Assembly (NCBI RefSeq): GCF_035994185.1 | Contig: NZ_CP108538.1 | Location: 6,549,501 to 6,613,500, forward strand | DNA length: 64,000 nucleotides | Origin: Streptomyces sp. NBC_01217 | GTDB taxonomy: Bacteria; Actinomycetota; Actinomycetes; Streptomycetales; Streptomycetaceae | Direction of reading: 5' to 3' | Shown: positions 1 to 64,000 of the stretch, one piece after another | Position numbering within the stretch: position 1 is the first letter of the stretch | Layout: each line of letters starts with the position of its first letter | Notes under the pieces: model-generated | What the model was told of the DNA's origin: nothing | The model's database searches: none | Seen by the model: only the letters and a program-made list of their open reading frames with translations | Translations under genes and position numbers: made by a program

Positions 1-84
1 GTACGCCGCATGATCAAGCGGCTGGAGGCGCTGCCGCAGGGGCCGGAACCGGCACCGGCGACGGCACCTGCGACGGCCGCCTGA
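1..84 (+). CDS. C-terminal end of an unidentified protein (partial)
   Basis: The frame is open from the window edge and ends in TGA after 27 residues. The visible tail has a short basic stretch (RRMIKRLEAL) followed by an Ala/Pro/Thr-rich end. Third positions are G/C as in neighbouring genes, so this is probably the true end of a gene entering from the left. No family can be assigned from so little sequence. Confidence 0.5.
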   Translation, partial: VRRMIKRLEALPQGPEPAPATAPATAA

Positions 85-96
85 GCCGGATCCCGG

Positions 97-386
97 TCAC
101 GGCTTCCGCGCCATCGCGCCGAACTGGGCGACCCGCACCGCACCGGGCTCCGCGCGCCAGTGCGCGCAGGACACGATGCCCGGCTCCACCAGGTCCAGCC
201 CCGTCAGGAACGTGACCTCGTGCGTGTTGCCGGCGGTCGGCAGGCCGGCCGATGTCCAGGAACTGGCCGATCCCCGCGTCACCGGCGAGATACCGCACGG
301 CCCGCCCCAGGAACGCCCGGTCGGCGCGCGCGCCACTTCGCCGATGCCCGGATACATGGTGGTGACCCGGTCGCCGACCGCGCGGT
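97..386 (-). pseudogene. Relic of a DUF574-type S-adenosylmethionine-dependent methyltransferase
   Basis: Pieces of the actinomycete S-adenosyl methyltransferase family (PF04672 type) lie in two frames. One frame reads VGDRVTTMYPGIGEVARA; the next reads RADRAFLGRAVRYLAGDAG then QFLDIG; the first frame resumes with LPTAGNTHEV and jumps directly to LDLVEPGIV and the family's C-terminal MARKP. The first shift sits in a GC-dinucleotide run, consistent with +2 slippage. The second looks like loss of two bases of the expected Gly-Thr-Gly. About 100 codons are missing between NTHEV and the end, as is the N-terminus. Family recognition is from memory; the frame breaks are seen directly. It lies just downstream of the glycerophosphodiesterase gene on the same strand. 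Confidence 0.75.
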
Positions 387-397
387 GCCGGACCGGT

Positions 398-1102
398 TCA
401 AGAAGGGCCGGTGGGCGGGGAATCGGCCAGGACGCTGTGCAGGGCGTCGACCCGGTTGGTGGTGATCGAGTCGACCCCCTGCCGCACGAGGCGGCGCATG
501 GTGCGCCTGGTGTCGGCGGTCCAGGCGGAGACCAGCAGTCCGTCCCGGTGGAGACGGTCCGTCAGCTCCCGGTCCACCAGGCCGAACCGGTAGTTCAGCC
601 ACCGCGGCCGCACCGCGTCGAGCAGCGTGGCGCGTGGCGGTGCGAGGGTCGTCCAGGTCAGGGCGATCTCGGCGTTCGGATCGGCGGCGCGCACCCGCAG
701 CATGGCATCGGGGCCCGCGCAGTAGTACGCCCGCTCGCCGGCCCCGCACTCGCGCACCACGCCGACGGCCCGGCGTACGGAACCGTCGGTCGAGCCGGGC
801 AGATCGACCATGACGCGGTGCGCCCCGGCGGCGAGCAGGGCATCGCGCAGCGTGGGCACACCGCCCCCGGTCAGCTCGGTGAGCTCCTGGTGGGTGAGCC
901 GGTCCAGGCGTACGTCATGACCCCACAGCCGCCCCAGCGTGGCGTCGTGCAGCAGGACCGGTACGCCGTCGCGGGTGACCCGCACATCGATCTCGACCGC
1001 GTCCGCCCCCCGTTCGAGGGCGGAGCGGATCGAGGGCAGCGTGTTCTCGCGGACACGGTACGGATCGCCGCGGTGGGCCACGGCGGTGACAGTGGTGGCC
1101 AT
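398..1102 (-). CDS. Glycerophosphodiester phosphodiesterase family protein
   Basis: This 234-residue protein is the length of a cytoplasmic GDPD-domain enzyme, which hydrolyses glycerophosphodiesters to glycerol-3-phosphate and an alcohol. The N-terminus has the catalytic HRG (AHRGDPYRVRENT) with the following E-N-T, then VEIDVRVTRDGVPVLLHD, which carries the metal-binding Glu/Asp and second His. The C-terminus has the usual VNRVDAL. No signal peptide or membrane segment is seen, so it probably acts in the cytoplasm. It lies 21 nt downstream of the deaminase gene on the same strand and is probably cotranscribed with it. The ATG lacks a strong Shine-Dalgarno sequence. Confidence 0.88.
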   Translation of the reverse strand: MATTVTAVAHRGDPYRVRENTLPSIRSALERGADAVEIDVRVTRDGVPVLLHDATLGRLWGHDVRLDRLTHQELTELTGGGVPTLRDALLAAGAHRVMVDLPGSTDGSVRRAVGVVRECGAGERAYYCAGPDAMLRVRAADPNAEIALTWTTLAPPRATLLDAVRPRWLNYRFGLVDRELTDRLHRDGLLVSAWTADTRRTMRRLVRQGVDSITTNRVDALHSVLADSPPTGPS

Positions 1103-1123
1103 GGGGCCATTGTGACCACCGGG

Positions 1124-2158
1124 TCAGCGGCCGGTGCGCTCCAGCCAGTTCGCCGTGTACGTGTCGATCTCGGCGGCCAGCGTCCGCTTTCCGGCCGCGT
1201 CGAGGTACGAGGCCTCGACCGCGTTCTTCGCCAGCGCCGCGAGACCGCGCTCGTCCAGGCCGAGGAGGCGGGCGGCCACCCCGTACTCGTTGTTGAGGTC
1301 CGTGCCGAACATCGGCGGGTCGTCGCTGTTGATGGTGACCAGGACGCCCGCCTGCACCATCTCCCTGACCGGGTGCTGCTCGATGTCCGCCACCGCGCGG
1401 GTCGCGATGTTCGAGGTCGGGCAGACCTCCAGCGGGATGCGGTGCTCGGCGAGGTGGGCAAGCAGCCTCGGGTCCTGTACGGAGGTGGTGCCGTGGCCGA
1501 TGCGCTCGGCGCGCAGATGGGTCAGTGCGTCCCAGACGGTCTGCGGCCCGGTGGTCTCCCCGGCGTGCGGCACGGAGTGCAGGCCCTCGGCGATCGCCCG
1601 GTCGAAGTAGGGCTTGAACTGCGGGCGGGGTACGCCGATCTCCGGGCCGCCGAGCCCGAACGAGACGAGGCCCTCGGGCCGCAGGTCCACGGCGAGCCGG
1701 ACGGTCTCCTCGGCCGATTCGAGCCCGGCCTCGCCGGGAATGTCGAAGCACCAGCGCAGGACGACCCCGAGCTCGGCCTCGGCCGCCTTGCGGGCGTCCT
1801 CTATCGCCTCCATGAACGCCTGCTCCGGGATGCCGCGCCGGGTCGAGCTGAACGGGGTGACGGTCAGCTCCGCGTAACGGATGTTCTGCCGGGCCATGTC
1901 ACGGGCGACCTCGAAGGTCAGCAGCCGGACGTCCTCCGGGGTGCGGATCAGGTCCACGACGGAGAGATACACCTCGATGAAGTGCCTGAAGTCCGTGAAG
2001 GTGAAGTAGTCGGCCAGCGCCTCGGGGTCGGTGGGGACCTTGGAGTCGGGGTGGTGCGCGGCCAGCTCGGCGACGATGCGCGGCGATGCGGACCCGACGT
2101 GGTGGACGTGCAGTTCCGCCTTGGGCAGCCCCGCGATGAAGGGGTGCAGATCGGTCAT
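1124..2158 (-). CDS. Adenosine deaminase family protein (adenosine or aminodeoxyfutalosine deaminase)
   Basis: This 344-residue amidohydrolase has the adenosine deaminase layout: KAELHVH near residue 14 for the first metal-binding pair, HAGE in the middle with the catalytic Glu, RIGHGT, and TINSDDPPMFGT near the C-terminus with the metal-binding Asp. The segment after the first His pair reads HVHHVGSASP rather than the HxHLDG form of classical adenosine deaminases. Streptomyces makes menaquinone by the futalosine route, and a deaminase of this subgroup is thought to act on 6-amino-6-deoxyfutalosine, so that substrate is a serious alternative to adenosine. The start has GGAGAATCCG just upstream and is first of a two-gene unit with the glycerophosphodiesterase. 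Confidence 0.82.
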   Translation of the reverse strand: MTDLHPFIAGLPKAELHVHHVGSASPRIVAELAAHHPDSKVPTDPEALADYFTFTDFRHFIEVYLSVVDLIRTPEDVRLLTFEVARDMARQNIRYAELTVTPFSSTRRGIPEQAFMEAIEDARKAAEAELGVVLRWCFDIPGEAGLESAEETVRLAVDLRPEGLVSFGLGGPEIGVPRPQFKPYFDRAIAEGLHSVPHAGETTGPQTVWDALTHLRAERIGHGTTSVQDPRLLAHLAEHRIPLEVCPTSNIATRAVADIEQHPVREMVQAGVLVTINSDDPPMFGTDLNNEYGVAARLLGLDERGLAALAKNAVEASYLDAAGKRTLAAEIDTYTANWLERTGR

Positions 2159-2293
2159 CGGATTCTCCGGGGGCGTGGGACGGTTCGGGTGCCGGGCGCG
2201 GGTCGGCCGGGCAGGGGACGGGGATCATCGTAGGCCGGGTCCTGCCGTGCGGCGGTGGGCCGTAGCATTACGGGATCACGATGGGGGAGGGCC

Positions 2294-3019
2294 ATGTCAG
2301 ACAACACAGAGCAGCCCGCGGGCGGGGCCGCGCCGCGCGATCCGTGGGCGCCGCCGGAGAACAAGGTGCCGCTGGAGAAGCCGGCCGGTGATCCCCGGCC
2401 GCCGGCGGTGCACGATCAGCAGACCGTCACCTCGATGCCGGGAGTGGGGGAGGGGCCCGCACCTGCCGCGGGACCGGGCTTCGGTGCCGGGGCGCCGAGC
2501 GGGCAGGTGCCCGGCCCCGGCCCCGGGTTCGGCCCCGGGGAGGTACCGCCGCCGCCGATCGCGCCGAACGGACCGGGCCAGCAGGTCCCGCCGGCCGCGG
2601 GGCAGTACGGCTACCCGGCCGCACCGGCCCCGCAGTACGGCGGCTACCCCGCCGGGTACACCGGCTACGGCCAGGCACCCTGGGGCGGTCCCTCGCCCGC
2701 CAACGGCCTGGGTACGGCAGCCATGGTGCTCGGCATCCTGGCCGTCGCCCTGTTCTGCATCTACGGGATACCCAGCCTGATCCTGGGCGCACTCGCCCTG
2801 ATCTTCGGCATCCTGGGCCGCAAGCGGGTCCAGCGCGGCGAGGCGACCAACAGCGGTCAGGCCCTCGCCGGGATCATCATGGGGTCCATCGGCATCGTCT
2901 TCGGTGTGGCGATCATCAGCTTCTTCATCTGGCTGTTCGTCGCTCATGGCGACGAGTTCGACGACCCGTACAACGACGACCCGTACTCCACGTCCCTGGT
3001 GGTCGACGTCACGCGCTAG
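2294..3019 (+). CDS. DUF4190-type membrane protein with a proline-rich N-terminal half
   Basis: The ATG at 2294 follows GGGGGAGGG and is preferred to an in-frame ATG 39 nt upstream. The 241-residue product starts with about 135 low-complexity Pro/Gly/Ala/Tyr residues (repeated QYGY, YGGYP, GYTGYG), then has two hydrophobic hairpin segments: LGTAAMVLGILAV to LIFGILG, and ALAGIIMGSIGIVFG to FFIWLFV. These are separated by a basic RKRVQRGEATNSGQ loop, the pattern of DUF4190 proteins. The end is an acidic DDPYNDDPY tail. Function is unknown; the cytoplasmic Pro-rich part may bind partners. It is transcribed divergently from the deaminase gene. Confidence 0.8.
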   Translation: MSDNTEQPAGGAAPRDPWAPPENKVPLEKPAGDPRPPAVHDQQTVTSMPGVGEGPAPAAGPGFGAGAPSGQVPGPGPGFGPGEVPPPPIAPNGPGQQVPPAAGQYGYPAAPAPQYGGYPAGYTGYGQAPWGGPSPANGLGTAAMVLGILAVALFCIYGIPSLILGALALIFGILGRKRVQRGEATNSGQALAGIIMGSIGIVFGVAIISFFIWLFVAHGDEFDDPYNDDPYSTSLVVDVTR

Positions 3020-3085
3020 TGCCCCTCCCGATGGCCGGGCGGGCCGGACCCCCGGCTCTCCCGGTCATCGGACATCCCGGCCGCC

Positions 3086-3652
3086 TCACGCCGCGCGCAG
3101 CTCCGCCCGCGCGTCCATCAGCGCGAACCCCAGCAGATTCAGCCCCCGCCATGTCGCCGGGTTCTCCGCACGCGGGTCGTCCGCCGCCAGCCCGATGCCC
3201 CATATCCGGTCCATGGGGCTCGCCTCGACCAGCACCCGGTCCCCGGTGTTCAGCAGGAATTCCCGCAGCTCGGGGTGATGGGCGAACTTGTGGACGCTGC
3301 CGGCCACCACCAGGGCGTACCGCTCGCGCTCCCACACCGCGCCGTCGAAACCGCGAACCTGCCGCCCCACCTTCTTCGCCTGGGCCGGGCTCTTCGCCGC
3401 CACCGCGCGGTCCACCGCCTCCGCGTCGCCGAAGAGCCGCGCCTTGGCGGCCATCATCCAGTGCTCGGCCGATGCGTATGTCACACCGTCGACCGTGAAG
3501 GGCGCCGGCCACCACTGGCTGAGACAGCTCGCACCGATGCGGCCGTCCGGCCGCGGGCGGTGCCCCCAGAAGCGCAGGTACTTCACCTTCTCGCCGCGCC
3601 CGGTCCGTACCAGGAGATCGTCCATGTGTTCCATGACACGCGAGTCTGGCAT
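3086..3652 (-). CDS. NADAR (YbiA/RibX-like) family protein
   Basis: The product matches the NADAR fold: YLRFWGHRP near the N-terminus, SQWWPAPFTVDGVTYASAEHW, MMAAKARLFGD, and near the end LVEASPMDRIWGIGL then NLLGFALMDAR. Members are N-glycosidases acting on riboflavin precursors or, in other clades, on ADP-ribosylated substrates. The start at 3652 is chosen because GGAGTG lies 10 nt upstream, giving 188 residues; internal ATGs at 3634 and 3625 are possible. It stands alone, with its promoter region facing the polyamine operon. Which NADAR activity it has cannot be told from sequence. Confidence 0.85.
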   Translation of the reverse strand: MPDSRVMEHMDDLLVRTGRGEKVKYLRFWGHRPRPDGRIGASCLSQWWPAPFTVDGVTYASAEHWMMAAKARLFGDAEAVDRAVAAKSPAQAKKVGRQVRGFDGAVWERERYALVVAGSVHKFAHHPELREFLLNTGDRVLVEASPMDRIWGIGLAADDPRAENPATWRGLNLLGFALMDARAELRAA

Positions 3653-3707
3653 CCGCCACTGACACTCCGTACGGGGAATTCCGCAAGGACGCGACACATG
3701 GTCGACA

Positions 3708-3751
3708 GATTCCGTCGCGTAACCAAAAGGCAACAACGGAATCACTTGTTG
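3708..3751. promoter_or_regulatory. Interleaved inverted repeats, candidate operator of the polyamine operon
   Basis: GATTCCGT (3708-3715) is mirrored by ACGGAATC (3736-3743). CAACAA (3731-3736) is mirrored by TTGTTG (3746-3751), which is also the proposed -35 box. The repeats lie in the spacer between the NADAR gene and the aldehyde dehydrogenase gene. A regulator binding here would cover the promoter. The repeats are seen; the role is inferred. Confidence 0.45.
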
Positions 3752-3774
3752 GGGTGGATCCCCTCTGTCAGGAT
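3746..3774 (+). promoter_or_regulatory. Candidate vegetative promoter of the polyamine operon
   Basis: TTGTTG (3746-3751) is separated by 17 nt from CAGGAT (3769-3774), matching HrdB-type Streptomyces promoters. Transcription would start near 3781, about 60 nt before the aldehyde dehydrogenase ATG. Confidence 0.45.
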
Positions 3775-3840
3775 CGGCACTCAAATCGAGCAGAGGCCAC
3801 GCCGTCCCGTTTTCCGGGGACCGCGGCCGAGGAGAGCGTC

Positions 3841-5355
3841 ATGGGCAACGGCATCCAGGTGCGGGACCGCTTCGCGGACGGCGCACAGTACATCGGCGGA
3901 AAGCTGCGGTCCGGGACATCGGGACGTCACCACGAGGTGGTGGACCCGGCCACGGGCGAGAGCGTCTACACGTACGAGTTGGCGGGCACCGCCGATGTCG
4001 ACGCGGCCGTCGCCGCCGCACGCCAGGCGTTCCCCGGCTGGTCGGCCGCGACCCCGGCCGAGCGGGCCGAGGCGATGCACCGCTTCGCCGCCGTACTCGC
4101 CGGGCAGGCCGACGACTTCGCGTACGTCGAGTCCCTCCAGTGCGGCAAGCCGATCAAGCTCTCCACCGAGTTCGACATCCCCGGCACCGTCGACAACACC
4201 TCCTTCTTCGCGGGCGCCGCCCGCCACCTGGAGGGCAGGTCGGCCGCCGAGTACGACGGCGACCACACCTCCTACGTACGCCGTGAGGCGATCGGCGTCA
4301 TCGGCTCCATCGCGCCCTGGAACTACCCGCTCCAGATGGCCGCCTGGAAGATCCTCCCGGCCGTCGCCGCAGGCAACACCATCGTGCTGAAGCCCGCCGA
4401 GATCACCCCGCTGACCTCGCTGATGTTCGCTCAGGCGGCCACGGAGGCGGGCATCCCGGACGGTGTGATCAACATCGTCACGGGGGCGGGCAAGGATGCC
4501 GGTGAGCATCTCGTCGGCCACCCGGACGTCGTCATGACCTCCTTCACCGGCTCCACCGCCGTCGGCAAGCGGGTCGCCGAGATCGCCACCTCCACCGTCA
4601 AGCGCCTCCACCTCGAACTCGGCGGCAAGGCCCCTTTCCTGGTCTTCGACGACGCCGACCTCGAAGCCGCCGTCCACGGCGCGGTCGCCGGGGCGCTCAT
4701 CAACACCGGGCAGGACTGCACCGCCGCCACCCGCGCCTACGTCCAGCGCCCGCTGTACGACGCCTTCGTGCAGGGCGTCGCCGAGCTGATGGAGACCGTG
4801 CGGCTCGGCGATCCCTTCGACCCCTCGACCGACCTCGGCCCGCTGATCAGCCACGCGCAGCGGGACCGCGTCGCCGGATTCGTGGAGCGCGCCCGCGCGT
4901 ACGCCACCGTCGTGACCGGGGGCGAGGCCCCCGGCGGCGAACTGGCGGCCGGTGCCTACTACCGGCCCACCCTGGTCGCGGGCGCCGCCCAGGACAGCGA
5001 GATCGTCCAGTCCGAGATCTTCGGCCCGGTCCTGGTCGTGCTGCCCTTCGACACCGACGACGAGGGCATCCGCCTCGCCAACGACACCCCGTACGGACTC
5101 GCCGCCTCCGCCTGGACCCGCGATCTGTACCGGGCGAACCGCGCCACCCGCGAGATCAAGGCGGGCTGCGTCTGGATCAACGACCACATCCCGATCATCA
5201 GCGAGATGCCGCACGGCGGGTACAAGGCCAGCGGCTTCGGAAAGGACATGTCGTCGTACTCCTTCGAGGAGTACACACAGGTCAAGCACGTCATGTACGA
5301 CAACACCGCGGTTGCCAGGAAGGACTGGCACCGCACGATCTTCGGGGACCGATAA
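3841..5355 (+). CDS. Aldehyde dehydrogenase, probably gamma-aminobutyraldehyde dehydrogenase
   Basis: This 504-residue NAD(P)-dependent aldehyde dehydrogenase has the family landmarks in order: PWNYPLQMAAWKILPA, the NAD-site Lys in VLKPAEITPL, FTGSTAVGK, the general-base Glu in LELGGKAPF, the catalytic Cys in NTGQDCTAATR, and SEIFGPVLVVLPFD. It heads a six-gene run with a polyamine ABC transporter and an amine oxidase, so its likely job is oxidising 4-aminobutanal from putrescine to 4-aminobutyrate. The ATG at 3841 follows GAGGAG at normal spacing; upstream in-frame starts lack a site. Betaine aldehyde is an alternative substrate because the families are close. Confidence 0.88.
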   Translation: MGNGIQVRDRFADGAQYIGGKLRSGTSGRHHEVVDPATGESVYTYELAGTADVDAAVAAARQAFPGWSAATPAERAEAMHRFAAVLAGQADDFAYVESLQCGKPIKLSTEFDIPGTVDNTSFFAGAARHLEGRSAAEYDGDHTSYVRREAIGVIGSIAPWNYPLQMAAWKILPAVAAGNTIVLKPAEITPLTSLMFAQAATEAGIPDGVINIVTGAGKDAGEHLVGHPDVVMTSFTGSTAVGKRVAEIATSTVKRLHLELGGKAPFLVFDDADLEAAVHGAVAGALINTGQDCTAATRAYVQRPLYDAFVQGVAELMETVRLGDPFDPSTDLGPLISHAQRDRVAGFVERARAYATVVTGGEAPGGELAAGAYYRPTLVAGAAQDSEIVQSEIFGPVLVVLPFDTDDEGIRLANDTPYGLAASAWTRDLYRANRATREIKAGCVWINDHIPIISEMPHGGYKASGFGKDMSSYSFEEYTQVKHVMYDNTAVARKDWHRTIFGDR

Positions 5356-5398
5356 CCCGGCCGACCCCCGGCCCCACACACCCGAAAGGGCAACGCGC

Positions 5399-6649
5399 AT
5401 GGAGCAGTACGAGCCCGAGCGTCTCTCCGCGGCCCAGCTGGCCGCGATGCGACGCAGTCTGACCAGCGGCCGGGGCGCCCTGACCCGCCGATCACTGCTG
5501 CGCGCCTCCGGCATGGGAGCGCTCGCGATCGGCGGACTGGGGACGCTGAGCGCATGCGGCATCCCGCCCGCGAAGCGGGAAGGGGACGCCGCGGCGCCCA
5601 CCGACGACCACTCGGCCAAGGAGAAGCAGATCAACTTCTCCAACTGGACCGAGTACATGGACGTCAGTGAGGACGAGAAGCACCGGCCCACCCTGGAGGC
5701 GTTCACGAAACGCACCGGGATCAAGGTCAAGTACACCGAGGACATCAACGACAACGTCGAGTTCTTCGGCAAGATAAAACCGCAGCTCGCCGCGGGACAG
5801 GACACCGGCCGCGACCTCATCATCGTGACCGACTGGCTCGCCGCCCGCATCATCCGGCTCGGCTGGGCCCAGAAGCTCGACCCGGCGAACCTGCCGCACG
5901 CCTTCGCCAACCTCTCGTCCCAGTTCCGCACCCCCGACTGGGACCCGGGCCGCGCCTACTCGTACCCCTGGACCGGCATCCCCACCGTCATCGCCTACAA
6001 CTCCAAGGCGACCGGCGGCCGCAAGGTCGACTCCATCACTCAGCTGCTCGACGACCCCGCGCTCAAGGGACGGGTCGGGTTCCTCTCCGAAATGCGTGAC
6101 TCCGTCGGCATGACCCTGCTCGACATGGGCAAGGACCCCGGGACGTTCACCGACGCCGACTACGACGCCGCGATCGGCCGGATCCAGAAGGGCGTCGACA
6201 AGAAGCAGATCCGCCGCTTCACCGGCAACGACTACACCGCGGACCTCGACAAGGGCGACATCGCCGCCTGTGTCGCGTGGGCCGGAGACATCATCCAGCT
6301 CCAGGCCGGAAACCCGGACATCAAGTACGCCATCCCGGCCGCCGGTTACATCACGTCGAGCGACAACATGCTGGTCCCGGCCAAGGCACGGCACAAGACC
6401 AACGCCGAGAAGCTCATGGACTACTACTACGAGCCGCCGGTCGCCGCGGAGCTCGCCGCCTACATCAACTACGTCTGCCCGGTCGACGGTGTCCGCGAGG
6501 AACTCGCCAAGATCGACGAGGCGATGGCCTCCAACACACTCATCCTCCCCGACAAGGAGATGGCGGCCCGATCGCACGCCTTCCGCTCACTGACGAGCAA
6601 GGAAGAGACGGCGTACGAGGAGAAGTTCGCCAAGCTCATCGGCGCCTGA
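5399..6649 (+). CDS. Polyamine ABC transporter substrate-binding lipoprotein (Tat-exported)
   Basis: This 416-residue protein has a long N-region, a twin-arginine motif TRRSLLRAS (Arg30-Arg31), a hydrophobic stretch and a lipobox LSAC (Cys53), so it is probably exported folded by Tat and then lipidated. The mature part begins KEKQINFSNWTEYMD and includes FTKRTGIKVKYTEDINDN, AYSYPWTGIPTVIAYN and YYEPPVAAELAAYINYVCPV, typical of the PotD/PotF family. It captures putrescine or spermidine outside the membrane for the permease encoded just downstream. The ATG lies 43 nt after the aldehyde dehydrogenase stop, behind GAAAGG. Confidence 0.9.
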   Translation: MEQYEPERLSAAQLAAMRRSLTSGRGALTRRSLLRASGMGALAIGGLGTLSACGIPPAKREGDAAAPTDDHSAKEKQINFSNWTEYMDVSEDEKHRPTLEAFTKRTGIKVKYTEDINDNVEFFGKIKPQLAAGQDTGRDLIIVTDWLAARIIRLGWAQKLDPANLPHAFANLSSQFRTPDWDPGRAYSYPWTGIPTVIAYNSKATGGRKVDSITQLLDDPALKGRVGFLSEMRDSVGMTLLDMGKDPGTFTDADYDAAIGRIQKGVDKKQIRRFTGNDYTADLDKGDIAACVAWAGDIIQLQAGNPDIKYAIPAAGYITSSDNMLVPAKARHKTNAEKLMDYYYEPPVAAELAAYINYVCPVDGVREELAKIDEAMASNTLILPDKEMAARSHAFRSLTSKEETAYEEKFAKLIGA

Positions 6650-6707
6650 GCGCCGTGCCCTTTCCCCCTCGCCCGATCTCCCCCTGACACCACTGGGACT
6701 GCGACCC

Positions 6708-7856
6708 ATGACACAGCAGCAGACAGGCGGCGATGTCCGCCTCACCGGGATCAGCAAGACGTACGGCTCCTTCACCGCCGTCGAACCGCTCGACCTGACC
6801 GTCCCGCAGGGCTCCTTCTTCGCGCTGCTCGGCGCGTCGGGCTGCGGCAAGACCACCACCCTGCGGATGATCGCGGGCCTGGAGGAGGCCACCACCGGCA
6901 CCGTCTCGCTCGGCGGCCGGGACATCACGGGCCTGCCCCCGTACAAGCGGCCCGTCAACACCGTCTTCCAGAGCTATGCGCTCTTCCCGCACCTCGACAT
7001 CACCGAGAACGTCGCCTTCGGCCTGCGCCGGCGCGGCATCAAGTCGGTGAAGAAGCAGGTCGACGACATGCTGGAGCTCGTCCAGCTCGGCGACTTCGCG
7101 AAGCGCAAACCGCATCAGCTCTCCGGCGGCCAGCAGCAGCGCGTCGCCGTCGCCCGCGCCCTGATCAACCACCCGCAGGTGCTCCTGCTCGACGAGCCGC
7201 TCGGCGCCCTCGACCTCAAGCTGCGCCGCCAGATGCAGCTTGAGCTCAAGCGCATCCAGACCGAGGTCGGCATCACGTTCATCCACGTCACCCACGACCA
7301 GGAGGAGGCCATGACCATGGCCGACACCGTCGCGGTGATGAACGCGGGCCGCGTCGAGCAGCTCGGCGCCCCCGCCGATCTGTACGAGAACCCGGGCACG
7401 ACCTTCGTCGCCAACTTCCTGGGCACCTCGAACCTCATCGAGGGCGAGATCGTCTCCACGGGCACGGACATAGTCGTCGCGGCGGGCGGCGGAAAGCTGC
7501 GGCTGCCCACCGACCGGTGTACGGCCCCGACCACGGATGGCGGCAAGCTGCTCCTCGGCGTACGCCCGGAGAAGATCTCGCTGGCGCACGCCGACGACGC
7601 GGACGCGATCGCCGACGGCCGCAACCGGGTCACCGGCCGGATCGTCGACTCCAGCTTCATCGGTGTGTCCACGCAGTACGTCGTGGAGAGCCCGGCGGGC
7701 AAGGCGCTCCATGTGTACGAGCAGAACGTCGAGAGGCGCGCCGGCTTCACGGTGGGCGCCGAGGTCGTCCTGCACTGGAACCCGGCGCACACCTTCGGCC
7801 TCGACGCCGCACAGGACATCGACGCCGGTGTGGAGACGGTGGAGGACGCGGCGTGA
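6708..7856 (+). CDS. potA: Polyamine ABC transporter ATP-binding protein
   Basis: This 382-residue ATPase has Walker A GASGCGKTT (about residues 42-50), Q-loop VFQSYALFPH, signature LSGGQQQRVAVARAL, Walker B LLLDEPLGALD and the switch His in THDQEEA. The last ~130 residues form the TOBE-like regulatory domain usual in PotA/UgpC-type ATPases. It energises import through the two permeases that follow. Its stop overlaps the GTG of the first permease (GTGA), indicating translational coupling. Confidence 0.93.
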   Translation: MTQQQTGGDVRLTGISKTYGSFTAVEPLDLTVPQGSFFALLGASGCGKTTTLRMIAGLEEATTGTVSLGGRDITGLPPYKRPVNTVFQSYALFPHLDITENVAFGLRRRGIKSVKKQVDDMLELVQLGDFAKRKPHQLSGGQQQRVAVARALINHPQVLLLDEPLGALDLKLRRQMQLELKRIQTEVGITFIHVTHDQEEAMTMADTVAVMNAGRVEQLGAPADLYENPGTTFVANFLGTSNLIEGEIVSTGTDIVVAAGGGKLRLPTDRCTAPTTDGGKLLLGVRPEKISLAHADDADAIADGRNRVTGRIVDSSFIGVSTQYVVESPAGKALHVYEQNVERRAGFTVGAEVVLHWNPAHTFGLDAAQDIDAGVETVEDAA

Positions 7857-8782
7857 CCCTCACCAAGGAGGCGCCGCCAGCCGCGCCCATCACCCGGCCG
7901 AAGGTACGCAAACCCTCCACCCGCAAGCGCCTCGTCCCCTACTGGCTGCTGCTCCCCGGCATCCTGTGGCTGGTCGTCTTCTTCGCGCTGCCGCTGGTCT
8001 ACCAGGCGTCGACCTCCGTACAGACCGGATCCCTGGAGAAGGGATTCGAGGTCACCTGGCACTTCCAGACGTACTGGGACGCGCTGAAGGACTACTACCC
8101 GCAGTTCATCCGGTCCCTGCTGTACGCGGGCACCGCCACGATCCTGTGCCTGCTGCTCGGCTACCCGCTCGCGTACCTCATCGCGTTCAAGGCAGGCCGC
8201 TGGCGCAACGTCGTTCTCGTGCTGGTCATCGCGCCGTTCTTCACCAGCTTCCTGATCCGTACGCTCGCCTGGAAGACGATCCTCGCGGACGGCGGCGCGG
8301 TCGTCGACGTACTGAACACCCTGCACGTCCTGGACGTCACCAGCTGGCTCGGCTGGACCGAGTCCAACCGGGTGCTGGCCACGCCGATGGCGGTCGTCTG
8401 CGGTCTCACGTACAACTTCCTGCCGTTCATGATCCTGCCGCTCTACACCTCGCTGGAGCGGATCGACGGCAGGCTGCACGAGGCGGCCGGAGATCTGTAC
8501 GCCACCCCCGCCACCACCTTCCGCAAGGTGACCTTCCCGCTCTCCATGCCGGGTGTCGTCTCCGGAACGCTGCTGACCTTCATCCCGGCCAGCGGTGACT
8601 ACGTCAACGCGGAACTGCTGGGCTCCACCGACACCAAGATGGTCGGCAGCGTCATCCAGACCCAGTTCCTGCGCGTCCTCGACTATCCGACGGCGGCCGC
8701 GCTCTCCTTCATGCTCATGGCGGTCGTCCTGATCATGGTCACCGTCTACATCCGCCGCTCCGGGACGGAGGACCTGGTCTGA
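7853..8782 (+). CDS. potB: Polyamine ABC transporter permease, PotB type
   Basis: The 309-residue product starts at a GTG overlapping the ATPase stop. It has a cytoplasmic N-terminus with basic residues, about six membrane segments beginning YWLLLPGILWLVVFFALPLVYQ, and the binding-protein-dependent permease EAA loop EAAGDLYATPATTFRKVTFPLSMPG (seen in two parts: EAAGDLYA and VTFPLSMPGV). It forms half of the membrane channel. The stop overlaps the next start (TGATG). Confidence 0.92.
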   Translation: MTLTKEAPPAAPITRPKVRKPSTRKRLVPYWLLLPGILWLVVFFALPLVYQASTSVQTGSLEKGFEVTWHFQTYWDALKDYYPQFIRSLLYAGTATILCLLLGYPLAYLIAFKAGRWRNVVLVLVIAPFFTSFLIRTLAWKTILADGGAVVDVLNTLHVLDVTSWLGWTESNRVLATPMAVVCGLTYNFLPFMILPLYTSLERIDGRLHEAAGDLYATPATTFRKVTFPLSMPGVVSGTLLTFIPASGDYVNAELLGSTDTKMVGSVIQTQFLRVLDYPTAAALSFMLMAVVLIMVTVYIRRSGTEDLV

Positions 8783-9582
8783 TGCCCGTACTGCGCTGGA
8801 TTCGCCGGAACCTGATCGTCATCGCGGGTCTGCTGACCCTCGCGTACATGATCCTTCCGAACGTCGTCGTGATGGTGTTCTCGTTCAACAAGCCGAACGG
8901 GCGCTTCAACTACGCCTGGCAGCGGTTCTCGCTGGACGCCTGGAAGGACCCCTGCGGCGTCGCCGACATGTGCGGCTCGCTCTCGCTCTCCCTCCAGATC
9001 GCCGCCTGGGCGACGATCGGCGCGACCGTGCTCGGCACGATGATCGCGTTCGCACTGGTCCGCTACCGCTTCCGGGCGCGCGGCGCGATCAACTCGCTGA
9101 TCTTCCTGCCCATGGCGATGCCCGAGGTCGTCATGGCGGCCTCACTGCTCACGCTCTTCCTCAACATGGGCGCACAGCTGGGCTTCTGGACGATCCTCAT
9201 CGCACACATCATGTTCTGCCTGAGCTTCGTAGTGACGGCCGTCAAGGCGCGTGTGATGTCGATGGACCCGCGGCTGGAGGAGGCGGCCCGCGATCTGTAC
9301 GCGGGCCCCGTACAGACCTTCCTGCGGGTGACGCTGCCGATCGCCGCCCCCGGAATCGCGGCGGGAGCACTGCTCGCCTTCGCGCTCTCCTTCGACGACT
9401 TCATCATCACCAACTTCAACTCGGGCAACACCGTCACCTTCCCCATGTTCGTCTGGGGATCGGCGCAGCGCGGCACGCCCGTGCAGATCAACGTCATCGG
9501 CACCGCGATGTTCATCATTGCCGTGCTGGTGGTCGTCGTCGGCCAGCTGATCGCGAACCGGCGTAAGAACAGCGCACATTAG
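8782..9582 (+). CDS. potC: Polyamine ABC transporter permease, PotC type
   Basis: This 266-residue integral membrane protein has about six hydrophobic segments (first: LIVIAGLLTLAYMILPNVVVMVFSF) and an EAA loop (EEAARDLYAGPVQTF, LPIAAPGIAAG) followed by LSFDDFIITNF, a sequence characteristic of PotC proteins. It pairs with the preceding permease, and the TGATG junction implies coupled translation. Only 24 nt separate it from the oxidoreductase gene. Confidence 0.92.
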   Translation: MPVLRWIRRNLIVIAGLLTLAYMILPNVVVMVFSFNKPNGRFNYAWQRFSLDAWKDPCGVADMCGSLSLSLQIAAWATIGATVLGTMIAFALVRYRFRARGAINSLIFLPMAMPEVVMAASLLTLFLNMGAQLGFWTILIAHIMFCLSFVVTAVKARVMSMDPRLEEAARDLYAGPVQTFLRVTLPIAAPGIAAGALLAFALSFDDFIITNFNSGNTVTFPMFVWGSAQRGTPVQINVIGTAMFIIAVLVVVVGQLIANRRKNSAH

Positions 9583-9606
9583 AAGGCCCTGAAGGAGTTG
9601 GAAACC

Positions 9607-11022
9607 ATGGCCCCAGCTGCCATGCGTACTGCTGCACAATCACTCCGCGAAGCCAAGCCGGTCTCGTTCTGGCTGGACGACCCCGGCAGGCCCGAGGCGC
9701 TGCCCGCACTCACCGGCGACGAGCACTGCGACCTCCTCGTCATCGGCGGCGGTTACAGCGGACTGTGGACCGCGCTGCTCGCCAAGGAGCGCGACCCGGA
9801 GCGGGACGTCGTACTGATCGAGGGGCACGAGGTGGGCTGGGCCGCCTCGGGCCGCAACGGCGGATTCTGCGCCGCCTCCCTCACCCACGGCCTGCCCAAC
9901 GGCCTGGAACGCTGGCCGGACGAGATCAGGAAACTGGAGGAGCTGGGGGCACGAAACCTCGACGCCATCGAGGCCGCCGTCGCCCGCCATTCCATCGACT
10001 GCGCATTCGAGCGCACCGGCGAAATCGATGTCGCCACCGAACCCCACCAGCTCGAAGAGCTTCAGGAATGGCACCGGGAGGCCGAAGGGCTCGGATTCAC
10101 CGGAATGGAATTCCTGGACCGGGACGCGCTGCGCGCCGAGGTCGACTCGCCCACATTCCTGGGCGGAATCTGGGACCGGAACGGCGTAGCCATGCTGCAC
10201 CCCGCCAAACTGGCCTGGGGCCTGAAGCGGGCCTGTCTCGATCTGGGAGTACGGGTGTACGAACACACCCGGGGCCTCGAACTGGCCAGGACCGCCACCG
10301 GGATGGCGGTCCGCACGCCGTACGGGAGGGTCCTCGCCCGCCGGGTCGCACTCGGTACGAACATCTTCCCGTCGCTGGTCAAGCGGGTGCGTCCGTACAC
10401 CGTCCCGGTCTATGACTACGCGCTGATGACCGAACCGCTCACCGCCGGCCAGCTCGCCTCGATCGGCTGGAGGAACCGGCAGGGACTGGGCGACAGCGCC
10501 AATCAGTTCCACTACTTCCGGTTGTCGGCCGACAAACGGATTCTGTGGGGCGGCTATGACGCGATCTATCCGTACGGGGGCCGGCTGAGCGCCGATCTCG
10601 ATCAGCGTCCGGAGACCTTCCTCAAGCTCGCGGGCCAGTTCTTCGACTGTTTCCCGCAGCTGGCCGGGGTCCGTTTCAGTCATGCCTGGGGCGGGGCGAT
10701 CGACACCTGTTCCCGCTTTTCCGCATTCTTCGGTACGGCCCATCGGGGCCGGGTCGCCTATGCCGCCGGATACACCGGTCTCGGCGTGGGGGCCACCCGG
10801 TTCGGGGCCGATGTGATGCTCGATCTGCTGGCGGGCGAAGAGAGCGAACTGACCGCTCTGGAGATGGTCCGCAGCAAGCCGATGCCGTTCCCGCCGGAGC
10901 CCTTCGCCTGGGCCGGGATCGAGCTCACCAAGCGGTCGCTGGCCAGGGCGGACAGCAACGGCGGGCACCGCAATCTGTGGCTGCGGACGATGGACCGGCT
11001 GGGGCTCGGCTTCGACAGCTGA
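9607..11022 (+). CDS. FAD-dependent amine oxidoreductase (gamma-glutamylputrescine oxidase-like)
   Basis: This 471-residue DAO-superfamily flavoprotein has the dinucleotide motif DLLVIGGGYSGLWTA, then LIEGHEVGWAASGRNGGFC, the segment that holds the flavin in PuuB-type oxidases. The C-terminal part has FSHAWGGAIDTCSRF and AAGYTGLGVGATRFGADV. Such enzymes oxidise an amine to an aldehyde, here plausibly putrescine or its glutamyl conjugate, feeding the aldehyde dehydrogenase that heads the operon. The ATG at 9607 sits behind GAAGGAG. No glutamylputrescine synthetase or hydrolase gene is in the window, so the exact substrate is open. Confidence 0.85.
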   Translation: MAPAAMRTAAQSLREAKPVSFWLDDPGRPEALPALTGDEHCDLLVIGGGYSGLWTALLAKERDPERDVVLIEGHEVGWAASGRNGGFCAASLTHGLPNGLERWPDEIRKLEELGARNLDAIEAAVARHSIDCAFERTGEIDVATEPHQLEELQEWHREAEGLGFTGMEFLDRDALRAEVDSPTFLGGIWDRNGVAMLHPAKLAWGLKRACLDLGVRVYEHTRGLELARTATGMAVRTPYGRVLARRVALGTNIFPSLVKRVRPYTVPVYDYALMTEPLTAGQLASIGWRNRQGLGDSANQFHYFRLSADKRILWGGYDAIYPYGGRLSADLDQRPETFLKLAGQFFDCFPQLAGVRFSHAWGGAIDTCSRFSAFFGTAHRGRVAYAAGYTGLGVGATRFGADVMLDLLAGEESELTALEMVRSKPMPFPPEPFAWAGIELTKRSLARADSNGGHRNLWLRTMDRLGLGFDS

Positions 11023-11106
11023 GCGCGGTACGGAGTGGGGTGACCCAGGTCACTGCCAACTGACGACCCGAACCCGCGTAATGGATCGGCGCCACCCCTC
11101 TCTCCC

Positions 11107-11142
11107 GTGTGCACGCACCGGCAATGCATGGCCGGTGCACAC
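11107..11142 (+). promoter_or_regulatory. Leader hairpin ahead of a hypothetical gene
   Basis: GTGTGC (11107-11112) and ACCGGC (11117-11122) pair with GCCGGT (11131-11136) and GCACAC (11137-11142), leaving a four-base bulge. The structure ends about 9 nt before the GGAGG of the next gene. It could be a terminator for the polyamine operon or a leader structure; no T-run follows. Confidence 0.35.
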
Positions 11143-11158
11143 GGATTGGAGGCTGGTC

Positions 11159-11620
11159 ATGGCCGGCGCGGGGGTCAAAGCAGCGGTGGAGTGGCTCGCA
11201 TCGGTGGCGCCGGATCCGGACGCCTGCCGGTGGGAATGGGAGCGCAACCCCCACGGGGTCGCGCTCCTTCCCGCCGGCCGGCGCTGGGACGTACTGATTC
11301 TTCCGGGGGAGCTGGGCTATCCCACGCTCGATGTGCTCACCCGTCTCATCGACCGGCCCGGGCCGGTTCTCTCCGATTTCGGCGAGGCCCGCATGGGCTT
11401 CTTCGTGCCACCGGGCACGGCCACGCGCTGGGTCGGCACCGGCGTACGGGGAGCGGGGCAGGGGACCTGGATCGTCGTGCCTTATCCGGGGCGCGAGGCC
11501 ACGGGCGGGGTGCGCTGGCTGATCCCGCCGGACGGCTCGGGCACGCTCACCGACGCGACGCTTCTGGAGCTCGCGATGCATGAGGCGGTGGCGGGGAGGG
11601 CCGAGAACGGCGCGGACTGA
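11159..11620 (+). CDS. Hypothetical protein
   Basis: The ATG at 11159 follows GGAGG at ideal spacing and gives 153 residues. The protein is soluble, with no signal or membrane segment. Notable stretches are RWDVLILPGELGYPTLDVL, GEARMGFFVPPGTATRW and QGTWIVVPYPG. The pattern faintly recalls N-terminal primase-polymerase-like domains found in some Streptomyces proteins (short FFVxPG strand, then a PP or PYP strand), but key acidic residues are not evident, so no function is assigned. It sits alone between the polyamine operon and the chitinase gene, followed by a strong hairpin. Confidence 0.7.
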   Translation: MAGAGVKAAVEWLASVAPDPDACRWEWERNPHGVALLPAGRRWDVLILPGELGYPTLDVLTRLIDRPGPVLSDFGEARMGFFVPPGTATRWVGTGVRGAGQGTWIVVPYPGREATGGVRWLIPPDGSGTLTDATLLELAMHEAVAGRAENGAD

Positions 11621-11713
11621 CGGGGGCGGCGGCGGGGATCACGGGGATCGGCGCACGCGCCCGACGGCACCTCGGCATGGGCCGGCGGGGGATCGGTGCA
11701 CGCGGTCGGCAGC

Positions 11714-11756
11714 ACCTCTGGCGGCACCCCGTCACTCCCGGGGTGCCGCCAGAGGT
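11714..11756. terminator. Perfect 18-bp hairpin abutting the chitinase promoter
   Basis: The arm at 11714-11731 (ACCTCTGGCGGCACCCCG) is perfectly complementary to 11739-11756 with a 7-nt loop. It ends one base before the TTGACA of the chitinase promoter. It can terminate transcription from the upstream gene and insulate the chitinase promoter. Confidence 0.75.
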
Positions 11757-11757
11757 C

Positions 11758-11786
11758 TTGACAACCTGATTGGTCTGGACCATGTT
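11758..11786 (+). promoter_or_regulatory. Chitinase promoter with DasR-type dre operator
   Basis: TTGACA (11758-11763) is a full -35 box; with a 17-nt spacer the -10 is CATGTT (11781-11786), a weak match. ATTGGTCTGGACCATG (11769-11784) lies in the spacer and matches the DasR responsive element (TGGTCTAGACCA core) with arms TGGTC/GACCA. DasR is the GntR-type N-acetylglucosamine regulator of chitin genes in Streptomyces. The site position predicts repression until GlcN-6-P accumulates, although chitinase genes are known to need DasR in a more complex way. Confidence 0.75.
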
Positions 11787-11826
11787 GTGGCCGCCGCACT
11801 CAATTCCCCCATGCACGGAGGCCGTT

Positions 11827-13656
11827 GTGGAACGCACGGGACCCCCCGCCCGATTTACCGGACTTCTGGCCGCCGTCGCGGCCGCCCTGCTCGCCGCGGG
11901 AGGCCTGGCCGCCGCCGCACCGTCCGCCGCCGCCGCCGACTCCGATCTGGCACGCAACGGCGGCTTCGAGGCCGGCCTGGACGGCTGGAGCTGTACCGGC
12001 GGCAGCGGAGCCGTCGTCAGCACGCCCACCCATGGCGGCACCAAGGCGCTGAAGGCGACCCCGGCCGGCAGCGACAACGCCAAGTGCTCCCAGTCCGTGA
12101 CGGTCAAGCCGGACTCCACCTACACCCTGAGTGCCTGGGTGCAGGGCAGTTACGCCTACCTCGGCGCGGAGGGCACCGGCACCACCGACGTGTCCACCTG
12201 GACGCCGTCGGCGACCGGCTGGCAGCAGCTCACCACCACGTTCAGGACCGGTCCGTCCACCACCTCGGTGACCGTCTACACCCACGGCTGGTACGGCACC
12301 CCCACCTACTACGCCGACGACCTCACCCTGATCGGCCCCGGCGGCGACCCGGTCGCACTCCCGGCCACCCCCACCGGACTGAGGGCCGGCACGGCCACCG
12401 CCTCCTCCGTCGACCTCTCCTGGACCGGCTCCTCGGGGGCCACCGGCTACAACGTCTACCGGGGCGGCACGAAGGTCCTCTCGGTCACCGGCACCTCCGC
12501 CACCGTGACGGGCCTCGCCGCGTCGACCACGTACAGCTTCCAGGTCGCCGCGACCAACTCCGCCGGTGAGTCCGCCAGGTCCACCGCCGTATCCGCCACC
12601 ACCACGGCGGGCGGCCCAGGCGGCGGGGGCGGCGGCGCGCTGCCCGCCCACGCCCTCGTCGGCTATCTGCACTCCAGCTTCGCCAACGGCTCCGGCTACA
12701 CGCGAATGGCCGACGTACCCGACTCCTGGGACGTCATCGACCTGGCCTTCGGCGAGCCGACCTCCGTCACCTCGGGCGACATCCGCTTCTCGCTCTGCCC
12801 GGTCAGCGAGTGCCCGAACGTCGAGTCCGTCGCCGAGTTCAAGGCGGCCATCAAGGCCAAGCAGGCCGCGGGCAAGAAGGTGCTGATCTCCATCGGCGGC
12901 GCGAACGGCCAGGTGCAGCTCTCCACCACCGCCGCCCGCGACACCTTCGTCTCCTCCGTCAGCAAGATCATCGACGAGTACGGTCTGGACGGCCTCGACA
13001 TCGACTTCGAGGGCCACTCGCTCTCGCTGAACACCGGGGACACCGACTTCCGCAGCCCGACCACCCCGGTCATCGTCAACCTGATCTCCGCGGTGAAGAC
13101 CCTCAAGGCCAAGTACGGCGACGACTTCGTCCTCACCATGGCCCCCGAGACCTTCTTCGTGCAGCTCGGCTACCAGTACTACGGTTCGGGCCCCTGGGGC
13201 GGCCAGGACCCGCGCGCCGGTGCCTACCTCCCGGTCATCCACGCCCTGCGTGACGACCTGACCCTGCTCCACGTCCAGGACTACAACTCGGGCTCCATCA
13301 TGGGTCTTGACAACCAGTACCACTCGATGGGCGGCGCGGACTTCCACATCGCCATGACCGACATGCTGCTCACCGGATTCCCGGTGGCCGGCGACACCAC
13401 CAAGGTCTTCCCGGCGCTCCGCCCCGACCAGATCGCCATCGGTCTGCCGGCCTCCACCCAGGCGGGCAACGGCTACACCGCACCCGCCGAGGTCAACAAG
13501 GCGCTGAACTGCCTGACGAAGAAGACCGACTGCGGTTCGTACGCGACCCACGGGACATGGCCGGGGCTGCGCGGGCTGATGACGTGGTCGATCAACTGGG
13601 ACCGCTTCAACAACGGGGAGTTCTCGAAGAACTTCGACGCCTACTTCGGCGGCTGA
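11827..13656 (+). CDS. Secreted family 18 chitinase with carbohydrate-binding and Fn3 domains
   Basis: The GTG at 11827 follows GGAGG. The 609-residue product has a signal peptide (hydrophobic LLAAVAAALLAAGGLAAAAP, cleavage near AAA-DS), an N-terminal beta-sandwich carbohydrate-binding module (about 40-175, starting DLARNGGFEAGLDGW), a fibronectin type III domain (about 180-260, TGLRAGTATASSVDLSW), a glycine linker and a GH18 catalytic domain. The catalytic DxxDxDxE is present as DGLDIDFE. It cleaves chitin outside the cell. A DasR-type site in its promoter agrees with chitin control. Its last 50 bp overlap the opposing PAP2 gene. Confidence 0.95.
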   Translation: MERTGPPARFTGLLAAVAAALLAAGGLAAAAPSAAAADSDLARNGGFEAGLDGWSCTGGSGAVVSTPTHGGTKALKATPAGSDNAKCSQSVTVKPDSTYTLSAWVQGSYAYLGAEGTGTTDVSTWTPSATGWQQLTTTFRTGPSTTSVTVYTHGWYGTPTYYADDLTLIGPGGDPVALPATPTGLRAGTATASSVDLSWTGSSGATGYNVYRGGTKVLSVTGTSATVTGLAASTTYSFQVAATNSAGESARSTAVSATTTAGGPGGGGGGALPAHALVGYLHSSFANGSGYTRMADVPDSWDVIDLAFGEPTSVTSGDIRFSLCPVSECPNVESVAEFKAAIKAKQAAGKKVLISIGGANGQVQLSTTAARDTFVSSVSKIIDEYGLDGLDIDFEGHSLSLNTGDTDFRSPTTPVIVNLISAVKTLKAKYGDDFVLTMAPETFFVQLGYQYYGSGPWGGQDPRAGAYLPVIHALRDDLTLLHVQDYNSGSIMGLDNQYHSMGGADFHIAMTDMLLTGFPVAGDTTKVFPALRPDQIAIGLPASTQAGNGYTAPAEVNKALNCLTKKTDCGSYATHGTWPGLRGLMTWSINWDRFNNGEFSKNFDAYFGG

Positions 13657-14422
13657 GCCCCAGCGGCAGGAGCAGCAGCCCGCACAGGAACCAGCTGCCC
13701 AGCACATCCAGCGGCCAGTGATAGCCGCGCAGCACCAGACCGATGCCCGTCGCCGTTGTCAGCAAGGCAGCGGCGACGGGCATCATCCACGAACGCCTCG
13801 CATACGGCGCGATCAGCAGCGCCGCCGCCCCGTAGGCCACCGCGGCCGTCGCCGCATGGCCGGACGGGTAGTAACCGGTGGCCTCGGTGAGCGGTCCGGG
13901 GCGGGCGATCCAGTCCTTGAGCGGGACGACCAGCAGTGGCACTGCCGCCATGGTGAGCACCGCGTACAACGGCTCACGGCGCGCCCCGCGCACCAGCGCC
14001 CAGATGATCGCGCAGCCCAGCACCGGGAGCGCCACCTGCATGTTGCCGAGATCGGCGAGGAATCCGGTCGGCCCGGCAGGTCCGTGTCCGACGACTGCCC
14101 GGCCGGCCCGCTCGTCCAGCGACCTCAGCGGACCGCCGGCCCCGACCTGCCAGGTGGTGAGCGCGAAGAGTGCCAGGAGGGACGACACCAGGGAAACAAG
14201 AAGAGCCGGCCGCCCGGGAACAGGGGGGGTGGTTCCGGGGCGGCCGGTCGGATCGGTTTGCCGCGCGCCCCGGGGGGTTTGGGGCGAGCGGCCATCCGAT
14301 CGGTGAGGAGTTCCGGAGCCGAAGGCCCCAGTGGCGTGCGCGAAGGCACGGCCAGAACGGTGCTGGGGAAGCTCCGGCCCGGCGTCGCCGACAGTCCCCT
14401 GCGGGCGGGGTGTTTCTCTCAT
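13607..14422 (-). CDS. PAP2-family membrane phosphatase
   Basis: The protein has a Pro/Thr/Gly-rich N-terminal segment, then about six membrane spans and the three PAP2 signature motifs: KDWIARPGPL, the PSGHA loop with catalytic His, and RGYHWPLDV with the second catalytic His. Such enzymes dephosphorylate lipid phosphates such as undecaprenyl pyrophosphate or phosphatidic acid. The start is uncertain: the ATG at 14422 gives 271 residues but lacks a Shine-Dalgarno sequence, and the longer frame to 14512 is possible. The C-terminal SRRSRRRSSSRTPRC tail is encoded antisense to the chitinase end, so the two genes converge with a 50-bp overlap. Confidence 0.83.
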   Translation of the reverse strand: MRETPRPQGTVGDAGPELPQHRSGRAFAHATGAFGSGTPHRSDGRSPQTPRGARQTDPTGRPGTTPPVPGRPALLVSLVSSLLALFALTTWQVGAGGPLRSLDERAGRAVVGHGPAGPTGFLADLGNMQVALPVLGCAIIWALVRGARREPLYAVLTMAAVPLLVVPLKDWIARPGPLTEATGYYPSGHAATAAVAYGAAALLIAPYARRSWMMPVAAALLTTATGIGLVLRGYHWPLDVLGSWFLCGLLLLPLGLSRRSRRRSSSRTPRC

Positions 14423-14570
14423 CTGCGGAAACCGTACGTCAGCGGACGGGGGACCGACAGACGGAAACGGATCCCGCCATCGGCCCCCCACACGTTCTTC
14501 ACAGGCCCTCACGCGGCCCCCGGCATCCCCGGCGAAAACGCCTTCCGTCGCCGCCGGGGGTTCGCACAGA

Positions 14571-15911
14571 TCAGATCCGGCCGAAAGCCTGCTCGATGAC
14601 GTCGAGCGCCTCGGTCAGCAGGTCCTCGCCGATCACCAGCGGCGGGAGGAAGCGCAAAACGTTGCCGTACGTGCCGCAGGTGAGGACGAGCACGCCCTCC
14701 GCGTGGCAGGCCTTGGCGAGCGTCGCGGCGGCCTCCGGGTTCGGGTCCTTCGTGCCGGACTTCACCAGCTCGATCGCGATCATCGCGCCACGGCCGCGGA
14801 TGTCACCGATGAGATCGCCGTTCGGCAGCTTCGCCTGCATCTCGGCGAGGCGGCCCTTCATGACCTCCTCGATGCGCTTCGCCTTCCCGTTCAGGTCCAG
14901 CTCGCGCATCGTCTCGATGGCACCGAGCGCACCCGCGCAGGCCACCGGGTTTCCGCCGTACGTACCACCGAGGCCGCCCGCGTGCGCGGCGTCCATGATC
15001 TCGGCGCGGCCCGTGACGGCGGAGAGCGGCAGACCGCCCGCGATGCCCTTGGCGGTGGTGATCAGGTCGGGGACGATGCCCTCGTCCTCACAGGCGAACC
15101 ACTGGCCGGTACGGCAGAAGCCGGACTGGATCTCGTCGGCGACGAAGACGATCCCGTTGTCCTTGGCGAACTGCGCGATCGCCGGGAGGAAGCCCTTGGC
15201 CGGCTCGATGAAGCCGCCCTCGCCGAGCACCGGCTCGATGATGATCGCGGCGACGTTGTCCGCGCCGATCTGCTTGGTGATCTGGTCGATGGCCTGGGCG
15301 GACGCCTCCGCGCCGGCGTTCTCGGCCCCGGTCGGCCAGCGGTAGCCGTACGCCACCGGCACCCGGTAGACCTCGGGCGCGAACGGGCCGAAGCCCTGCT
15401 TGTACGGCATGTTCTTGGCGGTCAGCGCCATCGTGAGGTTGGTACGGCCGTGGTAGCCGTGGTCGAAGACGACGACCGCGGTGCGCTTGGTGTAGGCGCG
15501 GGCGATCTTCACCGCGTTCTCGACGGCCTCGGCGCCCGAGTTGAACAGCGCGGACTTCTTGGCGTGGTCGCCCGGCGTCAGCTCGGCGAGCTGCTCACAG
15601 ACCTCGACGTACCCCTCGTACGGCGTGACCATGAAACAGGTGTGGGTGAAGTCGGCGAGCTGCGCGGAGGCGCGGCGTACGACGGCCTCGGCGGAGGCGC
15701 CGACCGACGTCACGGCGATACCGGAACCGAGGTCGATCAGACGGTTGCCGTCCACGTCCTCGATGATTCCGCCGCCGGCGCGGGCGGTGAACACCGGCAG
15801 GGTGGAGCCCACACCTGCGGCCACCGTCGCGAGACGGCGGGCCTGCAGCTCCACCGACTTCGGGCCGGGAATGGCAGTGACGACGCGGCGCTCCTGCGGA
15901 ATTGCGGTCAT
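14571..15911 (-). CDS. gabT: 4-aminobutyrate--2-oxoglutarate transaminase
   Basis: This 446-residue class III PLP aminotransferase converts 4-aminobutyrate to succinate semialdehyde. Key features are NSGAEAVENAVKIAR, FDHGYHGRTNLTMALT, IIEPVLGEGGF, FVADEIQSGFCRTG with the PLP-ring Asp, and the Schiff-base Lys in TTAKGIAGGLP. The ATG follows AGGAG. It extends the putrescine pathway from the polyamine operon and is transcribed away from the ATPase/PucR/aldehyde dehydrogenase group. Its upstream region shares a motif with the aldehyde dehydrogenase at 20497, suggesting joint regulation. Confidence 0.93.
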   Translation of the reverse strand: MTAIPQERRVVTAIPGPKSVELQARRLATVAAGVGSTLPVFTARAGGGIIEDVDGNRLIDLGSGIAVTSVGASAEAVVRRASAQLADFTHTCFMVTPYEGYVEVCEQLAELTPGDHAKKSALFNSGAEAVENAVKIARAYTKRTAVVVFDHGYHGRTNLTMALTAKNMPYKQGFGPFAPEVYRVPVAYGYRWPTGAENAGAEASAQAIDQITKQIGADNVAAIIIEPVLGEGGFIEPAKGFLPAIAQFAKDNGIVFVADEIQSGFCRTGQWFACEDEGIVPDLITTAKGIAGGLPLSAVTGRAEIMDAAHAGGLGGTYGGNPVACAGALGAIETMRELDLNGKAKRIEEVMKGRLAEMQAKLPNGDLIGDIRGRGAMIAIELVKSGTKDPNPEAAATLAKACHAEGVLVLTCGTYGNVLRFLPPLVIGEDLLTEALDVIEQAFGRI

Positions 15912-16224
15912 GAGGGGCTCCTGTGGGGTGTTTCGGACGCTTCTCTTCCTGCAGGCTATGGGCGAGGACCGGGGTCCGGCATGTTCCGTTCGGGAGTGGT
16001 GGCCGCACGCGCTTGTCCGCCACGGACATAGTGACGGGGTCACGGACGCCGGGCCGCGGCGTCGCGCGGGTGTGTGTCCGTGTGCGGGGAAGACCCCGGG
16101 CAGCGGCCGGAGACTTCCCGCCGGACCGCGTCTGACGGAGTGGTACGGGGCACTAGATTGATGACTTCGGGCGCCCGTGCCCGGAGTTACCGGTCGGCGC
16201 TGGTCAGGGGACGAGGGACAGCAC
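15912..16224. other. Divergent intergenic region between gabT and the membrane ATPase gene
   Basis: No gene is supported in this 313-nt stretch. It holds the gabT Shine-Dalgarno sequence, a 15-bp palindrome listed separately, and the leader of the ATPase gene with GAGGGAC just before its ATG. Confidence 0.6.
16010..16028. promoter_or_regulatory. Candidate operator upstream of gabT (CGGACAARCGC motif in a palindrome)
   Basis: TGTCCG (16014-16019) and CGGACA (16023-16028) form a palindrome with a 3-nt spacer. Read on the minus strand, 16010-16021 gives GGCGGACAAGCG, close to GGACAAACGCC ahead of the aldehyde dehydrogenase at 20497. It lies about 100 nt upstream of the gabT start. A role for the nearby PucR-type regulator is inferred. 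Confidence 0.4.
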
Positions 16225-18618
16225 ATGGACACCGAGGGCACGTTCGACTCACGCGGCACCCGCTCCGGTCATCCGGTGCCGCGCCCGGCCGGCCCGCCAC
16301 CGCCCGAACTGCCGCCCAGGCCCGGATACGCGCCCGCCTCGGGCCCCTCCCTGGCGGACTGGCTCCGCATCCCGAGACCCGCAGCCGAACCCGGTGTCTG
16401 GCGGCTCGGTCACGTGCCCCGGCCCGCCGAGGAGAAGGAGCGCACCCCGGACCGCACACTGATCAGCGGCGCGGTGATCTCGCTGCTGGCCTGCGTCCTC
16501 GTCTGGTCCCTCTGGCGCAACAACTACATCCCGTACTGGCGGGTGCCGCTGAAGCTCTTCACCCCCGGCGACTGGTGGGGGCCCTTCGGCGACGAGCCGC
16601 AGACCCGGGGCGCGGTCCGTGCGCTCGACCTCTACCGGCTGCTGATCATCGGCGGCCTCGTCTACGGATTCGGCCGCCTGGGCAACTGGCCTGCCGCCTT
16701 CGAACGGTGCGTCGCCGCCCGGGGAGCCGCCGCACGGGCGGGCGGTGCGGCGATCGGCGCGCTGCTGGTCTGGATTCTGGTGTGGAACGGGACCGTGCCG
16801 GGAATGGGGCTGGCCTTCGGTCTGGTCCCCGGCTCCTGGCTGGGCCCCGACCAGCCGATGTCCGTGGTGATCAGCTATGGGCTGTACGTCCTGCTCACCC
16901 TGGTGGTCGTGTGGCCGTTCGCCCGGCTGGGGCGGTGGACCGAGGTGTGGCGGCGCGGCCGGTCCCCGCAGCCCGCACCGGGCCGCGACGGCCGAGACCC
17001 GGCGCAGCCGCCCGTGCACGGCGGTGCGGACACCGTCGTGGTGGGCGGCGAGGACGACCCGGCCGAATGGCCCGATCTGCGCGCCGCCGGACAGCACCGG
17101 GCCGCCGCCAAGCTCGCCGAGGAGACCCGGTCCGGGCGGATGAACGACGTCGACTACGCCCGGATCCGCCGCGCCTGGACATCCGTACGCGCCGACCACA
17201 CCCGGCTCCCCGCCTTCACCGACACCGTGCTGCGCAACGGCTCCGCCGCCTGCACTCACCCCTCCGGCGCACGTGACCTCCCGGTCCGCGCCGCCCGGCA
17301 CGATCTGCTGGTCCAGCAGGTCAGGCTCGGCACCGTCGAGGACGGCGAGCGCAACCCGTACGCCCGGCGCGGCAGCGGCATCGCCCTCGACCCCGGGCTG
17401 CTGGGCACGTCCCTGCTCGCCGTCGGCCCGCCCGGCGCGGGCAAGAGCCGGGCACTGACCCGGCCCGTCGTCGAATCCCTCGCACTGCAGGCGCTCGCCG
17501 GACAGGCCGCCGTCGTCGCCGTGTGCGCCGCCGGTACCCAGCTCGGCGGCGACCAGGGGTTCGACGTCGTCATCAAGGTCGGCGACCCGTCCTCCGTGCA
17601 CGATCTCGACCTGTACGGCGGCGCCACCGACCCCGACGAGGCCGCCACCGTCCTCGCCGACGGCCTGGTCGGTGACCTCCCCGAGGTCGACAGCCGCCGT
17701 GCCGCCACGGCCCTCGCCCAGCTCCTCGGCCCCTTCCGGGCCGCACACGGCCGCTTCCCCTCCGTACCCGAGCTGCGCGAACTCCTGGACGGCGTGCCCG
17801 ATGCCCTGACCGCCCTGCGCGAGGCGCTCGACGCGACCGGGAACCCCGGCATGCGGCGCGAACTCGACGCCCGCGCCCGCCAGGCCGGTGCCCCGGGCGA
17901 CCCGGGCCCGGCTCTCGCCGACCGGGTGGCGCTGCTCGACCGGCCCGCGTTCAGCGAGTTCTTCGACACCACGGGCAAGGCCCGCCCCTTCTCGCTGCGG
18001 GCCCTGGAGCATCCGCTGCGGGTCCGTATCGACCTGCCCGAACGCGGCCACGCCGAGGCGTCCCGGGTGCTGGCACGCCTGGTACTCGCCCAGTTCACCG
18101 CGAGCGCCGCTGCCCGCACCGACCGTTCCCTCTTCGCCTGCCTGGTCCTCGACGACGCGACCCACACCCTGACCCCCGACACCGTCCGCGGAATCCAGCG
18201 GCTGCGCTCCGCGCACGCCGGGGCCGTACTCACCCTGCGCACCCTGGACGACGTACCGGAGCAGCTGCACACGGCGCTGCTCGGCGCGGTCGGCTGCCGG
18301 ATGGCGTTCTCCGGCATCACCACGTGGGACGGGAAGAAGTTCGCCGAGGCCTGGGGAACGGAGTGGGTCGAGACCCGCGACGTCACCCAGCGCACAGTCT
18401 TCGCCGACCAGCCGATGACCCGGGCCATCCACGCCTTCCGCAAACTGGTCACCGGCAAGGCGGTCACCACGGACGCGGTGACCGTCCGCCAGGTCGAGCG
18501 GGAACGCTGGTCGGCCTCCGAACTGGCCCACCGGGTGCCGGCCGGACACGCGGTGCTGTCCCTGACGACCGTACGGGGCGAGCACGCGCCGCCGCTGCTG
18601 GTGGACCTGAGCGGCTGA
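16225..18618 (+). CDS. Membrane-anchored P-loop ATPase of unknown function
   Basis: The ATG at 16225 follows GAGGGAC and gives 797 residues. After about 70 Pro-rich cytoplasmic residues there are four hydrophobic segments (LISGAVISLLACVLVWSLW; LYRLLIIGGLVYGFG; AIGALLVWILVW; ISYGLYVLLTLVVVWPF), then a large cytoplasmic part with Walker A GPPGAGKSRA near residue 400 and a Walker-B-like LFACLVLDDATHTL. The late LRSAHAGAVLTLRTLDDVP resembles the sensor region of TraG/VirD4-type coupling ATPases, but no conjugation genes are nearby. It may pump or remodel a substrate at the membrane. It lies between gabT and the PucR gene with unclear connection to GABA metabolism. Confidence 0.75.
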   Translation: MDTEGTFDSRGTRSGHPVPRPAGPPPPELPPRPGYAPASGPSLADWLRIPRPAAEPGVWRLGHVPRPAEEKERTPDRTLISGAVISLLACVLVWSLWRNNYIPYWRVPLKLFTPGDWWGPFGDEPQTRGAVRALDLYRLLIIGGLVYGFGRLGNWPAAFERCVAARGAAARAGGAAIGALLVWILVWNGTVPGMGLAFGLVPGSWLGPDQPMSVVISYGLYVLLTLVVVWPFARLGRWTEVWRRGRSPQPAPGRDGRDPAQPPVHGGADTVVVGGEDDPAEWPDLRAAGQHRAAAKLAEETRSGRMNDVDYARIRRAWTSVRADHTRLPAFTDTVLRNGSAACTHPSGARDLPVRAARHDLLVQQVRLGTVEDGERNPYARRGSGIALDPGLLGTSLLAVGPPGAGKSRALTRPVVESLALQALAGQAAVVAVCAAGTQLGGDQGFDVVIKVGDPSSVHDLDLYGGATDPDEAATVLADGLVGDLPEVDSRRAATALAQLLGPFRAAHGRFPSVPELRELLDGVPDALTALREALDATGNPGMRRELDARARQAGAPGDPGPALADRVALLDRPAFSEFFDTTGKARPFSLRALEHPLRVRIDLPERGHAEASRVLARLVLAQFTASAAARTDRSLFACLVLDDATHTLTPDTVRGIQRLRSAHAGAVLTLRTLDDVPEQLHTALLGAVGCRMAFSGITTWDGKKFAEAWGTEWVETRDVTQRTVFADQPMTRAIHAFRKLVTGKAVTTDAVTVRQVERERWSASELAHRVPAGHAVLSLTTVRGEHAPPLLVDLSG

Positions 18619-18753
18619 GCGTACGGGGTGTGGCCCGAGGGGGCAGGAGCGGGGCGAAAGCGGTTGTGGCAGGACCCTGCCGCTCTGGCAGAATCGGTGA
18701 CAGTCGTTCATACGGGACGGCGAAAACCGACTTCCCGAGGTCCCGCGGTCCCC

Positions 18754-20340
18754 ATGCCCCCCACTCTCGCCTCGCTCGTCCAGCATTCGGCGCTCAAACT
18801 CACGGTGCGTGCGGGGGCGGACCGGCTGGATGCGCCCGTCCGCTGGGCGCACGCCAGCGAGCTGACCGACCCCGTCCCGTACATGGAGGGCGGTGAGCTC
18901 CTCCTCGTCACCGCCACCAACCTCGACGCCGAGAACCCCGAGGCGATGCGGCGGTACGTGCGGCGCCTGACCGGGGCCGGAGTCGTCGGGCTCGGCTTCG
19001 CCGTCGGCGTCCACTACGACGACGTACCGCAGGCCCTGATCGACGCCGCCGATCAGGCGGGGCTGCCGCTGCTCGAAGTGCCGCGCCGCACCCCGTTCCT
19101 CGCGATCGCCAAGGCCGTGTCGTCGGAGATCGCCGCCGATCAGTACCGGGCGGTGACGGCGGGGTTCGAGGCCCAGCGGGAGCTGACGAAGGCCGCGCTC
19201 GCGGGCGACGGCCCCGGCGAACTCCTCGGCCGGCTCGCGGCGCACGTCGACGGCTGGGCGGCGCTGTACGACGCCTCCGGCGCGGTCGTGGCCTCGGCTC
19301 CCGAGTGGGCCGCCCGCCGGGCCGCCCGGCTCACCCCCGATGTGGAACGCCTGCGCGAGCGGCCCGCCCCGGCCAGCGTGGTCGTCGGCGACGCGGACGA
19401 CCGGGTCGAACTCCAGTCGCTCGGCACCGGCCGCCGGGTCCGGGGCGCGCTGGCCGTCGGCACCGGCGCGGCACTGGGCACCGCCGAGCGCTACGCCGTG
19501 CACTCGGCGGTCGCCCTGCTCACCCTGACCACGGCCCGCTCCCGGTCACTCCAGGACGCCGAACAGCGGCTGGGCGCGGCGGTGCTGCGCATGCTGCTCG
19601 CCGGCCAGCCGGACCACGCACGGGCCGTCGCCGGGGATCTGTACGGGGAGCTGCTCGACGCCCCGTTCCGGCTGATCATCGCGGAGGCGTCCGTCCCCTC
19701 GACACCGGCGGCGCTCGGCGAGGCGATGGAGGCGGCGGCCTTCCGGACCGGCGAGACCCTGCTGGCCGTGCCCGAGGGCGAACGGCTCGTCGTCCTCGCC
19801 GCGGACGGCGGAGCAGCGGTCGCCGCCTGCACTGCCTACGCCGAGGCGCAGGAGGCCCAGGAGGAGCGCCCCCCGCGCGAACCGGCGACGGCGGAGGAGG
19901 GCCGGGTGGTCGTGGGCCTGTCCGCACCGGCGGGCCCCATAGCCGTCTCCGCGGCGTACAAACAGGCCGAGCAGGCCCTGTCGGTGGCCCGCCGCCGGGG
20001 CAGAGCCCTGGTCGAGCACGAGGAGCTGGCCACCGGCTCGGTGCTGCCGCTGCTCGCGGACGACGCGGTACGCGCCTTCGCCGACGGAATGCTCCGCGCC
20101 CTGCACGAACACGACGCCAAGGGCCGCGGCGACCTGGTCGCCTCGCTGAAGGCATGGCTCTCCCACCACGGCCAGTGGGACGCTGCAGCGGCAGACCTGG
20201 GAGTGCACCGCCACACCTTGCGCTACCGGATGCGCAGGGTGGAGGAGATCCTGGGCCGCTCCCTGGACGATCCGGACGTCCGGATGGAACTGTGGCTGGC
20301 CTTGAAGGCGACGAGCTCCCCGGCGGCGCCGGAGCGGTAG
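18754..20340 (+). CDS. PucR-family transcriptional regulator
   Basis: The 528-residue protein has the PucR N-terminal domain (about 1-125; ELLLVTATNLD, VPLLEVPRRTPF-like segment seen as LPLLEVPRRTPFL), a central GGDEF-like/CdaR region, and a C-terminal HTH_30 domain: HGQWDAAAADLGVHRHTLRYRMRRVEEILG. Such proteins respond to nitrogen compounds and activate their catabolism. It lies between gabT and an aldehyde dehydrogenase gene, so GABA or a related metabolite is the likely signal. The ATG at 18754 has only a distant GAGG. An imperfect repeat GGCAGG-AC-CCTGCC lies upstream near 18667-18680. Confidence 0.88.
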   Translation: MPPTLASLVQHSALKLTVRAGADRLDAPVRWAHASELTDPVPYMEGGELLLVTATNLDAENPEAMRRYVRRLTGAGVVGLGFAVGVHYDDVPQALIDAADQAGLPLLEVPRRTPFLAIAKAVSSEIAADQYRAVTAGFEAQRELTKAALAGDGPGELLGRLAAHVDGWAALYDASGAVVASAPEWAARRAARLTPDVERLRERPAPASVVVGDADDRVELQSLGTGRRVRGALAVGTGAALGTAERYAVHSAVALLTLTTARSRSLQDAEQRLGAAVLRMLLAGQPDHARAVAGDLYGELLDAPFRLIIAEASVPSTPAALGEAMEAAAFRTGETLLAVPEGERLVVLAADGGAAVAACTAYAEAQEAQEERPPREPATAEEGRVVVGLSAPAGPIAVSAAYKQAEQALSVARRRGRALVEHEELATGSVLPLLADDAVRAFADGMLRALHEHDAKGRGDLVASLKAWLSHHGQWDAAAADLGVHRHTLRYRMRRVEEILGRSLDDPDVRMELWLALKATSSPAAPER

Positions 20341-20378
20341 CCGCCGCGAGGCCCCGCGCTCCGCTCACGTCCACGCAT

Positions 20379-20430
20379 CCGACAAACCGGCGCATCCCTG
20401 CCGTGTTCTGCTCCACGCCGGACAAACGCC
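20379..20430. promoter_or_regulatory. Two GACAAAC-type repeats upstream of the second aldehyde dehydrogenase
   Basis: CCGACAAACCGG (20379-20390) and CCGGACAAACGCC (20418-20430) are direct repeats 39 bp apart ahead of the gene at 20497. The second closely matches the motif ahead of gabT (GGCGGACAAGCG on that gene's strand). They are candidate binding sites for the adjacent PucR-type regulator. Confidence 0.4.
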
Positions 20431-20496
20431 AGGGCGGCCGCGCGGCCCTACGGTGGGGGACAGCACACCCCACGACTCCGAAGGGCCGGAACCTCC

Positions 20497-21942
20497 ATGA
20501 CTTCCACCCACGCCTTCTGGCTCGCCGGCCGCCAGGCCACCGGCGAGGACAGCTTCGACGTCACCAACCCCTGGGACGGCCGTCTCGTCGGCACGGTCAG
20601 CGTGCCGACCGACGCGCAGATCGAGGAGGCCGTCGCCGCCGCGCACGCCGTGCGCGAGGAGTTCGCCGCGACGCCTGCCCACGTCCGCGCCGCCGCGCTC
20701 GACCACGTCGTACGGCGGCTGGTGGAGCGCACCGAGGAGATCGCCCAGCTGATCTCCGCCGAGAACGGCAAGCCGATCAAGTGGGCACGCGGTGAGGTCG
20801 GCCGCGCCGTCTCCGTGTTCCGGTTCGCCTCCGAGGAGGCCCGCCGCTTCAACAGCGGTGACGCCCAGCGCCTGGACACCGACGCCGGCGGCACCGGCCG
20901 GCTCGGCCTGACCCGGCGCTTCCCGCGCGGCCCGGTCCTCGGCATCGCGCCCTTCAACTTCCCGCTGAACCTCAGCGCCCACAAGGTGGCCCCGGCCATC
21001 GCCGTCGGTGCGCCGATCATCCTGAAGCCCGCCCCGGCCACCCCGATCTCGTCGCTGATCCTCGGCGAGCTGCTGGCCGAGACCGACCTGCCGGCCGGTT
21101 CGTGGTCCGTGCTGACGGTCCCCAACGACCGTATGCCCGCCCTCGTCCAGGACGAGCGCCTGCCCGTGATCTCCTTCACCGGCTCCGCCGCGGTCGGCTA
21201 CTCGATCATGGAGTCGGTGCCGCGCAAGCACTGCACCCTGGAGCTCGGCGGCAACGCCGCCGCGGTCGTCCTCGGCGACTACGCCTCCGACGAGGACCTC
21301 GACTGGGCCGCGACCCGTATCGCGACCTTCTCCAACTACCAGGGCGGCCAGTCCTGCATCTCGGTGCAGCGCGTCATCGCGGACGCCTCGGTCTACGACC
21401 GGCTCGTCCCGAAGATCGTCGCGGCCGTCGAGGCCCAGGTCACCGGCGACCCGTCCGACGCCACCACCGACGTCGGCCCGCTGGTCGACGAGAACGCCGC
21501 CAAGCGCGTCGAGTCCTGGGTCGACGAGGCCACGCAGGCCGGCGCCCAGCTGCTCACCGGCGGCAAGCGGGACGGCGCCACGTACGCGCCGACCGTGCTC
21601 ACGGAGCTCCCCGACGGCGTCACCCTCGCCACCGAGGAGGTCTTCGGACCGGTGCTGACCGTGCAGAAGGTGGACGGCGAGGCCGAGGCGTTCGAGGCCG
21701 TCAACTCCTCCAAGTACGGCTTGCAGGCAGGCGTGTTCACCCACGACCTGCAGACCGCCTTCCGCGCCCACCGTGCCCTGGAGGTCGGTGGCGTGATCAT
21801 CGGCGACGTTCCGTCCTACCGCGCGGACCAGATGCCCTACGGCGGCGCCAAGCAGTCCGGCGTCGGCCGCGAGGGCGTCACCTACGCCATGGACGACTAC
21901 ACCTACGAGCGCGTGCTGGTCCTCACCGGCCTCGCCCTGTAG
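20497..21942 (+). CDS. Aldehyde dehydrogenase, candidate succinate-semialdehyde dehydrogenase
   Basis: This 481-residue enzyme has FNFPLNLSAHKVAPA, ILKPAPATPI, FTGSAAVGY, the general-base Glu in LELGGNAAAVVLGD, the catalytic Cys in GGQSCISVQRV and EEVFGPVLTVQKVDG. It is shorter and clearly different from the aldehyde dehydrogenase at 3841. Position downstream of a PucR regulator and near gabT suggests it removes succinate semialdehyde made by GabT, but the segment around the Cys is atypical for GabD, so other semialdehydes are possible. The ATG follows GGAACC. A hairpin terminator lies 85 nt downstream. Confidence 0.85.
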   Translation: MTSTHAFWLAGRQATGEDSFDVTNPWDGRLVGTVSVPTDAQIEEAVAAAHAVREEFAATPAHVRAAALDHVVRRLVERTEEIAQLISAENGKPIKWARGEVGRAVSVFRFASEEARRFNSGDAQRLDTDAGGTGRLGLTRRFPRGPVLGIAPFNFPLNLSAHKVAPAIAVGAPIILKPAPATPISSLILGELLAETDLPAGSWSVLTVPNDRMPALVQDERLPVISFTGSAAVGYSIMESVPRKHCTLELGGNAAAVVLGDYASDEDLDWAATRIATFSNYQGGQSCISVQRVIADASVYDRLVPKIVAAVEAQVTGDPSDATTDVGPLVDENAAKRVESWVDEATQAGAQLLTGGKRDGATYAPTVLTELPDGVTLATEEVFGPVLTVQKVDGEAEAFEAVNSSKYGLQAGVFTHDLQTAFRAHRALEVGGVIIGDVPSYRADQMPYGGAKQSGVGREGVTYAMDDYTYERVLVLTGLAL

Positions 21943-22026
21943 GTCCGCTGACAGGATCGGAACCGACCGATCCGACAGTCGCCGCCTGCAATCCGCCTGG
22001 ACAGCACGACAGCAGGCGGCAGAGAC

Positions 22027-22057
22027 GGCCGCAGCCCACTGTGCGGGGGCTGCGGCC
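22027..22057. terminator. Hairpin terminator downstream of the aldehyde dehydrogenase
   Basis: GGCCGCAGCCC (22027-22037) pairs perfectly with GGGCTGCGGCC (22047-22057) around a 9-nt loop. A second, looser pair GCCGCCTGC (21981-21989) and GCAGGCGGC (22012-22020) precedes it. There is no T-run, as usual for Streptomyces. It can stop transcripts from both sides. Confidence 0.65.
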
Positions 22058-22077
22058 GCCGCGTTTCCACCAACCTG

Positions 22078-22228
22078 GAGACCAGCCGGTGGTGCGGCGG
22101 CGTTGCGGGCGAGGCGCCTGAGTTCGTGGACGGTGAGGATGACCTCCTGGTCGGGGGCCGCCTCCTTGATGTCGTACGCGAGCTTCAGGGCCTTCTCCAG
22201 CTCGGGCCGGGTTCTTGGCGTGAGTCAC
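22078..22228 (-). pseudogene. Frameshifted small gene coupled to the monooxygenase
   Basis: A GTG at 22228 overlaps the monooxygenase stop (GTGA) and starts MTHAKN. The next frame then reads RPELEKALKLAYDIKEA and QEVILTVHELRRLARNAAA with typical Streptomyces codon choice, but has no start of its own and is preceded by TGA. The likeliest reading is a small translationally coupled gene broken by a one-base change near 22211. The reading frame decays into Ala-rich sequence towards the terminator hairpin. The family is not recognised. Confidence 0.4.
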
Positions 22229-23358
22229 GAATCCTGCTCGGCTCCGGTCATCAGGGCGAGCAGGCTGTGGGGGGCCTCATCGTCGATCATGATCGTGTAG
22301 AAGCCGTCATCGTCAGCTTCTACGGCGGCTGCGCGGGCGAACATGCTCCGTTCGTGCTCGGCGAGCGCGGCCTCCACATCGTCAGGGTGTTCGGCGAGGA
22401 CCTGGCCGAGCTCGGCGCCGTCCTGCATGGCCAGGTTGGCACCTTCGCCGTTCGGCGCCCTGAGGTGGGCGGCATCGCCGAGCAGGGTCACCCCCGGCAC
22501 GCGGTCCCAGCGGTGTCCGGCCGGCAGCGTGAAGATGGAGCGCAGGACCGGCGGGGTGTCGCTGTCGGTGATCAGAGCGGTGAGCTCAGGGGTCCAGCCG
22601 TCGAACTCCTTCACGACCCGTGCGGTCAGGGCCGCGGCATCGGTGGTGTCGAGGCCGGCGAACCAGTCCTGGGGCTTCCTCAGCTGCGCGTAGGTGTGCA
22701 GAGTTCCGCCACCCTCCCGATGGGCCAGCAGTCCCCTGCCCGGCGCGAGCGCGAACAGCGATCCGGCCCCGACCGCCTCCGCGGAGGCGGGGTGGCGGGT
22801 GCCGCCGTCGAACAGGAACGTCTCCACACTGCAGACACCGAAGTACTCGGGAGCGGCCTCGGAGAGCAGCGGGCGAACCCGCGACCACGCGCCGTCGGCG
22901 CCGATGAGCAGGCTCGCGACGGTGGTGGCGCCGTCAGCGAAGCTCACCTCATGGCGGCCCCCGCCGAGGGCCCGCACCCCGGTGACCTTGTGCCCCCAGC
23001 GGACAGTGCCGGCGGGCAGTGAGCCGAGCAGCAGCTGCCGCAGCGCGCCGCGCGGCACCTCGGGGCGCCCGCCGGTGCCGTCGTCGGGCAGGTCGAGCAG
23101 CACGTTCCCCGCCCGGTCCAGGACCCGGTACGCCTCGCGGCCGGGCAGGATCAGCTTGCGGAACTCCTCGATCAGGCCGGCCGCCGCCAGGGCCGCCTGC
23201 CCGTTGTAAGGGTGGATGTCGAGCAGGCCGCCCTGGTGGCGGGCGTCCGGCGAGGGCTCCGCCTCGTAGACCGTGGCCGGGATGCCGTGCACGTGCAGCA
23301 CGCGGGCCAGCGTCAGACCGCCCAGACCGGCTCCGATGATCGTGACCGGTGTCGCCAT
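22225..23358 (-). CDS. FAD-dependent monooxygenase (PHBH/TetX-like)
   Basis: This 377-residue class A flavoprotein monooxygenase has the N-terminal FAD motif TIIGAGLGGLTLARVLHVHG with the acidic ribose-binding YEAEPSP, the central DG motif LLIGADGAWSRVR and the second FAD motif VTLLGDAAHLRAPNGEGANLAMQD. The substrate-handling sequence resembles TetX and related antibiotic-modifying oxygenases, which need NADPH and O2. It is divergent from a TetR regulator with two operators between them, an arrangement usual for a detoxifying enzyme. The ATG at 23358 follows GGGAG. The substrate is unknown. Confidence 0.9.
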   Translation of the reverse strand: MATPVTIIGAGLGGLTLARVLHVHGIPATVYEAEPSPDARHQGGLLDIHPYNGQAALAAAGLIEEFRKLILPGREAYRVLDRAGNVLLDLPDDGTGGRPEVPRGALRQLLLGSLPAGTVRWGHKVTGVRALGGGRHEVSFADGATTVASLLIGADGAWSRVRPLLSEAAPEYFGVCSVETFLFDGGTRHPASAEAVGAGSLFALAPGRGLLAHREGGGTLHTYAQLRKPQDWFAGLDTTDAAALTARVVKEFDGWTPELTALITDSDTPPVLRSIFTLPAGHRWDRVPGVTLLGDAAHLRAPNGEGANLAMQDGAELGQVLAEHPDDVEAALAEHERSMFARAAAVEADDDGFYTIMIDDEAPHSLLALMTGAEQDS

Positions 23359-23396
23359 GGTTTTCTCCCAAGCTTGCGGGTGCCGTGACGCCCCCA

Positions 23397-23446
23397 TTGG
23401 ATCGCCACTCCAATCACGCTAACACGATGTTGGATCGACGCTCCAT
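23397..23446. promoter_or_regulatory. Twin palindromic operators between monooxygenase and TetR genes
   Basis: TTGGATCGCCACTCCAA (23397-23413) and TTGGATCGACGCTCCAT (23430-23446) are near-identical 17-bp sites with TTGGA/TCCAA arms. Their starts are 33 bp apart, about three helical turns, so two dimers would sit on the same DNA face. They lie before both divergent starts, as expected for autoregulation by the TetR protein. Confidence 0.8.
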
Positions 23447-23465
23447 CCATGGGACACTGGGGACC

Positions 23466-24152
23466 ATGGTGAGGAAAACAGCGAAGGGATCCGCGCGGGC
23501 CCCACGGCGCACGACCAGCCTGTCGAGGGAGCTGATCATCGAGACCGCGATCGAGCTCCTGGACAGCGGCGGCGAGAAGGCTCTGACGCTGCGCGCGCTC
23601 ACCGTGCGCCTGAGTACCGGCTACGGAGCGATCTACCACCACGTCGCGGACAAGAGCGATCTACTCGCGACGGCCACCGACGGCGTCATCGCTGGCGTGC
23701 TGTCCGGCGCGGTCACCGATGCGGATCCGCGCACTGCTCTGCGCCGCCTCGCCCTGGGCCTGTTCGATGCGATCGACGCCCATCCCTGGGTCGGGGCAGA
23801 ACTCTCCCGCCAACCGTGGCGGCCCGCGCTGCTGGACTTCTACGAGAGCATCGGCCGCTTGCTGGACGCCCTCGACGTACCCGAAAAAGCGCGCTTCGAC
23901 GCGGCCGGGACGCTCGTGAACTACGTCCTCGGCGTCGCCGCGCAGAACGCCGCGAACGCACGGCTCCGCGCCGACAGCGACACGGACCGAGAGGCCTTCC
24001 TGGAAAACGCCGCCGCGCAATGGGCGCAGATCGACCCCGGCCGGTACCCGTTCGTACACGCGGCGGCGACGCAGCTGCGTGAGCACGACGAGCGCGAACA
24101 ATTCCTCGTCGGAGTCGACATCTTTCTGGCCGGTATCTCGGCCCTGCGCTAG
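23466..24152 (+). CDS. TetR-family transcriptional regulator
   Basis: The 228-residue protein has an N-terminal basic arm, a TetR helix-turn-helix (about 21-67: ELIIETAIELLDSGG, LTLRALTVRLSTGYGAIYHHVADKSDLL) and an alpha-helical ligand domain in which HPWVGAELSRQPWRPALLDFYESIGRLLDAL resembles TetR_C proteins. It probably represses itself and the divergent monooxygenase through the twin 17-bp operators. The ATG at 23466 follows GGGGAC. A substrate of the monooxygenase is the likely inducer. Confidence 0.9.
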   Translation: MVRKTAKGSARAPRRTTSLSRELIIETAIELLDSGGEKALTLRALTVRLSTGYGAIYHHVADKSDLLATATDGVIAGVLSGAVTDADPRTALRRLALGLFDAIDAHPWVGAELSRQPWRPALLDFYESIGRLLDALDVPEKARFDAAGTLVNYVLGVAAQNAANARLRADSDTDREAFLENAAAQWAQIDPGRYPFVHAAATQLREHDEREQFLVGVDIFLAGISALR

Positions 24153-24458
24153 AGAACCACAGCGACCGCTGCCCTCGCGGCGCGCCGGCCACCGAACAAG
24201 CACAACCAGAACCGGCCCGCCGCCAACAGGTAGCGGCACAGGAAGTTGATGTGCCGGTCCTTGAACGGAGAGAGACGGGCAGTGCTGTACGTCGTCGACG
24301 ACCTGCTGCCGCAACCCGCATGGCCCAGTGACCATCAGCCGCGCGTCGACGGGTTCCTCGTGCAACTGCCCGAGCACACCAACTTGCCCGGGACGGGCGC
24401 GACATGGGCATCAGGGCATCTCGTCGGTGCCCGTATCCGACGGTCTATCGTGGGCGGC
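24153..24458. other. Intergenic region between the TetR gene and hemC
   Basis: No gene is supported in these 306 nt. An open frame runs in phase with hemC from 24246, but it has mixed codon use and no similarity to the start of HemC proteins. The ATG at 24459 is preceded only by GTGGGCGGC, so hemC may have a short or absent leader. Confidence 0.5.
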
Positions 24459-25391
24459 ATGGCCACTGATCTGATTCGTATCGTGTCCCGCGACTCGCCC
24501 ATGGCACTCGCCCAGGTGGAGCGCGTCCGCACCGAACTGGCCGCGCTCCACCCCGGTATCCGCACCGAGGTCGTCCCCGTCAAGACGACCGGCGACAAGT
24601 GGATGGGCGACCTCAGCGCGGTCGAAGGCAAGGGCGCGTTCACCAAGGAAGTCGACCAGGCGCTCCTCGCCGGTGAGGCCGACGTCGCGGTGCACTGCGT
24701 GAAGGACGTCCCCGCCGACCGGCCCCTGCCCGCCGGCACGACGTTCGCGGCATTCCTCAAGCGCGACGACATCCGCGACGCCCTCATCCACCCGGCCGGA
24801 CTCCGCCTCGACGACCTCCGGCCCGGCACCCGGATCGGCACCTCGTCCGTACGGCGCATCGCCCAGCTGGCCGCCTCACACCCGCACCTGGTCTGCGTAC
24901 CGATGCGCGGCAACGCGAACCGGCGCCTGGACAAGCTCGCCGCAGGGGAGGCCGACGCCCTCCTCCTGGCCGTCTCCGGTCTCGAACGCATTGGCCGCAC
25001 CGACGTGATCACAGAGGCTCTCTCGCCCGAGGTGATGTGCCCGCCGATCGGCGCCGGGGTGCTGGCCCTCCAGTGCCGCGAAGGCGACACCGACCTCATC
25101 GACCTCGTGAGCGCACTCGGCGACCCCGCCACCTACCGCGAGACGACGGCCGAGCGCATGTTCCTCCACGTCCTGCAAGGCCACTGCAACTCACCGATCG
25201 CCGGATACGCCCAGGTGGAAGGTGACAGCGAACTCTCGCTGCGGGCCAAGGTCTTCACGCCCGACGGGAAGACGGTGCTGAACGCGCACGAATGGGCCGG
25301 GCGCCTCGACCCGGCCACTCTCGGCACCTCCGTCGCCGTCGCCCTCCTGCGCCAGGGTGCGCGCGAACTGATCGACGGGATCGCCCACTGA
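24459..25391 (+). CDS. hemC: Hydroxymethylbilane synthase (porphobilinogen deaminase), stand-alone copy
   Basis: This 310-residue enzyme joins four porphobilinogen units into hydroxymethylbilane. Visible features are the N-terminal [49 protein letters not shown] with the catalytic Asp region, [20 protein letters not shown], and the dipyrromethane-binding Cys in [11 protein letters not shown]. It is complete. In Streptomyces the main hemC lies in a hem operon with hemA/hemB; here no other tetrapyrrole gene is near, so this is probably a second, paralogous copy. Some core details ([10 protein letters not shown] for SRxSxLAxx[11 protein letters not shown]) differ from typical HemC, supporting divergence. 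Confidence 0.92.
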
Positions 25392-25780
25392 GCCGGCAAT
25401 GCGAGGGCTCACCCCGGCCGGCAGCCCACAGTCGCATGCGGTGTACGGCTCACCGCCGCTGGTCCGGGCCGGCGGGGGCTTCGGACATGAGGCCGGACAC
25501 CAGCCGAGCGCCATGATCCGGTCATCCCAAATCCGGAGCCCCGGCGCCGAGTCCGCGGCCGTTCCCGCTTCCCTGCCACGGCCGGACCGCCGTGTCACCG
25601 CGGGGCTGGCCAGTGGAGTGGCTGCGGACCCGATCGGCGTCCGGGGGATGGTGGGAGTGCCGGTAATCGGGTACATCAGGACAAGTAGCACCGGTTGGTA
25701 CGGCTCGGCAGGCGCCCCTGCGCGCTCCGGGCGGACCGGCCGCGTCCGCCCACCCCACAAAGCGGCGAGGTGAGCTCCTC
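25392..25780. other. Intergenic region between hemC and the acyl-CoA dehydrogenase gene
   Basis: This 389-nt stretch has open frames in several directions, but none has Streptomyces-like codon bias or a recognisable product. It ends with GAGGTGAG ahead of the acyl-CoA dehydrogenase ATG. The promoter of that gene must lie here, but no convincing -35/-10 pair was found. Confidence 0.5.
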
Positions 25781-27727
25781 ATGTCCGCACCATCCGCTCC
25801 CAAGAACACGCCCAAGGTCACCGAGCGCGAAGCGCGCCAAGTGGCGGAGGCCGCGCGTGAACAGGACTGGCACAAGCCCAGTTTCGCCAAGGAACTCTTC
25901 CTCGGGCGCTTCCGTCTCGACCTGATCCATCCGCATCCGATGCCGGCCGCGGACGACGTCCGCCGCGGCGAGGCGTTCCTCGCCCGGCTGCGCGACTTCT
26001 GCGAGACCAGGATCGACAGCGCCCTGATCGAGCGTGAGGCGAGGATTCCCGACGAGGTGATCAACGGCCTCAAGGAACTCGGCGCGCTCGGGATGAAGAT
26101 CGACCCGAAGTACGGCGGCCTGGGCCTGACCCAGGTCTACTACAACAAGGCCCTCTCCCTGGTCGGCTCCGCCAGCCCCGCGATCGGTGCGCTGCTCTCC
26201 GCCCACCAGTCCATCGGCGTACCGCAGCCGCTGAAGCTCTTCGGTAGCCAGGAGCAGAAGGAAGCCTTCCTGCCCCGGCTGGCCAGTACCGACATCTCGG
26301 CGTTCCTCCTCACCGAACCGGACGTCGGCTCCGACCCGGCCCGGCTCGCCACCTCGGCCGTTCCGGACGGACCGGACTATGTCCTGGACGGTGTGAAGCT
26401 GTGGACGACCAACGGCGTCGTCGCCGATCTGCTCGTCGTGATGGCCCGTGTCCCGAAGTCGGACGGTCACAAGGGCGGCATCACGGCCTTCGTCGTAGAG
26501 GCGGACTCCCCGGGCATCACCGTCGAGAACCGCAACGCCTTCATGGGCCTGCGCGGCCTGGAGAACGGCGTCACCCGCTTCCACCGGGTCCGGGTCCCGG
26601 CGGCCAACCGCATCGGCCCCGAGGGCGCAGGGCTCAAGATCGCCCTCACCACGCTCAACACGGGACGGCTCTCCCTGCCCGCCATGTGCGTCGGTGCCGG
26701 GAAGTGGTGTCTGAAGATCGCCCGCGAGTGGTCGGCGGTCCGCGAGCAGTGGGGCAGGCCGGTCGCCCGGCACGAGGCCGTCGGCGCCAAGATCTCCTTC
26801 ATCGCCGCGACCACCTTCGCGCTCGAAGCGGTCGTCGACCTCTCCTCCCAGATGGCCGACGAGAACCGCAACGACATCCGGATCGAAGCGGCCCTCGCCA
26901 AGCTGTACGGCTCCGAGATGGCCTGTCTGATGGCCGACGAACTGGTCCAGATCCGGGGCGGCCGAGGCTTCGAGACCGCGGCCTCCCTCGCCGCCCGCGG
27001 CGAACGGGCCGTCCCCGCCGAACAGCTCCTGCGCGATCTGCGGATCAACCGGATCTTCGAGGGCTCCACCGAGATCATGCATCTGCTGATCGCCCGTGAG
27101 GCCGTCGACGCCCATCTGAAGGTCGCGGGCGACATCATCGACCCCGACAAGCCCCTCTCCGCCAAGGCGAAAGCGGGCGCGAACGCGGCAGGCTTCTACG
27201 CCCGCTGGCTGCCGGGGCTCGTCGCGGGGCCGGGCCAGCTCCCGCGTACGTACGGGGAGTTCAACCCGCCCGGACACCCGGACCTGTCCACCCACCTGCG
27301 CTACGTCGAACGCTCCGCCCGTAAGCTCGCGCGCTCCACCTTCTACGCCATGTCGCGCTGGCAGGGCCGGATGGAGACCAAGCAGGGTTTCCTCGGCAGG
27401 ATCGTCGACATCGGTGCGGAACTCTTCGCGATGAGCGCCGCATGCGTCCGCGCCGAACTGCTGCGCTCCTCCGACGACCACGGCCGCGAGGCCTACCGGC
27501 TCGCCGACACCTTCTGCCGCCAGTCCCGCATCCGCGTCGAGGAACTCTTCACCCGGCTCTGGTCCAACACCGACGACCTGGACCGGCGCGTGGTCGACGG
27601 CGTCCTGTCCGGTGAGTACACCTGGCTGGAGGAAGGCATCGTCGACCCGAGCGGCGAAGGCCCGTGGATCGCCGATGCCACCCCCGGACCGTCCGTCCGG
27701 GACAACGTCCACCGGCCCATTCGCTGA
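25781..27727 (+). CDS. Long acyl-CoA dehydrogenase family protein
   Basis: At 648 residues this is longer than ordinary acyl-CoA dehydrogenases (about 380) and resembles the VLCAD/ACAD9 type with an extra C-terminal helical domain. Residues about 60-430 hold the catalytic unit: KYGGLGLTQVYYNKAL, AFLLTEPDVGSDPARL, KLWTTNGVVADLLVVMA, RNAFMGLRGLENGVTRFHRVRVP, QIRGGRGFETAASL, and the catalytic Glu in FEGSTEIMHLL. The extension continues YARWLPGLVAGPGQLP and AMSRWQGRMETKQGFL. It should oxidise long-chain acyl-CoA with FAD. GAGGTGAG precedes the ATG and a strong terminator follows the stop; it appears monocistronic. Confidence 0.92.
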   Translation: MSAPSAPKNTPKVTEREARQVAEAAREQDWHKPSFAKELFLGRFRLDLIHPHPMPAADDVRRGEAFLARLRDFCETRIDSALIEREARIPDEVINGLKELGALGMKIDPKYGGLGLTQVYYNKALSLVGSASPAIGALLSAHQSIGVPQPLKLFGSQEQKEAFLPRLASTDISAFLLTEPDVGSDPARLATSAVPDGPDYVLDGVKLWTTNGVVADLLVVMARVPKSDGHKGGITAFVVEADSPGITVENRNAFMGLRGLENGVTRFHRVRVPAANRIGPEGAGLKIALTTLNTGRLSLPAMCVGAGKWCLKIAREWSAVREQWGRPVARHEAVGAKISFIAATTFALEAVVDLSSQMADENRNDIRIEAALAKLYGSEMACLMADELVQIRGGRGFETAASLAARGERAVPAEQLLRDLRINRIFEGSTEIMHLLIAREAVDAHLKVAGDIIDPDKPLSAKAKAGANAAGFYARWLPGLVAGPGQLPRTYGEFNPPGHPDLSTHLRYVERSARKLARSTFYAMSRWQGRMETKQGFLGRIVDIGAELFAMSAACVRAELLRSSDDHGREAYRLADTFCRQSRIRVEELFTRLWSNTDDLDRRVVDGVLSGEYTWLEEGIVDPSGEGPWIADATPGPSVRDNVHRPIR

Positions 27728-27761
27728 GCCGTGGACCACCGGGCGGGCGCACGTCCGCTCA

Positions 27762-27799
27762 CCGGCCGTACCCCGCCCGGCCCGGCGGGGTACGGCCGG
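27762..27799. terminator. Perfect 16-bp hairpin terminator
   Basis: CCGGCCGTACCCCGCC (27762-27777) pairs perfectly with 27784-27799 around a 6-nt loop, 34 nt after the acyl-CoA dehydrogenase stop. Confidence 0.8.
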
Positions 27800-28019
27800 A
27801 TGACGGCCCCTGACCGTCATCCACCTCCCCGGCTCCAACGGCTGGAGGTCTGCGCGGCGGACCTCCGGCGGACGGGCATCACGTTCGACGACCCCGGCTG
27901 CGTACGAAAGACGTTCCCCGGGTTGCACGAGGTCTTCGCCGAGTTCACGGGACTCACGAACCGTCAGGGTTCGCGGGCCCGTTAGGGTTTCCGGGCCCAT
28001 GCCGTCCCCGGGAGCCCTC

Positions 28020-28649
28020 ATGTCCATGCCGCCCCACCAGCTGCCACCCTCCTACGGAACCGTCGCGTCGTGCCGGATCTGCGGTGCGATACCCGCGGTC
28101 CACGCCGTGGTGCGCGGACACCGCGGGCTCGTCGTCACCCTGCGCTTCCTCACCGAGGAGGGCGCCTTCTGCCGCACCTGCGGAACCGCCACATACCGCA
28201 GGATGACCTCGGACACCCTCTGGCAGGGCTGGTGGGGTCTGCTGTCGGTGTTCGCCGCGCCGGTCACGATGGCGATGAACATCAAGGCCCGATCCCGGAT
28301 CCGCGCCCTGCCCCACCCGGTCGGCCATCTGCGGCCCCAACTCGCCCCGGGCCGCCGGGTTCTGGCCCGGCCGCCCGCGCTCGTCATCATGACCGCACTC
28401 GCGCTGGCCCTCGGTGCCGTCGTCGTACCGGAACTGATCCCGCACACCCGGCCCACGTTCACCGCCGGTGACTGCATCCGCAATCACGCGAAATGGCCCG
28501 AGCAGGACCTCGAAGAGGTCGGCTGCAGTTCGCCCGGGGCCGAGTACTGGATCTCCGACTCGGAAAAGTGCTGGGGCAGGGACTGGCTGCTGCATCTGGA
28601 ATACAGCGCACAGAACAAGACCCTGTGCGCCCACCCCATGTCGAAATGA
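28020..28649 (+). CDS. Hypothetical membrane protein with an N-terminal zinc-ribbon-like motif
   Basis: The ATG at 28020 follows GGGAG and gives 209 residues. The N-terminus carries CRIC (about residue 18) and CRTC (about 53), two CxxC pairs typical of a small zinc ribbon. TLWQGWWGLLSVFAAPVTMAMN is a first hydrophobic segment and ALVIMTALALALGAVVVPELI a clear transmembrane helix. The C-terminal part after the helix has several Cys (DCIRN, EVGCSS, EKCWGRDW, TLCAHP), consistent with an exported, disulfide-bonded domain as in other Streptomyces DUF4190/LppU-like proteins. Function is unknown. It ends 56 nt before dxr. Confidence 0.75.
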   Translation: MSMPPHQLPPSYGTVASCRICGAIPAVHAVVRGHRGLVVTLRFLTEEGAFCRTCGTATYRRMTSDTLWQGWWGLLSVFAAPVTMAMNIKARSRIRALPHPVGHLRPQLAPGRRVLARPPALVIMTALALALGAVVVPELIPHTRPTFTAGDCIRNHAKWPEQDLEEVGCSSPGAEYWISDSEKCWGRDWLLHLEYSAQNKTLCAHPMSK

Positions 28650-28705
28650 CCGCCCGCGGGGACGCACTGTCCAAGTGCACAGCCGATGCGGCAACAATGG
28701 GGGGC

Positions 28706-29959
28706 ATGAGCGACAGCCCTGCCCCCCTCGCCGACCCGCACCTCGTCTTCGACGCCACGGAAGGCCGCCGGGATCTCGTCATCCTCGGCTCCACCGGGTC
28801 CATCGGCACCCAGGCCATCGACCTGGTGCTGCGCCACCCCGACCGCTTCCGCGTCACCGCGCTGTCCGCTGCGGGCGGCCGGGTCGCCCTCCTCGCCGAG
28901 CAGGCGCGGCAGCTGCGGGTGCGTACCGTGGCCGTCGCCGCACCGGAGGCCGTGCCGGCGCTGCGTGAGGCGCTGCGCGAGCAGTACGGGACGGGAGAGG
29001 CGCTGCCCGAGGTCCTGGCCGGGCCCGATGCCGCCACACAGCTCGCCGCGAGCGACTGCCACACTGTGCTCAACGGGATCACCGGCTCGATCGGACTCGC
29101 CCCCACGCTCGCCGCGCTCGAAGCGGGCCGCACGCTCGCGCTGGCCAACAAGGAGTCGCTGATCGTCGGCGGCCCGCTGGTCAAGGCGCTGGCCGCGCCC
29201 GGCCAGATCATCCCGGTCGACTCCGAGCACGCCGCACTCTTCCAGGCGCTCGCCGCGGGCACCCGCGCCGACGTGCGCAAGATCGTCGTCACCGCGTCCG
29301 GCGGCCCCTTCCGGGGACGGACGAGGAGCGAGCTGGCGAACGTCACGCGCGAGCAGGCCCTCGCGCACCCGACCTGGGCCATGGGTCCGGTCATCACGAT
29401 CAACTCCGCCACCCTCGTCAACAAGGGACTGGAGGTCATCGAGGCACATCTCCTCTACGACATCCCGTTCGACCGGATCGAGGTCGTCGTCCACCCCCAG
29501 TCCTACGTTCACTCCATGGTGGAGTTCACCGACGGCTCCACCCTCGCCCAGGCCACACCCCCGGACATGAGGGGCCCGATCGCCATCGGCCTCGGCTGGC
29601 CCCAGCGCATCCCGGACGCCGCACCCGCCTTCGACTGGTCGAAGGCGTCCAGCTGGGAGTTCTTCCCCCTCGACGACGAGGCCTTCCCGTCCGTGGGACT
29701 CGCCAGACACGTGGGCACGCTCGGCGCCACCGCCCCGGCCGTGTTCAACGCCGCGAACGAGGAATGTGTCGACGCTTTTCTGGCGGGACGGCTGCCGTTC
29801 AACGGCATCATGGATACGGTCACGGCGGTGGTGGCCGAACACGGCACCCCCGCCACGGGAACTTCGCTCACGGTCGCAGACGTCCTCGAAGCGGAGACCT
29901 GGGCACGCGCCCGGGCCCGTGAACTCTCGGCGAAAGCGACAGCGGAGGCGCACGCATGA
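28706..29959 (+). CDS. dxr: 1-deoxy-D-xylulose-5-phosphate reductoisomerase
   Basis: This 417-residue enzyme makes methylerythritol phosphate, the second step of the MEP isoprenoid pathway. NADPH-binding [15 protein letters not shown] lies near the N-terminus, followed by [12 protein letters not shown], the metal-binding [21 protein letters not shown], the [30 protein letters not shown] stretch (in parts) and [12 protein letters not shown]. The ATG at 28706 follows GGGGGG. Its stop overlaps the next start (ATGA), placing it in an operon with the M50 protease and, after a hairpin, ispG; this order is common in actinomycetes. Confidence 0.95.
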
Positions 29960-31266
29960 GTATTACGACGGTCCTGTTGACGATTCTGGGCATCGTCGTC
30001 TTCGCCATCGGGCTGCTGTTCTCGATCGCCTGGCACGAGCTGGGACACCTGTCGACCGCGAAGCTCTTCGGCATCCGCGTCCCGCAGTACATGGTCGGCT
30101 TCGGGCCGACCATCTGGTCGCGGAAGAAGGGCGACACCGAGTACGGGATCAAGGCGATCCCGGCCGGCGGCTACATCCGCATGATCGGAATGTTCCCACC
30201 CGGTCCGGACGGGCGGGTGGAAGCGCGCTCCACCTCGCCGTGGCGCAGCATGATCGAGGACGCCAGAGAGGCCTCCTTCGAGGAACTCGAACCGGGTGAC
30301 GAGAAGCGTCTCTTCTACACGCGCAAGCCGTGGAAGCGCGTGATCGTGATGTTCGCCGGACCGTTCATGAACCTGGTCCTCGCCGTCGCGATCTTCCTCG
30401 GTGTGGCGATGACCTTCGGGTTCCAGACCCAGACCACCGAGGTGGCGGGCGTCCAGAAGTGCGTGATCGACCAGAGCGTCGACCGCGACGCCTGCAAGAA
30501 GTCCGACCCGGTCTCGCCCGCACAGGCGGCGGGACTCAAGAAGGGCGACAGGATCGTCGCCTTCGACGGCCAGAAGGTGGAGGACTGGGCCACCCTCTCC
30601 GACCGGATCCGCGAGACCATCGGCCCCGCCACCATCACCGTCCAGCGCGATGGCCGGGAACAGACCCTCCACGCCGTGCTGGAGACGAACTCGGTGGCCA
30701 AGAAGGACTCCAACGGTGAGGTGATCCCCGGCAAGTTCGTGGACGCCGGCTACCTCGGATTCGCCGCCCGGACCGAGATCGTTCCGCTCTCCTTCGGCGA
30801 CTCGGTCGTCCGCATGGGAGACATGATCGAGAACGGCGTCGACTCGATCATCGCCCTTCCGTCCAAGATCCCGGGCCTGTGGGACGCGGCGTTCGGTGAC
30901 GGGGAGCGGGCAGCGGACTCCCCGGTCGGCGTGGTCGGTGCCGCCCGGATCGGCGGTGAGGTGATGAACCTCGATGTCCCGGCGACGAACCAGATCGCGA
31001 TGATGCTGTTCGTGCTCGCGACCTTCAACCTCTCGCTGTTCCTCTTCAACATGCTGCCCCTGCTGCCGCTCGACGGCGGGCACATCGCCGGAGCGCTCTG
31101 GGAGGCCCTGCGCCGCAATGTGGCACGGGTCTTCAGGCGCCCCGACCCGGGCCCCTTCGACGTGGCCAAACTGATGCCGGTCGCCTATGTCGTCGCAGGT
31201 GTCTTCATCTGCTTCACACTCCTCGTGCTGGTGGCCGACATCGTCAATCCGGTCAAGATCTCCTGA
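29956..31266 (+). CDS. rseP: RIP (site-2) membrane metalloprotease, M50 family
   Basis: This 436-residue intramembrane protease has zinc-binding HELGH in the first membrane helix ([17 protein letters not shown]), a PDZ domain (about 180-260: [22 protein letters not shown]) and the third zinc ligand in the last membrane region, [21 protein letters not shown]. It cleaves membrane proteins such as anti-sigma factors within the bilayer. An insertion of about 60 residues before the PDZ ([24 protein letters not shown]) is typical of actinobacterial members. It is translationally coupled to dxr. A hairpin separates it from ispG. Confidence 0.93.
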
Positions 31267-31310
31267 TCCGCAGCACCTGATCCACCCACCGGTTCGGTGA
31301 ACCATGCGTG

Positions 31311-31342
31311 ACGGCCCGGCACACAGCGTGTGTCCGGGCCGT
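31311..31342. terminator. Hairpin between rseP and ispG
   Basis: ACGGCCCGG plus ACACA pairs with TGTGT plus CCGGGCCGT, with one bulged C and a GCG loop. It implies that ispG, 118 nt further, has its own promoter or reduced readthrough from dxr-rseP. Confidence 0.7.
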
Positions 31343-31460
31343 TCCCATACGCGGTACTCCCGGACGCGGTGTGCTCCGGGGCGCCCCGGGTGCCGTAACC
31401 TCGAAGCCCGGAGCCCGCCGATCTCGGGACCTCGATCCACACCTTGGGGATGCTCAGCGC

Positions 31461-32615
31461 ATGACTGCGATTTCTCTCGGAATTCCGTCCGTTCCGACCA
31501 AGCTCGCCGACCGGAGGGTCAGCCGCAAGATCCAGGTCGGGTCGGTGGCGGTGGGCGGGGATGCGCCGGTGTCGGTGCAGTCGATGACGACGACGCGTAC
31601 GTCGGACATCGGTGCGACGTTGCAGCAGATCGCGGAGTTGACGGCGTCGGGCTGTCAGATCGTGCGGGTGGCGTGTCCGACGCAGGATGATGCGGATGCG
31701 CTGGCGACGATTGCGAAGAAGTCGCAGATTCCGGTGATCGCGGATATTCATTTCCAGCCGAAGTACGTGTTCGCGGCGATTGATGCGGGCTGTGCGGCGG
31801 TGCGGGTGAATCCGGGGAACATCAAGCAGTTCGATGACAAGGTGAGGGAGATCGCGCGGGCGGCGAAGGATGCGGGTACGCCGATCCGGATCGGTGTGAA
31901 CGCGGGTTCGCTGGATGCGCGGCTGCTGAGGAAGTACGGGAAGGCGACGCCGGAGGCTCTGGTGGAGTCGGCGCTGTGGGAGGCGTCGCTGTTCGAGGAG
32001 CACGGTTTCAGGGACATCAAGATCTCGGTGAAGCACAACGATCCGGTGGTGATGGTCAATGCGTACCGTCAGCTGGCGGCTGCGTGTGATTATCCGTTGC
32101 ATCTGGGTGTGACGGAGGCGGGTCCGGCGTTCCAGGGGACGATCAAGTCCGCGGTGGCGTTCGGTGCGTTGCTGTCGGAGGGGATCGGGGACACGATCCG
32201 GGTGTCGTTGTCGGCGCCTCCGGCCGAGGAGGTCAAGGTCGGGCTTCAGATTCTGGAGTCGTTGAATCTGAAGCAGCGGCGGCTGGAGATCGTGTCGTGT
32301 CCGTCGTGCGGGCGTGCGCAGGTGGATGTGTACAAGCTGGCGGATCAGGTGTCCGCGGGTCTTGAGGGCATGGAGGTGCCGTTGCGGGTGGCCGTGATGG
32401 GGTGTGTCGTCAATGGTCCGGGTGAGGCGCGTGAGGCGGATCTGGGTGTCGCGTCCGGCAATGGCAAGGGGCAGATCTTCGTGAAGGGCGAGGTCGTCAA
32501 GACCGTCCCGGAGTCGAAGATCGTCGAGACGCTGATCGAAGAAGCCATGAAGATCGCCGAGCAGATGGAGAAGGACGGCATCGCCTCGGGCGAGCCCGAG
32601 GTCTCCGTCAGCTGA
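31461..32615 (+). CDS. ispG: 4-hydroxy-3-methylbut-2-en-1-yl diphosphate synthase
   Basis: This 384-residue iron-sulfur enzyme catalyses the penultimate MEP-pathway step. It has [50 protein letters not shown], and the [4Fe-4S] ligands in SCPSCGR and [11 protein letters not shown]. The ATG follows GGGG. Codon choice is odd: about 31540-32460 uses third-position G and T heavily (gcg, gtg, ttg, gat, cat), whereas the gene's first ~80 bp, its end and neighbouring genes favour C. The protein is intact. A foreign-style or converted internal segment is possible. Confidence 0.95.
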
Positions 32616-32626
32616 CAAAGGCCCGC

Positions 32627-32673
32627 ACGACCGCGCCCCGCTTGACGGCTTCCGTCGGGCGGGGCGCCGTCGT
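32627..32673. terminator. Long nested hairpin downstream of ispG
   Basis: The arm 32627-32641 pairs with 32659-32673 with one mismatch, and an inner GACGG/CCGTC stem closes the loop. It ends the MEP gene cluster. Confidence 0.75.
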
Positions 32674-32781
32674 GAGCGACCTCACGGTGCTCCGCATGCG
32701 CTGATCCCGGCCACATGCGGCGCCGATGAGCCCCGTTGGGTACAGTGCGGAAATCAGCAGACCGCATGGTGAGGCCCCCTC

Positions 32782-33627
32782 GTGTTGACGCAGACCACCA
32801 CCCGGGTCCTCGAACCCAGCGACCTCGGCGCCGCCCTCGCAGTCCTGGAGAGCGAACCCGTCGCCAACGCCTTCGTGACCGCCCGGGTCCAGATCGCAGG
32901 TCTCGATCCCTGGCGCCTCGGCGGCGAGATGTGGGGCTGGTACGCCGACGGACGGCTGCGCTCGCTGTGCTACTCGGGCGCCAACCTCGTACCGATCTGC
33001 GCCACCCCCGAGGCCGTCAGGGCCTTCGCCGACCGCGCCCGCCGGGCCGGTCGCCGCTGCTCCTCGATCGTCGGCCCCGCGGAGCCCACCGCCCAGCTGT
33101 GGCGGCTGCTCGAACCCGGCTGGGGCCCCGCCCGCGAGGTCCGGTCCCATCAGCCGCTCATGGTCACCGACCGTCCGTCCGACGAGATCACCCCCGACCC
33201 CCTGGTCCGCCGGATCCGCAAGGACGAGGTGGACGTCCTGATGCCGGCCTGCGTGGCGATGTTCACCGAGGAGGTCGGCATCTCCCCGCTCGCGGGCGAC
33301 GGCGGACTCCTCTATCAGGCACGCGTCGCCGAGCTCATCGGCGCCGGCCGCTCCTTCGCCCGGATCGAGGACGGCAGGGTCGTCTTCAAGGCGGAGATCG
33401 GCGCCGCCACCCCCCAGGCCTGCCAGATCCAGGGCGTCTGGGTCGCCCCCGAACACCGCGGCCGAGGACTCTCCGAAACCGGCATGGCGGCGGTCCTGCG
33501 CTACGCACTTGCCGATGTCGCCCCCGTCGTCAGCCTGTACGTGAACGACTACAACACCCCCGCGCGCAAGGCGTACACGAGGGTCGGCTTCCGCGAGACC
33601 GGCGCGTTCATGAGCGTGCTGTTCTGA
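32782..33627 (+). CDS. GNAT N-acetyltransferase with N-terminal DUF4081 domain
   Basis: The GTG at 32782 follows GGTGAGG. The first ~130 of 281 residues match the DUF4081 domain found in front of some actinobacterial acetyltransferases (ESEPVANAFVTARV, CYSGANLVPI). The second half is a GNAT domain with acetyl-CoA-binding VWVAPEHRGRGLSETGMAAVL and the late SLYVNDYNTPARKAYTRVGF. The acceptor is unknown. It follows the ispG terminator and precedes another GNAT gene by 64 nt. Confidence 0.87.
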   Translation: MLTQTTTRVLEPSDLGAALAVLESEPVANAFVTARVQIAGLDPWRLGGEMWGWYADGRLRSLCYSGANLVPICATPEAVRAFADRARRAGRRCSSIVGPAEPTAQLWRLLEPGWGPAREVRSHQPLMVTDRPSDEITPDPLVRRIRKDEVDVLMPACVAMFTEEVGISPLAGDGGLLYQARVAELIGAGRSFARIEDGRVVFKAEIGAATPQACQIQGVWVAPEHRGRGLSETGMAAVLRYALADVAPVVSLYVNDYNTPARKAYTRVGFRETGAFMSVLF

Positions 33628-33691
33628 CCGCCCGGCGGCCCGTGCCACCTACCCGTACCACCCACCCCACCCGGGCCAGTAGGGTCGGCCC

Positions 33692-34261
33692 ATGGCAGCA
33701 GTTTCCGGGGGCGGCCCCCACATTCCCAGCGTCCGGATCGGACCGGTCGATCTCGCCGTACGCGTGGACGAGGCGCTCGCCGTGCAGGCCGTCGCCTTCG
33801 GCCTGGGCCCGGAAGAGATCGAGGTACGGCGCCACATCGTCCTCAGACACCTTGAGCACCCCTTCGCCCGTGCGCTGGGCGCCACCGCCCCGGGCGGCCG
33901 GCTCGTCGGCTTCGTCTACGGCATGCCGAACGAGCGCGGCCAGTGGTGGTCCACCGTCGTCGAGCCCTACCTCCGCGCCACCGGCTCCGCGCACTGGCTC
34001 GACGACTCCTTCGTGATCACCGAACTGCACGTCCACCCGGAGTTCCAGAACCAGGGCATCGGGCGCTCGCTGATCACCACCATCACGGACGCCGTCGACC
34101 AGCCCCGTTCCATCCTCTCCGCCATCGACACGGAGAGCCCGGCACGTGGCCTGTACCGCAGTCTCGGCTACCAGGACCTGGCCCGGCAGGTGCTCTTTCC
34201 CAGCGCTCCCAAGCCGTACGCGGTGATGGGCGCCCCGCTTCCGCTGCGCCGCAGGGACTGA
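33692..34261 (+). CDS. GNAT family N-acetyltransferase
   Basis: This 189-residue protein has a GNAT core: GGRLVGFVYGMP, the beta4 strand ITELHVHPEFQNQGIGRSLI with the Q/RxxGxG/A acetyl-CoA loop, and SPARGLYRSLGYQDL near the end. The substrate cannot be told; it may acetylate a small amine or protein N-terminus. It lies between another GNAT gene and proS on the same strand. No strong Shine-Dalgarno sequence precedes the ATG. Confidence 0.85.
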   Translation: MAAVSGGGPHIPSVRIGPVDLAVRVDEALAVQAVAFGLGPEEIEVRRHIVLRHLEHPFARALGATAPGGRLVGFVYGMPNERGQWWSTVVEPYLRATGSAHWLDDSFVITELHVHPEFQNQGIGRSLITTITDAVDQPRSILSAIDTESPARGLYRSLGYQDLARQVLFPSAPKPYAVMGAPLPLRRRD

Positions 34262-34341
34262 GGCACGGGGCAATCGATTTCCGCCCACCCGTACCGCCCG
34301 GCTAACCTCCTGCACATCACCCTTCCGAGCAGGAGTTCATC

Positions 34342-36042
34342 ATGGCCCAGGTCCAGCGCATGTCCCGATTGATGATCAAGACACTGCGCGACGACCCGGC
34401 GGACGCCGAGACGCTCAACCACAAGCTGCTCGTCCGGGCCGGATACGTACGTCGCACGGCAGCCGGAATCTGGACCTGGCTGCCGCTCGGCAAGAAGGTC
34501 CTGGAGAACATCACCCGCGTCGTGCGCGAGGAGATGGACGCCATCGGCGGCCAGGAGGTGCTGCTGCCCGCGCTGCTCCCCAAGGAGTCGTACGACGCCA
34601 GCGGCCGCTACGACGAGTACGGCGATCTGCTCTTCAAGCTCAAGGACCGCAAGGGCGCCGAGTACCTCCTCGGGCCCACCCACGAAGAGATCTTCACCCA
34701 GGTCGTCAAGGATCAGATCACGTCCTACAAGGACCTGCCCGTGATCCTCTACCAGATCCAGACCAAGTACCGCGACGAGGCCCGTCCCCGCGCCGGTGTG
34801 CTGCGCGGCCGCGAGTTCCAGATGAAGGACTCGTACTCCTTCGACACCACCGACGAGGGCCTCATCGAGGCCTACCGGCTGCACCGCGCCGCCTACATCC
34901 GGATCTTCGAGCGGCTCGGCCTCGACCACCGCATCGTCTCCGCCGTCTCCGGCGCGATGGGCGGCTCGGCCTCCGAGGAGTTCCTGGCGCCCGCCCCGGC
35001 CGGCGAGGACACCTTCGTCGACTGCCCCGCCTGCGACTACGCCGCCAACACCGAGGCCGTGACCTTCAAGGCCACCCCCGTGGACGGCTCGGCGCACGGC
35101 CCCGTCGAGGAGCTGGACACCCCCGACACCCCGACCATCGAGACGCTCGCCGCGCACCTGGGCGTCCCGGCATCCGCGACCCTGAAGAACCTGCTCGTCA
35201 AGGTCGACGGCGAGATCGTCGCGGTCGGCGTGCCCGGCGACCGCGAGGTCGACCTCGGCAAGCTCGGTGAGCACCTGGCCCCGGCCGTCGTCGAGCTGGT
35301 CACCGCCGAGGACTTCGAGGGCCGTCCCGACCTGGTACGCGGCTACGTCGGCCCGCAGGGCCTGGAGAAGGTCCGCTACATCGCCGACCCGCGCATCGCG
35401 GCCGGCACCGCCTGGATCACCGGCGCGAACAAGCCCGGCACCCATGCGAAGAACGTCGTCGCGGGCCGTGACTTCCAGGTCGACGACTACCTCGACGTCG
35501 TCGTCGTCGAGGCGGGCGACCCCTGCCCCAAGTGCGGCACCGGCCTCAAGCTGGACCGCGCCATCGAGATCGGCCACATCTTCCAACTGGGCCGCAAGTT
35601 CGCGGACGCCTTCCAGCTCGATGTCCTCGGCCAGAACGGCAAGCCGGTCCGCGTCACCATGGGCTCGTACGGCATCGGCGTCTCCCGCGCCGTCGCCGCG
35701 CTCGCCGAGCAGACCGCCGACGAGCAGGGCCTGTGCTGGCCCCGCGAGATCGCCCCGGCCGATGTGCACGTCGTCGCGGCGGGCAAGGCGCTCCAGACGG
35801 AGCTGGCCCTCGATGTCGCCGAGAAGCTCGCCGCCGCCGGTGTGCGGGTCATGGTCGATGACCGTGCGGGCGTCTCGCCCGGTGTGAAGTTCACCGACGC
35901 CGAGCTGATCGGTGTCCCGAAGATCCTGGTCGCGGGCCGCCGCTCGGCCGAGGGTGTCCTGGAGCTCAAGGACCGCCGCACGGGCGAGCGCGAGGAGCTC
36001 ACGGTCGACGAGGCGATCGCCCGCCTGACCGTTCAGGGCTGA
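34342..36042 (+). CDS. proS: Prolyl-tRNA synthetase (bacterial type)
   Basis: This 566-residue class II synthetase has motif 1 ([24 protein letters not shown], seen in parts), [10 protein letters not shown], motif 2 in [27 protein letters not shown] (in parts), an inserted YbaK-like editing domain (about 230-390) of the bacterial ProRS type, a CPKCG zinc-like knuckle, motif 3 [17 protein letters not shown], and the C-terminal anticodon domain ending LTVQG. AGGAG precedes the ATG. The stop codon lies inside a 16-bp tandem duplication, and a strong hairpin follows. Confidence 0.96.
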
Positions 36043-36062
36043 CAACGTTCAGGGCTGACAAC
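36031..36062. repeat. 16-bp perfect tandem duplication across the proS stop
   Basis: GTTCAGGGCTGACAAC occurs at 36031-36046 and again immediately at 36047-36062. The first copy holds the last codons (Val-Gln-Gly) and TGA of proS; the second repeats them downstream. It is probably a recent slippage duplication without effect on the protein. Confidence 0.95.
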
Positions 36063-36068
36063 GCGAAA

Positions 36069-36105
36069 GCCGCAGGCCCCCGCGCACCGCGTGGGGGCCT
36101 GCGGC
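36069..36105. terminator. Bidirectional terminator between proS and the kinase-like gene
   Basis: GCCGCAGGCCCCC (36069-36081) pairs perfectly with 36093-36105 around an 11-nt loop, followed by CTTTC on the plus strand. It serves convergent genes on both sides. Confidence 0.85.
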
Positions 36106-36119
36106 CTTTCCGTACGGGC

Positions 36120-37025
36120 CTACAGCCAGCCCGCGAACTCCAGCGTCAGCTCGCCCTCCTGGCGACGGCCGGCCGCCAGCGCCCGGGTGCCCGACTCCAC
36201 TGCGCGGAACAGCGTCCAGCCGTGCAGCCGCTCCCGGTCCACATCCAGCGAATCGGCGAGCTTCTTGATCCGCCGACGGGCCGTCACCGGGCCGCCCGGG
36301 GAGGCGATCAGATCCTCGACGCGGTCGCGCACCAGGCGCGCCAGATCATAGGCCCGCTCACCGACCAGCGGCTCGGGACCGACCGTCAGCCAGGGCACCC
36401 GCTCACCCGCGAGCACCTTGCTCTGACGGAAGTTGCCGTGCAGCAGCAGGAGTTCGGGGGAGTGTGCGACCAGCTCCTCGCGTGCCGCGAGCGCCGCGGA
36501 GACCAGTGGCTCCAGGCCCGGATCGACAGCAGCGTGGGCGAGCATCGGCTCCGTACGGCGCCCGGTCCGCTCGGCGACCGTCTCGAATCCATGACCTGCC
36601 GGCGGCTCGACCCAGAGCCTGCGCACCGTCCCCGCCGCCTCCAGCAGCGCCTTCGCCTCCGGCAGCGAACGCAGCGACACCTCCGGGTGCAGCCGCTCCA
36701 GCAGCAGGGCGCCGGGTCCCGGGGTGAGGAGCCGTGCCGCGCCCCAGCCGTTCCAGTGCGCGAGCGCCGCCCGCTCCAGCTCGGGTGCGGCCCCGGGCGG
36801 GGCGATCTTCAGCGCGGCCGGGGTGCCGTCGGAGCATGTCACCAGCAGGACCAGACTGCTGCGGCCCCCGGGAGCCGCGACCCGTTCCACGGTCAACTTC
36901 TGCCCGGTCGAGGACAGCGCTTCCTCGGTCAGTGCGGGGAGCCGTGCCAGCCACTCGGCGGCGGCCACATCCCCGGACGACTCGCCGAGCGCTCGCACCA
37001 GACGCTGCGGCGGTTCGAAACCCAT
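36120..37025 (-). CDS. Aminoglycoside phosphotransferase-like protein with altered catalytic residues
   Basis: This 301-residue protein aligns in layout with the APH(6)/hydroxyurea phosphotransferase family: an N-lobe with AALKIAPPGAAPELERAALAHW, then LLERLHPEVSL, LLLLHGNFRQSKVLAGERVPWL and GPEPLVGERAYDLARLVRDR. Active members have HGDLHxxN and an IDP metal site. Here Asp is replaced by Asn198 in HGNF, the following Asn is absent, and the metal Asp position reads VGPEP. It may therefore be a non-phosphorylating ligand-binding homologue. It lies downstream of the DUF4439 gene on the same strand with a 54-nt gap. Confidence 0.8.
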   Translation of the reverse strand: MGFEPPQRLVRALGESSGDVAAAEWLARLPALTEEALSSTGQKLTVERVAAPGGRSSLVLLVTCSDGTPAALKIAPPGAAPELERAALAHWNGWGAARLLTPGPGALLLERLHPEVSLRSLPEAKALLEAAGTVRRLWVEPPAGHGFETVAERTGRRTEPMLAHAAVDPGLEPLVSAALAAREELVAHSPELLLLHGNFRQSKVLAGERVPWLTVGPEPLVGERAYDLARLVRDRVEDLIASPGGPVTARRRIKKLADSLDVDRERLHGWTLFRAVESGTRALAAGRRQEGELTLEFAGWL

Positions 37026-37079
37026 ACGTGCTTTGTTCCCTTTCAGAGCTTATTCAGTGCGTCGCACCGGTCCCGTTCG

Positions 37080-37580
37080 TCACATCGGTCCCGTGGTCGC
37101 GCCGGATCCGGCCTTTGCACCGGTCCCTGCCGTCGCGTCCGTCGCGTCGGTCCCGTCGGCGGTCCGCTCGGCGAGCCCGGGAAAGGCTACGCCGCTGCCT
37201 CGCCAGCGGACCGCACGCACCGCGGCCTCGCGCAGTGCGTCCGCGGCCTCCCGCCTGAGCGGCCCCCCGGCGGCCCGCACGAGATCGGAGTACACGTCAG
37301 CGACCCGGTCCTCCAGCAGAGCGGCCAGCCGCACCGCCGCCGCCGGATCGGGCACCGCGAACGGCAGAGCGTACGCGGCCTGGGCCGCCACCGGTTCACC
37401 GCCCAGGTCACGCACGGTCCGCACCAGTGCGTCACGCCGGGCCCGGTGCGCGTGGTACGCCGCCGTGGCCTCGGCCCGGCGGCCGTCGGCGACCCGGCCG
37501 CCGACCACCCCGTAGCCGTACACCGCCGCGTGTTCGGCGGCCAGGGCCGCCTGCGCCGCCTTCTGGGTGCTGGCGCTCAT
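37080..37580 (-). CDS. DUF4439 ferritin-like protein
   Basis: The 166-residue protein is an alpha-helical bundle beginning AAQAALAAEHAAVYGYGVVGG with EH at about residues 16-17, then AYHAHRARRDAL and LLEDRVADVYSDLV. The Glu/His spacing fits the ferritin-like DUF4439 fold, though metal binding is unproven. The C-terminal ~25 residues are Gly/Ala/Thr repeats. Its start overlaps the stop of the upstream lipoprotein gene (ATGA), so the two are cotranslated and may interact. Confidence 0.8.
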   Translation of the reverse strand: MSASTQKAAQAALAAEHAAVYGYGVVGGRVADGRRAEATAAYHAHRARRDALVRTVRDLGGEPVAAQAAYALPFAVPDPAAAVRLAALLEDRVADVYSDLVRAAGGPLRREAADALREAAVRAVRWRGSGVAFPGLAERTADGTDATDATAGTGAKAGSGATTGPM

Positions 37581-38104
37581 GACGAGGTCTCCTTGGCAAG
37601 TTCGGTCAGCAGATAGACGTGGGCCGCGCCCGCCGCCGCGATGGACGCCAGCAGCCGGGCCAGCTCCGGCGGGGCCGTCAGCAGCGTCGCCGTGTGGGCG
37701 TCCGATGCGCGTCGCTCCGCCGCCGCCAGCTCCTTGACGGCGGCCCCGGCGTCGGCCGGGGGCGACGGCGGGGCCGCCGGCGCCTTGCCGTCATCGGGCG
37801 CCAGTGCCGTGGCATGGGCCCGTACGGCGTCCCGCAGCACGGAGAGCCCGGCGGCGGTCGCCGGGTGGGCGCTGACCACCTGTTCGTACTGCGCGAGCAG
37901 CTCCCTGCTGGTACGCGCGGCACCTGCCCGCAGTGTCTTCTCCACCCGCGCGGCGGCGGCCTGCTCGGCCGCGGTCGTCGCGTCGGTACCGGCGGAGTCC
38001 TTCCGGCGCTCGGTCCCGTCACCGCAGCCGGCGAGCACCGCCCCCATGGCGATCGCCCCCGTCGCGGTGAACGCACCTCTGCGCGTCGTCCCCGTGCGCC
38101 GCAC
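37577..38104 (-). CDS. Tat-type lipoprotein, partner of the DUF4439 protein
   Basis: The 175-residue product starts MRRTGTTRRGAFTATGA with a twin-arginine motif, a short hydrophobic stretch and lipobox VLAGC (Cys27), so it should be a lipid-anchored extracellular protein. The rest is Ala-rich and helical with RVEKTLRAGAARTSRELLAQYEQVV and AAVKELAAAERRASDAHT. The helix pattern resembles the ferritin-like partner encoded downstream, with which it overlaps by ATGA. Function is unknown. It is divergent from rimP, whose start lies 176 nt away. Confidence 0.78.
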   Translation of the reverse strand: MRRTGTTRRGAFTATGAIAMGAVLAGCGDGTERRKDSAGTDATTAAEQAAAARVEKTLRAGAARTSRELLAQYEQVVSAHPATAAGLSVLRDAVRAHATALAPDDGKAPAAPPSPPADAGAAVKELAAAERRASDAHTATLLTAPPELARLLASIAAAGAAHVYLLTELAKETSS

Positions 38105-38280
38105 TTGTTCTCCTTCGGGCTTGCACCTGTCTTGACTGGATCTGTCCTGAAGTGATCACCGCAGGCGAGCGTACCCGCGGCTGCGGGGCAGGCGGACGGC
38201 AACACCCCTCGGGACCGGATACCCTTTGACCTGACACGCGAGATCCCCACAACAGCACACGCGGCCGAGGAGTCACCCGG

Positions 38281-38778
38281 ATGAGCACCACCCAGAGCGA
38301 GAGGCTGCGCGGACTGCTCGAACCGCTCGTCAGCGCCGAGCAGCTGGATCTCGAAGAGATCGAGGTGTCCCGGGCAGGCCGCCGCCGGGTGCTGCGGATC
38401 ATCGTGGACTCCGAAGAGGGCGTGGAGCTGGACACCTGCGCCGAGCTGAGCCGCGCGATCTCCGAGAAGCTCGACGAGACCGACGCGATGGGTGAGGGCG
38501 AGTACGTCCTCGAAGTCAGTTCCCCCGGTGCCGACCGTCCGCTGACGGAGCACCGCCACTACGTACGTGCCACGGGCCGCCTGGCCAAGCTGCACCTGCG
38601 CGAGGGCGGCGAGCTGGTGGCCCGCATCCTCGCCGTGGACGAAGAAGGCCTCGACCTCGAAGTGCCGGGCGTCAAGGGCCGCAAGCCCACGTCCCGCCGG
38701 GTCGCCTTCGACGAGATCGCCAAGGCGCGCGTGGAGATCGAATTCAGCCGCAAGGACAAGAAGGAAGAGGAGGCGTAG
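38281..38778 (+). CDS. rimP: Ribosome maturation factor RimP
   Basis: This 165-residue protein has the two RimP domains: an N-terminal alpha/beta part ([70 protein letters not shown] in parts) and a C-terminal Sm-like barrel. It helps assemble the 30S subunit. Its ATG follows GAGGAG, and it opens the rimP-nusA-ylxR-infB cluster; nusA starts 2 nt after its stop. Confidence 0.94.
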
Positions 38779-38780
38779 CC

Positions 38781-39821
38781 GTGGACATCGATGTGAAGCT
38801 CTTGAAGGGCTTGGCACAGGACAAGGAGATCCCCTTCGACGTGCTCGTCGAGGCGATCGAGTCGGCCCTCCTCATCGCCTACCACCGTACGGACGGCAGT
38901 CACCGCCGCGCGCGCGTCGAGCTCGACGAGCGCGGCCACGTGACGGTGTGGGCGAAGGAGGACCCGGCCGACCTCGAACCGGGCCAGGAGCCCAAGGAGT
39001 TCGACGACACCCCGTCCGGCTTCGGCCGGATCGCCGCGAGCACCGCCAAGCAGGTCATCCTGCAGAGGCTGCGCGATGCCGAGGACGACAGGACGTTCGG
39101 CGAGTACGCGGGCCACGAGGGCGATGTCGTCACCGGCGTCGTCCAGCAGGGCAAGGACCCGAAGAACGTCCTGGTCGACATCGGCAAGCTGGAAGCCATC
39201 CTGCCGGTGCAGGAGCAGGTCCCGGGCGAGGAGTACACCCACGGCCTGCGTCTGCGTACGTACGTCGTACGGGTCGCCAAGGGCGTGCGCGGTCCGTCCG
39301 TGACGCTGTCGCGGACCCACCCCAACCTGGTGAAGAAGCTCTTCGCGCTGGAGGTCCCGGAGATCGCGGACGGTTCCGTCGAGATCTGCGCGATCGCCCG
39401 CGAGGCCGGTCACCGCACCAAGATCGCGGTCCGTTCGACCCGCTCCGGGCTGAACGCCAAGGGTGCCTGCATCGGCCCGATGGGCGGCCGGGTGCGCAAT
39501 GTCATGGCCGAGCTGCACGGCGAGAAGATCGACATCGTGGACTGGTCGGACGACCCGGCCGAGATGGTCGCCAACGCCCTGTCGCCCGCACGGGTGAGCC
39601 AGGTCGAGGTGGTGGACCTCGGCGCACGGTCCGCCCGGGTCACCGTGCCGGACTACCAGCTGTCGCTCGCGATCGGCAAGGAGGGGCAGAATGCCCGCCT
39701 CGCCGCCCGTCTCACCGGCTGGCGCATCGACATCCGTCCGGACACCGAGACCGACGCCGAGCGCGACGTCGCCGACCGGGAGCGGGCCGAGCGGGCCCGC
39801 GAGCGTTCGGAGCGCGGCTGA
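38781..39821 (+). CDS. nusA: Transcription termination/antitermination protein NusA
   Basis: The GTG at 38781 follows GAGGAGGC. The 346-residue NusA has the RNA-polymerase-binding N-domain (about 1-110), an S1 domain ([25 protein letters not shown] in parts) and two KH domains ([19 protein letters not shown] and [19 protein letters not shown]). It lacks the acidic C-terminal repeats of E. coli NusA, as usual in actinobacteria, ending in a charged [14 protein letters not shown] tail. It couples transcription pausing and antitermination with translation in this operon. Confidence 0.96.
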
Positions 39822-39825
39822 CCTT

Positions 39826-39856
39826 CCTGCGGCCGCGGGAATACAGCGGCCGCAGG
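39826..39856. terminator. Hairpin between nusA and ylxR
   Basis: CCTGCGGCCGC (39826-39836) pairs perfectly with 39846-39856 around a 9-nt loop, 5 nt after the nusA stop. As it lies within a NusA-encoding operon it may act as a partial terminator or attenuator rather than an operon end. Confidence 0.65.
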
Positions 39857-39952
39857 GAATACATCCGGGCGGCATGCCGCTGAGATCGCGACAACATCCG
39901 TTCGATTTTTGCCCCAAAGGGGTGAGGTCGGTGCGGGGAGGTAGACTTAAAC

Positions 39953-40231
39953 GTGTCTGGCCGGACGCACGCCCGCGCTTGCCCTGAGCGAACCTGTGTG
40001 GGATGCCGGGAGCGGGCGGCCAAGAGCGAGCTGCTGCGCATCGTCGCGGACGAGGACGCATGCGTCCCTGATCCTCGCGGTACGCTGCCCGGCCGGGGTG
40101 CATATGTACACCCCGGCCCTGCCTGTCTGGACCTGGCGGTTCGCCGCCGGGCATTCCCCCGGGCCTTCAAGGCCAAGGGGCCGTTCGACCCCGCCGCTGT
40201 GCAGCGGTTCGTCGAGCGGGTGACACCGTAA
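39953..40231 (+). CDS. ylxR: YlxR family RNA-binding protein
   Basis: The GTG at 39953 lies behind GGGGAGG. The 92-residue product has the YlxR signature TCVGCRERAAKSELLRIV and GRGAYVHPGPACLDLAVRRRAFPRAFK. YlxR (RnpM) proteins bind RNase P RNA and are found between nusA and infB in many bacteria, as here. It is basic and probably cytoplasmic. Confidence 0.92.
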   Translation: MSGRTHARACPERTCVGCRERAAKSELLRIVADEDACVPDPRGTLPGRGAYVHPGPACLDLAVRRRAFPRAFKAKGPFDPAAVQRFVERVTP

Positions 40232-40295
40232 TAAATGAACGGCACGGGACCCCGTGCGGTCAGGTACCTCGCGAGTTGGAAGTAGGTCGAGATTG

Positions 40296-40340
40296 CGATG
40301 AGCACTCGATGAGTACGCGATGAGTACGCCCATGAAGTAG
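40296..40340 (+). repeat. 11-bp tandem repeats forming three coupled mini reading frames ahead of infB
   Basis: CGATGAGCACT, CGATGAGTACG and CGATGAGTACG follow each other from 40296, then CCCATGAAGTAG. They create ATG-AGC-ACT-CGA-TGA (40298-40312), ATG-AGT-ACG-CGA-TGA (40309-40323) and a six-codon frame MSTPMK (40320-40340). Each stop overlaps the next start as ATGA. The 11-nt period shifts the frame by one at each repeat, which is what creates the overlaps. The last frame ends 38 nt before infB. Whether they are translated is not known. Confidence 0.8.
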
Positions 40341-40344
40341 CGAC

Positions 40345-40365
40345 GGTCCGGCGGTAACCCGGACC
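40345..40365 (+). promoter_or_regulatory. Hairpin just upstream of the infB ribosome-binding site
   Basis: GGTCCGG (40345-40351) pairs with CCGGACC (40359-40365) around CGGTAAC. AAAAGGAG follows at once. Ribosomes on the mini reading frames or a bound factor could melt or mask this structure and change access to the infB start. Confidence 0.6.
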
Positions 40366-40378
40366 TAAAAGGAGCGAA

Positions 40379-43300
40379 GTGGCTAAGGTCCGGGTATACG
40401 AACTCGCCAAGGAGTTCGGCGTCGAGAGCAAGGTCGTCATGGCCAAGCTCCAAGAACTCGGTGAATTCGTCCGTTCGGCGTCCTCGACGATCGAGGCGCC
40501 GGTTGTACGCAAGTTGACTGACGCACTGCAGGGGCCCGGCGGCAACGCCGGCAAGTCCGCTGCCAAGCCTGGTGCGCCCCGCAAGGCGGCGCCCGTAAAG
40601 CCCGCAGCGCCCTCCCCGGCCGCTGCGGCACGTCCTGCTGCCCCGAAGCCCGGCGCCCCGGCCCCCAAGCCGGCCGCCGCCGCCCCGGTGAGCAGCACCC
40701 CCGCAGCGCCTTCCGCGCCGTCCGCAGGCCCGCGTCCGGGCCCGAAGCCCGCGCCCAAGCCCGCTCCGGTGACTCCGGTTCCCGCTGCCGAGTTCTCGGC
40801 TCCGGCTCCGGCCCAGCCGGCTGCCCCGCAGCAGCCGCAGGCCCCGCGTCCCGCGGGTGCCACCCCCGGTCCGCGTCCTGCCGGTGCCCGTCCGGCCCCG
40901 GCCGGCGGCCGTGGTGGCGAGCGCGACGGTGGCCGTGGTGGCGAGCGTGGCGGCGACCGCCCCGCACGTCCCGCAGGCCAGGGCGCCCCGCGCCCCGGCG
41001 GCCGTCCGGCCGGTCCCCGTCCGGGCAACAACCCCTTCACCTCCGGTGGCTCGACGGGCATGGCCCGTCCGCAGACACCCCGTCCCGGCGGCGCCCCGCG
41101 CCCCGGTGGCGGTCAGGAGCGTCCCGGCGCCCCGCGCCCGCAGGGCGGTCCCGGTGGCGCCCCGCGTCCGCAGGGACAGGGCGGTGCCCGTCCCACTCCG
41201 GGCGGCATGCCCCGTCCGCAGGCTCCGCGTCCGGGCGGTGCGCCCGGTGGTAACCGTCCGAACCCCGGCATGATGCCGCAGCGTCCCGCTGCGGCACCGC
41301 GTCCCGGTGGTGGCCCCGGCGGTGGCCGTGGTCCCGGTGGCGGCGCAGGCCGTCCCGGTGGCGGTGCAGGCCGTCCCGGTGGCGGCGGCTTCGCCGGTCG
41401 TCCGGCCGGTCCCGGTGGCGGTGGCGGCGGTTTCGCCGGTCGTCCCGGTGGCGGCGGTGGCGGTGGCGGCGCAGGCCGTCCCGGCGGTGGTGGCGGCGGC
41501 TTCGGCGGTCGTCCCGGCTTCGGTGGACGTCCCGGCGGCCCCGGTGGCCGTGGTGGCACACAGGGTGCGTTCGGCCGTCCCGGCGGTCCCGCGCGTCGTG
41601 GCCGCAAGTCGAAGCGGCAGAGGCGCCAGGAGTACGAGGCCATGCAGGCCCCGTCGGTCGGCGGCGTCATGCTGCCTCGCGGCAACGGACAGTCCGTCCG
41701 TCTGTCGCGCGGTGCCTCCCTCACCGACTTCGCGGAGAAGATCAACGCCAACCCGGCGTCGCTCGTCGCCGTGATGATGAACCTCGGCGAGATGGTCACG
41801 GCCACGCAGTCGGTCTCCGACGAGACGCTGAGGCTGCTCGCGGACGAGATGAACTACGTCCTGGAGATCGTCAGCCCGGAGGAGGAGGACCGCGAGCTGC
41901 TCGAGTCCTTCGACATCGAGTTCGGTGAGGACGAGGGCGGCGAAGAGGCTCTGGTCTCCCGTCCGCCGGTCGTGACCGTCATGGGTCACGTCGACCACGG
42001 TAAGACCCGACTGCTGGACGCGATCCGCAAGACGAACGTCGTTGCGGGCGAGGCCGGCGGCATCACGCAGCACATCGGTGCGTACCAGGTCTCCTCCGAG
42101 GTCAACGGCGAGGACCGCCGGATCACCTTCATCGACACCCCGGGTCACGAGGCGTTCACCGCCATGCGTGCCCGTGGTGCGAAGTCCACCGACATCGCGA
42201 TCCTCGTGGTGGCGGCGAACGACGGTGTGATGCCCCAGACGATCGAGGCGCTGAACCACGCCAAGGCGGCCGACGTGCCGATCGTGGTCGCGGTCAACAA
42301 GATCGACGTCGAGGGTGCCGACCCGACCAAGGTGCGCGGTCAGCTCACCGAGTTCGGTCTGGTGGCCGAGGAGTACGGCGGCGACACGATGTTCGTCGAC
42401 ATCTCCGCCAAGCAGGGCCTCAACATCGAGGCTCTTCTGGAGGCCGTCGTCCTCACCGCCGACGCCTCGCTCGACCTGCGGGCCAACCCGGAGCAGGACG
42501 CGCAGGGTATTGCGATCGAGTCCCACCTCGACCGCGGCCGCGGTGCCGTTGCGACCGTCCTGGTCCAGCGAGGCACCCTGCGGGTCGGCGACACGATGGT
42601 GGTCGGCGACGCGTACGGCCGAGTCCGCGCGATGCTCGACGACAAGGGCGAGAACGTCGAGGAAGCGGGTCCGTCGACCCCCGTCCTCGTCCTCGGTCTC
42701 ACCAATGTCCCGGGCGCCGGCGACAACTTCCTGGTGGTCGACGAGGACCGTACGGCCCGTCAGATCGCCGAGAAGCGTGCCGCTCGTGAGCGCAACGCCA
42801 ACTTCGCCCGCAAGGGTGTCCGGTTCTCCCTGGAGAACCTGGACGAGGCGCTCAAGGCCGGTCTGGTCCAGGAACTCAACCTCATCATCAAGGGCGACGC
42901 GTCCGGTTCGGTGGAGGCCCTCGAGTCCTCGCTGCTCCAGCTCGACGTCGGCGACGAGGTCGACATCCGGGTCCTGCACCGCGGTGTGGGTGCGGTCACC
43001 GAGTCGGACATCGACCTGGCGACCGGCTCCGACGCCATCGTGATCGGCTTCAATGTGCGCGCCGCAGGGCGTGCGCAGCAGATGGCCGAGCGCGAAGGCG
43101 TGGACGTCCGGTACTACTCGGTCATCTACCAGGCGATCGAAGAGATCGAAGCGGCCCTCAAGGGCATGCTCAAGCCGGAGTACGAAGAGGTCGAGCTCGG
43201 TACGGCGGAGATCCGCGAGATCTTCCGCTCGTCCAAGCTGGGCAACATCGCCGGTGTGCTGGTCCGGTCCGGCGAGGTCAAGCGCAACACCAAGGCGCGC

Positions 43301-43483
43301 CTGCTGCGCGATGGCAAGGTCATCGCGGAGAACCTCAACATCTCCGGTCTGCGCCGCTTCAAGGACGACGTCACCGAGATCCGCGAAGGCTTCGAGGGCG
43401 GTATCAACCTCGGAAACTTCAACGACATCAAGATCGACGACGTCATCGCGACGTACGAGATGCGCGAGAAGCCGCGAGGCTGA
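40379..43483 (+). CDS. infB: Translation initiation factor IF-2
   Basis: The GTG at 40379 follows AAGGAG. The 1,034-residue protein has the N-terminal IF2N domain ([20 protein letters not shown] in parts), a very long Pro/Ala/Gly/Arg-rich linker (about 55-400, with many [16 protein letters not shown] repeats), a second IF2N (about 435-490), then the GTPase domain with GHVDHGKT near residue 535, DTPGHEAF and NKID, and domains II-IV. It delivers initiator tRNA to the 30S subunit. Actinobacterial IF-2 is typically this long. Its leader carries the mini reading frames described above. Confidence 0.97.
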
Positions 43484-43530
43484 CCCGCAGGGATTTCCGG
43501 GGGGACACCCCCGGACCCCCTTCAACAGTC

Positions 43531-43569
43531 GGGGCCGGTCGACGGGACGTATTTCCGTCGATCGGCCCC
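43531..43569. terminator. Hairpin terminator downstream of infB
   Basis: GGGGCCGGTCGACGG (43531-43545) pairs with 43555-43569 with one G-U pair and a 9-nt loop. Confidence 0.75.
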
Positions 43570-43650
43570 GGCCGTTCCGTGTACGGTTCTTGTGTCCCTG
43601 CCAAGCATTGGCAGGGCGCGAACCCGAACCGGCGGGACATCCGGACATAC

Positions 43651-43947
43651 ATGTATGTGGGGACACTGTCCTTCGATCTGCTTCTCGGCGACGTACGGTC
43701 GTTGAAGGAGAAGCGCTCCGTCGTCCGCCCGATCGTCGCCGAGCTCCAGCGCAAATACGCGGTGAGCGCGGCGGAGGTGGGCGGTCAGGATCTCCATCGC
43801 AGGGCCGAGATCGGCCTCGCCGTGGTGTCCGGGGACACCGGACACCTCACAGATGTTCTGGACCGGTGCGAGCGGTTGATCGCCGGCCGGCCGGAGGTGG
43901 AGCTGCTGTCCGTACGACGGCGGCTGCACAGCGACGAAGACGATTGA
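43651..43947 (+). CDS. DUF503 family protein (YlxP-like)
   Basis: This 98-residue protein matches the DUF503 family throughout: MYVGTLSFDLLLGDVRSLKEKRSVVRPIVAELQRK (in parts), then DLHRRAEIGLAVVSGD and LDRCERLIAGRPEVELLSVRRR. The B. subtilis homologue YlxP is also encoded between infB and rbfA and is linked to ribosome assembly. The ATG at 43651 is chosen because the family starts at MYVG; no clear Shine-Dalgarno sequence precedes it. Confidence 0.88.
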   Translation: MYVGTLSFDLLLGDVRSLKEKRSVVRPIVAELQRKYAVSAAEVGGQDLHRRAEIGLAVVSGDTGHLTDVLDRCERLIAGRPEVELLSVRRRLHSDEDD

Positions 43948-43972
43948 GCAAGGCTGAGAAGGAGACGGACCA

Positions 43973-44425
43973 GTGGCCGACAACGCGCGGGCGAAGAAGC
44001 TGGCGGACCTCATCCAGGAGGTGGTCGCCGAGAAACTGCAGCGCGGTATCAAGGACCCGCGTCTGGGTACGCACGTGACGATCACGGACACCCGGGTCAC
44101 CGGTGACCTGCGGGAGGCCACGGTCTTCTACACGGTCTACGGGGACGACGAGGACCGGGCGAGCGCAGCCGCCGGCCTGGAGAGCGCCAAGGGCATCCTG
44201 CGCTCGGCGGTCGGAGCGGCGGCGGGGACGAAGTTCACCCCCACGCTGGCCTTCGTGGCCGACGCCCTCCCGGAGAACGCGAAGGCGATCGAGGACCTCC
44301 TCGACCGGGCCCGGGCCTCGGACGCACGGGTGCGCGAGGCGTCCTCGGGCGCCACGTACGCCGGTGGCGCGGACCCGTACCGCAAGGCGGACGACGAGAA
44401 CGACGAGGACACCGCCTCCGAATGA
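43973..44425 (+). CDS. rbfA: Ribosome-binding factor A
   Basis: The GTG at 43973 follows AAGGAGAC. The 150-residue protein has the KH-like RbfA fold: [50 protein letters not shown] and [22 protein letters not shown]. It matures the 16S rRNA 5' end in the 30S subunit. Its acidic C-terminal tail ends in an ATGA overlap with truB. Confidence 0.95.
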
Positions 44426-45321
44426 CATCGCAGAACAGGACGCCGGACGGTTTGGTCATTGTCGACAAGCCGTCCGGCTTCACTTCGCATGACGTCGTCG
44501 CCAAGATGCGCGGCATCGCCCGGACCCGTCGTGTCGGCCATGCCGGCACGCTGGACCCGATGGCGACCGGCGTTCTCGTGCTCGGTGTCGAGAAGGCCAC
44601 CAAGCTGCTGGGCCATCTCGCACTGACCGAGAAGGAGTACCTCGGCACGATCCGGCTCGGCCAGAACACCATCACGGACGACGCGGAGGGCGAGATCACC
44701 TCGTCCACCGATGCCTCCGGTGTGACCCGTGAGGGCATCGACGCCGGGGTCGCGGCCCTGACCGGACCGATCATGCAGGTGCCTTCCAAGGTCAGCGCCA
44801 TCAAGATCGACGGCAAGCGGTCCTACGCACGGGTGCGCGGCGGCGAGGAGTTCGAGATCCCGGCCCGGCCGGTGACGATCTCGTCCTTCACCGTCTACGA
44901 CGTCCGCGAGGCGGTCGCCGAGGACGGGACGCCGGTCGTCGACCTGGTCGTCTCCGTCGTCTGCTCCTCGGGTACGTACATCCGCGCGATCGCCCGCGAC
45001 CTCGGCGCCGGGCTCGGCGTCGGCGGGCATCTGACCGCGCTGCGGCGCACCAGGGTCGGGCCGTACGGCCTCGATGCGGCGCGGACGCTCGACCAGCACC
45101 AGGAGGAGCTGATCGTGATGCCGGTGGCGGAGGCCGCCGCCTCGGCGTTCCCCCGCTGGGACGTGGACGAGAAGCGCGCCAAGCTGCTGCTGAACGGCGT
45201 GCGGCTCGACATGCCGGCCTTCCCGCCGGGACCGGTCGGGGTCTTCGGGCCCGACGGGCGGTTCCTGGTCCTCGTCGAGGAGCAGAAGGGCAAGGCCAAG
45301 AGCCTCGCCGTCTTCGCCTGA
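44422..45321 (+). CDS. truB: tRNA pseudouridine(55) synthase
   Basis: This 299-residue enzyme converts U55 to pseudouridine in tRNA. The catalytic Asp45 is in [17 protein letters not shown], preceded by [15 protein letters not shown]. Later come [34 protein letters not shown] and a C-terminal PUA-like part. It is translationally coupled to rbfA. A hairpin terminator follows, separating the translation cluster from the large protease/NTPase gene. Confidence 0.95.
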
Positions 45322-45349
45322 CCGGCGATCCGGTGCCCTCGGACCCCGT

Positions 45350-45383
45350 CGTGGAGCGGGCTGCCCCCTGCGCCCGCTCCACG
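45350..45383. terminator. Hairpin terminator after truB
   Basis: CGTGGAGCGGGC (45350-45361) pairs perfectly with 45372-45383 around a 10-nt loop. Confidence 0.75.
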
Positions 45384-45518
45384 CCCCGTGAGTTTCTGTC
45401 CATCGGACACCATGAATTCACCCCAACGAGCAGGCGCTCGGAGTGAACCGGGGGTGCATTCGGGGGCGCTTTTAATCCGAGTGGTACACGCCGATCATCG
45501 CCGACCTAACGTCGGACC

Positions 45519-48500
45519 ATGGGCAGCGGGGTGGGAAGCGGGGACCGGGCGGCGCTGGTACGTATCTGCGATCCGGCCGGCCGGCCGCGGGGGACCGGAT
45601 TCGTCGCCGACGACCGGGGCACGGTGGTGACCAGCCATGAAGCGGTCGACGGGCTCGCCCGGCTCATCCTGCACGGAACGGACGGCCGCAGTTGCCCCGT
45701 CGTGGCCGCCGATGTCACCGCCCTGCCCGGACTGGACCTCGCCCTGCTTCGCACGGGAGGCCTGTGCGCGCTCGGTGTGGAGCCGACGCCGATCTCCCTG
45801 CGCGGCCGGATCGACGCCGGTACATATGTGACGATCGCCGCCCACGGCTGGCGCGAGGCACGGGTGCTCGGCGTCGTCCCGGTGACGTACACCGCGAACG
45901 GCCGCTCCCACCGGATCGGCGCGGCGCTGGAGCTGGCGCTCGGCACGGACGGCAGGGACGCGCTGAGGCTCGGCGGCGCGGTCGTGGGCGGGCCCGTACT
46001 CGATCCGGTGAGCGGCGCGGTCATCGCCGTACTGGGCGCCGCGCTGAGTGCCGGGCATCCGGCGGCGGCGCTCGCGGTGCCGCTCGGGGGCGCCTGTGCC
46101 GACGGCCCGCTGGAGGCGCTGCTGCGGCGCAACGCGACGAGCGTTCCCGGGTACGGACGCGACCTGAATCTCGCCGGCGCGCTGCATCTGACCGCGACGT
46201 CGCTCGGCTCGGCGGACGGGCCGACGGCCTGTCCCGATCCGGTCGAACGCCCGGACGTCATCGCGGAGTTCACCACCTTCTCGCTCCCCGGCAGCCCCTC
46301 GTCCGCGCCGCACGGTCCCGCTGTGGTCCTCGGCGTCGTCGGAGCGCCGGGCACCGGCCGTACCACCGAACTGGCGGCGCTCGCCGCGCGCCGTGCCCGC
46401 GGTTCCGTGCCAGCGCCCACCCTCTGGCTGCGCGGGGCGGATCTGCTGGCCGACGACACCTCGGTCGCCGACGCGATCGCCCGTACGCTCCGGCGGTCCT
46501 GCCGGATCGTGACCGCCGCCGGTGCGAGGGGCGACATGGCGACCGCCACCCCCGAGCGGGTGGCCCGGCTGGCCGGGGAGTCCGGGAGCCCGCTGCTCGT
46601 CCTGCTGGACGGACCCGAGGAGATGCCTCCTTCACTGGCCCACGGGCTGGCCCGGTGGACCGCGGGCACCGTCGAGTGGCTGCGGAGCAACGGCGCGCGG
46701 CTCGTGGTGGCCTGCACGCCCGAGCACTGGGAGACGGCCGGTGCGCTCTGTCCGCCCGGTGCGCTGCACCGCCCCGCCAGGCCGGCCGGGCGGCTGCCGT
46801 CCGCGGTCCGTATCGGCGACCTCACCGCGAGCCAGGCCGAGGAGGTCCGGGAGCGTTACGCCATCCCGCCCGGGGCGCTCGCCCCCGGCCACGACCGGCA
46901 CCCGCTCACCCTGCGCCTTCTCGCCGAGGTGCGCGAGGCCCTGCCGGGGGACGTCGCCGGGCAGCCGGACGAGGAGGACGTCTTCGGCGCCCACCTGGAC
47001 CTGATGTGCCTGCGCATCGCGGTCCGTATCGCGGCCGTGTCCGGCCCCGCGCCCGGCGGCACCGCGGTCCGCCGGCTGGCCGCGCGGGTGGCGGGGCAGG
47101 TCCACGAGGCGGCGCGGCGCTGTCTGGGCCCCGGACAGGGGGAGCTGGACCGCGCGGCGTTCGAGGAGGTCTTCCCCTGGCGCACGGGCTGGGCGTCGGC
47201 GGTCCTCACGGAGGGGCTGCTCGTCCCGGCCGGCGCGGGCTACCGCTTCGCGCACGAGGAGCTGGGGGACCGGGTGCAGGGCGCCCATCTGGACCTGGAC
47301 GCGGCGCTGTACGCACTGGTCCACCGGTGGCACTCGGAGGAGGCGCCGGTGGCGGCGGAGCCCCGCGTTCCGCAGCCGAGGAGTCCGCGTGGCGGGCGCA
47401 GCCCGGTGCCCGCGGCGCAGACCGGTGCGCCGCAGCTGCCGCGCACCCTGCCCGTACCGCGCCATCGGATCGGCCCGGTGATCCAGTCCCTCCTGCTCCT
47501 GGCCCGCCGCCAGGGCCCCACCACCCTGGCCCACCACCTGGCCGACCTCATCGACGCCCTGGACCGACTGCCACCGGGGGCGGGGGCGGAGCCGGCGGAG
47601 GCGGACACGGAGAGCGGCTCATCGCGTCATGACGCCCGCTGGTGGGCGGTTCACCTGCTCTCGGAGACGCTGCTCCGGGTGCCCGATGCCCGTCCGTACC
47701 TCGGGGTCCTGCGGCGGCTCGCCGGACGCATCGTCCGGCAGGCGGGCGGGCACGGGGTGTACGGCGAGTTCGGGCCGTGGTTCTGGCGGCGGCTGAGGCT
47801 GCCGGACGTGGACCGGATGGATCTGTTCCGGCGTCTCGTCCCCGCCGACCGCCCGCGCCGGGGCGATGGGCGCGTCTGTGCTCCGTACCCCGAGGGCGAC
47901 GGCGACGAGCGGTTCCTCGATGCCGTCGCGCGGCGGCTCGCCGCCCAGCCCGGGACCATGCAGCCGCTGCTCTGCGACTGGTTCACCGACGAGCGCCCGC
48001 TGCCCGCCGAGGAAGGCGTCGCGATGCGTCCGACCGTGGCCGACGCCGCTCAGGCGCTGCTCTACGCCCGTCGCGATCTGGCCGTCGACGATCTGACCGA
48101 CGCCCTCGTCTCGACCGCCCACCCCCGGGCCGGGGAACTGCTCGCCGCGCTGGCCGAGGACGAGCCCTCCGCGCTGTGCCGGGCCGTCGACCGCTGGGCC
48201 CGCGACGAGGACCGGCGCGCCCGCCGGACCGCCGCAGCCTCGTACGCGCTGGTCACCGCCGCACACACCACCCTCGATGCCGACCACGAGCTGCTGCGCG
48301 GGGCCGCGCTCGCCCTGCTGGCCCGCCCTTTTGACACCGCCCTGCACGGGCCTGCGCTCACCCTCCTCGTACAGGATCCGCAGACCAGGGACCGCTACCT
48401 CCCACAGGCGCTGCGGGCCTTCGTCGCGGGCGAGCCGCGGCTGTCCGCCGAGGCCCTCGCGGTCGCGCTGTCCTCCCATGCGGAGCCGGTGCTCGCCGCG

Positions 48501-49193
48501 CTGCGGGAGCGGCTCACCCGGCCCGACGACGAGGCGGGCGAGGTGCTGTGCTCGCTCGCCGGGATCGACGCCCCCGCGCTGGCCCTGCACGCCGCCGGGC
48601 TCGTACGGGCGTACATCGACAGCCACCCCGACGACGCCGTGCACGCCGCCTCGTACATCGACCGCAGGCTGGAGCACGGCCCCGCCGCCCGCGCGCTGCT
48701 GCTGCCCCTGGTGACCGGGCTGCTGAGGGACCGCCCCGTTCCACCGCCGGTGCGCGGTGCGCTCGCCGGGGTGCTCGCCGCGCCCGGCACCGCCGCCTCC
48801 GGGCAGCTGAGGGGCGAGCTGCTGGAGGTCCTGCTGGATTTCGAGCAGGACGCCCACCGCGACCCAGCTGTGCTCGACGCGCTGCTGCGGGCCGCCGCGA
48901 CCGGCTCCGGCGCCCGCGCACCGGCCCGCACCCGCGCCCTGGTCCACCGCACCGGAATGCTGCTGGTCCGTACCCCCGAGGGCGCCGTCCGCTTCGACCG
49001 CCGGCTGGTCGAGCTCGCCCGTGATGTGCCGGGATTCGCCGCCCTGGTCACCGGGTGGCTGGCCGAGGCCCCGCAGGAGTGGGCGGCGCTCGTCGGCCCG
49101 AGCGCCGGGCGGACGGTGGAGGCCCTGGGAAGCCCGAAGACGATGCCGATGCAGGCCGCGGGGCGTGAGCATGGCAGTCTTAGACCTGCGTAA
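45519..49193 (+). CDS. Large trypsin-like domain plus STAND-type NTPase fusion protein, both active sites altered
   Basis: This 1,224-residue protein opens with a chymotrypsin-fold domain (about 1-200): GTGFVADDRGTVVTSHEAVDG carries the catalytic His40, and PGLDLALLRT the Asp73. The expected GDSGGPV reads AVVGGPVLD near 154-162, so the nucleophilic Ser appears to be Val. A P-loop NTPase follows: GAPGTGRTT near 275-283 has Arg in place of the Walker A Lys, and LLVLLDGPEE is a Walker B. About 650 residues of Ala/Leu/Arg-rich helical repeats finish the protein. Architecture matches protease-STAND proteins used as signalling or conflict sensors in actinobacteria. No signal peptide or membrane span is seen. 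It lies between truB and ribF. Function is inferred only. Confidence 0.75.
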   Translation: MGSGVGSGDRAALVRICDPAGRPRGTGFVADDRGTVVTSHEAVDGLARLILHGTDGRSCPVVAADVTALPGLDLALLRTGGLCALGVEPTPISLRGRIDAGTYVTIAAHGWREARVLGVVPVTYTANGRSHRIGAALELALGTDGRDALRLGGAVVGGPVLDPVSGAVIAVLGAALSAGHPAAALAVPLGGACADGPLEALLRRNATSVPGYGRDLNLAGALHLTATSLGSADGPTACPDPVERPDVIAEFTTFSLPGSPSSAPHGPAVVLGVVGAPGTGRTTELAALAARRARGSVPAPTLWLRGADLLADDTSVADAIARTLRRSCRIVTAAGARGDMATATPERVARLAGESGSPLLVLLDGPEEMPPSLAHGLARWTAGTVEWLRSNGARLVVACTPEHWETAGALCPPGALHRPARPAGRLPSAVRIGDLTASQAEEVRERYAIPPGALAPGHDRHPLTLRLLAEVREALPGDVAGQPDEEDVFGAHLDLMCLRIAVRIAAVSGPAPGGTAVRRLAARVAGQVHEAARRCLGPGQGELDRAAFEEVFPWRTGWASAVLTEGLLVPAGAGYRFAHEELGDRVQGAHLDLDAALYALVHRWHSEEAPVAAEPRVPQPRSPRGGRSPVPAAQTGAPQLPRTLPVPRHRIGPVIQSLLLLARRQGPTTLAHHLADLIDALDRLPPGAGAEPAEADTESGSSRHDARWWAVHLLSETLLRVPDARPYLGVLRRLAGRIVRQAGGHGVYGEFGPWFWRRLRLPDVDRMDLFRRLVPADRPRRGDGRVCAPYPEGDGDERFLDAVARRLAAQPGTMQPLLCDWFTDERPLPAEEGVAMRPTVADAAQALLYARRDLAVDDLTDALVSTAHPRAGELLAALAEDEPSALCRAVDRWARDEDRRARRTAAASYALVTAAHTTLDADHELLRGAALALLARPFDTALHGPALTLLVQDPQTRDRYLPQALRAFVAGEPRLSAEALAVALSSHAEPVLAALRERLTRPDDEAGEVLCSLAGIDAPALALHAAGLVRAYIDSHPDDAVHAASYIDRRLEHGPAARALLLPLVTGLLRDRPVPPPVRGALAGVLAAPGTAASGQLRGELLEVLLDFEQDAHRDPAVLDALLRAAATGSGARAPARTRALVHRTGMLLVRTPEGAVRFDRRLVELARDVPGFAALVTGWLAEAPQEWAALVGPSAGRTVEALGSPKTMPMQAAGREHGSLRPA

Positions 49194-49236
49194 CAGGCAA
49201 TCTCACGTACACAGGTTCGGGCGAGGAGCGGTCACA

Positions 49237-50190
49237 GTGCAGCGCTGGCGTGGCTTGGAGGACATCCCCCAGGACTGGGGACGCAGCGTCGTCACCATCG
49301 GCTCCTATGACGGGGTGCACCGCGGGCACCAGCTGATCATCGGGCGGGCCGTGGAGCGGGCACGCGAGCTGGGCGTGCCGTCGGTCGTGGTGACCTTCGA
49401 CCCGCACCCCAGCGAGGTCGTACGGCCCGGCAGCCACCCGCCGCTGCTCGCCCCGCACCACCGGCGCGCCGAGCTGATGGCGGAGCTCGGGGTGGACGCG
49501 GTGCTGATCCTGCCGTTCACCACCGAGTTCTCGAAGCTGGCGCCCGCCGACTTCATCGTGAAGGTGCTCGTCGACAAGCTGCACGCGCAGCTGGTCATCG
49601 AGGGCCCCAACTTCCGCTTCGGCCACAAGGCGGCCGGAAATGTGCAGTTGCTCACCGAGTTCGGCGAGACCTACGACTACGGCGTCGAGGTCATCGACCT
49701 GTATGTGAGCGGCGAGGCGGGCGGCGGCGAGCCGTTCTCCTCCACCCTCACCCGGCGACTGGTCGCCGAGGGCGATGTCGCGGGCGCCGCCGAGATCCTG
49801 GGCCGTCCCCACCGCGTCGAGGGCATCGTGGTCCGCGGCGCGCAGCGCGGCCGCGATCTCGGCTTCCCCACGGCCAATGTGGAGACCCTGCCGCACACCG
49901 CGATCCCTGCCGACGGCGTCTACGCGGGCTGGCTCAACGTGGACGGCGAGGCGATGCCCGCCGCGATCTCGGTCGGCACGAACCCGCAGTTCGACGGCAC
50001 GGAGCGGACGGTCGAGGCGTACGCGATCGACCGCGTCGGCCTCGACCTCTACGGGCTCCACGTCTCGGTCGACTTCCTCGCGTACGTACGCGGGATGCTG
50101 AAGTTCGACTCGATCGACGACCTGCTCGTGGCGATGGCCGGCGATGTGAAGCGGTGCAGCGAGCTGGTCTCCGCGTACGAACGCGGCTGA
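49237..50190 (+). CDS. ribF: Bifunctional riboflavin kinase / FAD synthetase
   Basis: The GTG at 49237 follows GAGGAG and gives 317 residues, the family length; an in-frame ATG further upstream overlaps the preceding gene and is not needed. The N-terminal FAD synthetase part has VVTIGSYDGVHRGHQ, VTFDPHPSEV and GPNFRFGHKAAGN. The C-terminal riboflavin kinase part has RDLGFPTANVE, DGVYAGWLNV and AISVGTNPQFDG. It makes FMN and then FAD. No FMN riboswitch is seen upstream, so expression probably depends on the upstream gene's promoter or a local one. Confidence 0.95.
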   Translation: MQRWRGLEDIPQDWGRSVVTIGSYDGVHRGHQLIIGRAVERARELGVPSVVVTFDPHPSEVVRPGSHPPLLAPHHRRAELMAELGVDAVLILPFTTEFSKLAPADFIVKVLVDKLHAQLVIEGPNFRFGHKAAGNVQLLTEFGETYDYGVEVIDLYVSGEAGGGEPFSSTLTRRLVAEGDVAGAAEILGRPHRVEGIVVRGAQRGRDLGFPTANVETLPHTAIPADGVYAGWLNVDGEAMPAAISVGTNPQFDGTERTVEAYAIDRVGLDLYGLHVSVDFLAYVRGMLKFDSIDDLLVAMAGDVKRCSELVSAYERG

Positions 50191-50203
50191 TCCTCTCCTC
50201 GTG

Positions 50204-50249
50204 CACGACCGGGGCCGGGACCGCTTTGACGGTCCCGGCCCCGGTCGTG
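50204..50249. terminator. Perfect 20-bp bidirectional hairpin terminator
   Basis: The arm 50204-50223 is exactly complementary to 50230-50249 with loop CTTTGA, between the convergent ribF and MFS genes, whose stops lie 13 and 6 nt away. Confidence 0.9.
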
Positions 50250-50255
50250 GTTTCA

Positions 50256-51620
50256 TCAGCCGTTCAGTTCCTCCAGCGTCCGCCCCTTGGTCTCCACGGC
50301 GAACCACGCGACCACCGCCCCGGCCACCGCGACGCAGCCCAGCTGCGTGAAGACCATCGCGAGACTGCCGCCCGAGCCGATGATCGCGCCCACCACGATC
50401 GGCCCGAGGATGACTCCGAGCCGGTTCCACACCCCGCCGAACGATGCCCCGCGCGCCCGGCTGCGGGTCGGGTACAGCTCGGGTGTGTACAGGTAGAGGC
50501 TGACATTGGTGGCGAACACGAAGAGCGTGGCCACCGAGGCCCACACGGCGACCTGGCCGCCCGAGGTGGCGCCGGAGACGGCCAGCGCGAGCAGCGCGAC
50601 CGCCGCGCCGCCGAGCCCGACGGTGAGCGAGATCCGGCGTCCCACCCTGTCGATGACGAGGGCGACCAGGAGACAGCCGATCAGCCCGGTCACATTGGAC
50701 AGCAGCGCGTAGTTCAGGGCCGTCCGCAGATCCAGGCCGAACGTCTTGGTGTAGAGCGAGGGCAGCCAGGTCGCGATGCCGTGGTTGACGTAGTACGCGA
50801 CGAACCACAGCGCCGAGACGACCAGCGTGCGCCGCAGATAGCGGCCGGCGAACAGATCGCGCAGCCCGCCGCGTGCTGTCTCCACGGGCTGTGCGGGACC
50901 GGGCTCCGGAAGCTGCGAACCGATGGATTTCGTCACGTCCCGCTCGATCCGGGCGATGACCTCCTCGGCTTCATCGACCCGGCCGCGCGAGAGCAGCCAG
51001 CGGGGGGACTCGGGGACCTGACGGCGCAGGACGACGACCAGCAGTACGGGCAGCGCGCCGATCAGGAACATCACCCGCCAGCCGAAGCTGGGTACCACCC
51101 AGCTGGCGACGAGCGTCGCCGAGGCGAGTCCGGCCGGGAAGATCAGCTCGTAGAGCAGCACGAACCGGCCGCGGTGGTCGGCCCGGGCGATCTCGTTGAT
51201 GTACGTGGCGGCGACGGGCACCACTCCGCCGATGCCGAGGCCCTGGACGAACCGGAAGGCGGTGAACAGGGCGAAGCCCGGGGAGACGGCGACGGCGAGG
51301 CTGGCCAGCGCGGTCACGGCGACGCCGAGCGCGACGGTGCGGACCCGGCCGATGCGGTCGCCCAGCCAGCCTGCGACCAGCGCACCGAGCAGCATGCCGA
51401 CCGATCCGCTGGTGACGATCATCGTGCCCTGACCGGTGCTCAGCTTCCACTGTTCGGTCAGGACGGGCAGTGCGGAGGCGGTCAGCAGCTGATCGAACGC
51501 CTCGAAGAACGTGACGGTGCCGATGAGCGTGCGGACCTTGATGTGCCAACGGGAGCTCGGCAGGCGTTCGAGCCTGGCCGATACGGAGCTCACGGTGGGG
51601 CCGGTGGCCACGACTGACAT
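50256..51620 (-). CDS. Major facilitator superfamily transporter, sugar-porter/aromatic-acid type
   Basis: This 454-residue protein has twelve predicted membrane segments and the MFS motifs WLGDRIGRVRT in loop 2-3, RFVQGLGIGG, RRQVPESPRWLLSRGRVDEAE after segment 6 and DRVGRRIS in loop 8-9. The PESPRWL motif and C-terminal VETKGRTLEELN are typical of the sugar-porter family and related organic acid transporters. The substrate is unknown. GGAAGGATC precedes the ATG. It is divergent from a MarR regulator that probably controls it. Confidence 0.9.
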   Translation of the reverse strand: MSVVATGPTVSSVSARLERLPSSRWHIKVRTLIGTVTFFEAFDQLLTASALPVLTEQWKLSTGQGTMIVTSGSVGMLLGALVAGWLGDRIGRVRTVALGVAVTALASLAVAVSPGFALFTAFRFVQGLGIGGVVPVAATYINEIARADHRGRFVLLYELIFPAGLASATLVASWVVPSFGWRVMFLIGALPVLLVVVLRRQVPESPRWLLSRGRVDEAEEVIARIERDVTKSIGSQLPEPGPAQPVETARGGLRDLFAGRYLRRTLVVSALWFVAYYVNHGIATWLPSLYTKTFGLDLRTALNYALLSNVTGLIGCLLVALVIDRVGRRISLTVGLGGAAVALLALAVSGATSGGQVAVWASVATLFVFATNVSLYLYTPELYPTRSRARGASFGGVWNRLGVILGPIVVGAIIGSGGSLAMVFTQLGCVAVAGAVVAWFAVETKGRTLEELNG

Positions 51621-51670
51621 GGGGATCCTTCCGCGAACAGAGGGGTTGCGGTGACCCTAGGTAGAAGTGT

Positions 51671-51697
51671 CTTAGGGGTCAATAACTAAGCACTTAG
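51671..51697. promoter_or_regulatory. CTTAG/CTAAG half-site cluster between MFS and MarR genes
   Basis: CTTAG (51671-51675), CTAAG (51686-51690) and CTTAG (51693-51697) form two overlapping inverted repeats in the only AT-rich stretch of this area. CTAAG-CA-CTTAG is a tight palindrome. Such sites upstream of a MarR gene and its divergent target are expected operators. The half-sites are seen; binding is inferred. Confidence 0.6.
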
Positions 51698-51857
51698 ATT
51701 TCATAACGAAGTGGGGCCGGGCGCCCGGGGAATGGCTCCCGCAGGGGTTCGACGGCGGGCGCCGGTTGTATCGTGGACACCCTCGGCCGCACCGTCCGCG
51801 GCACGCCAGGAAGGGGGGGCGAGAGGTCTCGGCGCCGACGCCGCCCTCCCAGCGAAC

Positions 51858-52457
51858 ATGACCCGTAGAGCCACCGGTCGCCCCGACGCGGTCGACCTCG
51901 TCCTGGAGCAGTGGAAGCGGGAACTGCCCGAGCTCGACGCCTCCCCGATGGAGGTGCTCGGCCGGCTCCACCGCAGCTTCCTGCGCTACCAGTCGCTGCT
52001 GTCCGATCTCTTCGACTGCTTCGATCTGAACATGGCGGCGTTCGATGTACTCGCGGCTCTGCGCAGGTCAGGGCCACCCTACCGGCGGACGGCCGGGGAA
52101 CTCGCCGATATCGCCCTGGTCACCACCGGCGGCATCACCCTGCGGCTGGACCGTCTGGAGAAGGCCGGACTGGTGACACGCGAGCGCGATCCCGGCGACC
52201 GTCGCGTCGTGCACGCGCGGCTCACCGAACGGGGCATCGAGATCGCCGATGTCGTCGCCGTGGCGCACTTCGCCAACGAGGAGCGGATGCTGGCCGAGCT
52301 GACCGCGAGCGAGCGCCGCCAGCTCGGCCGGCTGCTCGGAAAACTGGAACGCTCCCTGGAAACGGCCGAACAGACCCCGCCCGACCCCGAGGCGCTCACG
52401 GCGGCCACCCGGAGGGATCGCACCCGAAGCGCCCAGTGGTCAGTATCTGAGCGCTAA
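51858..52457 (+). CDS. MarR-family transcriptional regulator
   Basis: The ATG at 51858 gives 199 residues, the family length with a short N-terminal arm; in-frame upstream starts would add unlikely sequence. The winged helix-turn-helix is clear: LNMAAFDVLAALRRSGPPYRRTAGELADIALVTTGGITLRLDRLEKAGLVTRERDPGDRRVVHARLTERG (in parts). It probably represses itself and the divergent MFS transporter and releases DNA on binding a phenolic or other ligand. The C-terminal ~25 residues are charged and disordered. Confidence 0.9.
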   Translation: MTRRATGRPDAVDLVLEQWKRELPELDASPMEVLGRLHRSFLRYQSLLSDLFDCFDLNMAAFDVLAALRRSGPPYRRTAGELADIALVTTGGITLRLDRLEKAGLVTRERDPGDRRVVHARLTERGIEIADVVAVAHFANEERMLAELTASERRQLGRLLGKLERSLETAEQTPPDPEALTAATRRDRTRSAQWSVSER

Positions 52458-52523
52458 AGCATGGCAGCCGACTTCGAACCCGGCCGCGATACGGGGCACG
52501 GCGACCTGCGGCAGGATTGAGCC

Positions 52524-53147
52524 ATGCCGACCGAGTCAACCGAGTCAGACAAGATCGAGCTGAGCGAACACGAACTTCGTGAGATCGCGGGCTACGCGGC
52601 TGATTGTGCGAGCAGGGCGCTGTCGATCTTCGAACAGAGTCTTCCCGCCGACACGCGCCCTCGTGACGCCATCGACGCCGCACGTGCTTTCGCCGGGGGC
52701 GGCCGGCGCACGGCCGCTCTGCGACAGAGCGGTTGGGCGGCGTTCAGAGCGGCGCAGGAAGCCGATTCACCCGCTGCGGTCGACGCGGCACGAGCGGCAA
52801 GCCATGCGGCCGCCGCCGCGTTCCTTCATCCTCTGGCAAACGCCCATCAGGTGAAGCACATTCTCGGTGCGGCAGCGCATACGGCGCGTGCGCAAGAGCT
52901 GGCGTCCGGAGAGGACCGGAGTGTCACTGCGGGGACTCTTGAATGGGCGCGTCACCACGCACCGCCAGCGGTCACCGTCGTGCTCGGCCGTCTGCCCGCC
53001 GCACCTCCCGGAGGCGGGCGCGTGGGAGAGTTCATTCGCGATCTCGACGCCGCTCTTCGCCCGAGGACGATCGGATGCCAGAGGCCCGCAGAGGGATCCC
53101 CTTACGTGACCCCGGAGATCCGTGCGTTCGGGGAGGTACTGCCGTAG
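52524..53147 (+). CDS. Imm5-like immunity protein, orphan
   Basis: The 207-residue protein is all-helical and resembles the Imm5 immunity family of polymorphic toxin systems: LREIAGYAADCASRALSIFEQ, DTRPRDAIDAARAFAGGG, RTAALRQSGWAAFRAAQEAD and AASHAAAAAFLHPLANAHQVKHILGAA (in parts). Imm5 proteins neutralise a partner toxin in the same or neighbouring cells. No toxin gene is adjacent, so it may guard against foreign toxins or be a relic. Assignment is by remembered family pattern. The last ~50 residues look unrelated. It lies 66 nt after the MarR gene. Confidence 0.65.
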   Translation: MPTESTESDKIELSEHELREIAGYAADCASRALSIFEQSLPADTRPRDAIDAARAFAGGGRRTAALRQSGWAAFRAAQEADSPAAVDAARAASHAAAAAFLHPLANAHQVKHILGAAAHTARAQELASGEDRSVTAGTLEWARHHAPPAVTVVLGRLPAAPPGGGRVGEFIRDLDAALRPRTIGCQRPAEGSPYVTPEIRAFGEVLP

Positions 53148-53185
53148 CAGGCGGTCGGAATTCGCCCATCACAAGGCCCCCGCCC

Positions 53186-53220
53186 CCGGGCCCGCCCGGC
53201 TGTCCGCCCGGCGGGCCCGG
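53186..53220. terminator. Hairpin between the Imm5-like gene and the peptide transporter operon
   Basis: CCGGGCCCGCC (53186-53196) pairs with GGCGGGCCCGG (53210-53220) around a 13-nt loop that may pair further. It lies between convergent genes and can serve both. Confidence 0.7.
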
Positions 53221-53228
53221 TCGCCCCG

Positions 53229-54233
53229 CTAAACCCGCGCCTGCACGGCCGCGTTCGCGGTCGCCCAGTGACATGCCACCTGGGTCCGGCCGTCGCCCGC
53301 GAGCACCGGCAGGTCCTTCGTGCGACAGGCGTCCGCCACGCCTGCCCGTTCTGCCTCGCCCGAGGCCAGGACCTGGCAGCGGGCGTGGAAGCGGCAGCCG
53401 GACGGGACCTTGGACGGGTCCGGTGGTTCGCCGGTCAAAATCACCGGATCGGTCTCGGCCTCCGGCAGCACCGACAACAGCGCCTGGGTGTACGGATGCT
53501 GCGGAGCCGTCAGGATCTGCTCGACCTCGCCCGTCTCCACGATCCGCCCGAGGTACATCACCGCGACCCGGTCGGCGATGTTCCATGCCAGACCGAGGTC
53601 GTGCGTGACCACCAGCGCCGACAGGCCCAGCTCGTCACGCAGCCGCAGCAGCAGCGCCAGGATCTCGCCGCGCACCGACGCGTCCAGCGAGGCCACCGGC
53701 TCGTCGGCCACGATGAGTTCCGGCTCCAGGACGAGCGCGCCCGCGATCACGACCCGCTGGCGCTGACCGCCCGACAGCTCGTGCGGATAGCGCAGGAAGA
53801 ACCGCTCGGGAGGCCGCAGCCCCGCCCGCGACAGCGCCTGCGCCACCGCGGCCCGCTCGTCACCCGCGTACCCGTGGATCCGCAGGCCCTCCGCCACCGC
53901 GTCGTACACCGTGTGCCGGGGGTTGAGCGAACCACTGGGGTCCTGGAGCACCAGCTGGACCCGTTTGCGGTACGCCTTCAGCGCCCGGCTCGCATAGTCG
54001 AGCGGCTGCCCGCCGAAGGTCACCCGCCCGGACGTCGGCGGGACCAGACCCAGCAGCGAACGCGCCAGCGTCGTCTTGCCGCAGCCCGACTCGCCCACCA
54101 GCGCGACGATCTCGCCGGGCCGGATGTCCAGGTCGACGCTGTCCACGGCACGCGCCGGGGCTGCCCCCCGCCGACCGGGGAAGGTGACCTTCAGCCCCTC
54201 CGCGCTGAGCAGGGGAGTGGTGGTGGTGGTCAT
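53229..54233 (-). CDS. Peptide ABC transporter ATP-binding protein, DppF/OppF type
   Basis: This 334-residue ATPase has Walker A VGESGCGKTTLARSLLG, Q-loop VQLVLQDPSGSLNPRHT, signature LSGGQRQRVVIAGALVLEP, Walker B LIVADEPVASLD and VVTHDLGLAWNIADR. The C-terminal ~70 residues hold the oligopeptide-transporter Cys cluster (CRFHARC, ACR, CHW). It pairs with the DppD-type ATPase whose stop overlaps its start (ATGA). It is last in a five-gene operon. Confidence 0.93.
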   Translation of the reverse strand: MTTTTTPLLSAEGLKVTFPGRRGAAPARAVDSVDLDIRPGEIVALVGESGCGKTTLARSLLGLVPPTSGRVTFGGQPLDYASRALKAYRKRVQLVLQDPSGSLNPRHTVYDAVAEGLRIHGYAGDERAAVAQALSRAGLRPPERFFLRYPHELSGGQRQRVVIAGALVLEPELIVADEPVASLDASVRGEILALLLRLRDELGLSALVVTHDLGLAWNIADRVAVMYLGRIVETGEVEQILTAPQHPYTQALLSVLPEAETDPVILTGEPPDPSKVPSGCRFHARCQVLASGEAERAGVADACRTKDLPVLAGDGRTQVACHWATANAAVQARV

Positions 54234-55258
54234 GGTGTGCTCCTTGCTTCCTCGGCATCCGGCCGGGCCGCGACCGCGACCGCCCCCGGCTCCACCAGCA
54301 CACAGGCGGCCCGCCGCCCCGCCCCCGCGTCCCGCAGCTCCTGGTCCTGCGTCGTGCAGGAGTCCAGGGCCACCGGGCAGCGCGGATGGAACGTACAGCC
54401 GCCGGGCAGCGCCGAAGGGTCCGGCGGATCGCCGGGCAGGCCACGGGGCGCGAACCGGGAGGCCGGGTCGCCGATGCGCGGAAAGGCGCCGGACAGGGCC
54501 CTGCCGTACGGGTGGCGCGCGTTCTCGTAGACCTCGGACGCCGGGCCCTCCTCCACGACCCGGCCCGCGTACATCACCGCGAGCCGGTCGCAGGTGTCCG
54601 AGAGCACCGCGAGGTCATGGCTGATCATGATCAGACCGAGGCCCTGCTCGGACACCAGCTGCTCGATCAGCCGCAGGATCTGGGCCTGGATCATCACATC
54701 GAGAGCCGTGGTCGGCTCGTCCGCGATGATCAGCCCCGGATCGCAGGCGAGCGCCATCGCGATCATCACGCGCTGGCGCTGACCGCCGGAGAGCTCGTGC
54801 GGATAAGCGTTCGCGCGGGCGGCAGGCAGCCCCACCTGCTCCAGGAGTTCACCGGCCTTCTTCGCCGCCGCGGCCTGCGTCGCCTTCTTGTGCAGCAGGA
54901 TCGGCTCGGCGATCTGGTCCCCGATGCGGTGCACCGCGTTGAGCGAGTGCATCGCGCCCTGGAACACGATCGAGGCCCCGGCCCAGCGCACCGCCCTGAC
55001 CTGCCCCCACTTCATGGTGAGGACGTCCTCGCCGTTCAGCAGGATCTGGCCGGAGACCTTCGCCCCGGCGGGCAGCAGCCGCAGCAGCGCCAGCGCCAGC
55101 GTCGACTTCCCGCAGCCGGACTCACCGGCGATGCCGAGCTTCTGCCCCGCGTCGACGCTGAGATTCACCCCGCGGACGGCCTGCGCCCCGCCGGCGTACG
55201 TCACCGTGAGGTCCCGTACGTCCAGCAGCGGCGTCTTGTGGATGCTCGTGGTACTCAA
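54230..55258 (-). CDS. Peptide ABC transporter ATP-binding protein, DppD/OppD type
   Basis: The start is a TTG at 55258 overlapping the permease stop, followed by STTSIHKTPLLDVRDLTVTYAGG; the longer open frame upstream is antisense-free but inside the permease gene and is rejected. The 342-residue ATPase has Walker A IAGESGCGKSTLALALLR, LSGGQRQRVMIAMALACDP, LIIADEPTTALDV and ISHDLAVLSDTCDR. The C-terminus has the Cys-containing CTFHPRCPVALDSC. It powers uptake of di- or oligopeptides. Confidence 0.92.
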   Translation of the reverse strand: MSTTSIHKTPLLDVRDLTVTYAGGAQAVRGVNLSVDAGQKLGIAGESGCGKSTLALALLRLLPAGAKVSGQILLNGEDVLTMKWGQVRAVRWAGASIVFQGAMHSLNAVHRIGDQIAEPILLHKKATQAAAAKKAGELLEQVGLPAARANAYPHELSGGQRQRVMIAMALACDPGLIIADEPTTALDVMIQAQILRLIEQLVSEQGLGLIMISHDLAVLSDTCDRLAVMYAGRVVEEGPASEVYENARHPYGRALSGAFPRIGDPASRFAPRGLPGDPPDPSALPGGCTFHPRCPVALDSCTTQDQELRDAGAGRRAACVLVEPGAVAVAARPDAEEARSTP

Positions 55259-56193
55259 CGGGCCACCCCCAGCTTGGGATTGAGGACGGACTCGATGGCG
55301 CGGCCGCACAGCGTGAACGCCAGGGCCACCGCCGCGATGGCGATGCCGGGCGGTGCCAGGTACCACCAGTCACCGGCGCTCACCGCACCCGCCTCGCGGG
55401 CGTCCTGGAGCATGCCGCCCCAGGAGGTGGTGGTCGGGTCGCTGAGGCCGAGGAAGGCGAGAGTGGCCTCGGTGAGGATCGCGCTGGAGATCACCAGCGT
55501 GGTCTGCGCGAGCACCAGCGGCATCACGTTCGGCAGCACGTGCCGGACCATGATGTGCCCGTGGCCGCCGCCCAGGGCGCGGGCGCGCTCGATGTACGGG
55601 CGGGACTCCACGGCAAGGGTCTGGGCACGGACCAGCCGCGCCGTCGTCGGCCAGGTCGTGACGCCGATCGCGATGATGACCGTCCACATCGAGCGGTCCA
55701 TCACGGTGGCGAGCGCGATCGCGAGGACCAGGGTCGGCATCACCAGGAACCAGTCGGTGATCCGCATCAGGACCGTCGAGTACCAGCCGTGGAAATGACC
55801 TGCGACGATGCCGACGACCGTACCGATGGCGACGCACAGGAACGCCGCGAGCAGCCCGACCGTCAGCGAGACACGGGCGCCCCACACCAGCAGGGCCAGC
55901 ACGCTGCGCCCGAACTGGTCCGTACCGAGCGGGAATTCACCGCTCGGCGACTCCAGCGCGCCTCCGGGCGCTCCGGTGACGCTCTGCGAATCGGCGCCGA
56001 CGAGCTGCGGTGCGAACAGGGCGATCAGCGCGATCAGGACGAGCGCGCCCAGACCCCACAGGCCACTCCTGTGACCGCGGTACTCCCGCCAGAAACGGGC
56101 CGCGGACCGGCGTTTGCGCGCCCGGGCCAGAGCGCGCGGGTTCTTCTCGGCCGCTTCGGCCTTCGTGGGCGTGGGCATGGATTCGGTCGTCAT
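55255..56193 (-). CDS. Peptide ABC transporter permease, DppC/OppC type
   Basis: The ATG at 56193 overlaps the preceding permease stop and gives 312 residues. After a basic cytoplasmic N-terminus come six membrane segments, the LGTDQFGRSVLALLVWGARVSLTVGLLAAF (in parts) typical of DppC, and the EAA loop ERARALGGGHGHIMVRHVLPN. It ends FTLCGRAIESVLNPKLGVAR. It forms the channel with the DppB-type permease. Confidence 0.93.
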   Translation of the reverse strand: MTTESMPTPTKAEAAEKNPRALARARKRRSAARFWREYRGHRSGLWGLGALVLIALIALFAPQLVGADSQSVTGAPGGALESPSGEFPLGTDQFGRSVLALLVWGARVSLTVGLLAAFLCVAIGTVVGIVAGHFHGWYSTVLMRITDWFLVMPTLVLAIALATVMDRSMWTVIIAIGVTTWPTTARLVRAQTLAVESRPYIERARALGGGHGHIMVRHVLPNVMPLVLAQTTLVISSAILTEATLAFLGLSDPTTTSWGGMLQDAREAGAVSAGDWWYLAPPGIAIAAVALAFTLCGRAIESVLNPKLGVAR

Positions 56194-57272
56194 CGGCCCA
56201 CCCGGGGATCGAGCAGCGGATAGAGCACATCGGCAAGGGTGTTCGCCAGGATCACCGCGGTGGCGAAGACGAAGAACAGCCCTTGTACGAGGGGAAGGTC
56301 GGGCACGCTGAGGCCCTGGTAGAAGAGACCGCCGAGGCCCGGCCAGGAGAACACCGTCTCGACCAGGATCTGCCCGGCGACCACATGCCCCAGGTTCACG
56401 AACATCAGCGTGAAAGTCGGCAGCATCGCGTTCGGCACGGCGTGCTTGCGGCGCACGACATCGTCCCGCAGCCCCTTCGCACGGGCCGTCGTCAGATAGT
56501 CGCTGCCCATCTCGTCCAGCAGCGAGGAGCGCATCACCAGCAGGGTCTGCGCGTACCCGACCGCGACGAGCGTGATCACAGGGAGGACCAGATGGTGCGC
56601 CACATCGAGGATGTAGGCGAATCCGCTCTCGCCGCCCGATTCCAGACCGCCCGTCGGGAACATCCCGGGGATCGGGCCGACGCCCACCGAGAAGACGATG
56701 ATCAGGAGCAGACCCAGCCAGAACGACGGCACCGAGTAGAGCGTGAGCGCGAACGCGGTGTTGAACCGGTCGCTCGTGGAGCCGTTGCGCCAGGCGGTAC
56801 GGGTGCCCAGCCAGATGCCGAGCGCGGTGTAGAGGACGTACGACGTGCCGGTGAGCAGCAGGGTCGCGGGGAGCGCCTCGGTGATCTTGTCGATGACGGG
56901 TGCGTGGAACTGGAACGAGGTGCCGAAGTCGCCCGTGAGGGCGTCCCCGACGTAGCTGGTGAACTGCCGCCACATCGGCTGGTCGAGGCCGAACTGGTGC
57001 CGGAGCGACTGGAGCTGCTCGGCGGAGACCGGGCGGCCGCCCGTCATCTGCTTCACCGGGTCGCTGGGGATGAGCCGGAACAGGAAGAAGCTGGTGACCA
57101 GGACCGCGAACAGGGAGACGGTCGCTCCCGCGATCTTGGCCGCCACGTACTGGAGATAGGCCTTGGTGTTGCGCGCCCGTGGACCGCGGGCGGCCGAGGA
57201 GCCGGCCTGGGCCGGATCCTCGGTGTCCGCGTCCGCGATCTGCACGAGCGCCGGAGTGCTTTCAGCTGTCAT
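56190..57272 (-). CDS. Peptide ABC transporter permease, DppB/OppB type
   Basis: This 360-residue membrane protein has an N-terminal cytoplasmic extension of about 40 residues (variable in actinobacteria), then six membrane segments, FRLIPSDPVKQMTGGRPVS after the first, RMS-like MRSSLLDEMGSDYLTTARAKGLRDD EAA loop and ETVFSWPGLGGLFYQGLSVPDLPLVQG near the end (in parts), all typical of DppB. It is separated from the binding-protein gene by a 253-nt gap carrying an inverted-repeat element and a terminator-like hairpin. Confidence 0.92.
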   Translation of the reverse strand: MTAESTPALVQIADADTEDPAQAGSSAARGPRARNTKAYLQYVAAKIAGATVSLFAVLVTSFFLFRLIPSDPVKQMTGGRPVSAEQLQSLRHQFGLDQPMWRQFTSYVGDALTGDFGTSFQFHAPVIDKITEALPATLLLTGTSYVLYTALGIWLGTRTAWRNGSTSDRFNTAFALTLYSVPSFWLGLLLIIVFSVGVGPIPGMFPTGGLESGGESGFAYILDVAHHLVLPVITLVAVGYAQTLLVMRSSLLDEMGSDYLTTARAKGLRDDVVRRKHAVPNAMLPTFTLMFVNLGHVVAGQILVETVFSWPGLGGLFYQGLSVPDLPLVQGLFFVFATAVILANTLADVLYPLLDPRVGR

Positions 57273-57301
57273 GGGGAACTCTCGTTACTCGTGCTGCACT
57301 T

Positions 57302-57461
57302 AGAGGGACCGGCAATTGGGGGGCGGCGTCGCCGGGCTGGGCACGCGCATCTGCGGCGTTGTCGTCAATCACCATGGCTCCGCCATGCCTCGATCCTCCG
57401 CCTCGCAGCTGCACGCACCCAGCCCCGCTCCTTCTTCCACCCCCCAATTGCCGGTCCCTCT
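57302..57461. mobile_element. 160-bp element with 22-bp perfect terminal inverted repeats (MITE-like)
   Basis: The sequence at 57302-57323 (AGAGGGACCGGCAATT then six G) is exactly complementary to 57440-57461. The 116 nt between have no coding bias and contain a small CATGG/CCATG palindrome. There is no transposase and no obvious target duplication (flanks CACTT and TCGAGG). It may be a miniature inverted-repeat element or a large intercistronic hairpin. It lies between the peptide-binding protein gene and its permease genes. Confidence 0.6.
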
Positions 57462-57469
57462 TCGAGGAA

Positions 57470-57502
57470 CCGGCGGGGCGGCTCCTTCGCCGCCCCGGCC
57501 GG
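57470..57502. terminator. Hairpin after the peptide-binding protein gene
   Basis: CCGGCGGGGCGGC pairs with GCCGCCCCGGCCGG with one bulge and loop TCCTTC, 24 nt beyond the binding-protein stop on the minus strand. Partial termination here would make more binding protein than permease, a usual ratio control in ABC operons. Confidence 0.65.
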
Positions 57503-57525
57503 CCCCTCTCAACCCGTCCGCGTGA

Positions 57526-59397
57526 TTACTCGCGGTCGTCCACAGTGGTGCGGCGGCGCCGTGCGATGAACAGCCCGCCGGCGGCGAGCACCACGACCAC
57601 CACAATGACGCCGATGACGACACCGGTGGAGCTGGACCCGCCGGAGCCGTCCGAACTGCTGCTGCCCGCCGGAACGGCCGACCACCAGCTCCAGTACCCG
57701 TCCTGGCCGTAGATGTTGCCTGCCGCCGAGGGCATGGTCGTGATCGACTTGATCTGGTCGGTGCGGTAGGCCTCGACCGCGTTCGGGTACGCGATGATGT
57801 TCATGTACCCGGAGTCGTACATCCACGACTCCATCTGCTTGACGATGTCCGCGCGCTTGGCGGGGTCGTACTCGGCGAGCTGCTTCTTGTAGAGCTCGTC
57901 GTACGTCTTGTCGCAGATGAAGTTGTCCGTGGCGGCGCTGTCCTTGGCCTTGGCCGGCAGGGCGGCGCAGGTGTGGATGCCGAGGACGAAGTCCGGGTCC
58001 GGGTTCACGGACCAGCCGTCGAAGGCGAGGTCGTACTCACCGGCGTACCAGGGCACGGAGACGTCGTCGAGACAGTCGACCTTGAGGCCGATGCCGAGCT
58101 TGCCCCACCACTCCTTGAGGTACTTGCCGATCGCCTTGTCGTTCGGGTCCGTGGCGTGGCACAGGATGCGCAGGTCGAGCGGCTTGCCGTCCTTGCCGAC
58201 GCGCTGGTCGCCCTTGAGCTTGTAGCCCGCGTCGTCGAGGAGCTGGGCCGCCTTGGCCGGGTCGTACGCGAGGCTCTGCTCGGCGGACGGCTGCCAGAAG
58301 TACGTCGAGAAGCGCGGCGGGATGTAGCCCTGGCCCTCGACGGCGTGGCCCTGGAAGACCTTGTCGATGATGGTCTTGCGGTCGATCGACAGGAAGAGGG
58401 CCTGGCGCACCTTCTGGTCGAGAAGGGCCTTGTTGCCGTCGCCGAAGTTCTTGCCGTCCTTGGTCTGCGCGCCCGGGTTGGTGGCCAGCGCGAAGAAGCG
58501 GCGGCCGGGGCCCTCGTTGACCTTGACGTTCTTCTCGCCCTTGAGGGACGCGGCCTGGGCGGGCGTCAGCGCGGGGGAACCCGCGACGAAGGAGACCTCG
58601 CCCTTGCGCAGGGCGGCGACCGCGGCGTCCTGGTCCTTGTACGTCTTGAAGACCAGCTCGTCGAACTTCGGCGCACCGCGCCAGAAGTCCTTGTTGGCCT
58701 TGAGCTTCACGTACTGGTCGACCTTGTAGTCCGTCAGGATGAACGGCCCGTTGCCGACGATCGGGAACTTCGTGTCGTTGTTGAACTTGGAGAAGTCACC
58801 GACCTTCTCCCAGACGTGCTTCGGCACTATCGGCACATCGAGCGCGGCCATGGTGGCCTGCGGCTCCTTGAGCTGGATGACCAGCTGCGTCGGGCTCGGA
58901 GCCGTCACCTTCTCGAAGTTCGCGACGAAGTTGCCGTTGGCCTGCGCGGCGCCCTCATCGCTCATGATCTTGTTGAACGTCCATGCCGCGTCCTCGGCGG
59001 TGACCTGCTGGCCGTCCGACCACTTGGAGTCGGACCGGATGGTGTACGTCCAGGTCAGCTTGTCCGCGGACGGCTCCCACTTGGTGGCGAGGCCGGGGAT
59101 CGCGTGGTTGTCCTTGGCGTCGTAGTTCGTCAGGAAGTCGTACATGAGCCGACTGACGCTCGTACTGAACAGCTTCTGAGCGAGGAACGGGCTCAGGGAG
59201 TCGACGCTCTGTGCGACGGCGACGGTCAGCGTCGACTTGCCGCTGTCGGCTGCCTGCGCCTGCTGCGGCGCGGCAACGAGGGGCACGCCCGGGACGATGG
59301 ATCCGGCGGCCAGCGCCAGAGCGGCGGCACCGGAGGCCAGAAGCACACGCAGACGTGAGCGTGGCTGGGCGGAGGGTGGTGGAACTCTTACGACCAT
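57526..59397 (-). CDS. Peptide ABC transporter substrate-binding protein, family 5, with C-terminal membrane anchor
   Basis: This 623-residue protein has a signal peptide (RLRVLLASGAAALALAAGSIVPG, cleavage near AQA-AD) but no lipobox. The SBP_bac_5 body includes GLATKWEPSADKLTWTYTIRSDSKWSDGQQVTAEDAAWTFNKI (in parts) and VRQALFLSIDRKTIID. After a Ser/Gly linker the C-terminus has GVVIGVIVVVVVLAAGGLFIARRRR, a membrane helix with basic stop-transfer end. So it seems anchored by a C-terminal helix rather than lipid, unlike most Gram-positive binders. It is first in the dpp-like operon. Confidence 0.93.
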   Translation of the reverse strand: MVVRVPPPSAQPRSRLRVLLASGAAALALAAGSIVPGVPLVAAPQQAQAADSGKSTLTVAVAQSVDSLSPFLAQKLFSTSVSRLMYDFLTNYDAKDNHAIPGLATKWEPSADKLTWTYTIRSDSKWSDGQQVTAEDAAWTFNKIMSDEGAAQANGNFVANFEKVTAPSPTQLVIQLKEPQATMAALDVPIVPKHVWEKVGDFSKFNNDTKFPIVGNGPFILTDYKVDQYVKLKANKDFWRGAPKFDELVFKTYKDQDAAVAALRKGEVSFVAGSPALTPAQAASLKGEKNVKVNEGPGRRFFALATNPGAQTKDGKNFGDGNKALLDQKVRQALFLSIDRKTIIDKVFQGHAVEGQGYIPPRFSTYFWQPSAEQSLAYDPAKAAQLLDDAGYKLKGDQRVGKDGKPLDLRILCHATDPNDKAIGKYLKEWWGKLGIGLKVDCLDDVSVPWYAGEYDLAFDGWSVNPDPDFVLGIHTCAALPAKAKDSAATDNFICDKTYDELYKKQLAEYDPAKRADIVKQMESWMYDSGYMNIIAYPNAVEAYRTDQIKSITTMPSAAGNIYGQDGYWSWWSAVPAGSSSSDGSGGSSSTGVVIGVIVVVVVLAAGGLFIARRRRTTVDDRE

Positions 59398-59449
59398 GGT
59401 CAGGGACCTCGCGTCATGACTCGCACGGAGAAGGCGGTTTGATCTGGGG

Positions 59450-59465
59450 TTCGCCAGCTGGTGAA
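59450..59465. promoter_or_regulatory. 16-bp palindrome at the proposed start of the peptide transporter transcript
   Basis: TTCGCCAGCTGGTGAA is palindromic except for one base pair (TTC-CCAGCTGG-GAA). It lies just downstream of the proposed -10 box and about 53 nt ahead of the binding-protein ATG, a repressor-type location. Confidence 0.5.
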
Positions 59466-59472
59466 GCGAAGG

Positions 59473-59500
59473 TTTATCAGCGGTGGTCGAGCCACGTCAA
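59473..59500 (-). promoter_or_regulatory. Candidate promoter of the peptide transporter operon
   Basis: On the minus strand TTGACG (59500-59495) is followed after 16 nt by GATAAA (59478-59473). This is a reasonable vegetative promoter with transcription starting near the 16-bp palindrome. Confidence 0.45.
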
Positions 59501-59538
59501 CGGTCACCGAAACGGCGTGTGGTCTGCGGGAATGCATT

Positions 59539-59572
59539 GAGGGCCCGCGCCGTGGAGACGGTGCGGACCCTC
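59539..59572. terminator. Terminator between the MinD-like gene and the peptide operon
   Basis: GAGGGCCCGCGCCGT (59539-59553) pairs with 59558-59572 using two G-U pairs and a 4-nt loop, 22 nt beyond the MinD-like gene stop on the minus strand. Confidence 0.75.
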
Positions 59573-59594
59573 ATTGGTTTAGACCTCTGTCGCC

Positions 59595-62249
59595 TTACTG
59601 TTGAGGCGCTGACGGCGGCTGCTGATGCCATCCGGCAGGAGGTACGGGACCCTGCAGGTCGGGCGGGACCGGCTGACCGGACTGACCCGGCTGACCGGGC
59701 TGTTGCAGCTGGGGCGGCGGCGGCCCGGCCGGGCTCGCCGCGGACTGGGACTGCGAGGGCGGCGACTGCTGCCAGCCGTTCTGCTGCACTCCGGGACCGG
59801 GCTGCGGGGGGTACGGCTGCGAGGGTTGCTGCCCGCCGTACGGCTGTTGCTGCTGCGGGTACGGCTGTTGCGGGGCGTACTGCTGCTGGCCGGGCATCGG
59901 CGGGGCGTACTGCGGCGGCGGGTTGGAGCCGCTCGACGTCCACAGTCCCTGCTGCTGCTGGGCGCGCGCGAAGTCCTCGGCGACCATCGCGGAGAGGTTG
60001 AAATACGCTTCGCGGGTCTTGGGGCGCATCATGTCGAGGTCGACCTCGGCACCGGCCGACAGATGCTCGTCGAAGGGAACGACGACCACGCCGCGGCAGC
60101 GCGTCTCGAAGTGCTGCACGATGTCATCGACCTTGATCATCTTGCCGGTCTCGCGGACACCGGAGATGACGGTGATGGAGCGCTGTACGAGCTCCGCGTA
60201 CCCGTGCGCCGAGAGCCAGTCCAGCGTGGTGGACGCACTTGACGCACCGTCGACCGACGGCGTCGAGATGATGATCAGCTGATCGGCGAGGTCCAGCACT
60301 CCGCGCATCGCGCTGTAGAGCAGACCGGTGCCCGAGTCGGTGAGGATGATCGGGTACTGCTTGCCCAGCACGTCGATCGCGCGCCGGTAGTCCTCGTCGT
60401 TGAACGTCGTGGAGACCGCCGGGTCCACGTCGTTGGCGATGATCTCCAGACCGGAGGGCGCCTGCGAGGTGAAACGGCGGATGTCCATGTACGAGTTGAG
60501 GTACGGGATCGCCTGGACCAGGTCACGGATGGTGGCCCCGGTCTCCCGGCGCACCCGGCGGCCGAGCGTGCCCGCGTCCGGGTTGGCGTCGATGGCGAGG
60601 ATCTTGTCCTGCCGCTCGGTGGCCAGGGTCGAGCCGAGGGCGGTGGTCGTCGTGGTCTTGCCGACGCCGCCCTTGAGGCTGATGACCGCGATCCGGTAGC
60701 AGGACAGCACGGGCGTACGGATCAGGTCGAGCTTGCGCTGCCGCTCGGCCTCCTCCTTCTTGCCGCCCAGCTTGAAGCGGGCCGCGCTGGACGGCGTACG
60801 GCTGCTCTTCGCCTTCTGCTTGCCCCGGACGAGCCGGTCGGAGGAGAGCTCCACGGCTGCCGTGTACCCGAGCGGGGCGCCGGGCACGGAGCGCTCGCGC
60901 TGGTCGTGGGTGACCGGGGTCGGCCAGGCGGCGCCGGTGCGCGGGTCGACGGGCTGTCCCTGCGGCTGCTGCTGGGGCGGCTGATGCTGCTGAGGTGGCT
61001 GGGGGTAGGGCTGCTGCTGCGCGGGCGGCTGCGGGGCGTACTGCGCGGGCAGGTTGGGCGTGCCGCCCTGGGCCGGTGGGAGCGGCTGGACCGGCGGGAG
61101 AGGCTGCTGGGGTGCCTGGGGGACCTGCGGCGGCAGGGGAACGCCTTGCTGCGCGGGCCACTGGGGTGCCTGCGGGGGCTGGGGTGCCTGAGGAGGCTGC
61201 GGGAACCCGTAACCGCCCTGCGCGGGAGTCGGCTGCGCGGGGGGCGCGGGCTGCTGCGGGAACCCGTAACCGCCCTGCGGCGGCTGAGGTGCATGCGGCG
61301 GCTGGGGCGCTCCGGCCTGCGGGAATCCGTAGCCGCCGGGCACCTGATCGGCCGGTGTCTGCGCGGGCCACTGCGGCGCCGGCTGGGGCGCGACGGGCTG
61401 CGGCGTGGCGGGCTGGAAGGCGGGCGGCAGCGGCGGCAGGGCGCTCTGAGGCGGCGCCGGGGTCCAGGGGGTCGGCACGGCGGACGCCGGGCCGTCCTGC
61501 GGTGCGCCGACGGGCGGTGCGTCCTGGGGCGCCGCATCCGGGATGCCGCCTGAGGGTGCGTCCGCGTTGGCCGGAGTCTCGGTGGGCGCCGGGGCATCGG
61601 CGCCGGAATCCGCGGAGGCGGCGCTGTCGGTCTCCTCGGCGGTCGCGTCCGCCGCCTGCGCTGCGCCGGAGGCCTCGCCCTCATCCGTACCGTCGGCACC
61701 GGCATCCGCACCGGCGCCCACGGAGGGCGTACCCGGACCCGGGCCGCCCCCGTCCGCGTTCCTCGACGCCTCCTCGCGCTCCGCGATCTCCCGCTTCAGC
61801 GCGGCCGGAGAGAACCGCATGGTCGCGCCGCTCTCGACATCACCGCCGCCGAACGGGTCCACCATTCCGTCAAAAGCCTCCGCGGGAGAAGGGCCGGCGT
61901 CACCCGCCGCGGCCTGAATCGGAGCCGGAGCCTCAGCCGGAGCGGGAATGGGAGCAGGCGCCTGGGCCGGGGCAGGCGCAGGAGCGGGCGGCGCCGGAGC
62001 CCAGTCGGGGTCGAATCCGCCCGCGGCCGGCGGCGCGGGCACGGACAGCGGGGCCCCATTGGGCGGCGGAGGCGGCGCGAGGTGCGTTCCGGCACCGCCC
62101 GACGAGTCCCCCGGCGCGTTCTGCGTGTACCAGGCGGGCGGGGTGTAGTCGATGGTGAACTCACCCGTCATCTCGGCGGGCTCCGCGTCGGACGACTCGT
62201 CGACGGGCTTGTTCCAGCCCCCGCGGATCTCGTCCCGATCGCCGTTCAC
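59595..62249 (-). CDS. Proline-rich MinD/ParA-like ATPase of a type VII secretion locus (EspI-like)
   Basis: The GTG at 62249 follows AGGAGG. The 884-residue protein has about 540 residues of Pro/Gln/Ala-rich low-complexity sequence, including repeated GGYGFPQ units, then a MinD/ParA-type ATPase (about 545-790): [13 protein letters not shown] deviant Walker [36 protein letters not shown], and [19 protein letters not shown] second PQ-rich tail ends it. This architecture matches EspI/Rv3876-like proteins of ESX clusters. It lies next to an EccE gene. A regulatory or positioning role for secretion is inferred. Confidence 0.85.
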
Positions 62250-62567
62250 TTTGCCTCCTGGTGTGGTCGAGCACCCTTGTGCCTTGGTGGGTGGGGGCGA
62301 CCGTTTCCGTCTTCCTAACCGCCCGGCTCTCCCCCCGGGACACGCATCGCCTGCCCGCAGGTTCTTCTGCCGCGCCCGGACCCACCCTAATCGTCATGGG
62401 CCTCGCTCCGGCAGGCCGTACGGCACCGCAAGAGCTGTCCCGTACATCACGCACTGCCCCCAAGTGAACCGAGTGCGGCACAACATGGAGGGCGAAGCGG
62501 TCAAACTCGCACATCTGCGTGCGGAATGCCGAACGTTCCGTACGGGCCGCGAGGGAGCAGGCCTCCG
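62250..62567. other. Intergenic region upstream of the MinD-like gene
   Basis: These 318 nt hold no supported gene. The start-proximal end has the strong AGGAGG ribosome site of the MinD-like gene on the minus strand. The rest is low in palindromes; no clear promoter pair was identified. The gap suggests that the MinD-like gene has its own transcript. Confidence 0.5.
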
Positions 62568-63290
62568 TCAGTCCATCCGGCGCGCGCCGCCCAGCAGTCC
62601 GGTCTCGGCGTCCGTCGCCTGGGTCATGACGAACTGCCGGTCGCGCTCCGCGCACCAGAGGGTGACGCCGTCCGCCAGTGTGGACAGCGCCTGCGTCTCG
62701 GCGTCCGGAAGATGCAGCATGCGACCGATCTGTGCCGCTTCATCGGGAGACACCCGTTGGATGCCGACCAGGGAAGACTTCTCGATCAGCCTCGGCGCCA
62801 CCGGACTCAGATACGGCAGCAGCGTCAGCACCGACTGCCACGGCCCGGACACCACCCGCCCGCGCGGTGGCCGCATGCCGCAGTCCCGCACCACGACCAC
62901 CGGCGAACCCGCCGAGGGCCCCTGCGGCGGCACCCGCCCCACGTCGTGCAGCGTGATGCACGGCTGACCGCCGCCCGCCGCGTGCGCCAGCGCCGTCCAT
63001 GTCTGGGCCCGCCCGGTCTCCACGACGATCCGCGCACCGGTCGCGGCCGCCCGCAGCGCGAGCACCTGCGCCGTCCACAGCCCGCCGATCAGCGTGATGT
63101 CGTACGGAGTCGGCCGGTTGATGCCGAGCACGGCGGCGCGGCCATGGGCGTCCACGCCGATGACCACCCCGTCGTCACCGACCGGCAGGGCCAGCGACGC
63201 CAACTGGTCGAACGGGACGGACTGGCGCTCGCGGCGCGGACCGACAAGACCGAAACCGAGCCGGGCACGAGCACGCGTGGGTACGGACAT
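62568..63290 (-). CDS. Hypothetical protein of the type VII secretion locus
   Basis: The 240-residue protein starts MSVPTRARARLGFGLVGPRRERQ at an ATG overlapping the EccE stop (ATGA), so it is cotranslated with EccE. It has no signal or membrane span. Middle segments VVIGVDAHGRAAVLGINRPTPYDITLIGGLWTAQVLALRAAATGARIVVETG (in parts) look like an alpha/beta domain. Family members are known only beside Streptomyces ESX genes; no function is assigned. GRVVSGPWQSVLTLLPYLSPVAPRLIEKSS is the best-conserved-looking part and could bind a partner. Confidence 0.75.
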   Translation of the reverse strand: MSVPTRARARLGFGLVGPRRERQSVPFDQLASLALPVGDDGVVIGVDAHGRAAVLGINRPTPYDITLIGGLWTAQVLALRAAATGARIVVETGRAQTWTALAHAAGGGQPCITLHDVGRVPPQGPSAGSPVVVVRDCGMRPPRGRVVSGPWQSVLTLLPYLSPVAPRLIEKSSLVGIQRVSPDEAAQIGRMLHLPDAETQALSTLADGVTLWCAERDRQFVMTQATDAETGLLGGARRMD

Positions 63291-64000
63291 CAGCGGGTAC
63301 CCCCGAGCGGAAGCGTGGCGAGCACACCGGGCAGCTGCTCGCGGTCGAGCCGTACCAGCGCGGTCTTTACCCCGCGGGCGGTGCGCTCCAACTCATGGCG
63401 GGCGCCCACCAGTTCCTCGTCGCTGCGCCCGGTGATCCGGATGTGTCCGGTGATCGAGACGCCCTGCCGCTCACCCTGCCCCAGCGTGAGGCTGAACGTC
63501 GTGGCGAGCGCCGGCATCGAGGTGAGCAGGGCGACGAGCTGAGGCATCGCCGCACCGCCGCCACCACCGCTGCCGCCGAACTGCGGCCAGCGCGCCACCC
63601 AGTAGGTCGTGTGCCACCGGTCGTCGCAGCGCCAGGTCCGCGAGGTCTCCTCGGTGCGGCGCACCGGCGTCCCGCTCCGGCCCGCCTGCGCCATGGCCGG
63701 GGCGCTGGCACAGACCGAGGTCGCGATCGCGGACGTCAGCTCCTGCTCGGTCAGCACCGTCGCGCGGAAACCCGCCCCGGTCAGCCTGCTGGACAACTGG
63801 TCGGCCGCGCGCACCACGCACTTCTGCGCGCCCGTGATGCCACCGCCGCGCGCCTGCACGGCCTCCGGGCAGAGCTCCGGGTCCAGCTTGAGCGCGATCC
63901 AGGTGATCCGGACGGCGGGCGAACCGGTCTGGGCCTGCAGCGGCGCGTAGTTGCGTGCGGCGACGGACTGCTGGGGCAGATGCGGGGCGGGTGCGGGCTG
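63290..64000 (-). CDS. eccE: Type VII secretion protein EccE, C-terminal part (truncated by the window)
   Basis: The open frame runs from the window edge to TGA at 63290, giving 236 C-terminal residues. The sequence includes AARNYAPLQAQTGSPAVRITWIALKLDPELCPEAV (in parts), GAQKCVVRAADQLSSRLTGAGFRATVLTEQEL and TWRCDDRWHTTYWVARWPQ, which fit the soluble domain of EccE, a core membrane component of ESX translocons. The N-terminal membrane segments lie outside the window. Assignment rests on this pattern plus the neighbouring MinD-like protein. Confidence 0.78.
   Translation of the reverse strand, partial: QPAPAPHLPQQSVAARNYAPLQAQTGSPAVRITWIALKLDPELCPEAVQARGGGITGAQKCVVRAADQLSSRLTGAGFRATVLTEQELTSAIATSVCASAPAMAQAGRSGTPVRRTEETSRTWRCDDRWHTTYWVARWPQFGGSGGGGGAAMPQLVALLTSMPALATTFSLTLGQGERQGVSITGHIRITGRSDEELVGARHELERTARGVKTALVRLDREQLPGVLATLPLGGTR

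Follow-up and report, generated by a model that had tools for sequence, protein, structure and literature searches.

A ladder of coupled mini-frames and a putative three-strand RNA switch ahead of infB in Actinomycetia

How bacteria measure their own translation-start capacity is, to our knowledge, an open question, and we know of no bacterial precedent for serial coupled reinitiation as a sensor. infC, with its AUU start, and prfB, with its frameshift, resemble the infB leader described here in that a translation factor holds down its own production by way of the step that it catalyses, but they rely on a single start codon or frameshift site, whereas the infB leader would be a reinitiation chain feeding an RNA switch. 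Termination-reinitiation at AUGA has been reported with reporter constructs in an actinobacterium (PMC11260477, available excerpt), where the ppe2 uORF shares with our locus an AUGA stop-start overlap with reinitiation, but has one overlap, between the uORF and the gene itself, and lies under a B12 riboswitch; neither a ladder nor an initiation factor is named in that excerpt. Likewise, Korolev and others have proposed reinitiation from leader peptides near genes (PMC4833913, available excerpt). The rimP-leader is also a leader RNA, and belongs to the same rimP-nusA-infB operon, but according to the excerpt available (PMC2965389) it carries a transcription terminator motif ahead of rimP, whereas the leader described here lies directly 5' of infB and no terminator was found in it. 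Among the matches listed in our literature search, which covered mostly openly accessible journal papers, there was no account of this leader, and no word beginning with infB occurs in the main text of three further papers: the survey by Narunsky 2024 (PMC11109978), a reannotation of S. lividans (PMC8079986) and a survey of translation in M. tuberculosis (PMC9094748).

We analysed a 64,000-nt stretch of DNA, hereafter the window, in which the leader separates two open reading frames. We take the upstream frame to be ylxR from the gene order nusA-ylxR-infB, and the downstream frame is presumably infB, encoding IF2. The features of the locus, in window coordinates, are as follows.

39953..40231, + strand: the upstream gene, presumably ylxR, 92 aa with a GTG start, from the ORF listing
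40278..40291, + strand: purine-rich stretch GGAAGTAGGTCGAG, 5' of mini-frame 1, its conservation judged by eye
40298..40312, + strand: mini-frame 1, MSTR-stop, ATG AGC ACT CGA TGA, a step conserved in the class
40309..40323, + strand: mini-frame 2, MSTR-stop, ATG AGT ACG CGA TGA, in ATGA overlap with stop 1
40320..40340, + strand: mini-frame 3, MSTPMK-stop, ATG AGT ACG CCC ATG AAG TAG, in ATGA overlap with stop 2
40345..40351, + strand: arm A, GGTCCGG, 4 nt past the TAG of frame 3, from an inverted repeat
40357..40366, + strand: arm B, ACCCGGACCT, a predicted partner of A (through 40359-40365) or of C (through all 10 nt), from inverted repeats and covariation
40370..40374, + strand: infB Shine-Dalgarno (SD) sequence AGGAG, enclosed by the B:C helix, from the sequence
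40379..43483, + strand: presumed infB (IF2, 1034 aa, GTG start), the gene that would be under control, from the ORF listing
40386..40395, + strand: arm C, AGGTCCGGGT, inside infB codons 3-6, from an inverted repeat, a synonymous recoding control and pair counts

The original prediction, that mini-frames encoding MSTR, MSTR and MSTPMK are joined by ATGA overlaps (40298-40340) and followed by a 7-bp hairpin ahead of infB, is borne out on both counts, and an 11-nt tandem repeat was detected here by two programs. Inverted-repeat searching placed the hairpin at 40345-40351/40359-40365 and also revealed that arm B (40357-40366) is perfectly complementary over 10 nt to arm C (40386-40395). The resulting B:C helix surrounds both the AGGAG and the start codon of infB, is mutually exclusive with A:B, and is contained in the minimum-energy fold of 40345-40420. 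The proposal of a translation-sensing leader for infB is supported in part: the ladder is conserved throughout the class (see below) and has the look of such a regulator, but the proposal had missed the switch, in which the 3' arm of the hairpin pairs with infB codons 3-6. The stretch GGAAGTAGGTCGAG at 40278..40291 is perhaps a weak ribosome site for mini-frame 1. Rfam returned nine weak matches in 39800-40700, none at gathering score, and none in 20 loci of the class and order.

Elsewhere around ylxR, we observed TAGACT 5 nt 5' of its GTG (39942-39953), which may be the -10 box of a leaderless ylxR-infB transcript, two 18-nt tandem copies of GCGGCCGCAGGGAATACA between nusA and ylxR (39829-39863), and an inverted repeat immediately after the ylxR stop (40239-40260).

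Loci of relatives were retrieved using the N-terminus of the window's infB product as query. A 190-nt leader matched in 148/150 Streptomycetaceae genomes, and in 80 named loci, the best 80 of 455 stretches found to encode a relative in a genome scan, the leader element showed few differences and the three steps were present in 80/80. Among the variants seen, one locus (L058) has three added bases within frame 1 with the frame kept, and in a Streptomyces locus (L144) the loss of one base has fused frames 2 and 3. In the same best 80 loci, infB codon 6 (40394-40396), whose third base lies outside B:C, is GTA in 74/80; GTA is a rare codon in such genomes. One record labelled Microtetraspora glauca NRRL B-3735 (L005) has a Streptomyces-type leader, and its label may be wrong.

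Beyond the genus, 166 genomes of the class had a match, and we examined 119 class-level loci, comprising the window, 6 order genomes and 112 class genomes. A ladder, defined as at least three coupled mini-frames, was found in 116/119. The three exceptions were read by hand: in L216 the third frame begins 2 nt past the stop, in L232 the third frame has 15 codons, and L300 has two steps. Because better-matching genomes had been fetched first, 20 genomes that were initially left out were added as a test of fairness; 19 of these had a match, 18 were readable and are counted among the 119, and the ladder was present in 17/18, including six loci of family f14 (f-labels are computer-assigned family numbers) in which the IF2 N-terminus shares only 50-54% identity with that of the window. 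Across 248 records, a set which contains the window's own locus three times and some genomes twice, 245 had a chain of at least three steps. Loss of the starts, stops and overlaps in related species had been named as the result that would count against the leader, and their conservation in 116/119 class loci means that this part of the original prediction has survived. Outside the class, 20 loci were fetched from 152 genomes with a hit, and the ladder was absent in 19/19 that were readable, with at most two steps in any of them.

When both strands, ATG/GTG starts and frames of 3-10 codons are considered, no three-step chain other than the infB leader occurs in the 64-kb window, while twenty 20-kb stretches of the same genome contained 8 chain starts (two at one place) with the same settings and 1 with ATG starts alone. 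Further three-step chains in this genome include MTRK/MTRSR/VSHFR in L277 at 3280 (+) and the repeat-borne MTGIDYGIG/MTGIDYGIG/MTGTAPPG in L273 at 3895 (-) (peptides here and below are written without their stops). As a single chain can occur by chance, the proof rests on conservation, and we compared a first class set of 101 loci (the window and loci outside Streptomyces) with 10,100 dinucleotide shuffles per test. At least three steps were present in 99/101 loci versus 0.72% of shuffles (ATG/GTG/TTG, 3-12 codons), in 99/101 versus 0.36% (ATG/GTG, 3-10 codons) and in 84/101 versus 0.04% (ATG only). The shuffles, together with the class-wide conservation, rule out a chance origin of the ladder.

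The last mini-stop lies 38 nt from the infB start in the window and 35-60 nt from it in 111/119 class loci, and in the 115 loci that were folded it is followed by a hairpin of -11.2 kcal/mol or stronger, with arm A starting 0-6 nt past the stop in 110/115. A ribosome with a stop codon in its A site covers ~9-11 nt beyond it, and given this footprint a terminating ribosome would mask arm A. The A:B arms covary, with 205 pairs versus 124.1 ± 7.8 when permuted (37 combinations), although this comparison leans towards the native count, since the arms were defined by folding each sequence. The B:C duplex has a mean energy of -18.2 kcal/mol, compared with -12.2 when B is shuffled, -12.7 when C is synonymously recoded and -16.0 when C is taken from other loci, and it forms 620 pairs versus 579.5 ± 5.2 with C permuted (73 distinct B, C combinations from 114 loci), a count in which the register of B is the best-pairing one within 3 nt and which therefore also favours the native arrangement. 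These permutations ignore relatedness, so that their spread understates the uncertainty.

In an alignment of 50 chosen loci, 95.8% of B:C cells are standard pairs, falling to 6-53% (at most 53.1%) when the strands are slid, the covariation score is 0.215 versus 0.163 with 0/500 shuffles as high, and 10 cells are changed on both sides versus 2.8 in shuffles; double changes occur in 2 pairs in these loci, which is not above the value for shuffles (1.7). At the third base of codon Arg5 the pair is C-G in 33, G-C in 6, U-G in 4, G-U in 1, U-A in 1 and other in 5, and the recurrent exchange of C-G and G-C in several numbered families is a firmer point for covariation than the permutations. The leader is, as far as its sequence allows this to be read, a pair of mutually exclusive helices of which one would close over the infB ribosome site, with the exception of the f36 and f11 loci.

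Which state would open infB was assessed from the computed cost of clearing a ribosome footprint, that is of freeing positions -12 to +16 of infB, either with A:B held or with the first 10 nt past the stop masked. The median cost was 7.2 kcal/mol with A:B held and 17.1 kcal/mol in the masked state, which was costlier in 117/117 class loci; the window gave 5.7 and 19.6 kcal/mol, respectively, and masking was costlier by 2 kcal/mol or more in 139/139 Streptomyces records, repeats included. Since A:B has no chance to re-form under masking, masking alone raises the cost, and the control with shuffled leaders therefore matters: the median difference between masked and held states was 10.1 for native and 3.6 for shuffled leaders, and in 70/117 loci 0 of 10 shuffled leaders reached the native difference. 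An enclosing helix under A masking was found in 98/114 loci versus 71/114 with shuffled leaders, a modest excess. The unpaired probability of the SD did not separate the states and leaned the opposite way, averaging 0.56 when A:B was held and 0.61 under masking, with the SD more open under A:B in just 45/117 loci; it fails as a measure because the loop of B:C contains the SD, and it was rejected in favour of the clearing cost.

The B:C pairing suggests the direction of control, namely that leader translation closes infB, and we consider it somewhat more likely than not, at 0.56, that the leader acts as a translational attenuator, reading initiation capacity and placing infB under negative feedback. 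A ribosome would start at frame 1, terminate, reinitiate at every stop-start overlap and reach the frame-3 stop, where it would cover A, leaving B free to form B:C and so blocking infB initiation. When initiation or reinitiation is weak because IF2, initiator fMet-tRNA or free 30S is in short supply, the staircase would seldom be finished, A:B would form first during transcription and infB would be translated. Serial initiations would give a steeper signal than a single one, the number of steps setting the steepness, and IF2 would limit its own synthesis; as IF2 delivers initiator tRNA, such feedback would act on initiation capacity. The anatomy of the leader (frames, A:B, B:C and covariation) is well supported, and from it we infer the translation of the mini-frames, their coupling, the sign and the signal. 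That IF2 or initiator tRNA would be what is sensed is suggested by the identity of the gene. The leader is class-wide and real, and in all likelihood regulatory.

Control of the opposite sign, in which ribosomes finishing the staircase move on, melt B:C and reinitiate at infB so that leader translation turns the gene on, seems unlikely to us. It would agree with the unmasked free fold, which has an SD-enclosing helix between leader and infB in 71/119 loci, with the reinitiation fed by leader peptides near genes that has been proposed elsewhere (PMC4833913, available excerpt), and with the f11 loci, in which the last stop is 20-21 nt from infB with no hairpin. However, the 35-60 nt between last stop and infB in most class loci, with the stable hairpin between, is poor for scanning, and a covarying A arm would be superfluous in a mere coupling device. 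Mean anti-SD pairing was -5.4, -2.4 and -1.9 kcal/mol at frames 1, 2 and 3, and -8.2 kcal/mol at infB, and with the strongest SD of the four starts infB should have no need of delivery. The scarcity of SD-like sequence at frames 2 and 3 is expected if these depend on coupling, as they would in the attenuator. At frame 1 the pairing is no better than in its own shuffles (-5.4 versus -5.3), which score alike because the stretch is purine-rich, and SD enrichment ahead of this frame was dropped as an argument.

Some loci lack the full switch. B:C is missing in the f36 loci, poor in those of f4 and f37, and missing or poor in some f17, f26 and other single loci and in several f14 loci (f14 judged by eye). 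In L231-L234, L214 and L290, from f4 and f37, the 3' end of the hairpin, CCTC or CTC, faces the GAG(G) of the infB SD by eye, which may be a direct version of this closing, in place of the pairing with codons 3-6. In the two f11 loci (L295, L296), where the ladder is kept, a terminating ribosome would cover the infB SD directly. Since the ladder is kept where the hairpin or B:C is absent, it is more widespread than the three-strand switch.

Control at the level of transcription, by attenuation or through Rho, with leader translation setting polymerase read-through into infB, is improbable. Interplay between Rho and uORFs is common in actinobacteria, which speaks for such a scheme, but the position of arm C within infB points instead to control at the ribosome site, and across 39700-40500 no terminator-like site (a hairpin followed by a T run) was found on the + strand, the sole one being on the - strand at 40242-40257. 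An intrinsic-terminator attenuator was rejected for want of a hairpin and U run on the + strand.

The mini-frames themselves drift in a manner that separates letters from arrangement. In the 116 ladder loci frame 1 has 4 codons in 82, frame 2 has 5 codons in 101, which at a 4-nt overlap corresponds to a 14-nt step, and frame 3 has 6 codons in 70 and 5 codons in 31. The idea that an 11-bp repeat builds the coupling needs correction: this repeat is the arrangement of Streptomyces, and in the class the middle frame is mostly of 5 codons. As the ladder survives with 14-nt and other steps outside the Streptomyces form, a tandem-repeat artefact is ruled out. The peptides run from MSAR/MSTQR/MSTSS through MSA/MSTRR/MSTYR and MTAQ/MSTQP/MITTGR to MKLK/MSSFTS/MRSNN (L239) and METK/VNGSK/MRPVRE (L226), and L202 has four steps, MMSASQ/MKAFA/MSVSA/MKMLSAQ, when its first frame is taken from its ATG. 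Starts, overlaps and frame lengths are thus kept across the class loci while peptide sequence drifts, and no conserved stall-inducing peptide was found among them.

This pattern bears on the idea that the repeats form an AUGAG RNA box bound by a protein such as YlxR, NusA or IF2, with the short frames as a by-product. The three near-identical 11-nt repeats of Streptomyces would suit such a box, but the letters drift (ATGG, GTGA, ATGAC, AATGAAG) and the spacing goes from 11 to 14 nt and more while the frame relation holds. In the L213 group, ACG stands where the first ATG would be, and an in-frame GTG with its own SD-like stretch, GAAGGAG, has taken its place as the start. A start-stop relation that is kept while letters change fits translated frames better than a protein-binding box, which we regard as quite improbable.

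The overlaps measure 4 nt in 218 and 1 nt in 14 of 232 cases, and the internal stops are TGA in 229/232, largely as a consequence of the NTGA construction. Least probable of all is that what the staircase senses is termination or recycling, through release factors, RRF or EF-G, with a long dwell at the last stop as the signal. In its favour, each step is also a termination, the internal stops are nearly all TGA, though for the constructional reason just given, and how far A is masked would depend on the time that a ribosome spends at the frame-3 stop. Against it, the last stop is mixed (TAA 52, TAG 47 and TGA 20 of 119), so that no single release factor is favoured there, and the gene encodes an initiation factor.

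Taken to its full extent, the attenuator that reads initiation capacity would be a class-wide, GCN4-like serial-reinitiation meter that throws a three-strand switch over IF2 synthesis throughout Actinomycetia, a generalisation that we put forward tentatively, as somewhat short of an even chance. If it is true, the fraction of ribosomes that get as far as the last stop would fall as a power of initiation efficiency and the leader would be a homeostat for translation initiation. infB is essential, and the leader would offer a compact and testable device for measuring capacity in a class to which antibiotic producers and, going by sequence, mycobacteria belong; its design of serial overlaps could be looked for in other systems and built into synthetic circuits. 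In Mycobacterium abscessus, WhiB7, a regulator of the response to antibiotic stress, has a ChIP peak listed upstream of infB (PMC10727445, available excerpt), a hint that translation stress may act on the promoter region of infB as well.

Set beside known systems, the leader shows the overlapping stop and start of termination-reinitiation as two or more successive overlaps in 116/119 loci, and, as in erm-type attenuators, its stop lies within one ribosome footprint, of the length given above, of the arm to be masked (0-6 nt in 110/115). Yeast GCN4 resembles it in having serial short frames, reinitiation set by the factor that handles initiator tRNA, and a downstream gene that reports the outcome, but GCN4 works through eukaryotic scanning of separated frames with no RNA switch and its target is a transcription factor, whereas ahead of infB the frames overlap and the target gene encodes the very factor that handles initiator tRNA; the two are not homologous. 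The erm leader-peptide attenuators (compare PMC8274638) share with the infB leader a leader frame, competition among three strands and a helix over the ribosome site, but in erm a drug-stalled ribosome opens the gene, whereas at infB a ribosome that has come to the end of the leader would do the closing; nothing implies a drug or a peptide, and there are three coupled frames instead of one. Its geometry predicts closing, the opposite of erm induction, and we do not count it as a member of the erm type. We rate the infB leader as a variant of leader-frame translational attenuation, in which the new part would be the serial coupled reinitiation sensor.
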